DNA of 37,245 nucleotides from Caulobacter sp. D5 (GTDB taxonomy: Bacteria > Pseudomonadota > Alphaproteobacteria > Caulobacterales > Caulobacteraceae): NCBI RefSeq assembly GCF_003185805.1, contig NZ_QHJY01000310.1:1-37245 (forward strand), read 5' to 3'. The stretch's first letter is position 1, and each line of letters opens with the position of its first letter. A program made the position numbers and the translations under genes. The notes beneath the pieces are model-generated. The model ran no database searches. It saw only the letters and a list, made by a program, of their open reading frames with translations, and was not told where the DNA came from. This document shows positions 1-37,245 of the stretch, piece by piece.

Positions 1-421
1 CGGCCTTGTCGAAGCGCGGCAACGGCGTCTGGTCGGGCCTAGCCAGGGCGTCAAGGGTCGCGAGACCCAGCGCCACGTCGTGCGTGCCCGGCGGTCCGCG
101 CGTGGCCAGCAGCGGGTGGACCTGGGCGGCCAGCGCCTGGCGCTCGGCGCGGGTCAGGTAGAGGTCGTCCAGCGACAGGACCGCGACCTTCAGCCCTTCG
201 TCCTCCAGCAGCCGGGCGACCACCGCCACCAGGGTGGACTTGCCCGCCCCTTGCGGTCCCGACAGGCCGGCCACGAAGCCCGGGCGGCCATGGGCGCGCG
301 CGGCCGCGGCCAGACGCTCGGCCAAAGGCCGGTGCAGCAGGTGGAAGGCTTCGACGAAGTCCGGACCGAGCCGCTCGTCGCGCATGAAATCGGAAAGCCA
401 GGACGGGTCGGGCGCGCTCAT
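1..421 (-). CDS. P-loop kinase, D-glycerate 3-kinase-like (truncated by window edge)
   Basis: The reading frame starts with ATG at 421 on the minus strand and runs off the left edge, so only the first 140 residues are visible. A Walker A P-loop, GPQGAGKST, lies at about residues 54-62, followed by the segment SLDDLYLTRAERQ and then HPLLATRGPPGTHD. This order matches the Tda10/D-glycerate 3-kinase group of small cytosolic kinases that phosphorylate glycerate with ATP. The GTHD segment is typical of that group. Substrate specificity cannot be settled from half a protein; a pantothenate- or uridine-kinase-like relative remains possible. It points the same way as the TraB/GumN gene, with only 27 bases between them. 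Confidence 0.75.
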   Translation of the reverse strand, partial: MSAPDPSWLSDFMRDERLGPDFVEAFHLLHRPLAERLAAAARAHGRPGFVAGLSGPQGAGKSTLVAVVARLLEDEGLKVAVLSLDDLYLTRAERQALAAQVHPLLATRGPPGTHDVALGLATLDALARPDQTPLPRFDKA

Positions 422-448
422 GCCCCGACCATGCACCGCTTCGCGGGG

Positions 449-1333
449 TTACTGCACCCGCCGCACGCGATAGCCGCGCGCCTTCATCAGGGCCGGCAGG
501 CCGTCGGGACCGGCCATGTGCAGGGCGCCGACCGTGACCAGCTCGACGCCGGAGCCGGCCATCTCGCGGTCTAGAACCTCGGCCCAGGCCAGGTTGCGGC
601 GCTTGAGCAGGGCTTCGTACAATTCAGGCCGGTCGCGGCGCATGCCGGCGACTAGGATCGCGCCCAGGCGATTGACATCGCCCTTCAGCCAGGCCTTCTG
701 CAGATCGACGCCCCGGCGCGGCGGCGCGTTCTGCTCGGCGGCGACGTCGTCGAGATACTGCACCTCGACGGCCTCGGGCAGGTCGGCGAACAGGCGCAGC
801 TGCTGCTCGAAGCTTTCGAAGGCCAGGACGGGCTTTTCGGCCTTCACGGCCTGGCGGGTGACGGCCGCGTCGGCGCCGCTGGCCACCGAACCGCCGGCCT
901 GCGTCATCGGCAGCACCGACAGCATCATCGCCGCCGCCCAGGGCCGCAGGTGATCGACGCGGTCGAGGCTGGCGCCGCGCTGGTCCAGCGCCGCGCGCAG
1001 ACTGGCGACGGTGCGCGGCGGCAGTTTCTCGGTCAGGGAGCGGTCGACATCGACGCCGTAGCGGTCGACCAGGGCCTTCACCGCGGCCGGGTCGGCGTCG
1101 ACGCGGGTCTCGAACCACAGCTTGCCGGCCTGGGCGTAGGCGCGGTCGAAAGCCGGGGTCCGCCACTGGAGCTTGGGCGACAGCACGTGCATCGAACCGA
1201 ACAGATAGATGCGGGAGTCGCCGTCGCTGACTTCCCACATGGCGGGGGCGGCATGGGCGACGCCAGACAGCCCCGCCGCGGCCGTCATGACCGCCAGCAG
1301 GCGTCTTACGCCCTTCACCCACGCTGAAACCAT
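449..1333 (-). CDS. TraB/GumN family secreted protein
   Basis: This 294-residue protein starts with a signal peptide (hydrophobic to about residue 28, cleavage probably after the AHA at 26-28), so the mature part should be periplasmic or secreted. The family signature is a GSMH motif at residues 46-49 and a matching GALH motif at 269-272. In TraB/GumN (Tiki-like) proteins these two motifs bracket the domain and carry the proposed metal-binding histidines. Eukaryotic Tiki relatives are metalloproteases, but most bacterial members have no tested function. Length is normal and no frame disruption is visible. The gene ends 27 bases before the kinase start, so the two may be co-transcribed. Confidence 0.85.
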   Translation of the reverse strand: MVSAWVKGVRRLLAVMTAAAGLSGVAHAAPAMWEVSDGDSRIYLFGSMHVLSPKLQWRTPAFDRAYAQAGKLWFETRVDADPAAVKALVDRYGVDVDRSLTEKLPPRTVASLRAALDQRGASLDRVDHLRPWAAAMMLSVLPMTQAGGSVASGADAAVTRQAVKAEKPVLAFESFEQQLRLFADLPEAVEVQYLDDVAAEQNAPPRRGVDLQKAWLKGDVNRLGAILVAGMRRDRPELYEALLKRRNLAWAEVLDREMAGSGVELVTVGALHMAGPDGLPALMKARGYRVRRVQ

Positions 1334-1407
1334 CGCTTCCCCCGACAGGAATACGGTCTCAGCCTAGAGCGAAGGGGGTTAACCGCGCGAGCGGGAAGCG
1401 CCGCGGC

Positions 1408-2445
1408 CTAACGCCACGGCTTGAAGTGCTTCGAAAGCTTCAGCCCCTGCCGCTGATAGTGCGAACCGCCCTCGCCGTAGAGGCGGGCCGGGCGGGCGGT
1501 CAGGGGCTCATAGACCAGCCGGGCGACGGTCTGGCCGTCTTCCAGCAGGAACGGGGTCTCGTGGCTGCGCACCTCGAGCACCCCCTTGGAGCCGACGGCC
1601 CCAGCCTCTTCGGTGCCGAAGCCCGGATCGAAGAAGCCGGCGTAGTGGACGCGGAACTCGCCGACCGACGGGTCGATCGGGGTCATTTCGGCCGCTTCCA
1701 TGACCGGGATCTCGACGTCGTCCTTGGAGGCGAGAATGTAGAACTCGCCCGGATCGAGCAGCAGCTCGCCGTGGCGGGTCTCCAGCGGCTCCCAGAAGTC
1801 GCGGGGGTCGTGGCCGTCCTCGTGGTCGAGATCGACGACGCCGGCGTGGCGGCGGCCGCGGAAGCCGACGATACCGGTCTCGCCCGGGGTCAGATCGACG
1901 CCGACGCTGCGGATCGCCAGCTTGGCCGGCTCGCCGCGCTTGAGGCGCAGCTGGTTCAGGCGCGTGCCGGCGCGGACCAGCACCGAGAAGGTCTGGGGCG
2001 CGATCTCGATATAGAGCGGACCCTCATAGCCGGCCTCGATGTCGTCGAAGGCCTTGGAGCGGTCGCTGAGCAGGCGCACGAAGACGTCCACCCGGCCCGT
2101 CGAGCTTTTCGGATTGCCGCGCGCGGCGACATTTGCCGGCAAGGCCAGGCGCTCCTGGATCTCGGCGATGTAGACGCAGCCCTTCTCCAGCACCGCGCCC
2201 TTCGACAGGTCCAGCTCGTGCATGGCCACGTCCTTGAGCCGCTCGGGCACGCGGCGCGCGACGCCCGGCAGGAACGAGGCCCGCACCCGCCAGCAGCGCA
2301 CGCCCAGGCGCAGGTCGAGGCTGGCCGGCTGAACCTGGTCACGGTCGAACGGCGTCTGCGAGGTGATCGCCTCCTGGGCGATCAGGTCCTCGATGGTCTG
2401 GCAGGGCAGAATCCCCGCGAAATGGGCGTCGGTCATCGGCGGCAC
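1408..2445 (-). CDS. dcd: 2'-deoxycytidine 5'-triphosphate deaminase, two-domain alphaproteobacterial type
   Basis: The protein (345 residues from a GTG at 2445, or 342 from ATG at 2436) deaminates dCTP to dUTP, feeding thymidylate synthesis in the cytosol. The motif RGNPKSSTGRVDVFVRL near residues 108-124 is the nucleotide-binding segment of dCTP deaminases and dUTPases. At roughly twice the length of the E. coli enzyme it matches the duplicated form common in alphaproteobacteria, whose second half repeats the fold (for example DPGEFYILASKDDVEIP). An AGGAG sits at 2448-2452, three bases before the GTG and twelve before the ATG, so the start is not certain. A 65-base gap separates it from the glycosyltransferase gene upstream. 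Confidence 0.9.
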   Translation of the reverse strand: MPPMTDAHFAGILPCQTIEDLIAQEAITSQTPFDRDQVQPASLDLRLGVRCWRVRASFLPGVARRVPERLKDVAMHELDLSKGAVLEKGCVYIAEIQERLALPANVAARGNPKSSTGRVDVFVRLLSDRSKAFDDIEAGYEGPLYIEIAPQTFSVLVRAGTRLNQLRLKRGEPAKLAIRSVGVDLTPGETGIVGFRGRRHAGVVDLDHEDGHDPRDFWEPLETRHGELLLDPGEFYILASKDDVEIPVMEAAEMTPIDPSVGEFRVHYAGFFDPGFGTEEAGAVGSKGVLEVRSHETPFLLEDGQTVARLVYEPLTARPARLYGEGGSHYQRQGLKLSKHFKPWR

Positions 2446-2510
2446 ACTCTCCTAAAGCGGCGCCGCGAGGCAAGGGCGCTATGGGAGCCGTCGCGAGAAT
2501 CTGGACGGCG

Positions 2511-3812
2511 TCAGGCCCGCTCGAGCAGCCCGTCCAGATAGAGAGCGCCCGCCGCGGCGCCGTCCTCGGCTCGAAACACCGGCGCCAGGGCCTCGGCGGC
2601 GGCCGCATAGGCGGGATCACCCAGCAAGATCCGCAGAGCTTCGGTCGCGCCGCCGCCCTCGTAGCGGTCGGGCCGGAGCCTGCGCCCCAAGCCCAGGCGC
2701 TTCACCCGCCGGGCGTTGTCGTGCTGGTCGCCCAGGAACGGCGTCACAAGCTGCGGCCTGCCTGACCGCAGAGCCTGGGCCGTCGTGCCGATCCCGCCGT
2801 GATGGACGATGGCGGCCGCGCGCGGGAAGACCTGGGAATGGGGGGCGTAGGCGGCCACGAACACGTCCCCTCGCCGCTCGCCCTGAAGGCGCTGCGCTTC
2901 CTCCGCCCCGGCCAGCAGCAGCGCCCGTCGCCCCAGGCCGCGCGCCGCTTGGAGGCTGGCGCGATAGAAGTCGCCCGGCGCGTGGACCGCGAAGCTGCCC
3001 AGCGAGAACACGATCGGGGCCGGACCGGCGTCGAGAAAGGCCGCCAGCGCCGGATCCAGCGCCTGCGTCCCGCCCGTCTCGCTGTCGTAGGCGGGGAAGC
3101 CGACGAGGGTCAGGCCGGCGGGGTGGTCGGGCTGGACAGGCCCGAAGCGCGGCGAATAGAGGCCCAGCATCGGCGCGCCGTCGCCATGGCCGCAGTCGAA
3201 CAGGGCGTCGGCGCCGGCATGGGCGACGCCGAGCGATCGGCCCAGGCGGCGCAGGGGCTTCAGGGACGCGGCGATCCGGCCGCGCACCAGCGCGCGGACC
3301 AGCCGGTTCCAGCCGACCGCCGCGGGCGAGCGCGGCGAGAAGACATAGGGCGCCGGCCCGGTCTCGGACGGGTCGGTCGCCGACTGCAGGAAGATCGGCG
3401 CCAGGGCGACACGGACCAGGGGCAGGCCCAGCGCCCGGGCCGCCAGCGGCGCGCCGAAGACGATGTTGTGGGTCACGACCATGTCCGCGCCCTGGGCGGC
3501 GGCGCGGACGTCCTCATAGGTCTGCGACAGGAACGGCATCTGCAGGTCGCGCAGCAGGAAGTCGGGATCGCGCGCCATCCGCTCGAACACGTCGGCGATA
3601 TCCAGGCCCAGGCGCGCCCGGATCTGCTCGGTGCTGGGCCGCAGCGGGCGAAACGCCAGCCCCTCGGCCTCGACCTTGGCCCGATGGTCCTCGTGGGTCG
3701 CCAGCACGGGAAGATGGCCCAGGCGCCGCAGAGCCAGGGCGAGGGCCAGGAAGGGGTGCAGGTCGCCGAGCGAACCCGTGGTCGCCAGCACGATCCTTCG
3801 TCCAGCCGCCAT
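2511..3812 (-). CDS. UGT-type glycosyltransferase (family 1, GT-B fold)
   Basis: The 433-residue protein has the two-domain GT-B layout. The N-terminal acceptor domain opens with IVLATTGSLGDLHPFLALA, typical of the MGT/UGT group. The C-terminal donor domain has HHGGIGTTAQ near residues 337-346 and PFLGDQHDNARR just after, which form the nucleotide-sugar pocket. Relatives glycosylate macrolides, sterols, rhamnolipid precursors or carotenoids; nothing nearby (no polyketide, carotenoid or rhamnolipid genes) names the acceptor. No signal peptide or membrane segment is apparent, so it is probably cytosolic or peripheral. The start is ATG at 3812. It is transcribed away from metZ. Confidence 0.85.
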   Translation of the reverse strand: MAAGRRIVLATTGSLGDLHPFLALALALRRLGHLPVLATHEDHRAKVEAEGLAFRPLRPSTEQIRARLGLDIADVFERMARDPDFLLRDLQMPFLSQTYEDVRAAAQGADMVVTHNIVFGAPLAARALGLPLVRVALAPIFLQSATDPSETGPAPYVFSPRSPAAVGWNRLVRALVRGRIAASLKPLRRLGRSLGVAHAGADALFDCGHGDGAPMLGLYSPRFGPVQPDHPAGLTLVGFPAYDSETGGTQALDPALAAFLDAGPAPIVFSLGSFAVHAPGDFYRASLQAARGLGRRALLLAGAEEAQRLQGERRGDVFVAAYAPHSQVFPRAAAIVHHGGIGTTAQALRSGRPQLVTPFLGDQHDNARRVKRLGLGRRLRPDRYEGGGATEALRILLGDPAYAAAAEALAPVFRAEDGAAAGALYLDGLLERA

Positions 3813-4019
3813 CCACGCCCCCTTTTACCGCCCGTCTGGATGGGAACCGCAACACCTCGCCAAGGCAAGGCTTGCGACGCCCGTCAGGCGACCGAGACCA
3901 TCCTCTCGTTCGCCTGGCGCGCTCGGACCGTGACGAAGCGGTGAAAGATCGCCTATACCCACCGCGATTGCGTCCGCCGAAGCGGCAGGCGCGGGCCTTT
4001 TCGTCATCGGGAGTATCGC
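3813..4019. promoter_or_regulatory. Divergent intergenic region with metZ promoter
   Basis: A likely housekeeping promoter for metZ reads GTGACG at 3930-3935 and CCTATACC at 3952-3959, close to the Caulobacter -35/-10 pattern (TTGACG and GCTANA-type). It would give a leader of about 55 bases. I looked for a SAM-II riboswitch, common before metA/metX/metZ in alphaproteobacteria, and saw neither the conserved GCTAAA segment nor a matching pseudoknot. The half facing the glycosyltransferase shows no clear promoter. Confidence 0.5.
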
Positions 4020-5204
4020 GTGTCCGAAGATCCGAAGAACTGGGACGTCGCCACCAAGCTGATCCGCGGGGGTCTGGCGCGCTCGCCGTTCATGGAGACC
4101 GCCGAGGCGCTCTATCTGACGCAAGGCTTCACCTACGACAGCGCCGAGGGCGCCGATCGCCGGTTCTCGGGCGAGGATCCGGGCTTCGTCTATTCGCGGT
4201 TCAACAATCCGACCGTGAAGATGTTCGAAGACCGCCTGGCCCTGCTGGAAGGCGCCGAGGTCTGCCGCGCCACGGCCACCGGCATGGCCGCCGTCCACTC
4301 CTCGCTGATGGGCCTGGTGCGGGCCGGCGATCACGTGGTGGCGGGCAACGCCCTGTTCGGCTCGTGCCGCTGGCTGGTCGCCGAGTGGCTGCCGCGCTTC
4401 GGCGTCGAGACCACCTTCGTCGACGCCACCGACATCAAGGCCTGGGAAGCGGCCATCCGCCCCAACACCAAGGCCGTGCTGATCGAGACGCCCTCGAACC
4501 CGGTGCTGGCGATCACCGACATCCGCGCGGTGTCGGAGCTGGCCCACGCCGTCGGCGCCAAGGTCATCGTCGACAACGTCTTCGCCACCCCGATCTTCCA
4601 GCAGCCGCTGGAGCTGGGAGCCGACGTCGTCGTCTATTCGGCCACCAAGCACATCGACGGCCAGGGCCGGGTGCTGGGCGGGGCGATCCTGACCACCGAG
4701 GCGATCAACGAGGAATTCTACCGCGACAGCATGCGCCACACCGGCCCGTCGCTGTCGCCGTTCAACGCCTGGGTGATGCTCAAGGGCCTGGAGACCCTGG
4801 ACCTGCGCGTGCGTCGCCAGACCGACAGCGCCTTCGCCCTGGCCAACACCATGGCCGAGCACAAGAAGGTGACGCAGGTGCTCTATCCTTTCCGCCCCGA
4901 CCACCCGGGCCACAACGTCGCCAAGAGCCAGATGAGCGGCGGCGGCACGGTGATCGCGCTGGACCTGGGCTCGCGCGAGGCGGCCTTCAAGTTCCTGAAC
5001 GCGCTGGAGATCGTCGACATCTCCAACAACCTCGGCGACGCCAAGTCGATGGCCACCCACCCGCCGACCACCACGCACCGCTCGGTGCCCGAGGAGATGC
5101 GGCCGCTGCTGGGCGTGACCGAAGGCGGCGTGCGCCTGTCGGTGGGCCTGGAAAGCCTCGACGACCTGACCCGGGACGTGATCCGTGCGCTCGACCAGGC
5201 GTGA
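4020..5204 (+). CDS. metZ: O-succinylhomoserine sulfhydrylase
   Basis: This cytosolic PLP enzyme of 394 residues makes homocysteine from O-succinylhomoserine and sulfide in methionine synthesis. It belongs to the Cys/Met metabolism family: YSRFNNPTV near residues 60-68, the PLP lysine K210 in SATKHIDGQGR, and SVGLESLDDL close to the C-terminus. The HIDGQGR that follows the lysine, rather than the HxGHSD of cystathionine gamma-synthases, points to MetZ. The start is GTG at 4020 with a weak GGGAG upstream. The last 20 bases overlap the start of apaG, implying one transcript. Cystathionine or methionine gamma-lyase is the main alternative but fits less well. Confidence 0.92.
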   Translation: MSEDPKNWDVATKLIRGGLARSPFMETAEALYLTQGFTYDSAEGADRRFSGEDPGFVYSRFNNPTVKMFEDRLALLEGAEVCRATATGMAAVHSSLMGLVRAGDHVVAGNALFGSCRWLVAEWLPRFGVETTFVDATDIKAWEAAIRPNTKAVLIETPSNPVLAITDIRAVSELAHAVGAKVIVDNVFATPIFQQPLELGADVVVYSATKHIDGQGRVLGGAILTTEAINEEFYRDSMRHTGPSLSPFNAWVMLKGLETLDLRVRRQTDSAFALANTMAEHKKVTQVLYPFRPDHPGHNVAKSQMSGGGTVIALDLGSREAAFKFLNALEIVDISNNLGDAKSMATHPPTTTHRSVPEEMRPLLGVTEGGVRLSVGLESLDDLTRDVIRALDQA

Positions 5205-5649
5205 ATCCAGTCCGCCCCTGAAGCGGATCCGTCGGCGCCGCGGCGCCGACACCGGCATCTACGAGGCCCGCACGCGCGACATCGTCGTGCGGGTCGCGCC
5301 CTGCTACCTGCCCGAGGAATCCTCGCCCGAGCAGGGCCTCTACCTGTGGGCCTACACCGTCGAGATCGAGAACCACGGCGTCGAGACCGTGCATCTGGTG
5401 GCGCGCTGGTGGAAGGTCACCGACGCCATGAACCGCAGCAACGAGGTCGAGGGTTCGGGCGTGGTCGGCGAGCAGCCGGAACTGCGGCCGCGCGAGGCCT
5501 TCCGCTACGTCTCCAACTGCCCGCTGCCGACGCCGTCGGGCACGATGGTCGGCCGCTACCAGATGGTCACCGAGGCCGGCGAGCCGTTCACCGCCGAGAT
5601 CCCCGAGTTCTCGCTGCATCTGCCGGGCGCCGCGCGCCGCGCGAACTAA
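5185..5649 (+). CDS. apaG: ApaG domain protein
   Basis: ApaG is a small fibronectin-III-like beta-sandwich protein of unclear role, linked genetically to Co2+/Mg2+ sensitivity and Ap4A metabolism. The family core runs from RDIVVRVAPCYLPEES through YTVEIENHG and VHLVARWWKVTD to GTMVGRYQMV, all present in order. The frame opens with GTG at 5185 inside the end of metZ (20-base overlap) and gives 154 residues. The first 25 or so, Arg-rich, precede the usual start of the domain, so the start could be later. The overlap suggests translational coupling to metZ. Confidence 0.9.
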   Translation: MRSTRRESSPPLKRIRRRRGADTGIYEARTRDIVVRVAPCYLPEESSPEQGLYLWAYTVEIENHGVETVHLVARWWKVTDAMNRSNEVEGSGVVGEQPELRPREAFRYVSNCPLPTPSGTMVGRYQMVTEAGEPFTAEIPEFSLHLPGAARRAN

Positions 5650-5693
5650 ACTCGCGCGCGCCCCTTCCCAGCCTGCAACTTTGAGCTATTGAA

Positions 5694-5718
5694 TCCCCCT
5701 GTCTCAGCCACAGGGGGA
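5694..5718 (+). promoter_or_regulatory. Hairpin overlapping the ribosome-binding site of the 115-residue protein
   Basis: TCCCCCTGT at 5694-5702 is perfectly complementary to ACAGGGGGA at 5710-5718, with a seven-base loop. The right arm holds the purine-rich GGGGGA that would serve as ribosome-binding site for the ATG at 5724, six bases away. As drawn, the RNA would hide its own ribosome site. There is no T-run, so a terminator is unlikely. Confidence 0.55.
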
Positions 5719-5723
5719 AGACC

Positions 5724-6071
5724 ATGGCGACTACCTACACGATCCGCGTCGAGAACCATTCCGTAGCGCCGCAGAGCTACACGATCTTCGCCCAGCAGCC
5801 CGCTGCGACCGGGCCGGGCGTCTACACCAACGCCTGGGCCACCCTCCAGCATGTGACCAACGGCGGCTTCGACGTCGTCAACTACACGCCCGAAGACGGC
5901 GAGCCGGCGCCGCACTTCTATGTCAACGACATCGCCTATGACGCCGGCGAAGAGATCGACCACAGCTCGGTGGCCAGCGCCCCGATCGAGGTCGACTTCA
6001 CCGGCAAGAGCGAGACGATCGCCACGGTGATCCAGCAGCCCAACCGGGCCTTCCTGGTCAGCTACGAATAA
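5724..6071 (+). CDS. Small beta-rich protein of unknown function
   Basis: I do not recognise this 115-residue protein with certainty. It has no signal peptide and no membrane segment, is acidic and rich in alternating beta-type residues (TTYTIRVENHS, PHFYVNDIAYDAGEEID, KSETIATVIQQPN), and looks like a compact cytosolic beta-sandwich. The opening strand, followed by Asn/Ser and a hydrophobic strand ending in a Gln-rich turn, recalls rhizosphere-induced RhiA-like proteins, but only loosely. A second small protein with a similar beginning follows 101 bases later. The ATG at 5724 has GGGGGA six bases upstream, inside a perfect hairpin. Confidence 0.7.
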   Translation: MATTYTIRVENHSVAPQSYTIFAQQPAATGPGVYTNAWATLQHVTNGGFDVVNYTPEDGEPAPHFYVNDIAYDAGEEIDHSSVASAPIEVDFTGKSETIATVIQQPNRAFLVSYE

Positions 6072-6172
6072 CCGGCCGGCCACGCCGCAACCTGCGCCGT
6101 TGCCAAGTAACGGCGTTACGCGTTTACTTCCTTTTGCGGCGTCAGACCGCGAAACTATAGGGAGGTTGCGGC

Positions 6173-6448
6173 GTGGCCGACTACGAGCTGACCCTCATCA
6201 ACCGAAGCGACGACACCCAGAACTCGACCGTCGTGGTGTTTTCCAAGGCCGCGACCAGACCGGTCAGCCTGGCGCGCACGATCCCGCCGGGCGGCTCGTC
6301 GAAGATCAGCTTCAACAACCTCGAGCCCAACGCCCAGGCCTATCTGGTGCTGGGCGAACCGCCGCACCTGGACGCATGCGAACCGCCGGCCGGCTCGGTG
6401 CGGCTGGATCTCGACCTGACGCATGAGTATGTGATCGGGCGGGCTTAG
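6173..6448 (+). CDS. Small beta-rich protein, possible divergent paralogue of the preceding gene
   Basis: This 91-residue protein starts at GTG 6173, with GGGAGG eight bases upstream. It begins ADYELTLINRSDDTQNSTVVVFSK as separate strands, comparable to the start of its upstream neighbour (strand, an Asn-x-Ser type turn, Gln, strand). The middle (GGSSKISFNNLEPNAQAYLV) is again beta-rich. No signal peptide, membrane segment or catalytic motif is visible. Paralogy is my inference from N-terminal pattern only. Upstream, TTGCGG at 6136-6141 and TATAGG near 6158 could be a separate promoter, and GTAACGGCGTTAC near 6107-6119 is a short palindrome. Confidence 0.65.
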   Translation: MADYELTLINRSDDTQNSTVVVFSKAATRPVSLARTIPPGGSSKISFNNLEPNAQAYLVLGEPPHLDACEPPAGSVRLDLDLTHEYVIGRA

Positions 6449-6456
6449 GGGGCGAA

Positions 6457-6567
6457 GACCCCCTCAGTCGCTCCGCGACAGCTCCCCCAGAGGGGGAGCA
6501 TCTTCTTGGTGCGGCGCTCCTAGATCCTCCCCCTCTGGGCGAGGTGGCCCGAAGGGCCGGAGGGGGC
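6457..6567. repeat. Inverted pair of REP-like GC-rich repeat units
   Basis: Two related units face each other. The first (about 6457-6503) has a GTCGC-tcc-GCGAC hairpin and a CTCCCCCagaGGGGGAG-type stem. The second (about 6523-6567) has CCTCCCCCT then GGCCCgaaGGGCC and GAGGGGG. They lie between the convergent ends of the 91-residue protein gene and hslO. The same units recur at 7545-7680 and 31137-31187, so this is a dispersed family. A role in terminating both genes is possible but there is no T-run. Confidence 0.75.
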
Positions 6568-7479
6568 TTACGCCTCGCCGTTCGGCTCCAGCGCGTAGAC
6601 CCGCGAGCAGTATTCGCAGGTCACGTGGATCTTGCCGTCCGGCTCGATCATCTCGGCCTTTTCCTCGGGCGAGAACGACTGCAGCACCACGCCGATCCGC
6701 TCTTCCGAGCAGCGGCAGAAGGCGCGCAGCGGCTTTTCCTCGATCAGGCGCACGCCGTCCTCGTTGAACAGGCGCCACAGCAGGGTGGTGGTCGGCACGG
6801 TCGGATCGACCAGCTCGTCCTCGCCCGTGGTTTCGAACAGGGCCTGGGCGTGGTTCCAGGCTTCCTTGGTCTCGCCGCGGATCTCGTCGCCGGCGATGGT
6901 CTGGATCAGCACGCCGCCGGCGCGCCAGGTCGGGCCTTCGCCGGTGTCGACCTGGCCGACGGCCAGGCGCACGCGGGTCGGGATCTGCTCGGACTGCATG
7001 AAGTACTGCTCGGCGCACAGGGCCAGGCTCTCGCCCTCGATGGCGGTGACGCCCTGGTAGCGCTCCATGTCGGGGCCCTGGTCGAGGGTCATGATGAACA
7101 CGCCGCCGCCCAGCAGGGTCTTGGCGCCCGGACGCACGAAGCCTTCCGAGACGGCCGCCACCTCGGCCTCGTCGAACCGGCAATAGCCGCGCAGGCCGCC
7201 GGTGGTGTCGTAGTCGACGACCACGTAACGCACCGGGCCGTCGCCCTGGGCCTGGACGATCAGCCGGCCCTCGAACTTCAGGCTCGAGCCGACCAGGGCG
7301 GCCAGCGCGCAGGCCTCGCCCAGCAGGTTGGCCACCGGCTCGGGATAGGCGTGACGGGTCAGCACCTCGTTGACCGCCTCGCCCAGCCGCACGACGCGGC
7401 CGCGCACGGGCAGGCCCTCGATCTGGAAGGCGGAAACGAGGTCGTCGGGAACGGTGATCTGGGGGGCGGCGTCGCTCAT
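6568..7479 (-). CDS. hslO: Redox-regulated chaperone Hsp33
   Basis: Hsp33 is a cytosolic holdase switched on by oxidation, which protects unfolding proteins during oxidative and heat stress. The C-terminal zinc switch is visible as C255-x-C257 and C288-x2-C291, spaced 30 residues apart, as in the family. The N-terminal body (VRYVVVDYDTTGGLRGYCRF, GGGVFIMTLDQGPD, MQSEQIPTRVRLAV) follows the HslO pattern. I chose the ATG at 7479 (303 residues); the frame stays open further upstream but would run into repeat DNA. The adjacent upstream gene (M20 peptidase) points the same way, 200 bases off, with repeats between. Confidence 0.93.
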   Translation of the reverse strand: MSDAAPQITVPDDLVSAFQIEGLPVRGRVVRLGEAVNEVLTRHAYPEPVANLLGEACALAALVGSSLKFEGRLIVQAQGDGPVRYVVVDYDTTGGLRGYCRFDEAEVAAVSEGFVRPGAKTLLGGGVFIMTLDQGPDMERYQGVTAIEGESLALCAEQYFMQSEQIPTRVRLAVGQVDTGEGPTWRAGGVLIQTIAGDEIRGETKEAWNHAQALFETTGEDELVDPTVPTTTLLWRLFNEDGVRLIEEKPLRAFCRCSEERIGVVLQSFSPEEKAEMIEPDGKIHVTCEYCSRVYALEPNGEA

Positions 7480-7544
7480 GGGGCGGTTAGATAGGCGCTT
7501 TGGCGGAAAATCCAACCTCTCCCGTATGGGGTCGCCACTGGAGA

Positions 7545-7680
7545 CCCTCTCCCCGAAGGGGGAGGTGGCCCGGAGGGCCGGAGGGGGAAGTTCCTCCCGG
7601 CGGCGAGAGGGTTGCAGGCTCTGCAGCCACATCCCCCTCCGTCGGCTTCGCCGACACCTCCCCCTTCAGGGGGAGGGTCC
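7545..7680. repeat. Inverted pair of REP-like repeat units
   Basis: One unit lies at about 7545-7592 (CCCCgaaGGGGG, then GGCCCggaGGGCC, then GAGGGGGAAG). An oppositely oriented one lies at about 7631-7680 (CCCCCTCC, GTCGGcttCGCCGAC, CTCCCCCTtcaGGGGGAG). The spacer holds a short palindrome around TGCAGGCTCTGCA. The pair fills the gap between two genes on the same strand and abuts the stop codon of the M20 peptidase gene. It matches the family at 6457-6567 and 31137-31187. Confidence 0.75.
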
Positions 7681-8979
7681 TTATTTCTTCGCCAGGTAAT
7701 CCAGCGCCATGAACACCTCGGCCTTCACGCCGGTCTCCAGCACCGCCTCGTCGATGTCGAAATAGGGCGAGTGGTTGGCGGGGGCGCCGGCGGCGGGGAC
7801 GTCGGCCTTGCGGCCGCCGAGCTGGACGAACACGGCCGGGACCTTCTGGCCGTAGAGGGAGAAGTCCTCGGCGCCGGTGACCAGGGCGGCCTGGTCGTCG
7901 ACCTTGCCCGGCGAGGCCTTCTCCAGCGGACCCTTGACCCACTTCGACAGGGCCGCGTCGTTCCAGGTGACCGGATAGGGCTGGGTGAACACCGCCTCGG
8001 CCTTGGCGCCATAGCGGTCGCCGATGGCGGCCACGGCCTTCTGGGTCTTGGCGATCACCTCGGCCTTACGCTCGGGCGTGAAGGTGCGCAGGGTGCCGCT
8101 CATCACCAGGTCTTCGGGGATGATGTTGTTGCGCACGCCCATGTTGATGGTGGCGATGGTCAGGACGGTCGGCGAGGTTCCGACGTCGATCTGGCGGGCG
8201 GCGATCTGGTTCAGGGCCTGGACGATGTCGGCCGAGACGCTGGCCATGTCGATGCCCGCCCAGGGCCGCGCGCCGTGGGTCTGCTTGCCCTTGACCGTTA
8301 TGGTGAGGCGATCGGCGCCGGCGTAGAAGCCTTCGGGGCGATAGTTCAGGGCGTTGGCGTCGCCGGGGCCGATATGGACGCCGAAGATGGCGTCGACCTT
8401 CGGGTTGTCGAGCGCGCCGTCGGCGATCATCAGCTTGGCGCCGCCCTCGTCGCCGGCCTGGGGACCTTCCTCGGCCGGCTGGAAGATGAACACCACCGTG
8501 CCGGCGATGTCGGCTTTCATGCCGGCCAGCACCGTGGCCGCGCCCAGCAGCATGGCCACGTGGGTGTCGTGGCCGCAGGCGTGCATGACGGGAACGGTCT
8601 TGCCTTCCCAGGTAGCGGTGGCCTTGGAGGCGAACGGCAGGCCGGTCTTTTCCAGCACCGGCAGGGCGTCCATGTCGGCGCGCAGAGCCACGACCTTGCC
8701 GGGCTTCCCGCCCTTCAGCACGCCGACCACGCCGGTCTTGCCGACGCCCTCGCGGACCTCAAGGCCCAGGACCTTCAGCTCCTTGGCCACCAGGGCGGCG
8801 GTGCGGACCTCCTGGTTGCCCAGTTCGGGATGCTCGTGCACGTCGCGCCGCCAGGCCACGACCTGTGGCTGGACCGCCTTGGCCGCCGCCTCGACCTTGG
8901 CGTTGGAGGGGGCCGCGAGTGCGGGACTGGCCGCCATGATCGCCAGGGCCAGAACCGAAACCGTCGTGCGCACGCCCAT
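7681..8979 (-). CDS. Secreted M20-family metallo-amidohydrolase
   Basis: This 432-residue protein has a signal peptide (cleavage probably after ALA at about 22), so it acts in the periplasm or outside. It carries the M20D (IAA-amino acid hydrolase, hippuricase, AbgA-like) motifs: RRDVHEHPEL near 44, ALRADMDALP near 100, HACGHDTHVAMLLGAA with a metal-binding Cys/His pair, and QPAEEGP with the catalytic and metal-binding Glu residues. A dimerisation-domain segment with GxRPWAGIDM follows. It should hydrolyse an N-acyl amino acid or small peptide; the substrate is unknown. It is complete, with stop inside the last bases of a REP-like repeat. Confidence 0.9.
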   Translation of the reverse strand: MGVRTTVSVLALAIMAASPALAAPSNAKVEAAAKAVQPQVVAWRRDVHEHPELGNQEVRTAALVAKELKVLGLEVREGVGKTGVVGVLKGGKPGKVVALRADMDALPVLEKTGLPFASKATATWEGKTVPVMHACGHDTHVAMLLGAATVLAGMKADIAGTVVFIFQPAEEGPQAGDEGGAKLMIADGALDNPKVDAIFGVHIGPGDANALNYRPEGFYAGADRLTITVKGKQTHGARPWAGIDMASVSADIVQALNQIAARQIDVGTSPTVLTIATINMGVRNNIIPEDLVMSGTLRTFTPERKAEVIAKTQKAVAAIGDRYGAKAEAVFTQPYPVTWNDAALSKWVKGPLEKASPGKVDDQAALVTGAEDFSLYGQKVPAVFVQLGGRKADVPAAGAPANHSPYFDIDEAVLETGVKAEVFMALDYLAKK

Positions 8980-9100
8980 ACCCGACTCCTAGAGAAGACT
9001 TTGCGGGCGAGCTTGGCGGTTCCTAGGGCCGGGTCAAGGCCGGCCATGCTTTCCCTAAGGAACGGCTTTGCAGAAGCGTCACGGAGACTAAGCTTCGTCC

Positions 9101-9820
9101 ATGACCGAGCCTGCTTTCGACTCCAAGGATGATGGCGAGGCGCTGGATCCGAGTTCCGGCGTCATCCGCCCCCGCCACGCCGCCACCGTGATCGTGGTGC
9201 GAGACGACGGCCCTGCGCCGCGCGTGCTGATGGGCCGGCGCAATCGCGGCCACGCCTTCATGGCCAGCAAGTGGGTGTTTCCAGGCGGCCGCGTCGATCG
9301 CGGCGACTTCGACGCCCCCTCGGCCAGCGAGCTTTCTCCGGAGGTGGCCGAGCGCCTGGCCAGGCATCCCAGGCACGCCTCCCCCGCCCGCCTGGCCCGC
9401 GCCCTGGCGCTGGCCGCCGTGCGCGAGACCTTCGAGGAGACGGGCCTGCTGCTGGCCAAGGCCGCCCCGCCGCGCCCCGGGGCCGGGGCCTGGCGGCCGT
9501 TCCTGGCCCAGGGCGCCCTGCCCGACCTGGCGCCGCTGAGCTTCGTGGCGCGGGCCATCACCCCGCCCTATCGCCCCCGCCGCTTCGACGCCCGCTTTTT
9601 CATGGCCCCGGCCAGCGCCCTCCTGAGCCTGGAGCGCCAGCCCGACTGCGGCGAGCTGGACGAGATCGCCTGGGTCAGCTTCGACGAGACCCGCGACCTT
9701 GATCTGCCCAGCATCACCCGCATGGTGCTGCGCGAGACCGACCAGCAGATGAAGGACCCCGGCCGCCCGGCGCCGTTCATGCGCTTCCTGCGCGGCAATG
9801 CGGTGATGACGGAACTCTGA
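9101..9820 (+). CDS. NUDIX hydrolase
   Basis: The 239-residue protein contains the NUDIX box, seen as AAVRETFEETGLLL near residues 105-118, preceded by FPGGRVDRGD, which gives the Gly that begins the box. The loop between them is long (around 30 residues), as in the RppH-unlike CoA/ADP-sugar-type group with an N-terminal RHAATVIVVRD strand. The enzyme should cleave a nucleoside diphosphate linked to another group using Mg2+; which one cannot be told. No signal peptide. Two bases separate its stop from the next gene, so they are likely co-transcribed. Confidence 0.85.
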   Translation: MTEPAFDSKDDGEALDPSSGVIRPRHAATVIVVRDDGPAPRVLMGRRNRGHAFMASKWVFPGGRVDRGDFDAPSASELSPEVAERLARHPRHASPARLARALALAAVRETFEETGLLLAKAAPPRPGAGAWRPFLAQGALPDLAPLSFVARAITPPYRPRRFDARFFMAPASALLSLERQPDCGELDEIAWVSFDETRDLDLPSITRMVLRETDQQMKDPGRPAPFMRFLRGNAVMTEL

Positions 9821-9822
9821 CC

Positions 9823-10257
9823 ATGCTCGCCCTCCTCCTCGCCCTGCAGACCGCCCCCATCGACCAGGCCGCCTTCCTGGCCGGCTGCTGGAAGCAGGAC
9901 CTGGCCAACGGCGTCGTCGAGGAGCAGTGGCTCGCGCCCGGCGGCGGGATGATGCTGGGCATGAGCCGCACGGTGCGCGACGGCATGGCCCGAGGCTGGG
10001 AGTTCACCCGAATCCAGGAGGCCGACGGACGACTCACCTTCGTCGCCCTGCCCTCCGGCCAGGCCGAAGGCGCCTTTCCGTTGAAGAGCGCAGGTCCCGG
10101 CGAGTTGGTCTTCGAAAACCTCGCCCACGACTTTCCGCAGCGGGTGATCTATCGCAGCCAAGGCCCGGACGGGCTTCTGGGCCGGATCGAGGGGGAAATC
10201 GACGGCAAGCCGCGGTCGGTGGATTTCCCTTACAAGCGATGCGCAGCCGGCAATTGA
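9823..10257 (+). CDS. DUF6265-like small secreted protein
   Basis: The 144-residue protein begins with a short hydrophobic stretch (LALLLALQTAP), perhaps a minimal signal peptide, then FLAGCWKQD, EEQWLAPGGGMMLGMSRTV, FTRIQ and ENLAHDFPQRVIYR. These are the recurrent motifs of the DUF6265 family, which resembles a lipocalin-like beta-barrel. No function is established for the family. It starts two bases after the NUDIX stop. GGGMMLG and FPQRVIY make the family call fairly safe, the name less so. Confidence 0.7.
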   Translation: MLALLLALQTAPIDQAAFLAGCWKQDLANGVVEEQWLAPGGGMMLGMSRTVRDGMARGWEFTRIQEADGRLTFVALPSGQAEGAFPLKSAGPGELVFENLAHDFPQRVIYRSQGPDGLLGRIEGEIDGKPRSVDFPYKRCAAGN

Positions 10258-10281
10258 CTTTGCCCCGTTCATGAGTATGTT
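10254..10281 (+). promoter_or_regulatory. Probable rpmG promoter
   Basis: TTGACT at 10254-10259 and TATGTT at 10276-10281, 16 bases apart, form a good sigma-70-type promoter. The -35 overlaps the stop codon of the preceding gene. The leader to rpmG would be about 50 bases. Confidence 0.55.
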
Positions 10282-10338
10282 CCGCGCCTCTCATTTCGAC
10301 CGCGCGGGGACCTGCGCGATTACCGCAGGGATTCGACC

Positions 10339-10506
10339 ATGGCCAAACCGGCTTCGATCAAGATCCGCCTGAACTCGACGGCGGACACCGGCTTCTTCTA
10401 CGTCACCAAGAAGAACGCCCGCACCAAGACCGAGAAGATGGTGCTGAAGAAGTACGACCCGGTCGTGCGCAAGCACGTCGAATTCCGCGAAGGCAAGATC
10501 AAGTAA
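10339..10506 (+). CDS. rpmG: 50S ribosomal protein L33
   Basis: The 55-residue basic protein reads as L33 of the large ribosomal subunit: [19 protein letters not shown] then [23 protein letters not shown]. It has no CxxC pairs, so it is the zinc-independent form. It starts with ATG at 10339, behind its own promoter, and is followed by a strong intrinsic terminator. It is therefore a single-gene unit between a hypothetical gene and a lipoprotein gene. Confidence 0.96.
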
Positions 10507-10538
10507 GATCGCCTCGTCGCACCGACGAATTTCGAAAA

Positions 10539-10575
10539 CGCCCGGCGGCAACGTCGGGCGTTTTTGTTTTTGGGG
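10539..10575 (+). terminator. Intrinsic terminator after rpmG
   Basis: CGCCCGGCG at 10539-10547 pairs with CGTCGGGCG at 10552-10560 (nine pairs, one of them G-U) around a GCAA tetraloop. It is followed at once by TTTTTGTTTTT and a second similar T-rich run. Position, 32 bases after the rpmG stop, is typical. Confidence 0.92.
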
Positions 10576-10644
10576 TTTTTGTTTTTCCGGGCCAACTCGG
10601 CTAGTGACGCAGTGGGCGCCTGCCCTGGCATAGGATTCCCCCGC

Positions 10645-11406
10645 GTGATCGTTCGCCTCGCCCTCGCCTTCTCGATCCTGGCCGCCGTGCCCGCCTGCTC
10701 GGCGCCGGAGCCGGTCCCGCACACCCAGGGCTACGAGGTCGTCCGCACCTACCCGCACGACCGCCAGGCGTTCACCGAGGGCCTGCTGTTCCGTGACGGC
10801 CAGCTCTACGAGAGCACGGGCCTGGAAGGCCGCTCCTGGGTGCGCCGGGTGTCGCTGGAGACCGGCGCGGTGCAGCAGCAGGCCGACATGGACCCCAAGT
10901 ATTTCGGCGAAGGCATCGTCGACTGGGGCGACAAGCTGGTGCAGCTGACCTGGAAGGACGGCGTCGGCTTCGTGCGCGACCGCGCCACCTTCGCCGTCAA
11001 GTCGACCTTCAACTACACTGGCGAAGGCTGGGCCCTGACCCGCGACGACCGCCGCATCATCATGAGCGACGGCACGAGCGAGCTGCGCTTCCTGGATCCG
11101 GAGACCCTGAAGGAGACCGGCCGGATCAAGGTCACCGAGTTCGGCCAGCCGGTCGACCAGATCAACGAACTGGAATTCATCAAGGGCGAGGTCTGGGCCA
11201 ACCTCTGGCAGACCGACCAGATCATCCGCATCGATCCCAAGACCGGCAACGTGATCGGGCGCCTCGACATGTCGGGCCTGCTGACGCCGCAGGAAGCCGC
11301 CCACGCCGACGTGCTCAACGGCATCGCCTACGACGCCAAGGGCGACCGGATCTTCGTGACCGGAAAGTTCTGGCCGTGGCTGTACGAGATCAAGATCGCG
11401 AAGTAG
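10645..11406 (+). CDS. Glutaminyl-peptide cyclotransferase, lipoprotein
   Basis: This 253-residue protein is a bacterial/plant-type glutaminyl cyclase, a five-bladed beta-propeller that turns N-terminal Gln of peptides into pyroglutamate. Family motifs are FTEGLLFRDGQLYESTG, FGEGIVDWGDKLVQLTWK, INELEFIKGEVWANLWQTD and LNGIAYDAKGDRIFVTGKFWPWLYEI. I chose the GTG at 10645 because the earlier in-frame start lies in the T-rich tail of the rpmG terminator. The new N-terminus has a lipobox (VPAC, Cys at residue 18), so it is probably a lipid-anchored periplasmic enzyme. The propeller is complete. Confidence 0.88.
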   Translation: MIVRLALAFSILAAVPACSAPEPVPHTQGYEVVRTYPHDRQAFTEGLLFRDGQLYESTGLEGRSWVRRVSLETGAVQQQADMDPKYFGEGIVDWGDKLVQLTWKDGVGFVRDRATFAVKSTFNYTGEGWALTRDDRRIIMSDGTSELRFLDPETLKETGRIKVTEFGQPVDQINELEFIKGEVWANLWQTDQIIRIDPKTGNVIGRLDMSGLLTPQEAAHADVLNGIAYDAKGDRIFVTGKFWPWLYEIKIAK

Positions 11407-11433
11407 GCCCGCCTCTCCTCTCGGAGAGGGAAA

Positions 11434-12798
<1,365 letters not shown>

Positions 12799-12804
12799 GG
12801 CCTG

Positions 12805-13173
12805 TTACCTCTCCAGCAGTCGGCGAATGGTGTCGAGGAAGTGCGTCACCGAGATGGGCTTCGAGATGTAAGCCTCGCAGCCGCCCTCACGAATCCGTTC
12901 CTCGTCGCCCTTCATCGCAAATGCCGTAACGGCGACGACTGGGATATGTGACAGATCGTCGTCCTCCTTGAGCCACTTGGTCACTTCCAGGCCCGAAATC
13001 TCGGGCAACTGGATGTCCATGAGGATCAAATTGGGGCGATGCTCACGGGCGATCGACAACGCCTGCAGGCCCTCACGGGTCTGCAGGGTCTCATAGCCCT
13101 GGGCTTCGAGCAGATCATGAAAGAGCTTCATGTTCAGCTCGTTATCCTCGACGATGAGGACCTTCTTCGTCAT
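12805..13173 (-). CDS. divK: Single-domain response regulator DivK
   Basis: DivK is the essential cell-cycle response regulator that, when phosphorylated by DivJ, activates PleC kinase and DivL-CckA inhibition, lowering CtrA activity. The protein is a lone receiver domain: acidic residues EDN at 9-11, phospho-acceptor D53 ([13 protein letters not shown]), T83 in VVAVTAFAM and K105 in SKPIS. I take the ATG at 13173 (122 residues), beginning [14 protein letters not shown] as in known DivK, instead of the start 15 bases upstream. Its C-terminus ends RRLLER, slightly shorter than I recall for the C. crescentus protein. PleD follows at once. Confidence 0.95.
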
Positions 13174-13295
13174 CCTGACCCCGACCATACGGTCCGTGGC
13201 GACACGTGAGGGATTCGCGCCGCTTCTTCATCCTCAGATCGCACGAATATCCTTAAGCCCGCGCTAATCGCGTTTCCAACGCCCGATTGCAGAAC
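13174..13295. promoter_or_regulatory. Divergent divK / HAD-gene promoter region with CtrA-like site
   Basis: The CtrA consensus is TTAA, seven bases, TTAA. At 13253-13267 the sequence is TTAA-GCCCGCG-CTAA, seven of eight bases matching, about 80 bp before the divK start. A GATTC (GANTC, the CcrM methylation site) lies at 13212-13216. Both fit known control of divK by the CtrA circuit, but this is a single near-match and a five-base motif. Confidence 0.45.
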
Positions 13296-13952
13296 ATGGA
13301 CCCCTGCTCCCTAGACCTTAAGGCCTGCACGCTCGATACGCACCGTCCGCTCGTCATCGTGGATGTCGACGAGGTGCTGGCCCAGTTCATGGCCGGCTTC
13401 GGCGCGTTCATCGGCCGGCACGGCTTCGAACTGCGCGTCGACCGCTTCGCCCTGTTCCAGAACATCTATCGCCCCGGCGAGACCGAGCACCTAGACCTGA
13501 TCGCCGGCCGGGCCCTGTTCGACGACTTCTTCCGCGACGGCGGCGAGGACCTCGAGCCCGCCGACGGCGCGGCCGACGCCCTGGCCGACCTGTCGCTGGA
13601 CGCCAATGTGGTGATCCTGACCAACGCCCCCGAGCACGGCCGCCAGACCCGGGCCAAGTGGCTGAAGACTCACGGCTTCGACTATCCGCTGGTGATCAAT
13701 TCGGGCCCCAAGGGTCCGTCGGCCGCGCAGTTGGCCGGACGGGTCGAGGCCCCGGCGGTGTTCATCGACGACCTGCTGCCGCAACTCGAATCGGTGGCCA
13801 CAAGCGCCCCCTCGGTCAGCCGCTTCCAGATGGTCGCCGACAAGCGCCTGCGTCCGCTGGCCCCCAGCGCTCCCGACCGTCACGCCCGCATCGACCTGTG
13901 GCCAGACCTGAAGGTCGCCATCCGCGAGGCGCTGGCGCTCGAAGGCCGATGA
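13296..13952 (+). CDS. HAD-like hydrolase-fold protein
   Basis: The 218-residue protein (from ATG 13296; a TTG at 13287 is also in frame) has the HAD pattern: motif I LVIVDVDEVL with D23 and D25, motif II ILTNAPEH, and motif IV FIDDLLPQ. The motif I second Asp is followed by Glu-Val rather than the usual Gly-Thr, common among 5'-nucleotidase-like HADs. It should be a cytosolic phosphatase or a relative; substrate unknown. It is divergent from divK and its TGA overlaps the dinB ATG (ATGA), implying coupled translation with a DNA polymerase gene. Confidence 0.8.
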   Translation: MDPCSLDLKACTLDTHRPLVIVDVDEVLAQFMAGFGAFIGRHGFELRVDRFALFQNIYRPGETEHLDLIAGRALFDDFFRDGGEDLEPADGAADALADLSLDANVVILTNAPEHGRQTRAKWLKTHGFDYPLVINSGPKGPSAAQLAGRVEAPAVFIDDLLPQLESVATSAPSVSRFQMVADKRLRPLAPSAPDRHARIDLWPDLKVAIREALALEGR

Positions 13953-15205
13953 AAGCTCTTTGCCGCGATTGTCTGTGGACCGGCGAGCGCAAGGCGCCGC
14001 GCTGTCCGTCGTGCGGCTCGCCGCGCACGGTCTTCCACGACGAGCTTGGCCAGCTGTCGATGGCCCACCTGGACTGCGACGCCTTCTACGCCTCGGTGGA
14101 GAAGCGCGACGATCCGTCGCTGCGCGACAAGCCGGTGATCGTCGGCGGCGGCAAGCGCGGCGTCGTGACCACGGCCTGCTACATCGCCCGGATGAGCGGC
14201 GCGCGCTCGGCCATGCCGATGTACAAGGCGCTGCAGCTGTGCCCCGACGCGGTCGTGGTGAAGCCCAACTTCGCCAAGTACAAGCACGAGAGCGCGCTGA
14301 TCATGGCCCGCCTCTCCAACCTGACGCCGCTGGTCCAGCCGCTGTCGCTGGACGAGGCCTGGATCGACCTGTCCGGCACCGAGCGCCTGCATGGCGCGCC
14401 GCCGGCGGTGATGCTGGCCAAGGTGCAGAGGGAGATCGAGGCCGAGCAGAACCTGACGGTCTCGGTCGGCCTGGCCCCCAACAAGTTCCTGGCCAAGATC
14501 GCTTCGGAGCTGGACAAGCCGCGCGGCTTTTCGGCGATCGGCGCGGCCGAGGCGGTGGCGTTCCTGGCGTCCAAGCCGGTGTCGATCCTGCCGGGCGTTG
14601 GTCCCGCCACCGTGACCAGCCTGGCCGGACTTGGCCTGCGCACGGTCGGCGACATCGCCAATGCGGACCTCAAGATGCTGGCCAAGGAGCTGGGCGCGGG
14701 CGGGCTGCGGCTGCACCGCCTGGCCCACGGCGAGGACGCCCGCGCCGTCGATCCCGACAGCGTGCGCAAGACGATCAGCGCCGAGACCACCTTCAACGAC
14801 GACCTCTTCCGCCGCGAGGAGCTGGAGGACCAGCTCTGGCCCCTGTGCGAGAAGGTGGCCCGCCAGGCGCGCCGCGAGGCAGTGGCCGGCCGGGTGGCGA
14901 CGCTGAAGCTGCGCACCCCCGACTTCAAGATCCACACCCGCCGCCGCACCCTGCCCGTCCCCACCCAGACGGCCCAGACTCTGTTCCAGGTGGCGCGCGA
15001 ACTGCTGGCCGCCGAGCCGGCGGGCCGCTCCTATCGCCTGATCGGGGCGGGCCTGACCGAGTTCGTCCCCGCCGCCGGCGCGGCCGACGACTTCTTCGCC
15101 GGCGACGAGCGCCGGGCCCTGAAGAGCGAGACCGCCATCGACGCCCTGCGCGGCAAGTTCGGCCTGGGCGCCGTCGTCACCGGCCGGGCGCTGAAGAACC
15201 GCTAG
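13949..15205 (+). CDS. dinB: DNA polymerase IV (Y-family) with N-terminal zinc ribbon
   Basis: This 418-residue Y-family polymerase performs translesion synthesis past damaged bases. The palm motifs are HLDCDAFYASVE (Asp42) and SLDEAWIDL (Asp135-Glu136, the metal-binding pair), followed by a helix-hairpin-helix segment KPVSILPGVGPATVTSLAGLG. Ahead of the catalytic domain lies C5-x2-C8-x10-C19-x2-C22, a small zinc-ribbon-like knuckle lacking in the E. coli enzyme. The start is the ATG at 13949 overlapping the HAD gene stop. No LexA box of the GTTC-N7-GTTC type was seen close upstream. The TAG stop overlaps the stop of the opposing LysR gene. Confidence 0.93.
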   Translation: MKALCRDCLWTGERKAPRCPSCGSPRTVFHDELGQLSMAHLDCDAFYASVEKRDDPSLRDKPVIVGGGKRGVVTTACYIARMSGARSAMPMYKALQLCPDAVVVKPNFAKYKHESALIMARLSNLTPLVQPLSLDEAWIDLSGTERLHGAPPAVMLAKVQREIEAEQNLTVSVGLAPNKFLAKIASELDKPRGFSAIGAAEAVAFLASKPVSILPGVGPATVTSLAGLGLRTVGDIANADLKMLAKELGAGGLRLHRLAHGEDARAVDPDSVRKTISAETTFNDDLFRREELEDQLWPLCEKVARQARREAVAGRVATLKLRTPDFKIHTRRRTLPVPTQTAQTLFQVARELLAAEPAGRSYRLIGAGLTEFVPAAGAADDFFAGDERRALKSETAIDALRGKFGLGAVVTGRALKNR

Positions 15206-16098
15206 ACGCCCGTCAGCGCCTCCCCCGCCGTCGTTCGCACCGCCAGGGTCAGTTGGTCGAGCAGCCGCGCGGACAGCCGCGTGCGTTGCCAGTACAGCGC
15301 GACGGCGATGGACCGCTTGGGCGGCAACTCCACGAGGCGTCCGGCCTCCAGATGCGGCTTGGCGAGAACACGCGGCGTCATCGCCCAGCCGAGGCCGGCC
15401 AGGTTCATGTCCAGCATGCCTTGGGTGGCCGGGGTGAAGTGGACCGGGCCGGCGGGCTTCACGCCCAGCGCCTCCTGCGCCCAGCGGGCCTGCAGGCCGT
15501 CGCGGCGGTCGAAGCGCAGCATCGGGGCCGCGCCCAGGCTCTCGCCGTCCACCCCGCCCGCGAAGAACCGGGCGACGAAGTCGGGGCTGGCGGTGGCCAC
15601 ATAGTCGATCGCGCCCAGCGGATAGGTGCGGCAGCCCTGGACCGGCGCGGGATCGGCGGTGACGGCCGCCAGCACCTGGCCGTCGCGCAGGCGCTCGGCG
15701 GTGTGGGCCTCGTCGTCCATAACGAGGTCCAGCATGGCCCCGGTCTGCGCCGCGAACCGGGCGGCGGCCTGGGGAAACCAGGTGCTGACGCTGTCGGCGT
15801 TGACGGCGATCCGCAGCACGGCCCGACCGGCGTCGGGGGCGGCCAGGCGCGGCAGGTCGGCGACGAGGTCGCTTTCCAGCAGGCGCACCTGCTCGACATG
15901 GGCGCACAGCCTGGCGCCGACGGCGGTTGGCCGACACGGCTGGCCGCGGGTCAGCAGCACCGCGCCCAGGCGCTCCTCCAGCCCCTTCACCCGCTGGGAG
16001 ACCGCCGACGGCGTGACGCCCAGCACCATCGCGGCCTTGTCGAAGGCGCCTTCGCGGGCCACCGCCGCCAGGGCGGCCAGGGACGCATAGTCCAACAT
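15202..16098 (-). CDS. argP: LysR-family regulator, ArgP/LysG type
   Basis: The 298-residue protein has an N-terminal winged helix-turn-helix (residues about 3-60, AFDKAAMVLGVTPSAVSQRVKGLEERLG) and a C-terminal effector-binding domain. LRIAVNADSVSTWF and VMDDEAHTAERLRDG are characteristic of ArgP (IciA) and LysG, which sense arginine or lysine and activate the exporter gene next door. That gene, a LysE-type exporter, is divergently transcribed from here, which is the family's textbook arrangement. Its stop codon (TAG on the minus strand at 15202-15204) interlocks with that of dinB. Confidence 0.9.
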   Translation of the reverse strand: MLDYASLAALAAVAREGAFDKAAMVLGVTPSAVSQRVKGLEERLGAVLLTRGQPCRPTAVGARLCAHVEQVRLLESDLVADLPRLAAPDAGRAVLRIAVNADSVSTWFPQAAARFAAQTGAMLDLVMDDEAHTAERLRDGQVLAAVTADPAPVQGCRTYPLGAIDYVATASPDFVARFFAGGVDGESLGAAPMLRFDRRDGLQARWAQEALGVKPAGPVHFTPATQGMLDMNLAGLGWAMTPRVLAKPHLEAGRLVELPPKRSIAVALYWQRTRLSARLLDQLTLAVRTTAGEALTGV

Positions 16099-16166
16099 TA
16101 GCCAACCTAAATTCGATTTAGCATCCTTAGTTAGACTACAGCGACGCCGGCCGGCATCAAGCCGCC
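16099..16166. promoter_or_regulatory. ArgP-type operator in divergent promoter
   Basis: CTAAATTCGATTTAG at 16107-16121 is a perfect inverted repeat with a three-base centre. It contains T-N11-A (16108-16120), the LysR-regulator signature. A second half-like segment, CTTAGTTAG, follows at 16126-16134. The site lies between argP and the exporter, where ArgP would bind. Confidence 0.7.
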
Positions 16167-16793
16167 ATGACCAGCGCTCTTTTCCCCGCCTTCATCAAGG
16201 GCTTCGCCCTCTCCGCCGGCCTTATCGTCGCCATCGGGGCGCAGAACATGTTCGTGCTGCGCCAGGGGCTGAAGCGCGAGCACGTGCTGCCGATCGTGCT
16301 GTTCTGCGCCCTGGCCGACGCCAGCCTGATCGTGGCCGGGGTCAGCGGCCTTGGCCAGGTGCTGGCCCTGGTTCCCGCGCTGTCGCTGATCCTCAGCCTG
16401 GGCGGGGCTGCGTTCCTGGCCTGGTCCGGGGTGAGCGCCCTGCGCCGCGCCGCCAGCCCGGCCGCCCTGGTGGTCGCCGACCAAGCGGGCCTGACGCTAG
16501 GCGCCGCCCTGGCCGGGACGGCCGCCTTCACCTTCCTGAACCCGCACGTCTACATCGACACCGTCATGCTGATGGGGGCGGTGGGGGCCAGCCTGCCGAC
16601 GGGCGAGCGGCCGCTGTTCATGGCCGGCGCGGCCCTGGCCAGCCTGGCGTGGTTCTCGGGGCTGGGCTTCGGCGCCCGCTTCCTGACGCCGCTGTTCGCC
16701 CGGCCCGCGGCCTGGCGCGTGCTCGACCTCGGCATCGGCATGGTGATGCTGGCCCTGGCGGCTAGCCTGCTTGTCGGCGCGGCCGCCGCCTGA
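16167..16793 (+). CDS. argO: LysE/ArgO-type amino-acid exporter
   Basis: The 208-residue inner-membrane protein has about six hydrophobic segments and the LysE-family opening SAGLIVAIGAQNMFVLRQGLKREHVLP, where GAQN-x-FVLRQG is conserved in ArgO and LysE. Other family signatures are LADASLI and AFTFLNPHVYIDTVML. It exports basic amino acids (arginine or lysine, or toxic analogues) and is expected to be induced by the neighbouring ArgP. The operator and divergent layout support this, but which amino acid it exports in this organism is unproven. Confidence 0.92.
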   Translation: MTSALFPAFIKGFALSAGLIVAIGAQNMFVLRQGLKREHVLPIVLFCALADASLIVAGVSGLGQVLALVPALSLILSLGGAAFLAWSGVSALRRAASPAALVVADQAGLTLGAALAGTAAFTFLNPHVYIDTVMLMGAVGASLPTGERPLFMAGAALASLAWFSGLGFGARFLTPLFARPAAWRVLDLGIGMVMLALAASLLVGAAAA

Positions 16794-16806
16794 TCGACTT
16801 CAGAGA

Positions 16807-16854
16807 ACTCTGCTTGACAGAGTAACTGATCGACATAACTCTGCACCACAGAGG
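16807..16854 (+). promoter_or_regulatory. Two phased palindromic operators over a promoter
   Basis: ACTCTG-CTTGA-CAGAGT at 16807-16823 is a perfect palindrome; ACTCTG-CACCA-CAGAGG at 16838-16854 repeats it with one mismatch in the last base. Their centres are 31 bp apart, about three helical turns. TTGACA at 16814-16819 lies inside the first and a CATAAC-like -10 just before or in the second, so a bound regulator would block transcription. The likely regulator is the winged-helix protein of the same operon. Confidence 0.7.
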
Positions 16855-16877
16855 GCATGCGCCCCATGGAGGATGTG

Positions 16878-17453
16878 ATGGTGCTGACCAAGGACGAGGC
16901 CGCCGCCGCGCTGGCCGAGATAGACACGACCACCCGCCGCAGCGGCATGCTCAAGGGCTATCGCATCGGCGGGCCGATCCTGATGCTGTGGAGCGTGATC
17001 TGGGCCCTGGGCTATCTGAACATGGGCCTGCTGCCGTCGGCGTTCTGGAGCTGGACCTGGTTCGGGCTGGACGCGATCGGCGCCATCGGCAGCGTGCTCC
17101 TGGCCCAGCGACTCAAGGGCCAGGCGGGCGTGGCCGGCAAGGGCGGCAGGGCTGACGTCACCAGCCTGCGCATGCTGGGCGGCATGGGCGTGGTGATGCT
17201 CTTCGTCCTGGCGGTGTTCTCGGTGCTGAGGCCGACCGATCCGGCCGGCTATCTCGCCTTCCCCGGCCTGCTGGTCGGCACGATCTACGCCGCGGTCGGA
17301 GTGTTCCTGGCCCGCCGCTACCTGCTGATCGGCGCGGTGATGTTCGCCCTGACCCTGATCGGCTTCTACGCCTTCAAGGAATACCTGGCCTTCTGGATGG
17401 CCAGCGCCAGCGCGGCGCTGTTCGTCAGCGGCGTCTGGCTGGCGAGGGCCTGA
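16878..17453 (+). CDS. Integral membrane protein of unknown function
   Basis: The 191-residue protein has about six hydrophobic segments after a soluble N-terminal helix (KDEAAAALAEIDTTTRRSGMLKGYR). There is no catalytic motif I recognise. I chose the ATG at 16878, which has GGAGG at 16868-16872 at good spacing, over in-frame ATGs at 16857 and 16866. It is preceded by the paired palindromes and followed two bases later by a small winged-helix regulator. Such pairs of a membrane protein and a DNA-binding protein recur in many bacteria; what they respond to is not known to me. Confidence 0.8.
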   Translation: MVLTKDEAAAALAEIDTTTRRSGMLKGYRIGGPILMLWSVIWALGYLNMGLLPSAFWSWTWFGLDAIGAIGSVLLAQRLKGQAGVAGKGGRADVTSLRMLGGMGVVMLFVLAVFSVLRPTDPAGYLAFPGLLVGTIYAAVGVFLARRYLLIGAVMFALTLIGFYAFKEYLAFWMASASAALFVSGVWLARA

Positions 17454-17455
17454 CC

Positions 17456-17755
17456 ATGGCGCAGCCCGACGACCTGATCCACCAACCCCTGCGCCTGAAG
17501 ATCATGGCCGCCCTCTATGCCGAGCGGCAGGGCGAGCCGCTGGAGTTCTCGCGGCTGAAGACCATCACCGAGGCCACCGACGGCAATCTCGGCAGCCACC
17601 TGACGGCCCTGGAAAAGGCCGGCTATGTCGAGATCCTGAAGGACCATGTCGGCAAGCGCCCCCGCACCCGCGTGAAGCTGACCCAGACAGGATCCAAGGC
17701 CTTTCGCGGCCACGTCGCCTATCTGCGCGAACTGGTCGAGGGCGTTCAGGACTGA
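17456..17755 (+). CDS. Small winged-helix transcriptional regulator (HTH_34 type)
   Basis: The 99-residue protein is a lone winged helix-turn-helix of the MarR/ArsR-like group. HQPLRLKIMAALYAE leads into FSRLKTITEATDGNLGSHLTALEKAGYVEILKD, the recognition helix and wing, then RTRVKLTQTGSKAFRGHVAYL. The segment DGNLGSHLTALEKAGYV is the hallmark of the transcriptional regulators grouped as HTH_34. No separate sensor domain exists, so it probably acts as a dimer whose signal is ligand, redox or contact with the membrane partner. It is the obvious candidate to bind the palindromes at 16807-16854. Confidence 0.88.
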   Translation: MAQPDDLIHQPLRLKIMAALYAERQGEPLEFSRLKTITEATDGNLGSHLTALEKAGYVEILKDHVGKRPRTRVKLTQTGSKAFRGHVAYLRELVEGVQD

Positions 17756-17782
17756 TCCCCGCCCCGAGGCGCGGCCCCTCCG

Positions 17783-18658
17783 TCAGGAGCCGGCCGCGCC
17801 CCGCTCGGTGCGAGCCTTGCGCATGAACTCCATCTGCCTGGCGACCCGCTCGGCCTTGCAGACCTCGTGGCTCTGGCCCTTGGCCTCGAGGTTCAGGCAC
17901 TGGTTGGCCGCCGCCATCGGCGGGATCATGTCGATCGGCTCGGACGAGGCGTCCCCGCGGTCGATCACGGCCCGCAACCGGACGAGGAAGCCTAGCAGAC
18001 CGCGCCGGTTGGCGACCTCCTCGGGCTCCTGGGCGCCGTCGGCCGGGGCGGCCGGCAGGGCGGCCAGCCGCTTGTCGATCTCCAGCCGGGCGAGATCGGC
18101 CTTGGCGGCGTCGAACTGACCCAGTTCCCGCCGGCTGTTGGCCGCCTGCCCCAGCAGGCCCAGCCAGCCCTGGTCCTCGGCCTTCACCGGCTCGGCCTCG
18201 GCCCGCTCGGCGAATTCACGTTGATAGCGGGCCTTGAGCTCCGGCTGACTGTCGGCCTGCCAACTGGCCTGCAGCAACAGCCACAGCGGATCGCCCTCGC
18301 CTTTCAGGGCCGTCTCCAGCCAGGCGGCCCGATAGTAGCTGGTGTCCGCGCGAGCCAGGCGCTTGTAGTCGTCCGAGGCGACCAGGGTCTCCAGCTGCTT
18401 GATCTCCGACTTGGAGAAATCGCGGTACATGACCAGGCCGTTGCCCGGGCACACCGGGACCGGCATCGGAAACTCCCAGCTGCCGTAGGGCTTGCCGTCC
18501 GGCCGTCGGCCCCAGGTGCTGTAGGAGGCCGTGCCGACGTGGGTAAAGTTCTCGCCGCCCACGGCGCACTGCATCTTGATGGGCGTGGGGATACCCGCCT
18601 CGGCGGCGCCCGCGACGCAAACCGCAGCCAGAGCGGCGCCGATCAACCAGAGCTTCAA
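17783..18658 (-). CDS. Secreted protein of unknown function
   Basis: The 291-residue protein starts at TTG 18658, with GGGAGG a few bases upstream, and has a signal peptide ending about residue 21 (AEA). The mature part has Cys at CAVGGENF, VPVCPGNGLVMYRDFS and, near the end, NQCLNLEAKGQSHEVCKAERVA, so disulfides are possible. The middle holds repeated alpha-helical stretches (WLLLQASWQADSQPELKARYQREFAERAE) as in tetratricopeptide-like proteins. No family name is offered with confidence. It faces the winged-helix gene convergently, with 27 bases between stops. Confidence 0.75.
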   Translation of the reverse strand: MKLWLIGAALAAVCVAGAAEAGIPTPIKMQCAVGGENFTHVGTASYSTWGRRPDGKPYGSWEFPMPVPVCPGNGLVMYRDFSKSEIKQLETLVASDDYKRLARADTSYYRAAWLETALKGEGDPLWLLLQASWQADSQPELKARYQREFAERAEAEPVKAEDQGWLGLLGQAANSRRELGQFDAAKADLARLEIDKRLAALPAAPADGAQEPEEVANRRGLLGFLVRLRAVIDRGDASSEPIDMIPPMAAANQCLNLEAKGQSHEVCKAERVARQMEFMRKARTERGAAGS

Positions 18659-18739
18659 TTCAGCCTCCCAACTCGCATGATGGGAGAGCGTCGCACTTCA
18701 ATTGACGCGCGTAAATAGGAAAGCGACGCAGGCCGCCTC

Positions 18740-19897
18740 CTACATCAGCGAGCCCTTGCCGCTGGTGACTTCGGTGTAGCGATGCACGCGCACGGCCTGG
18801 ACGAGGCCGAAGCCGATCATCACCGTCATCATCACGGTGCCGCCGTAGGACAGCATCGGCATGGGCACGCCCACCACCGGCGCCAGGCCCATGACCATGG
18901 CCCCGTTGATCAGCACGTAGAGGGCGAAGGTCGCCGTCACGCCGGAGGCCGCCAGGCGTCCGAAGTGGCTGTGGCTGATCGAGGCGATGCGCAGGGCCAT
19001 GAAGATCACCACGCCGTAGAGCGCCAGCACCCACAGGCAGCCGATGAAGCCGAACTCCTCGGCCAGGGTGGCGAAGATGAAGTCGGTCTGCTTTTCCGGC
19101 AGGAAGTTCAGCTGGCTCTGCGAGCCCAGGCCGAAGCCCTTCCCCAGCAGGCCGCCCGAACCCAGGGCGATCTTGGACTGGTAGATGTGATAGCCCGAAC
19201 CCGACTGGTCGGCCTCGGGGTTGAGGAAGGTCAGCACCCGCTTGCGCTGGTAGTCGTGCAGCACGAACAGCACGAACGGCGGGATGGCCACCAGGGCGCC
19301 GATGACGCCGGTGGCGATCACCCGCCAGGACAGGCCCGCGAGGATGACGATGGCCAGGCCCGTCAGGGCGATCAGCATGGCCGTGCCGAGGTCGGGCTGG
19401 TGGGCCACCAGCAGCACCGGCGCGCCGATCATCGCCGCCGGGACCAGCAGCCGCCACGAGAACCGGGCGCTGTCGGCCGACAGGCCGTGATAGTAGCGGG
19501 CCAGGGCCAGCACCACGCCCAGCTTCATGATCTCGGACGGCTGGAAGCGGAACCCGCCGATCGACAGCCAGCGCTGGGCGCCCAGCGACACGTCGCCGAT
19601 CGCCTCCACCGCCACCAGCAGCAGCAGGCCGATGATGTAGACGGGATAGGCCAGCGAGAACCAGACCCGCAGGTCGATCATCGCCAGCACGATCATCATC
19701 ACGAAGTAGAGGCCGAAACGCAGCAGGTGCTTGTCCGCCCAGGGCTCCCACGAAGCCCCGGCGATCGAGAACAGCATCAGCGCCCCGGAGCCCGCGATCA
19801 GGCACAGGAGCAGGCAGAAGGTCCAGTCGATCTCCATGAACTTGATGATCGGCCGGTCGCGTTCGCCGGGCCGGGAGAGGCCGCCGCTGAGGGTCAT
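18740..19897 (-). CDS. rodA: Rod-shape peptidoglycan polymerase RodA
   Basis: RodA is the SEDS-family glycosyltransferase that polymerises lipid II during cell elongation, working with PBP2. The 385-residue membrane protein has about ten membrane segments and family signatures: LGAQRWLSIGGFRFQPSEIMKLGVVLALARYY, HQPDLGTAMLI (the catalytic Asp region), KGFGLGSQSQLNFLPEKQTDFIFATLAEEFGF and GVPMPMLSYGGTVMMTVMIGFGLV. The ATG at 19897 overlaps the mrdA stop (ATGA), showing translational coupling to its partner. It ends the mre operon, with the stop codon 80 bases before the next convergent-side gene region. Confidence 0.96.
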   Translation of the reverse strand: MTLSGGLSRPGERDRPIIKFMEIDWTFCLLLCLIAGSGALMLFSIAGASWEPWADKHLLRFGLYFVMMIVLAMIDLRVWFSLAYPVYIIGLLLLVAVEAIGDVSLGAQRWLSIGGFRFQPSEIMKLGVVLALARYYHGLSADSARFSWRLLVPAAMIGAPVLLVAHQPDLGTAMLIALTGLAIVILAGLSWRVIATGVIGALVAIPPFVLFVLHDYQRKRVLTFLNPEADQSGSGYHIYQSKIALGSGGLLGKGFGLGSQSQLNFLPEKQTDFIFATLAEEFGFIGCLWVLALYGVVIFMALRIASISHSHFGRLAASGVTATFALYVLINGAMVMGLAPVVGVPMPMLSYGGTVMMTVMIGFGLVQAVRVHRYTEVTSGKGSLM

Positions 19898-21930
19898 ATG
19901 TGGCCTCCTGGCGTGCCGGCGGGCGGGGTCGTCGGCTGGGGCGGGGGCGGGCCGCCCTCCTCCGGCTCTTCGGGAGCCGCGCCTTCGACGACGCCGTCGA
20001 CGGTTTCGACCGGAGCCTCGGGCAGAGGCATCGGCCTTTCGATGCGGGCGCGGATCTCGGGGTCCTTCAGCAGGGCCACGCGCATCACCTCGCGCGCGCG
20101 CGGGGCGCCGGCGGTGGCGCCGCCCATACCGCCGTGCTCGACGATGACCACCACCACGTAGCGCGGCGCGTCATAGGGCGCGAAGGCCACGAACAGGTTG
20201 TGGTCCTTGAGCTTCCACGTGTAGCTGGCGTTGTTGCGGGTCTTGACCTTGTCGTAGCTGCGCACCTGCGCCGTGCCGGTCTTGCCGGCCATCTGCACGT
20301 CGCCCAGACCCAGCTGGCTCTGGCGATAGGCCGTGCCGCGCACGTCGTTGGCCACGGCCGCCATGCCGCCGCGGACATATTCCAGATGTTCCTTGGAGAA
20401 CGGCAGGTCGGGCACGGCCGCGCCGCTGGGCTGCTCGACCCCGCCCACCGACTTCACCAGGCGCGGCACCAGGGCCTTCTGGCCGTTGGCCAGGCGCGCG
20501 GTCATCACGGCCAGTTGCAGGGCGTTGACGTTCAGGGCTCCCTGCCCGATCCCGTAGCTGGGGGTCTCGCCCGGAAACCAGATCTGGTTGGCCGGATTGC
20601 GCTTGAAGGCCCGCTTCTTCCATTCGCGGTCGGGCACCAGGCCCTTCTTTTGACCGGGAATGCCGATGTCGAAGGTCTGGCCGAAGCCGACGGCGCGGGC
20701 GGCGTTGGCGATAGCGTCGGGGCCGATCTTCAGCGCCGTCTGGTAGAAGTAGATGTCGCACGAGTTCTTGATGGCGTCGTGCATGTTCTGGGCGCCGTGG
20801 CCGCCCTTCTGCCAGCAGCGCCAGGTGCGGCCGCCATAGTACCAGCTGCCGCCGCAGTTGACGCGGATCTCCGGATCGATTCCGGCCGCCAGGGCCGCCA
20901 GGCCCACGGTCGGCTTGAAGGTCGAGCCGGGCGGATAGGTGCCGCTAAGCGCCTTGTCGAGCAGCGGCTTGCGCTCGTACTCCGACAGCGCCTTGTACTC
21001 AGCCCCCGACAGGCCCTTGACGAAGCGGTTGGCGTCGAAGCTGGGGGCCGAGACCATGGCCAGCAGGTCGCCGTTGCGGCAGTCCATCACCACGATGGCG
21101 CCGCTCTCCTCGCCCATCACCTCGAGGGCTCGGTTCTGGATGTCGGCGTCGAGGGTGAGGCGGACCTCCTTGCCGGGCGTGGCCGGGATGTCGCCGGCCG
21201 GGTCCAGACTGACCACGCGGCCTTGCGCGTCGACTTCGGCCTTGATGGCCCCCGCGCGGCCCCGCAGGGCAATGTCGAAGGCCTTTTCCACGCCCTGGCG
21301 ACCGATGCGGAAGCCGGGATTGTGCAGCAGTTCCTGGTCCTGGGTCAGGTCGGTCCGGGCCGCCTCGACGTCCTTGTCCGACACCTTGGCCACATAGCCG
21401 ATGACGTGGGCGAAGGCGCCGCCGAACGGATAGACCCGCACCTCGCCCATGTCGGCGCTGATGTTGGGCAGTTCGGGGGTGCGGATGTTGATCCGGGAGA
21501 ACTCCTCCCAGCTCATGTCCTCCATCACCACGACCGGCGCCTTGCGCGGGGCGTTGTTGACTTCCTTGAGCAGGCGGGCGCGGCGCGTGCCGTCGATCGG
21601 CACCAGGGTGGCCAGGTCGTCGAGGGTGGCCTCGACGTCCATGCCCTTCTCCTTGATCACCATCAGGCGGAAGTTGGGGCGGTTGGAGGCCAGGGCCACG
21701 CCGTTGCGGTCGAGGATCAGGCCGCGCGGCGGCGGCACCAGGCGGTAGTTGAACTGGTTGCCGGCCGAAAGCTTCTGGTAGCGCTGGGCCTCGACCAGCT
21801 GCAGCTGGGCCAGGCGGCCGGTCAGGGTCAGCAGGCCCAGGCCCGCGAAGCCGCCCAGCAGGAAGGCCCGGCGGTGGAAGACCCCCTGCCGCTCGTTGAC
21901 CTCGAAGAAGAAGATCGACGGTTCGCTCAT
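19894..21930 (-). CDS. mrdA: Penicillin-binding protein 2, peptidoglycan transpeptidase
   Basis: The 678-residue protein crosslinks peptidoglycan along the cell side with RodA. A single N-terminal membrane anchor (AFLLGGFAGLGLLTLTGRL) precedes a dimerisation domain and the transpeptidase domain. Catalytic motifs are S336-T-F-K339, the SCD of KNSCDIYFYQTAL, and KTGTAQVRS. The final 60 or so residues after EIRARIERP are Pro/Glu-rich (PPPPQPTTPPAGTPGG), a tail beyond the typical fold. The frame is complete and overlaps rodA by four bases. The mreD gene is five bases upstream. Confidence 0.95.
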   Translation of the reverse strand: MSEPSIFFFEVNERQGVFHRRAFLLGGFAGLGLLTLTGRLAQLQLVEAQRYQKLSAGNQFNYRLVPPPRGLILDRNGVALASNRPNFRLMVIKEKGMDVEATLDDLATLVPIDGTRRARLLKEVNNAPRKAPVVVMEDMSWEEFSRINIRTPELPNISADMGEVRVYPFGGAFAHVIGYVAKVSDKDVEAARTDLTQDQELLHNPGFRIGRQGVEKAFDIALRGRAGAIKAEVDAQGRVVSLDPAGDIPATPGKEVRLTLDADIQNRALEVMGEESGAIVVMDCRNGDLLAMVSAPSFDANRFVKGLSGAEYKALSEYERKPLLDKALSGTYPPGSTFKPTVGLAALAAGIDPEIRVNCGGSWYYGGRTWRCWQKGGHGAQNMHDAIKNSCDIYFYQTALKIGPDAIANAARAVGFGQTFDIGIPGQKKGLVPDREWKKRAFKRNPANQIWFPGETPSYGIGQGALNVNALQLAVMTARLANGQKALVPRLVKSVGGVEQPSGAAVPDLPFSKEHLEYVRGGMAAVANDVRGTAYRQSQLGLGDVQMAGKTGTAQVRSYDKVKTRNNASYTWKLKDHNLFVAFAPYDAPRYVVVVIVEHGGMGGATAGAPRAREVMRVALLKDPEIRARIERPMPLPEAPVETVDGVVEGAAPEEPEEGGPPPPQPTTPPAGTPGGHI

Positions 21931-21934
21931 CGCC

Positions 21935-22444
21935 TCACCGGAACCGGACGTCGGCGTCTTCGAAGCGATCGATCAGCCGGTGCGCGAAGGGGAACAGCAG
22001 CGCCGTGACCAGGAACTGCCAGAACACCGCCACCAGGCTGGGCATGGCCAGGCTGTCCATCATCGTGAACAGGAAGCCGGCGCTCATCGAGACGGCGCAG
22101 GCCCCGGCGTACCAGGCCCACATCATCGGCCGGCTCTGGCCGGTCAGCATGTTGCGCGCCGCCAGCACCGAGGCGTAGGCGACCAGCAGCGACAGGCCCC
22201 ACAGGCCGGTCGGCCCGCCCCAGAAGGTGTCGAGGAACAGGCCCAGCACCAGCAGGGCGAACGGCGCCAGGATCGAAGGCCGGATCACCGCCCAGGCGAA
22301 GGCCGGGACCATGGCGAACACCGGCTCGGGCATCTGCAGGCCCCACATGCGGATCGGCGCGGCGAAGGCCAGCGTCGCCAGGATCACGAACAGCATGGGG
22401 ACGCCCAGCCAGCGCCCCGGATTGAGGGGCCGGGCGCCGGTCAT
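21935..22444 (-). CDS. mreD: Rod-shape determining protein MreD
   Basis: MreD is a small inner-membrane protein of the elongasome, binding MreC and supporting MreB filaments. This 169-residue protein has about five membrane segments (VPMLFVILATLAFAAP, ILAPFALLVLGLFLDTFWGGPTGLWGLSLLVAY) with the DTFWGGPxG loop shared with MreD. Weak sequence conservation is normal for the family; the assignment leans on length, topology and position between mreC and mrdA. Its ATG at 22444 overlaps the mreC stop. Confidence 0.9.
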   Translation of the reverse strand: MTGARPLNPGRWLGVPMLFVILATLAFAAPIRMWGLQMPEPVFAMVPAFAWAVIRPSILAPFALLVLGLFLDTFWGGPTGLWGLSLLVAYASVLAARNMLTGQSRPMMWAWYAGACAVSMSAGFLFTMMDSLAMPSLVAVFWQFLVTALLFPFAHRLIDRFEDADVRFR

Positions 22445-23547
22445 TGCGGCGTCCTGGCCGGAGCGGCCGGAGGCGTCGTCGCGGCGGCCGGAGGCCTGGC
22501 GGCGGGCGGCTTGGCCGGCGTGGTGGTTCCAGCCGTGGCGGGCTTGGGCGCGGCGGGCTTCGGAGCCGTGGTCGTCGCCGGAGCGGCGGTTCCAGCGGTC
22601 GGAGCCGGCGCGGCGGGCTTCACCGGACCGAGCATCGACTCCTCGGGGTTCTCGGTGATCACCGGCGGCAGCACCTTGGCGGCCAGGGCCTGCTGGTCGG
22701 CGAGCTGGGCGAAGTCCTTGAACAGCAGGATGCGAATGTAGTCGATCGAGGTGCTGTCGGCGAACAGCACCACCCGCCAGCGGCCGTCCAGGCCCTTGAC
22801 GGCCGCGCCCACCGGCAGGCCGCGCGGCACGACGCCGCCGTCGCCGGAGGTGACGACGCGGTCGCCCGGCTGGATCGGATCGGCCCCGCGCAGGTAGTCG
22901 AGCTTGGGATTGGGACCGCCGTCACCGGTCAGGATGGCGCGGGCGTTGGTGCGGTCGATCATCACCGGCGTGCGCGAGGCGATGTCGGTCAGCAGCAGCA
23001 CACGACTGACGCCGGGCGCGACGCCGACCACGCGACCGACCAGGCCGCGCTCGTTCATCACCGGATTGCCGACGACGACGCCCTTCTCCTTGCCGGCGTC
23101 GGCCAGGCGGGTGTTGGCGAAGGGGCCGCGGCTGTCGGCCACCACGCGGGCGGCGACCATCGGGATCGGCGGATCGGTCTTCAGGCCCAGCAGCGACTTG
23201 TAGCGGTCGTTCTCGTCGACCAGCGCCAGGTACTTGTCGCGATAGGCCCGCATCTCCTGAAGCTCGGCCTTCAGGCGGGCGTTCTCGGCGCCGGCGAAGA
23301 AGTAGTTGCGCACGGCGCCGACGCCGACGCCGGTCCAGCGGCCGGGCGCGGCGATGACGCCGCTGACCGGCTTGGCCACCGTGTCGACCGTCTGGCGGGT
23401 GACGCCGTAGGCCTGCAGCTGCAGGGTCTCGCGCCGGTCGGCCAGGAGGAAGGCCACCGCGATCACGACCGCGACGATGAGCGCCACGGCCGCGGTCCAG
23501 GTGAGCGGCACTTTCAGGTCGCCGAGCGGACCTTCACGAAAGGGCAC
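22441..23547 (-). CDS. mreC: Rod-shape determining protein MreC, with long Pro/Ala-rich tail
   Basis: MreC (368 residues) is a bitopic periplasmic scaffold that activates PBP2-RodA. The start is GTG at 23547 with AGGAGAACAGTTC upstream. One membrane helix (WTAAVALIVAVVIAVAFLLA) is followed by a coiled-coil stretch (AENARLKAELQEMRAYRDKY) and the beta-domain core, including RGLVGRVVGVAPGVSRVLLLTDIASRTPVMI and GDRVVTSGDGGVVPRGLPVG. The last 65 residues are Pro/Ala/Thr/Lys low-complexity, beyond the usual fold, and may act as a flexible linker in the periplasm. The last base group overlaps mreD. Confidence 0.93.
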   Translation of the reverse strand: MPFREGPLGDLKVPLTWTAAVALIVAVVIAVAFLLADRRETLQLQAYGVTRQTVDTVAKPVSGVIAAPGRWTGVGVGAVRNYFFAGAENARLKAELQEMRAYRDKYLALVDENDRYKSLLGLKTDPPIPMVAARVVADSRGPFANTRLADAGKEKGVVVGNPVMNERGLVGRVVGVAPGVSRVLLLTDIASRTPVMIDRTNARAILTGDGGPNPKLDYLRGADPIQPGDRVVTSGDGGVVPRGLPVGAAVKGLDGRWRVVLFADSTSIDYIRILLFKDFAQLADQQALAAKVLPPVITENPEESMLGPVKPAAPAPTAGTAAPATTTAPKPAAPKPATAGTTTPAKPPAARPPAAATTPPAAPARTPQ

Positions 23548-23595
23548 GAACTGTTCTCCTGGCGCCCCCCGGCGCCGATACGGATTGTACTACGC

Positions 23596-24697
<1,102 letters not shown>

Positions 24698-25000
24698 GCG
24701 AGGAGCCTTTTCCGCCGCGAGGACGGAGCAGACGAGAAAAAGGCTCCTACTGCAAATCGAGGAGAGGACAACATGATTCCCCGCGTACGCGGATCATCGC
24801 CTTGCCCTGCCCTGCGCCTTCCTGCGGCGACGGGAGCGCAGCCGCCGGGCCGCGCCGTCGTCCAACCACCGGAAGAGTGTGGGAGACGCCGCCCGTTTGC
24901 ACCGCGAAAGCGTTGATTTCAAGGTCTATTCGCCAAGCCTTCTCACCTGTTTCAAACTCGTGAGCGAAGCGGCAGGGGGAACGCATAAACGTGGCGAAAA
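24698..25000 (-). ncRNA. Structured non-coding stretch, possible small RNA or leader
   Basis: No convincing gene occupies these 300 bases. On the minus strand it ends in a long hairpin (AGGAGCCTTTT at 24748-24738 pairing with AAAAGGCTCCT at 24711-24701, loop 26 bases) and then the intrinsic terminator. A second hairpin (ATGAT, CCGCG, CGCGG, ATCAT) lies around 24772-24799. This looks like the 3' end of an independently terminated RNA. I could not place its promoter; TTGAAA near 24951 is a weak candidate. It does not look like 6S, tmRNA, SRP RNA or RNase P RNA, whose conserved segments I did not find. Confidence 0.4.
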
Positions 25001-25879
25001 CTAGCCCAGGGCCGCCATGACGACTCCGAGCGCCGTGACCACCCCGGCGAGGATCTGAAAGAGGGTCAGACGCTCGGCGAACAGCCGGCGCCCGGCCAGC
25101 GCCGCAAGGGGAATCTCGACCACGCCGACCGCCCTCACCGGCCCCACCGGCGACAGCGCCATGGCCGTGAACCACAAGCCGGAGGCGGCAGCGCCGCAGA
25201 AACCGGCGCCCAGCGACTTGCGCCAGGCCGCCAGCACGGCGACCACGGCGTCGGGATTGCGGACCAGCAGGATCGCCGTCAGGGCGACCGACTGGATGGC
25301 CTGCACCACCATCACCGTCACGAAGGCCGAATAGGCCAGGTGCGCGGGATCGAAGGTCAGCGAGGCCTGGCGGAAGCAGTTGGCGCTGAGCGAGAACATC
25401 GCCCCTGCGCCCAGCCCGGCCAGGGCCGCGCCGCGCTTCATGGTCACCGGTCCGCGCGGCCAGGAAAGAGCCGCCAGACCGGCCGTGGCCACCAGGCCGC
25501 CGGCCCATTGCAGGCCGCTGATGTGGTCGCCGAACAGCAGCGCGCCCCAGACCAGGGCGAACGGCAGGCCGCTCTGCTGCATCGCCGTGCCGAGAGCGAA
25601 GGACGAGCGCTGCATGGCGACCAGCAGCGCCGCCGTCGCCGCCATCTGCAGGCCGGCGCCGGCGAAGGCGCCCAGCCAGAAGCGCGTCGTCAGATGCGCC
25701 TGAGGGTCCTTGGTGACCAGGAACGCGATCGCGGCGAAGACGATCGCGAACGGCAGGCCGAACAGGAACCTCACAAGGGTCGCGCCCCAGGGGCCGGCCC
25801 CGCCCATCACCGAACGCTGCGCCGCGTTGCGGGCGACCTGGAGGGCCGCCGCGCCGATGGTGATGGGGATCCAGATCAT
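25001..25879 (-). CDS. EamA/DMT-family permease
   Basis: The 292-residue inner-membrane protein has roughly ten membrane segments in two EamA halves, with segments GFRFGLPFAIVF-like LVRFLFGLPFAIVFAAIAFLV, QQSGLPFALVWGALLFGD and VGPVRAVGVVEIPLAALAGRRLFAERL, the last typical of drug/metabolite exporters (conserved Glu/Pro). Substrate unknown. I chose ATG at 25879, which overlaps the stop of the O-methyltransferase gene (ATGA), rather than any upstream start; the two genes should be translated together. Confidence 0.85.
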   Translation of the reverse strand: MIWIPITIGAAALQVARNAAQRSVMGGAGPWGATLVRFLFGLPFAIVFAAIAFLVTKDPQAHLTTRFWLGAFAGAGLQMAATAALLVAMQRSSFALGTAMQQSGLPFALVWGALLFGDHISGLQWAGGLVATAGLAALSWPRGPVTMKRGAALAGLGAGAMFSLSANCFRQASLTFDPAHLAYSAFVTVMVVQAIQSVALTAILLVRNPDAVVAVLAAWRKSLGAGFCGAAASGLWFTAMALSPVGPVRAVGVVEIPLAALAGRRLFAERLTLFQILAGVVTALGVVMAALG

Positions 25880-26460
25880 GCCGCTCTCTTCGCCGCCACC
25901 AGAACGCCCGAGGCCCAGTCCATGCCGACGATGGCCAGGCGCGGATCGCTGGCCAGGCGCAGCACCAGGTCGTCGACCCGCGCCTGGTGGCCCTCGGGCC
26001 AGTTCGGCTGGGGCGACATGTCGTCGACCACATAGATGCCGCCGACCTGCAGCAGGCGCAGGGCGTCGTCCAGGCTCTCGTACTTGCCCGGAACGGCGTC
26101 GGCGAAGATCAGGTCGAAGCCGCCGTCGTTCTGGCCCGCCAGATAGGCCGCGCCGTCCTCGGTGACGAAGTCGACGCGCGGATCCTCGCCCAGCACGTCG
26201 CGCGCCACGGCCTGGACCTCGGGATCGTTGTCGACGGTGGCCAGGCGGGCGTCCTCGTCCATGCCGTCCAGCAGCCAGGCGGTCGCCAGGCCCGTGCCCG
26301 TGCCCATCTCCAGCAGCGCCTTGCGGCCCACGGCGAGCATGCGAAGCATTTCGCCGATGCGCGCCTCGGACGACATGTCGAAACCGGCCTCGATGGTGCG
26401 CATGGCGATTTCGTGCCAACGCGGCGGCGAGGCGACGCTGCCTTCCAGGGTCGAGCTCAT
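25876..26460 (-). CDS. SAM-dependent O-methyltransferase-like protein
   Basis: The 194-residue protein has the class I methyltransferase core: ALLEMGTGTGLATAWLL (motif I), ATVDNDPEVQAVARD, and DLIFADAVPGKYESLDDALRLLQVGGIYVVDDM. The DAxxGKY-type segment and the small size match the catechol O-methyltransferase-like (PF01596-type) group. It is cytosolic; the acceptor is unknown. The pairing with an EamA exporter in one operon suggests that the methylated compound, or its precursor, is exported, but that is inference. Confidence 0.85.
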   Translation of the reverse strand: MSSTLEGSVASPPRWHEIAMRTIEAGFDMSSEARIGEMLRMLAVGRKALLEMGTGTGLATAWLLDGMDEDARLATVDNDPEVQAVARDVLGEDPRVDFVTEDGAAYLAGQNDGGFDLIFADAVPGKYESLDDALRLLQVGGIYVVDDMSPQPNWPEGHQARVDDLVLRLASDPRLAIVGMDWASGVLVAAKRAA

Positions 26461-26585
26461 GGGTTCGGCTCCTTTATGCCGCCCTTACGCCGGCGGCGGG
26501 TTTACGAATAGCGCCCTGACGCGGCGCGGCGGCAGAACAGTGGGGTTGGCGCACTTAAGCTGCGTTCCCTAACAAGGTGTTCACC

Positions 26586-27059
26586 ATGTCTGCCCACCCG
26601 CTTCGTCAAGCCGCACAGTTCCTGCTGGGCGTCCCGACCGAGGGGATCGATCCGACGCTCGACCGGATGCTCGAGCTCGCCCAGTCCACCCCGCTGTGCT
26701 TCGTCGCCGTGACCGGACCCGACGCGGCGGAGGCCATGGGCCAGCTGTGGCGACGCGGCTACCAGCGCGTCGAGATCGCCCGCCGGGCCACCTGCTCGGC
26801 CGCCGACGAGCGCAACGACGTGCTGCTGGTCGTGGGCTGCCCCACGGCCGACGACATGCGCGCGACCGCGGCCTCCACCCTGGGCCTGCTGCGTCCGGGC
26901 GGGGTGATGGTGATCGACGTGAGCGCCGTGGTGGACGCGGAGGAACGCCTGTCGCTGTGCGAGGGCCTGGCCCAGTTGGGCCTGGACGTGCAGCCGCAGG
27001 CGCACCTCGCCGCCGAGATCCTGGCGACGCGACGCTGGGGCTGGCGCAAGGCGGCTTAA
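26586..27059 (+). CDS. Hypothetical protein with methyltransferase-like C-terminal segment
   Basis: From ATG 26586 (a GTG nine bases earlier is in frame) this 157-residue protein shows PLCFVAVTGPDAAEAMGQLWRRGYQRVEIARRATC and later LGLLRPGGVMVIDVSAVVDAEERLSLCEGLAQLGLDV, a pattern like the end of a Rossmann-fold methyltransferase. No glycine-rich SAM motif is present, so it is probably a degenerate or distant relative without enzyme activity. It diverges from the O-methyltransferase gene. A hairpin GGCGGCTT-AA-AAGCCGCC spans its stop codon. Confidence 0.65.
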   Translation: MSAHPLRQAAQFLLGVPTEGIDPTLDRMLELAQSTPLCFVAVTGPDAAEAMGQLWRRGYQRVEIARRATCSAADERNDVLLVVGCPTADDMRATAASTLGLLRPGGVMVIDVSAVVDAEERLSLCEGLAQLGLDVQPQAHLAAEILATRRWGWRKAA

Positions 27060-27107
27060 AAGCCGCCCTGCCCCGTCAGCTACTGGAACAGATGAGGCTT
27101 TAGCGCC

Positions 27108-28694
27108 TCAGAACCCGCTGGCGATGGCCGCCGGCGCGCTCTTCTCCTTGCGGGCGAAGAGGTTGTTGAGGGCGTTGACATACGCCTTGGCCGAGGCCGT
27201 GAGGGTGTCGGTGTCGGCGGCCGCGCCGGTGGCGATGCGGCCGTCCTCTTCCAGACGCACCGAGACCTGGGCCTGGGCGTCGGTGCCCTCGGTGACCGCG
27301 TGCACCTGGAACAGGCGCAGGGCGGCGCTGTGCGGCACGATCTTCTGGATGGCGTTGAACACGGCGTCCACCGGACCGTCGCCCGAGGCCTCGGCGCTCT
27401 TGGGCTGGCCGTCGACGTCCAGGGTCAGCTCGGCCGACTGGCCTTCGGTGCCGGCCACCACGCGCAGGTGCGAGACACGGATCTTTTCCGAACCGCGCGC
27501 CAGGGCGTCGTCGACCAGGGCGATGATGTCGTCGTCGTAGACGTGCTTCTTGCGGTCGGCCAGGTCCTTGAAGCGGCCGAAGGCCTCCTTCAGGGCGTTC
27601 TGGCCCAGCTCGTAGCCCAGGTCCTTCAGCTTGGCGCGGAAGGCGTGGCTGCCCGAGTGCTTGCCCATGACCAGGCTCGACGGGGCCTGGCCCACCGATT
27701 CCGGCGTCATGATCTCGTAGGTCTCGCGGTTCTTGAGCATGCCGTCCTGGTGGATGCCGCTCTCGTGCGCGAAGGCGTTCTTGCCGACGATGGCCTTGTT
27801 GTACTGCACCGGGAAGCCGGTGATGGCCGATACGTAGCGGCTGGCGCGGGTGATGTGGGTGGTGTCGATGCCGGTCGCGAAGGGCAGCTTGTCGCCGCGC
27901 ACCTTCAGGGCCATCACCACTTCTTCCAGCGCCGCGTTGCCGGCGCGCTCGCCCAGGCCGTTGATGGCGCACTCGATCTGACGGGCGCCGCCCTGCACGC
28001 CGGCCAGGCTGTTGGCCACGGCCAGACCCAGGTCGTTGTGGCAGTGGGTCGAGAAGATCACCTTGTCGGCGCCCTCGACGTTGTTGACCATCCAGTTGAA
28101 CAGGTCGGCGTATTCCGACGGATAGGTGTAGCCCACCGTGTCGGGCAGGTTGATCGTCGTGGCGCCGGCCTTGATGGCGGTCTCGATGGCGCGGCGCAGG
28201 AACTGGCGGTCGCTGCGGGTGGCGTCCTCGGCCGACCACTCGACGTCGTCGCGCAGGTTGCGGGCGTGGGTCACCGAGCGGGCGATCACGTCGATGACGG
28301 CGTCCGGCTCCATCTGCAGCTTGTGCTTCATGTGCAGGTCGGAGGTGGCGATCACCACGTGGATGCGGCCGCGCTGCGTGGGACGCAGGGCCTCGGCGCA
28401 GCGGTCGATGTCGACCTGGTGGGCGCGGCAAAGGCCGGCGATGGTCGAGTTCTTGACGATCTTGGCGATCTCGTTGACCGACTGGAAGTCGCCGTTCGAG
28501 GCGATCGGGAAGCCGGCCTCGATGATGTCGACCCCCATCTCCTCGAGGATCTTGGCCAGTTCCAGCTTTTCTTCCAGCGACATCGAGGCGCCGGGCGACT
28601 GCTCGCCGTCGCGCATGGTGGTGTCGAAGATGACGACGTTGTCGCGGCCGGACTCTTTCTTGGAATCGACGGCGGCGGTGATCGGGGCGGTCAT
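27108..28694 (-). CDS. leuA: 2-isopropylmalate synthase
   Basis: LeuA condenses 2-ketoisovalerate with acetyl-CoA, the first committed step of leucine synthesis. The 528-residue protein has the TIM-barrel domain (VIFDTTMRDGEQSPGASMS with metal-binding Asp, then the H-x-H pair in FSTHCHNDLG), GxGERAGNAALEEVVMAL, and a C-terminal regulatory domain that binds leucine (RLFQVHAVTEGTDAQAQVSVRLEEDG). Full length is normal. The ATG at 28694 is preceded by an unusual leader with a leucine-rich peptide. The stop lies in the hairpin TGAGGC-TTTAGC-GCCTCA (27093-27110). Confidence 0.97.
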   Translation of the reverse strand: MTAPITAAVDSKKESGRDNVVIFDTTMRDGEQSPGASMSLEEKLELAKILEEMGVDIIEAGFPIASNGDFQSVNEIAKIVKNSTIAGLCRAHQVDIDRCAEALRPTQRGRIHVVIATSDLHMKHKLQMEPDAVIDVIARSVTHARNLRDDVEWSAEDATRSDRQFLRRAIETAIKAGATTINLPDTVGYTYPSEYADLFNWMVNNVEGADKVIFSTHCHNDLGLAVANSLAGVQGGARQIECAINGLGERAGNAALEEVVMALKVRGDKLPFATGIDTTHITRASRYVSAITGFPVQYNKAIVGKNAFAHESGIHQDGMLKNRETYEIMTPESVGQAPSSLVMGKHSGSHAFRAKLKDLGYELGQNALKEAFGRFKDLADRKKHVYDDDIIALVDDALARGSEKIRVSHLRVVAGTEGQSAELTLDVDGQPKSAEASGDGPVDAVFNAIQKIVPHSAALRLFQVHAVTEGTDAQAQVSVRLEEDGRIATGAAADTDTLTASAKAYVNALNNLFARKEKSAPAAIASGF

Positions 28695-28738
28695 GGAGTT
28701 GTCTTTCGCGAGGTCCGGAGGGCTGAAGGGCGGTTCAT
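28691..28738 (-). other. Possible 15-codon mini-ORF overlapping the leuA start
   Basis: An ATG at 28738, directly after CAGGGG, opens 15 codons whose TGA overlaps the leuA ATG by two bases. Such a layout could couple leuA translation to that of the leader region. No ribosome-binding site at proper spacing is apparent, so it may be chance. Confidence 0.3.
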
Positions 28739-28806
28739 CCCCTGAGCGACCGGCCGCGACGATACGTACGCGCGGCTAGACGGACGCCCAGGGGCGGCTA
28801 AGCCCC
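28739..28806 (-). promoter_or_regulatory. Mutually exclusive RNA helices in the leuA leader
   Basis: On the minus strand GGGGC (28806-28802) can pair with GCCCC (28795-28791). The same C-rich segment, CCCCTG (28794-28789), can instead pair with CAGGGG (28744-28739), enclosing a separate GCCGCG/CGCGGC stem (28776-28771 with 28758-28753). The first arm lies inside the Leu codons, so a ribosome stalled there would open it and favour the second. No U-tract follows. Confidence 0.5.
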
Positions 28807-28844
28807 AGCGCAAGGAGAAGGAAATTGTCGCGTTCGCGGCACAT
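28776..28844 (-). CDS. leuL: Leucine-rich leader peptide of leuA
   Basis: A 22-codon frame from ATG at 28844 to TAG at 28778-28776 encodes a peptide with LLLALGL at residues 9-15. Five of those seven codons are leucine: CTT, CTC, CTT, CTG, CTT. Three of them are CTT, uncommon in the surrounding high-GC genes. This is what a leucine-sensing attenuator peptide should look like, and it sits 81 bases before leuA. The ATG is only about eight bases past a promoter -10, so the transcript is probably near-leaderless. Gene symbol by analogy only. No terminator T-run was found downstream, so the output step is unknown. Confidence 0.75.
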   Translation of the reverse strand: MCRERDNFLLLALGLSRPWASV

Positions 28845-28851
28845 GACGGAT

Positions 28852-28880
28852 TGTTTAGCGAACCGCGCCAAATCCAGCAA
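28852..28880 (-). promoter_or_regulatory. leuA leader promoter
   Basis: TTGCTGG (28880-28874) and GCTAAACA (28859-28852), separated by 14 bases, match the Caulobacter housekeeping promoter (TTGACGS, 10-14 bases, GCTANAWC) at five of seven informative positions in the -35 and five in the -10. Transcription would start at about the ATG of the leader peptide. Confidence 0.6.
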
Positions 28881-28941
28881 GCCGTTTGCTCGCAAGACGG
28901 GCATTTCGCCGCGCCAGGGGCAAGAAATGCCCCACTCGGAA

Positions 28942-29676
28942 TTAGGCGTCGGTTTGTTCTTCCTTGGCTTTCAGCCAATTGCGGGCGACCCAACCCGCTC
29001 CGATCCAGATCGCGGCCGCGATGACCAGCATCACGATGTGCTGGACGCCGCCGCCCCGCATGGCCTGGACGATGGTGTTCCCGGCAAAGGCGGTCAGGGC
29101 GATCTTCGGGATGATCCCGATCGCGGTGCCGGCCGTGAAGTCGCGCACCTTCATCGGCGTGACGCCGGCGGCCATGTTGACGACGATGAACGGCGCGGAC
29201 GGCACCAGGCGCACGATCAGGCTGGCCAGGAAACCGTTCTTGCCGATCAGCTTCATGAACTTGTGCACGCCGTCGCTGGGCAGGCTGGCCAGCATCTTGC
29301 CGCCGAACGCCCGGCCGACCCAGAAACCGACCAGCGACGACACGAGGGTGCCGATCCAGCTGTAGGCCAGGCCCGTCCACGGACCGAAGGCGACCACCGC
29401 CGCGGCGATCAGCACGAACTGCGGCACGCCCACGAAGGCCAGGGCCGCGAAGGCCCCGACGGCCGCCGGCAGCGCCCACGGGCCGTGGGCGGCGGTCAGC
29501 CACTGCTCGACCGTGGTCTCGCCGTTGAGGCCCAGAAGCTGGGCGCCGAACAGGAAGACGATCCCCACCCCGCCGAACAGCACGAAGGAGACGGCCACCG
29601 CGCGCCAGGCGCGGGCGTCCATGTTGGTGAAGAAATCTATGAGACGGCGGATGATCACGGGTCCTGCCTCGCGCAT
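28942..29676 (-). CDS. VTT/TVP38-type membrane protein (SNARE-associated family)
   Basis: The inner-membrane protein (244 residues from ATG 29676) has the VTT/TMEM64 core: FVGVPQFVLIAAAVVAFGPWTGLAYSWIGTLVSSLVGFWVGRAFGG and, after a re-entrant-like loop, NGFLASLIVRLVPSAPFIVVNMAAGVTPMKVRDFTAGTAIGIIPK, a conserved G-R-x-x-P pattern. VTT proteins include DedA-like transporters of undecaprenyl phosphate and lipids; function here is unknown. In-frame starts also exist at 29730 and at a GTG at 29658, the last with GAGG at better spacing. It faces ParA divergently. Confidence 0.85.
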   Translation of the reverse strand: MREAGPVIIRRLIDFFTNMDARAWRAVAVSFVLFGGVGIVFLFGAQLLGLNGETTVEQWLTAAHGPWALPAAVGAFAALAFVGVPQFVLIAAAVVAFGPWTGLAYSWIGTLVSSLVGFWVGRAFGGKMLASLPSDGVHKFMKLIGKNGFLASLIVRLVPSAPFIVVNMAAGVTPMKVRDFTAGTAIGIIPKIALTAFAGNTIVQAMRGGGVQHIVMLVIAAAIWIGAGWVARNWLKAKEEQTDA

Positions 29677-29790
29677 GGTCGGCGCCGGGTCAAGCGCCCC
29701 GATGGCGTCAAAAGCGTGGCCGCTGTGCATCGACGAGAAAAGTTCGCCCCGGCGGCGGGCGCCGAAAGGCCGGATTCCCGCGTGGCGACT

Positions 29791-29833
29791 TTGACGTTGC
29801 GATAACGTCGTATACCAACGCTAGTTATCCACA
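29791..29833 (+). promoter_or_regulatory. Promoter and perfect DnaA box ahead of the ParA-type gene
   Basis: TTGACG (29791-29796) and TATACC (29811-29816) form a promoter, with about 14 bases between and a GC-rich -10 start pattern. TTATCCACA at 29825-29833 is the perfect DnaA box, lying at or just after the expected transcription start. A bound DnaA could repress or time the gene. Confidence 0.6.
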
Positions 29834-29871
29834 GGCCTGCGGGGGGACGCGGGCGCAGTGAGGAAACGAAC

Positions 29872-30540
29872 GTGAAGACCTTGGCCGTCATCTCGCGCAA
29901 GGGGGGCGCGGGCAAAACCACTCTTTCCGTCAACCTGGCGCTCGCCGCTCATCTGGCCGGCCGCCGGACGATCCTGGCCGACATCGATCCGCAGCGCTCG
30001 GCGTCCGACGTGCTGCGCGGCCGCGCCGCCGATGGCCCCGTGCTGTTGGAAAGCAGCGCCGGCAAGCTGCACCAGGCCCGCTTCCACGCCGAGCACGAGG
30101 TCTTCGACCTGATGGTGGTCGATACGCCCGCCGCGCCCGACGCCGACGTCGTCACCGCCGTCAACGTGGCTGACCTGTGCCTGCTGGTCTGCCGCCCCAC
30201 CTTCCTCGACATCGCCGCCGTGGCCCGCTCGGCCGAGGCTGTGCGGCGCCTCGGCAAGAGCGGCCTGATCGTGCTGAACCAGGCCCCGGCCAAGCGCGGC
30301 GGCGTCGAGCCGTCCAGCGTGGTCAAGGCGGCCGAGGCCCTGCGCTTCTGCGGCCTGCCGCTGGCCGTCGTGGGCCTGCGCTCGCGCACGGCCTTCCAGC
30401 AATCGATCGCCCACGGCCGCTCGGTGCTGGAATGGGAGCCTGCCGGCGCCGCGGCCCAGGAGATCGGCCGCCTGTGGAGCCAGGTCGCCACCCAGCTTCA
30501 CCTGACCGAAGCGGACCTCGCCGCCGTTCGCGCCGGCTGA
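29872..30540 (+). CDS. Orphan ParA-family ATPase
   Basis: The 222-residue protein has a deviant Walker A, KGGAGKTT at residues 10-17, a switch region PQRSASDVLRG, and Walker B-like FDLMVVDTPAAPDAD, all typical of ParA/MinD/MipZ ATPases that position cargo. It starts at GTG 29872, with GAGG upstream. No parB, parS or cargo gene adjoins, so it is an orphan. It lacks an N-terminal DNA-binding extension, arguing against plasmid type Ia. It could position an unknown cargo or be a MipZ-like regulator; the short length and missing amphipathic tail make MinD less likely. Confidence 0.88.
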   Translation: MKTLAVISRKGGAGKTTLSVNLALAAHLAGRRTILADIDPQRSASDVLRGRAADGPVLLESSAGKLHQARFHAEHEVFDLMVVDTPAAPDADVVTAVNVADLCLLVCRPTFLDIAAVARSAEAVRRLGKSGLIVLNQAPAKRGGVEPSSVVKAAEALRFCGLPLAVVGLRSRTAFQQSIAHGRSVLEWEPAGAAAQEIGRLWSQVATQLHLTEADLAAVRAG

Positions 30541-30601
30541 GGCTTGCCCCGGCCCGACGGCGACGGGCATGGTCGCGCCTCCCTTTTCTTCGGAGTCGCG
30601 C

Positions 30602-31135
30602 ATGAACCTTCTCGGCGTCTCGGGCAGCCTGCGGGCCGCCTCGCTCAACACCGCCCTGCTTCGCGCGGCCCAGAACCTGGCGCCCGAGGGCGTGACGATC
30701 ACGCCGTTTTCGCTGCGCGACCTGCCGTTCTTCGACCAGGACCTCGAGGACGAGGGCGATCCGCCCGCCGTCGTCGCCTGGAAGGAAGCGATCCGCGCCG
30801 CCGACGGCCTGGTCATCGCCTGCCCCGAATACAATGGCGGCATCACCGGCGTGCTGAAGAACGCCGTCGACTGGGCTTCGCGCGGCAAGCCCGCGCCCCT
30901 GGCCGGCAAGCTGTGCTGCCTGTTCGGGGCCTCGCCCGGGATCACCGGAACCGTGCGCGCCCAGGACGCCCTGCGCCTCAGCCTCCGCCGCGCCGGCGCC
31001 CGCACCGAGCCGCAGGGCGACGTGCTGGTCGGCCAGGCCCATCTGAAGATCGTCGACGGCGTGCTGACGGACGAGCGCACGATCGAGGGCCTGCGGAGGC
31101 ACCTGGCCGGGTTCGTGGAGGCGGTGCGGGGCTAG
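30602..31135 (+). CDS. NADPH-dependent FMN reductase-like flavoprotein
   Basis: The 177-residue protein is of the NAD(P)H:FMN reductase/azoreductase flavodoxin-like fold. VSGSLRAASLNTALLRAA binds the flavin phosphate, and ADGLVIACPEYNGGITGVLKNAVDWAS is the family's flavin-binding loop. It should reduce FMN or quinones with NADPH. ATG at 30602 is preceded by a GGAG-type site. It follows the ParA-like gene by 61 bases and could share its transcript. Downstream lie the REP-like elements. Confidence 0.9.
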   Translation: MNLLGVSGSLRAASLNTALLRAAQNLAPEGVTITPFSLRDLPFFDQDLEDEGDPPAVVAWKEAIRAADGLVIACPEYNGGITGVLKNAVDWASRGKPAPLAGKLCCLFGASPGITGTVRAQDALRLSLRRAGARTEPQGDVLVGQAHLKIVDGVLTDERTIEGLRRHLAGFVEAVRG

Positions 31136-31136
31136 A

Positions 31137-31187
31137 GATCCTCCCCCTGAAGGGGGAGGTGGCCCGAAGGGCCGGAGGGGGAAGTCC
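31137..31187. repeat. Single REP-like repeat unit
   Basis: CCTCCCCCTgaAGGGGGAGG followed by GGCCCgaaGGGCC and GGAGGGGGAAG repeats the units at 6457-6567 and 7545-7680. It lies directly after the FMN reductase stop codon. Confidence 0.8.
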
Positions 31188-31205
31188 TTGCGGATCCCCT
31201 TTTTT

Positions 31206-31305
31206 CCGTAAAATCCCCGCGAAAGCGGGGACCCAGGCGTTTTATCGTCAGGCGTCCCGCGTTGCAGAAAAAGCCTGGCCCCCCGCTTTCGCGGGGGTTT
31301 TACGG
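31206..31305. repeat. Large inverted repeat of a second REP-like family
   Basis: The 33 bases at 31206-31238 and those at 31273-31305 are inverted copies of one another with 30 of 33 positions matching. Each copy is itself a short hairpin (CCCCGCgaaaGCGGGG, CCCGCtttcGCGGG). A 34-base spacer separates them. The pair fills most of the gap between two convergent genes and could serve as a bidirectional transcription barrier. Confidence 0.85.
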
Positions 31306-31342
31306 GATGTTGGTCGGTTTGACCGGACGGCCTCGCAGCCCC

Positions 31343-31927
31343 CTACTTCAGCTGCGACTCGTCGTACTTCGGGCCGAAGTCCAGCACGAACAGCGGACCC
31401 AGGACGATCGTCTGCTTGGTCGAGCCCAGGTGCAGGGCGACGCCCGCCCCGCCCTTGTCGGCGTCCATCGTGGCGCGGCCGCTGACGCTGTAGATCTTCC
31501 ACTCGGCGCCATCGACCTTCACCGAGCCGCCCTCGACGATGCCGCCCCAGGGCTCGCTGGACTGCTGGACGCGCACGGAAGCGACCGTGGCCGCGGCCGG
31601 GCCGCCCTCCACCGCTTCGGCCTTGGCCCAGAAGGCAACGGTGATGACGTCGCCCTTGGTGATCTTGCCGTTGACCGCCTGGCCGCCCGAGACCCGCCAG
31701 GCCGCCGCCGGGTCGGGCGTGGCGACCACGACCCGCACCCCTCCGCCGCCGGCCACGGCCTTGTCCTTGACGTAGCCGTTGGTCTGGCCCGGGCCGTAGA
31801 CGTTCCAGGCCGTCGAGGGCTTGTTGAGGGCGTATTTCATGATCCCCTCGTCGCGCGCCGAGGCGACCGGCGCGACAAGCGACAGGGCGAGGGCCGCGAC
31901 GGCGGCTCCGAGGATGGTCTTCTTCAT
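31343..31927 (-). CDS. Secreted CBM-like beta-sandwich protein
   Basis: The 194-residue protein has a signal peptide (cleavage after ASA at about 24). The rest is one beta-rich domain: GGGVRVVVATPDPAAAWRVSGGQAVNGKITKGDVITVAFWAKAEAVEGG and later WKIYSVSGRATMDADKGGAGVALHLGSTKQTIVLGPLFVLDFG. The layout resembles family 4/9-type carbohydrate-binding modules found attached to xylanases, but here no enzyme is attached. It may bind a glycan in the periplasm. The ATG at 31927 is chosen; the frame continues upstream but those codons lack family features. Confidence 0.75.
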   Translation of the reverse strand: MKKTILGAAVAALALSLVAPVASARDEGIMKYALNKPSTAWNVYGPGQTNGYVKDKAVAGGGGVRVVVATPDPAAAWRVSGGQAVNGKITKGDVITVAFWAKAEAVEGGPAAATVASVRVQQSSEPWGGIVEGGSVKVDGAEWKIYSVSGRATMDADKGGAGVALHLGSTKQTIVLGPLFVLDFGPKYDESQLK

Positions 31928-33416
<1,489 letters not shown>

Positions 33417-33440
33417 GCGTTCAGAGCGTCAGATCGATCG

Positions 33441-33472
33441 AAGGGGACCGGCCGATGGCCGGTCCCCTTTTT
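33441..33472 (+). terminator. Intrinsic terminator after aatA
   Basis: AAGGGGACCGGCC (33441-33453) and GGCCGGTCCCCTT (33457-33469) pair perfectly around GAT, and the sequence continues in T (33468-33472). It sits 24 bases after the aatA stop. Confidence 0.93.
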
Positions 33473-33489
33473 CGTTGAGCCTGCGCCCC

Positions 33490-33726
33490 TCAGTGCTTTT
33501 CGCGCCAGCGGGCCTTGGCGTCTTCCTGGGTGAGGCTCAGGTGCACCGCGTCGTCGTCGACATAGTCGACCCACGACAGCGGGATCATGTGGTGCTTGAG
33601 GCCGCCGCCGAGGTCGAACTTGGCCAGTTCGATCTCCGTGCCGACCACATGATCGACCCGGCCGACGTGCTTGCCGTCCGATCCGACGACTTCCAGATGT
33701 TCATGGATTTGAGATGCATCCATCAT
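33490..33726 (-). CDS. DUF2171 domain protein
   Basis: This 78-residue cytosolic protein matches DUF2171, a PRC-barrel-like small domain: HLEVVGSDGKHVGRVDHVVGTEIELAKFD then HHMIPLSWVDYVDDDAVHLSLTQEDA. Family function is unknown; PRC-barrel relatives bind RNA or regulate photosynthetic complexes. Start ATG at 33726 or the next codon at 33723. It is convergent with aatA, sharing the terminator region. Confidence 0.85.
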   Translation of the reverse strand: MMDASQIHEHLEVVGSDGKHVGRVDHVVGTEIELAKFDLGGGLKHHMIPLSWVDYVDDDAVHLSLTQEDAKARWREKH

Positions 33727-33881
33727 GGATGTTTCCTCCCATCGGCCGCGCCGTCATAGCGCGGCCCTGAAGGCATCAACGGCCGTGGGCGACCGTTGGT
33801 TTCCCGATTGCGGCGACCTCGCGTTCGCCATACGTTCACCGGCAAGACCCGCTGTAGAGACGGGTCCCAGGAGACGCCGCC

Positions 33882-34469
33882 ATGCTCACCCTGTTTCACG
33901 CGCCGCGCTCGCGCTCGACCCGCTTCCTCTGGCTGCTGGAGGAACTGGGCGCGCCCTACAAGATCGAGAAGGTCGACATCTTCCGCAGCACCACGGGCAC
34001 GGGCGCGCCCGATCCGCGCAACCCCCACCCGCACGGCCAGGTGCCGGCCCTGGTGGACGAAGGCGTGCTGATCACCGAAAGCGCGGCCATCGCCCTCTAC
34101 CTGACCGACAAGTTCCCGACCGCGGGCCTCGGGCCCATGATCAGCGACCCGCACCGCGGCCCCTATCTGAGCTGGCTGGCCTATTACGCCGGCGTGCTGG
34201 AGCCGGCGGTGACCAATCTCTGGAAGAAGCGGCAGGACGACCAGGACAAGGCCCAGTACGCCGCCCTCGACGAGCGCCTGCGCACCACCCTGGAAAAGCA
34301 GCCCTGGCTGCTGGGCGAGCATTTCTCGGCGGCCGACATCCTGTTCGTCAGCCTGCTGCAGTTCGCCCGCCAGATGCTGCCGCCCCACGCCGTCTATAAC
34401 GACTGGCTGGCCCGGGCCAACGCCCGTCCCGCCCTCGCCCGCGCCCTGACCAAGGACGACCTCTCCTGA
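33882..34469 (+). CDS. Glutathione S-transferase family protein
   Basis: The 195-residue protein has a thioredoxin-like N-terminal half (MLTLFHAPRSRSTRFLWLLEELGAPYKIEKVD, then PHGQVPALVDEGVLITESAAIALYLTDKF, the VPAL-ES glutathione-binding segment) and an alpha-helical C-terminal half. Catalytic Ser or Tyr is probably in the APRSRSTR loop. It conjugates or reduces small molecules. The ATG at 33882 has CAGGAG upstream; a CACCCG-type hairpin (GACCCG/CGGGTC, 33846-33866) ends at that site. Its TGA overlaps the next start codon. Confidence 0.9.
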   Translation: MLTLFHAPRSRSTRFLWLLEELGAPYKIEKVDIFRSTTGTGAPDPRNPHPHGQVPALVDEGVLITESAAIALYLTDKFPTAGLGPMISDPHRGPYLSWLAYYAGVLEPAVTNLWKKRQDDQDKAQYAALDERLRTTLEKQPWLLGEHFSAADILFVSLLQFARQMLPPHAVYNDWLARANARPALARALTKDDLS

Positions 34470-35395
34470 TGAAGAAAGCCGCCCTGCTCGCCGCCGCCCT
34501 GCTCGTTGGGGCGTCTCCCGCCTTCGCCGGCCGCATCGACGCCGCGCTCAGCGACGACGCCATCACCGTGACCGAAGACGGCAAGACCGCCCTCGTCTAC
34601 CGCACCAAGCCGCTGGACCCGGCCAAGGAGCCGGGCCGCGCCAACTACGTCCACCCGCTCTACGTTCCGGACGGAACGGTGCTGACCGAGGACCGCCCCG
34701 CCGACCACCTGCATCAGCGGGGCGCGTTCTGGAGCTGGCATCAGGTGCTGGTGAACGGCAAGAGCGTGGGCGACGGCTGGTTCATGCAGGGCCTGAGCTT
34801 CCACGTGCACGACCGCGGCTTCGAGGGCGACGCGGCCGGGCGCGGGATCGTCACCATCAAGGCCGACTGGCTGGTCAATTCCGGACCGGAGGTGGTCTAC
34901 GCCGCCGCCGAGACCACCAAGGTCACCGTCCATCCGCTGAAGGGCGGCGCGCGGCGGATCGACTTCGACACGACCATAACCGCTCGCACCGACACCCTGG
35001 CCCTGGGCGGCAGCGACGACGCCAAGGGCTATGGCGGTTTCTCGATCCGCCTGATCCGCCCCGACGCCCTGGTGTTCGGCTCGGGCGGCAAGCAGGTGAA
35101 GCCGCAGAACGAACCGGTCGAGGCCGGCAAGGCCATGGGCTTCGCCTGGTCATCGGCCGCGAGCGGCTCGGGCGTTCCGGCCTGGACCGTGGGGCTGAGC
35201 TGCAAGGCGAACGACAAGCCGGTCACCCGCTGGATCCTGCGCAACGAGCTGTCGATGCAGAACTGCGTCTTCCCCGGACGCGCGCCCTATGTGATCAAGA
35301 AGGGTGAAAGCCTGCGCCTGCAGGAGACCCTGATCATCCGCCCGGCCAGCAAGCGCGCTCCCAAGCCCGCCGCCGCGCCGGCGCCGAAGCCCTGA
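34469..35395 (+). CDS. DUF6807 (PmoA-like) secreted protein
   Basis: The 308-residue protein has a signal peptide ending AFA at residue 20. The mature part has NYVHPLYVPDGTVLTEDRPADHLHQRGAFWSWHQVLVNGKSVGDGWFMQG, the hallmark of the family once called methane oxygenase PmoA and now DUF6807. Histidines in DHLHQRG may bind a metal or substrate. No activity is established here; relatives neighbour sugar-degrading genes. A Pro/Ala tail of about 20 residues ends it. The ATG overlaps the transferase stop, implying coupling. Confidence 0.85.
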   Translation: MKKAALLAAALLVGASPAFAGRIDAALSDDAITVTEDGKTALVYRTKPLDPAKEPGRANYVHPLYVPDGTVLTEDRPADHLHQRGAFWSWHQVLVNGKSVGDGWFMQGLSFHVHDRGFEGDAAGRGIVTIKADWLVNSGPEVVYAAAETTKVTVHPLKGGARRIDFDTTITARTDTLALGGSDDAKGYGGFSIRLIRPDALVFGSGGKQVKPQNEPVEAGKAMGFAWSSAASGSGVPAWTVGLSCKANDKPVTRWILRNELSMQNCVFPGRAPYVIKKGESLRLQETLIIRPASKRAPKPAAAPAPKP

Positions 35396-35417
35396 AGACA
35401 GACCCAAGACCGAACCC

Positions 35418-35594
35418 ATGGCCGAGATCCTCAACCTCAACCAGGCCCGCAAGGCCAAGGCCAAGACCGACGCCAAGCAGGTCGCGGCCGAGAACCGCGC
35501 CCGCTTTGGCCGCACCAAGGCCGAAAAGACCCTCGACGCCGCCCGCGCCGAGAAGCTGTCGCGCACGCTGGACGGCGCGAAACGCGAGGAATGA
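35418..35594 (+). CDS. DUF4169 family small protein
   Basis: The 58-residue protein is a single charged helix: AEILNLNQARKAKAKTDAKQ, then ENRARFGRTKAEKTLDAAR. This is the typical DUF4169 pattern in alphaproteobacteria, of unknown function. The ATG is at 35418. Its TGA overlaps the next ATG by four bases (ATGA). Confidence 0.85.
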   Translation: MAEILNLNQARKAKAKTDAKQVAAENRARFGRTKAEKTLDAARAEKLSRTLDGAKREE

Positions 35595-35743
35595 CGGAGC
35601 CGTTCTTCCGCACGCGGCGGGCGGAGTCGTTTTCCGGCCAGGAACGAAAGCTCGCCGAACTGGCGCTCTGCGTCGTCGGAATCGGCGCCTGCCATGTGCT
35701 ACGCCGCAAGGCCCCAGCCGCGCCTTCGCCCTCGACCAAATGA
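35591..35743 (+). CDS. 50-residue possible small membrane protein
   Basis: The frame starts inside the DUF4169 stop (ATGA) and ends in TGA at 35741-35743, itself overlapping the next start. The centre, KLAELALCVVGIGACHVLRR, is a short hydrophobic stretch flanked by basic residues, so it may be membrane-associated. I recognise no family. In other alphaproteobacteria DUF4169 genes often precede a ribbon-helix-helix protein; this one does not look like that. Confidence 0.5.
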   Translation: MTEPFFRTRRAESFSGQERKLAELALCVVGIGACHVLRRKAPAAPSPSTK

Positions 35744-36300
35744 CCAAGCCTTCCCCCTCTCCCTGGCCGTTCCAGGCCCTGGCCGTCCGCTTCGCGCCGG
35801 TTCTGGTCGCCGTGATCGGCTGGAACACGATCTGGACCTGGGCGACGCCGCTCGATCCGGCCTGGACGCCGCCGCCGCGCGACAAGACCGTCCTGACGAT
35901 CGGCGTGCTCAGGAGCCCCACCGACAAGCCCCAGGCCGACGGTTACGACTACGAGACGGTCGATGGCCGTCGCCTGCGCCTGCGGTGCGCGCCGGTCGGC
36001 GCTGTGGCCGACGACTGCCTGAACGGCGGCGGACGGGTGGGCGATCATGCGGGCCGCTACGCCACCGTGCGTTACTATGACCTGGCCGCAGGTCCCGGCG
36101 GCGCGCCCCGGCGGGTCCTGCTCGGCGCCAAGTCCGGCCCGGACTGGCTGCTGCGGCCCGAGGACCAGAAGGCGCGGCTGGCCGCCCAGGCCAAGAGCGA
36201 CAGAAACCGCAAGGTGCATTGGCGGGCGGCGATCTCGGCGGCCCTGACCCTGGCGGCCGGCTTCATAGGGTTTCTGCTCTACCGCCGCTTCCGACGCTGA
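35740..36300 (+). CDS. Membrane protein of unknown function
   Basis: The 186-residue protein has a hydrophobic N-terminal segment (VRFAPVLVAVIGWNTIWTW) and one at the C-terminus (AAISAALTLAAGFIGFLLYRR), with about 120 polar residues between, including two Cys. It is probably anchored at both ends. No family recognised. The start ATG 35740 overlaps the preceding stop. It is the last of a chain of overlapping genes from 33.9 kb. Confidence 0.7.
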   Translation: MTKPSPSPWPFQALAVRFAPVLVAVIGWNTIWTWATPLDPAWTPPPRDKTVLTIGVLRSPTDKPQADGYDYETVDGRRLRLRCAPVGAVADDCLNGGGRVGDHAGRYATVRYYDLAAGPGGAPRRVLLGAKSGPDWLLRPEDQKARLAAQAKSDRNRKVHWRAAISAALTLAAGFIGFLLYRRFRR

Positions 36301-36304
36301 GCCC

Positions 36305-36475
36305 TCACCGCGGAACCAGGTAGCGCGCGCCCTTGGGCAGGGCGTCGCAGCCGACCACCGGCGCCGTCGGGATCGGCGGGGTCGCGGCCTGGCTCTTCCA
36401 GGCGGCGATCAGGCGTTCGATCGCCCACACCCAGCCGAACGTGGTTTCCTTATGGGTCTTGTGGAACTCTTCCAT
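36305..36475 (-). CDS. 56-residue hypothetical protein
   Basis: An ATG at 36475 opens a 56-codon frame on the minus strand, with a TGA at 36305-36307. It begins MEEFHKTHKETTFGWVWAIERL and ends in GCDALPKGARYLVPR. The start has an AGGAGGC-type site upstream on the minus strand. No family is known to me. It diverges from the LysR gene. Confidence 0.5.
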   Translation of the reverse strand: MEEFHKTHKETTFGWVWAIERLIAAWKSQAATPPIPTAPVVGCDALPKGARYLVPR

Positions 36476-36570
36476 GATCGCGCCTCCTGACGCCTTTCAA
36501 TGTCAGGAAGATCGGCTTGATCGCGGCCCGCGACAAACGCGGTTCGCTGAGCTATGGATAAGCCACCCTT

Positions 36571-37245
36571 ATGGCAGACATCCTCGCATCCGTTCCGCTG
36601 GGCGCCGTCCGCGCCTTCGAAGCCGCCGCCCGGCTGAAGAGCTTCACGCGCGCCGCCGACGAACTGGGCGTCACCCAGGCCGCCGTCAGCTGGCAGGTGA
36701 AGGCGCTGGAGCAGCGGCTGGGCCAGGCGCTGTTCGTGCGCAAGGTGCGCGAGGTCGACCTCACCCCGGCCGGCGAGCGGCTGTCACGGGCGGCGACCGA
36801 GTCGATGGGCCTGCTGCGCTCGGCCTTCGCCGACCTGATCGAGGCCGACGAGGGCGTGCTGGCCCTGACCACCATGCAGAGCCTGGCCAGCCACTGGCTG
36901 GCGGCGCGCCTGGGCGCCTTCCAGCTGGCCCATCCGCGCATCGCCGTGCGGCTGGACACCACCTCGGCCATGCGCGACCTGACGCGCGGCGAGGCCGACC
37001 TGGCGCTGCGCGCCGGACACGGCGACTGGCCGGGCCTGACGGCCCACTTCCTGATGCCCTTCGTGCAGACGCCGCTGTGCTCGCCGGATTTCCTGGCCCG
37101 GATGGGCGGCTTCGAGCGCCCCGCCGATATCCTGGACGCGCCCCGCATCGGCTCGCCCGGTGAATGGGCCGTGTGGTTCGCCGCCGCCGGCGTCACGCCG
37201 CGCGAGGGCGCGCAGGCGCCGCGCCTGGCCGCCGACGCCCAGTCG
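36571..37245 (+). CDS. GcvA-like LysR-family regulator (truncated by window edge)
   Basis: The visible 225 residues include the LysR winged helix (VRAFEAAARLKSFTRAADELGVTQAAVSWQVKALEQRLGQALFVR) and the start of the effector domain. LGAVRAFEAAARLKSFTRAA and DLTRGEADLALRAGHGDWPGL match the GcvA/AmpR-type group. The target is probably nearby, possibly the divergent 56-residue gene or a gene beyond the edge. Start ATG at 36571; the C-terminus lies outside the window. Confidence 0.85.
   Translation, partial: MADILASVPLGAVRAFEAAARLKSFTRAADELGVTQAAVSWQVKALEQRLGQALFVRKVREVDLTPAGERLSRAATESMGLLRSAFADLIEADEGVLALTTMQSLASHWLAARLGAFQLAHPRIAVRLDTTSAMRDLTRGEADLALRAGHGDWPGLTAHFLMPFVQTPLCSPDFLARMGGFERPADILDAPRIGSPGEWAVWFAAAGVTPREGAQAPRLAADAQS

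Follow-up and report, generated by a model that had tools for sequence, protein, structure and literature searches.

Compared by description, the system that appears nearest in design to the one reported here is the LEU element located ahead of leuA in Actinobacteria (Seliverstov et al. 2005, PMC1262725). That element is described as a pseudoknot for which a binding protein is favoured; mutations in its leader are said to have some effect that does not fit classical attenuation, and the study concludes that regulation is not influenced by the Leu codons (PMC1262725). In both systems a short ORF containing a run of Leu codons precedes leuA, and the likeness extends to other attenuator parts, which are said to be missing from the actinobacterial element (PMC1262725). 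A further likeness lies in the pairing of the Leu run with the region upstream of leuA, which involves the SD box in Actinobacteria and which, in our data, is seen in two groups of loci, termed CGA and LLL, but not in Caulobacter. The two systems differ in structure, a pseudoknot there and a long hairpin (P2) at the leader stop codon here, and they are likened by description only.

The enterobacterial leu operon is controlled by an attenuator in which a Leu-rich leader peptide with rare Leu codons senses charged tRNA-Leu and an intrinsic terminator delivers the output. The locus studied here shares both the Leu-rich leader ahead of leuA and the use of rare Leu codons, whereas the terminator of the enterobacterial system has no counterpart that we could find. 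In translational attenuators of the erm type, a ribosome stalled on the leader, through the action of antibiotics together with the nascent peptide, frees a sequestered ribosome-binding site; release by a stalled ribosome would be common to both systems, with stalling on the leuA leader presumably caused by uncharged tRNA-Leu instead. Within the same organism group, the Caulobacter crescentus ilvBN/ilvIH leader, which contains Ile and Val codons, is reported to act by transcription attenuation through a rho-independent hairpin (PMC4117421), and like the leuA leader it represents peptide control of branched-chain synthesis, although of a different operon. The C. crescentus coding map from that ribosome-profiling study names leader peptides for trpS and ilv and reports 375 leaderless mRNAs, and the main text of the paper contains no word beginning with 'leu' (PMC4117421). 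In Sinorhizobium, trpL/rnTrpL is described as a leaderless leader-peptide sORF belonging to a tryptophan transcription attenuator that yields an sRNA (PMC10117765); it and the leuA leader would both be leaderless sORFs of Alphaproteobacteria, with tryptophan and the sRNA output found only in trpL. The literature matches listed, as titles and the beginnings of abstracts, included no description of the leuA element, of which an earlier mention is possible, and none offered a mechanism by which leucine would control alphaproteobacterial leuA. A survey of proteobacterial attenuators by Vitreschak and colleagues from 2004 and work by Lopatovskaya and colleagues from 2010 may cover attenuators of Alphaproteobacteria.

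The locus lies in a 37,245-nucleotide stretch of Caulobacter DNA, the whole of which we call the window. A first-pass annotation had proposed a Leu-rich leader peptide with its own promoter ahead of leuA; leader peptide, Leu codons and promoter all stood up to the comparisons below, but the conserved RNA hairpin and the spread of the element over much of the class had been missed.

A leucine-codon leader ORF ahead of leuA

The leader peptide ORF MCRERDNFLLLALGLSRPWASV (28776..28844, minus strand) encodes 22 amino acids and reads ATG TGC CGC GAA CGC GAC AAT TTC CTT CTC CTT GCG CTG GGG CTT AGC CGC CCC TGG GCG TCC GTC TAG, the last codon being its stop. A gap of 81 nt separates its end from the leuA ATG at 28694. 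The leuA gene itself (27108..28694, minus), which we presume to be the regulated gene, encodes a 2-isopropylmalate synthase of the bacterial type, matching NCBIfam TIGR00973 at 695.9 bits against a cut-off of 598.7, with two PRK00915 models also exceeding their cut-offs. Sequence and alignment place the Leu-codon run CTT CTC CTT GCG CTG GGG CTT at 28800..28820 (minus), and the distance from its last CTT (28802-28800) to the hairpin is fixed. When the 247-nt intergenic stretch was shuffled by dinucleotides, 68 of 5000 shuffles attained five Leu codons in seven in any frame, and the Leu-codon cluster by itself (about 1% by shuffling) is suggestive. We judge the leader ORF to be more than a chance occurrence because it is conserved among same-genus genomes. 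Indeed, the element was present in all 56 such genomes for which DNA upstream of leuA was fetched, the window's own included (61 genomes were searched and 58 had a LeuA match, two partial matches being left unfetched). The proposal of a 22-codon Leu-rich frame 81 nt ahead of leuA was therefore borne out by this 56/56 presence as well as in its coordinates, its codons and the identity of LeuA. A second in-frame ATG at 28904 permits a 42-aa reading, but it is located 5′ of the promoter. Directly 5′ of the leader promoter lies the ORF of a VTT-domain protein (28942-29730, minus), which ends 97 nt ahead of the leader ATG.

Comparison of Caulobacter-type loci also bears on the promoter. The leader N-termini vary (for example MCRERDN, MTVARDL and MRRNRDN) and the Leu codons and frame are kept; the first-pass expectation that frame and Leu codons would be conserved and the flanks would not was thus met by the drifting N-terminal codons, but the promoter flank proved to be conserved too. 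The -35 hexamer TTGCTG occupies 28875..28880 (minus) and the -10 hexamer TAAACA, with GC just before it, 28852..28857 (minus). In 41 of 41 Caulobacter-type loci, with identical copies counted once and with a few loci from named contigs and the rest from the genus sample, TTGC starts 35-36 nt and TA 11-13 nt ahead of the leader ATG. The Caulobacter promoter consensus is GCTANA. Applying ordinary sigma-70 numbering to this fixed spacing puts the predicted +1 at about 28845, that is, on the leader AUG or 1 nt before it. A consensus scan of the window reported no promoter; the near-leaderless promoter is, however, supported by the comparative evidence.

The codon content of the leader was assessed over 154 elements retrieved with the second of two search patterns described below. 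Per 10 codons its frame contains 4.79 Leu, of which the search pattern required one, versus 1.49 and 0.16 in the other frames, and it is open over 16 codons in 146 of the 154 elements, versus 103 and 72. CTT makes up 57.8% of 663 leader Leu codons versus 3.9% of 1627 in leuA (up to the 200 first codons), and when one required CTT per element is subtracted 229 of 509 leader Leu codons are still CTT. Five genes of the window use CTT for 8 of 131 Leu codons, which agrees with the earlier remark that a codon uncommon in this DNA is used in the leader; the remark holds for the whole sample, and either tRNA sensitivity or RNA pairing may lie behind it. The codon after CCC is TGA in 93 elements, TAG in 9, TAA in 4 and TGG in 48 (n=154), placing a stop directly there in 106; 39 of the 48 TGG elements are Caulobacter-type, where the leader ORF mostly ends 9-12 nt further on. 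CTA takes the place of CTT as the last Leu codon in several distant matches found by the covariance model, and elements of the CGA group have an Arg codon in place of one Leu codon. The in-frame Leu bias, the CTT to CTA swaps and the interchangeable TGA, TAG and TAA stops point to translation of the leader ORF.

A conserved hairpin at the leader stop codon

At the leader stop codon the sequence forms the hairpin P2, CCCCUGAGCG/CGCUCAGGGG, whose 5′ arm CCCCTGGGCG (28785..28794, minus) lies within the leader ORF and covaries with the 3′ arm CGCTCAGGGG (28739..28748, minus), the latter also being covered by the model match. In alignment A2, which comprises 100 chosen sources and is biased towards P2 by having been fitted to the model, 95.3% of cells were paired, compared with 30-62% for slid partners. 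Double changes occurred in 53 cells versus 8.5 in shuffles, none of 500 shuffles reached 53, and 7 of the 10 pairs show them. The strongest cases of covariation are swaps in the core, in which CCTCTGAGCG occurs with CGCTCAGAGG and CCCTTAGGCG with CGCCTAAGGG. By these comparative measures P2 is a conserved RNA structure adjoining the end of the leader ORF. At gathering score Rfam returned nothing in the window and, in 17 loci, a single tRNA only; three sub-gathering matches on a 401-base stretch were set aside as chance.

The element across Alphaproteobacteria

Other orders have the same layout: a Leu-codon run is followed by CTT-A-NNNN-CCCC-TGA, with the spacing kept constant, then by a hairpin that CAGGGG closes, and finally by leuA. 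A second script located the element in 57 of the best 80 of 591 named-relative matches, to which L052 was added by eye, and among the same best 80 it was absent from 15 Pelagibacteraceae loci. The first search pattern demanded a CCCC/GGGG-like core with arms at least 7/10 complementary and did not require CTT; it found 92 of 136 loci and missed 44, of which some are real (the Caulobacter CGG group), and it put at least two loci, L041 and L081, at the wrong place. From 60 of 70 distinct sequences we built alignment A1 and model R1, with 82 positions and 10 base pairs, keeping out the misplaced L041 and L081, L048, and near relatives of retained rows. The core CTTA-N4-CCCCTGA is very strongly conserved in A1, an invariance that is partly built in because the first pattern required a CCCC/GGGG-like core, and the CTT columns are without variation in the 60 aligned sequences. 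CTT invariance in the 154-element set is likewise built in because the second pattern required CTT. Evidence free of pattern selection comes from the variants that the model picked up, CTA and CCTC among them.

The model was then run genome-wide and blind to leuA, with R1 E-values that are rough and with stricter filters that lose weak matches in whole-genome scans. This search matched 86 of 289 alphaproteobacterial genomes with 88 matches, of which 83 were directly 5′ of leuA and two were 5′ of a 118-aa ORF followed by leuA. The CTT pattern with leuA close 3′ was seen in 69 of the matches, the distance from hairpin to LeuA motif being 78-247 nt; 14 of the other 19 precede the same LeuA type (in L187 and L204 across the 118-aa ORF), two (L201 and L211) precede another LeuA subfamily, and three lie away from leuA. 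These last three (L220, L221 and L223) are all weak, at 24-28 bits, and two of them are the second match in their own genome. Strict matches were obtained in 80 of the 141 genomes carrying this LeuA type, and inspection of 20 of the 61 genomes lacking one revealed a weaker same-strand match in 8, a hairpin recognized by eye in L240, and none in 11. A phylum sample, whose split inside and outside the class is unstated, gave matches in 61 of 349 genomes, every one of them from the Alphaproteobacteria, and the 26 new loci it contributed have a LeuA motif just 3′ of the match. In the window the model matches at 28830-28737 with 71 bits (E 2.6e-15), the next best match there scoring 12.8 bits. On the evidence of these searches the element is spread over much of the Alphaproteobacteria and is not Caulobacter-specific. 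In L201 (401-478) and L211 (401-494) it stands ahead of a yeast-type LeuA (NF002991 above cut-off), which suggests retention or acquisition of the leader when the LeuA enzyme type changed.

Pairing of leader segments with the leuA upstream region

We compared how well leader segments pair with the sequence from P2 to the leuA ATG and with shuffled or swapped stretches, in 149-150 of the 154 elements, four with more than 110 nt from hairpin to ATG being left out. For P1, in which the Leu run pairs with sequence upstream of leuA, the permutation z was -9.6 in the CGA group (n=44) and -5.8 in the LLL group (n=62), with 0 of 10000 permutations in each case, while upstream control segments gave -1.6 (CGA), -2.0 (LLL) and -2.3 (the Caulobacter GGG group). 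With nonredundant sequences, the two halves of the run scored -5.0 and -4.2 in the CGA group (37 of 44; controls -0.1 and -0.5) and -1.8 and -5.1 in the LLL group (56 of 62; one control -2.4). These strong statistics support P1 outside Caulobacter; in Caulobacter loci it was not above chance in the same tests. The SD region itself was paired with the Leu run at a mean probability of at least 0.5 in about a third of elements (14 of 44 CGA, 21 of 62 LLL), and against swapped partners this SD pairing was no better in the CGA group (568/2000) and marginal in the LLL group (143/2000). The paired stretch extends to the purine-rich leuA start region in L050, L152, L164 and L172 but not in several others, L145 and L165 among them. 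Ungapped 8-mer matching of CTTANNNN to the leuA upstream region gave 5.90 versus 5.85 expected, which speaks against P1 in a simple form.

In Caulobacter a different segment may be involved. Segment S3, CGTATCGTCGCGGCCGGTCG (28747..28766, minus), either belongs to the P2 stem or base-pairs with sequence upstream of leuA (P3), the predicted 3′ strand of P3 being CGCGAAAGA (28702..28710, minus), which is also the weak SD-like region of leuA. In the first pairing tests, in which the Caulobacter-type groups included at least one outsider (L064, L196), two Caulobacter subgroups gave P3 a shuffle z of -1.59 and -0.98 and a permutation z of -1.6 and -3.2. With outsiders removed, the 19 nonredundant Caulobacter-type loci gave a weak shuffle z of -1.23, but the permutation z was -0.67 (1228/5000, not significant), and P3 in Caulobacter is weakly supported. 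In the LLL group S3 reached a permutation z of -3.0. Column-wise covariation for P1 and P3 (alignments A3 and A4) was left uncounted, since the 3′ strand has no fixed position or shifts its register. Two further pairings were rejected: the 1:2 hairpin GGGGCUUAGCCGCCCC had probability 0 in free Caulobacter RNA, and visual inspection showed that most sequences of the CGG group and of other orders lack its GGGG there; pairing of the P2 3′ arm with the leuA upstream region gave a mean z of -0.17 over all elements, a 16-nt version giving permutation z of -2.95 and -2.33 in two Caulobacter groups.

Folding of the window RNA indicates how a ribosome could choose between these structures. In free RNA P2 is complete and P3 absent, and P3 would therefore need a ribosome staying at the stop. 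The folds with ribosome footprints blocked are switch-like: when the ribosome covers the RNA as far as the stop codon, P2 is gone and pairs between S3 and the leuA upstream region form (10.2 expected), whereas at the four upstream Leu codons tried the ribosome leaves P2 complete with zero such pairs. With the A-site at the last CTT a mixed state is predicted, with P2 mostly lost and an SD pairing of 0.30. Predicted SD pairing is otherwise little changed, at 0.41 in free RNA, 0.38 with the ribosome at the stop and 0.20-0.26 when it is stalled on upstream Leu codons.

Proposed mechanism and alternatives

The locus combines an ORF rich in codons for the pathway product, ahead of a gene of that pathway, with a conserved RNA structure at the ORF end, features expected of attenuators in general. 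By kind it is most likely an amino-acid leader attenuator with a conserved hairpin, in which leucine would be sensed through ribosome position. The earlier analogy with enterobacterial attenuation fails at the output, though: a scan of the window found no intrinsic terminator, and of 154 elements 5 have TTTT within 12 nt 3′ of P2 and 2 have TTTTT somewhere from P2 to the leuA ATG. Because an intrinsic terminator is absent, textbook transcription attenuation does not fit, output by intrinsic termination is unlikely, and initiation of leuA translation becomes the likely output.

We therefore favour, with a probability of roughly 0.6, a cis-acting leader-peptide attenuator of leuA that is ribosome-mediated and leucine-responsive and that most likely acts on translation initiation. 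As judged from promoter spacing, transcription would start at or next to the AUG of the short Leu-codon-rich ORF, and the position of the ribosome on that ORF would report charged tRNA-Leu. Ribosome position would in turn select the downstream RNA structure, either P2, which is supported by covariation, or a pairing involving the leuA upstream region. In other Alphaproteobacteria, where P1 is supported statistically, a ribosome stalled on the Leu codons would free the leuA upstream region from the Leu run. In Caulobacter the ORF continues to a stop inside the P2 loop, and a ribosome there would break P2 and allow S3 to pair with the leuA upstream region, while one stalled on the Leu codons would leave P2 intact. 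Our confidence in this attenuator is lowered because the SD is covered in only about one-third of elements and because P3 is missing from free RNA. Against it also stand the chance-level P1 of Caulobacter loci, the nonredundant permutation test of P3, the small predicted change in SD pairing, the z of -2.4 and -2.3 of upstream control segments, the Arg codon of the CGA group, and the LEU-element results on leader mutations and Leu codons (PMC1262725). Frameshifting at CUU-A came under consideration as well and forms no part of this proposal.

The same leader-peptide sensor could instead act through Rho, with an idle leader ribosome exposing a stretch ahead of leuA to Rho-dependent termination and a stalled ribosome or P2 preventing it. 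The lack of an intrinsic terminator and the 81-nt gap between leader ORF and leuA in the window would suit such an arrangement, and Rho is raised by the LEU-element authors for cys leaders of Actinobacteria (PMC1262725), but Rho-dependent termination does not account for P1, and we regard this arrangement as unlikely. Still less probable is a reading in which a protein or ligand binds the conserved RNA and the leader ORF is secondary. The very strong CTTA-N4-CCCCTGA core, although partly demanded by the search pattern, would be in keeping with this, as would the argument for a protein at the LEU element (PMC1262725); the in-frame Leu bias, the CTT to CTA swaps and the TGA/TAG/TAA interchange nevertheless point to a translated ORF.

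The two remaining explanations have little to recommend them. An upstream ORF without regulatory role, its conservation reflecting something else, is very improbable given the covariation of P2, the position ahead of leuA across the class and the codon bias. Transcription attenuation of the classical kind, ending in an intrinsic terminator like that of the enterobacterial leu operon, could appeal to the Leu-codon leader peptide preceding leuA and to the reported attenuation of C. crescentus ilvBN (PMC4117421), yet with no terminator in the window, U-tracts as scarce as those counted above and no Rfam leader family at gathering score, we consider it hardly credible.

Beyond the ribosome-mediated attenuator itself we tentatively entertain a broader possibility, namely that the element is an RNA regulator new to the catalogues and present over much of the Alphaproteobacteria. 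Its leaderless Leu-codon ORF would serve both as sensor and, in many lineages, as the strand masking the leuA start; it would track leuA even where the enzyme belongs to another subfamily, and its design would be common with the actinobacterial LEU element, by common origin or convergence. A covarying, terminator-free RNA tied to leuA offers a directly testable mechanism for leucine control, links leaderless translation to amino-acid sensing, and bears on the unsolved actinobacterial LEU element. The element could also enter catalogues as a new RNA family, together with a family of missed small ORFs.

Variant loci

Several loci depart from the common layout. In L187 and L204 (minus) the element is separated from leuA by a 118-aa ORF, which starts MKTINLAEKLSLFDTHWDP in L187 and has a relative in L204; given this position, the ORF and leuA may be controlled together by the element. 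The P2 helix of L241 (319-397), CCCCAAACGG/CCGTTTGGGG, is unusual; the leader ORF passes the usual stop, and helix and stop position differ together. On plasmid pFER4 of Paracoccus ferrooxidans (L273, 572-641), a variant leader without the CCCC/GGGG core precedes leuA at 15.7 bits, with the Leu run CTCCTTCTTCTTA and the hairpin CTGAGCGG/CCGCTCAG, and its run CCTTCTTC is complementary to GAAGAAGG ahead of leuA. Finally, L228 carries about three slightly differing copies of a motif around AGCCCGGCATCGGGCTAAATTG between hairpin and leuA.
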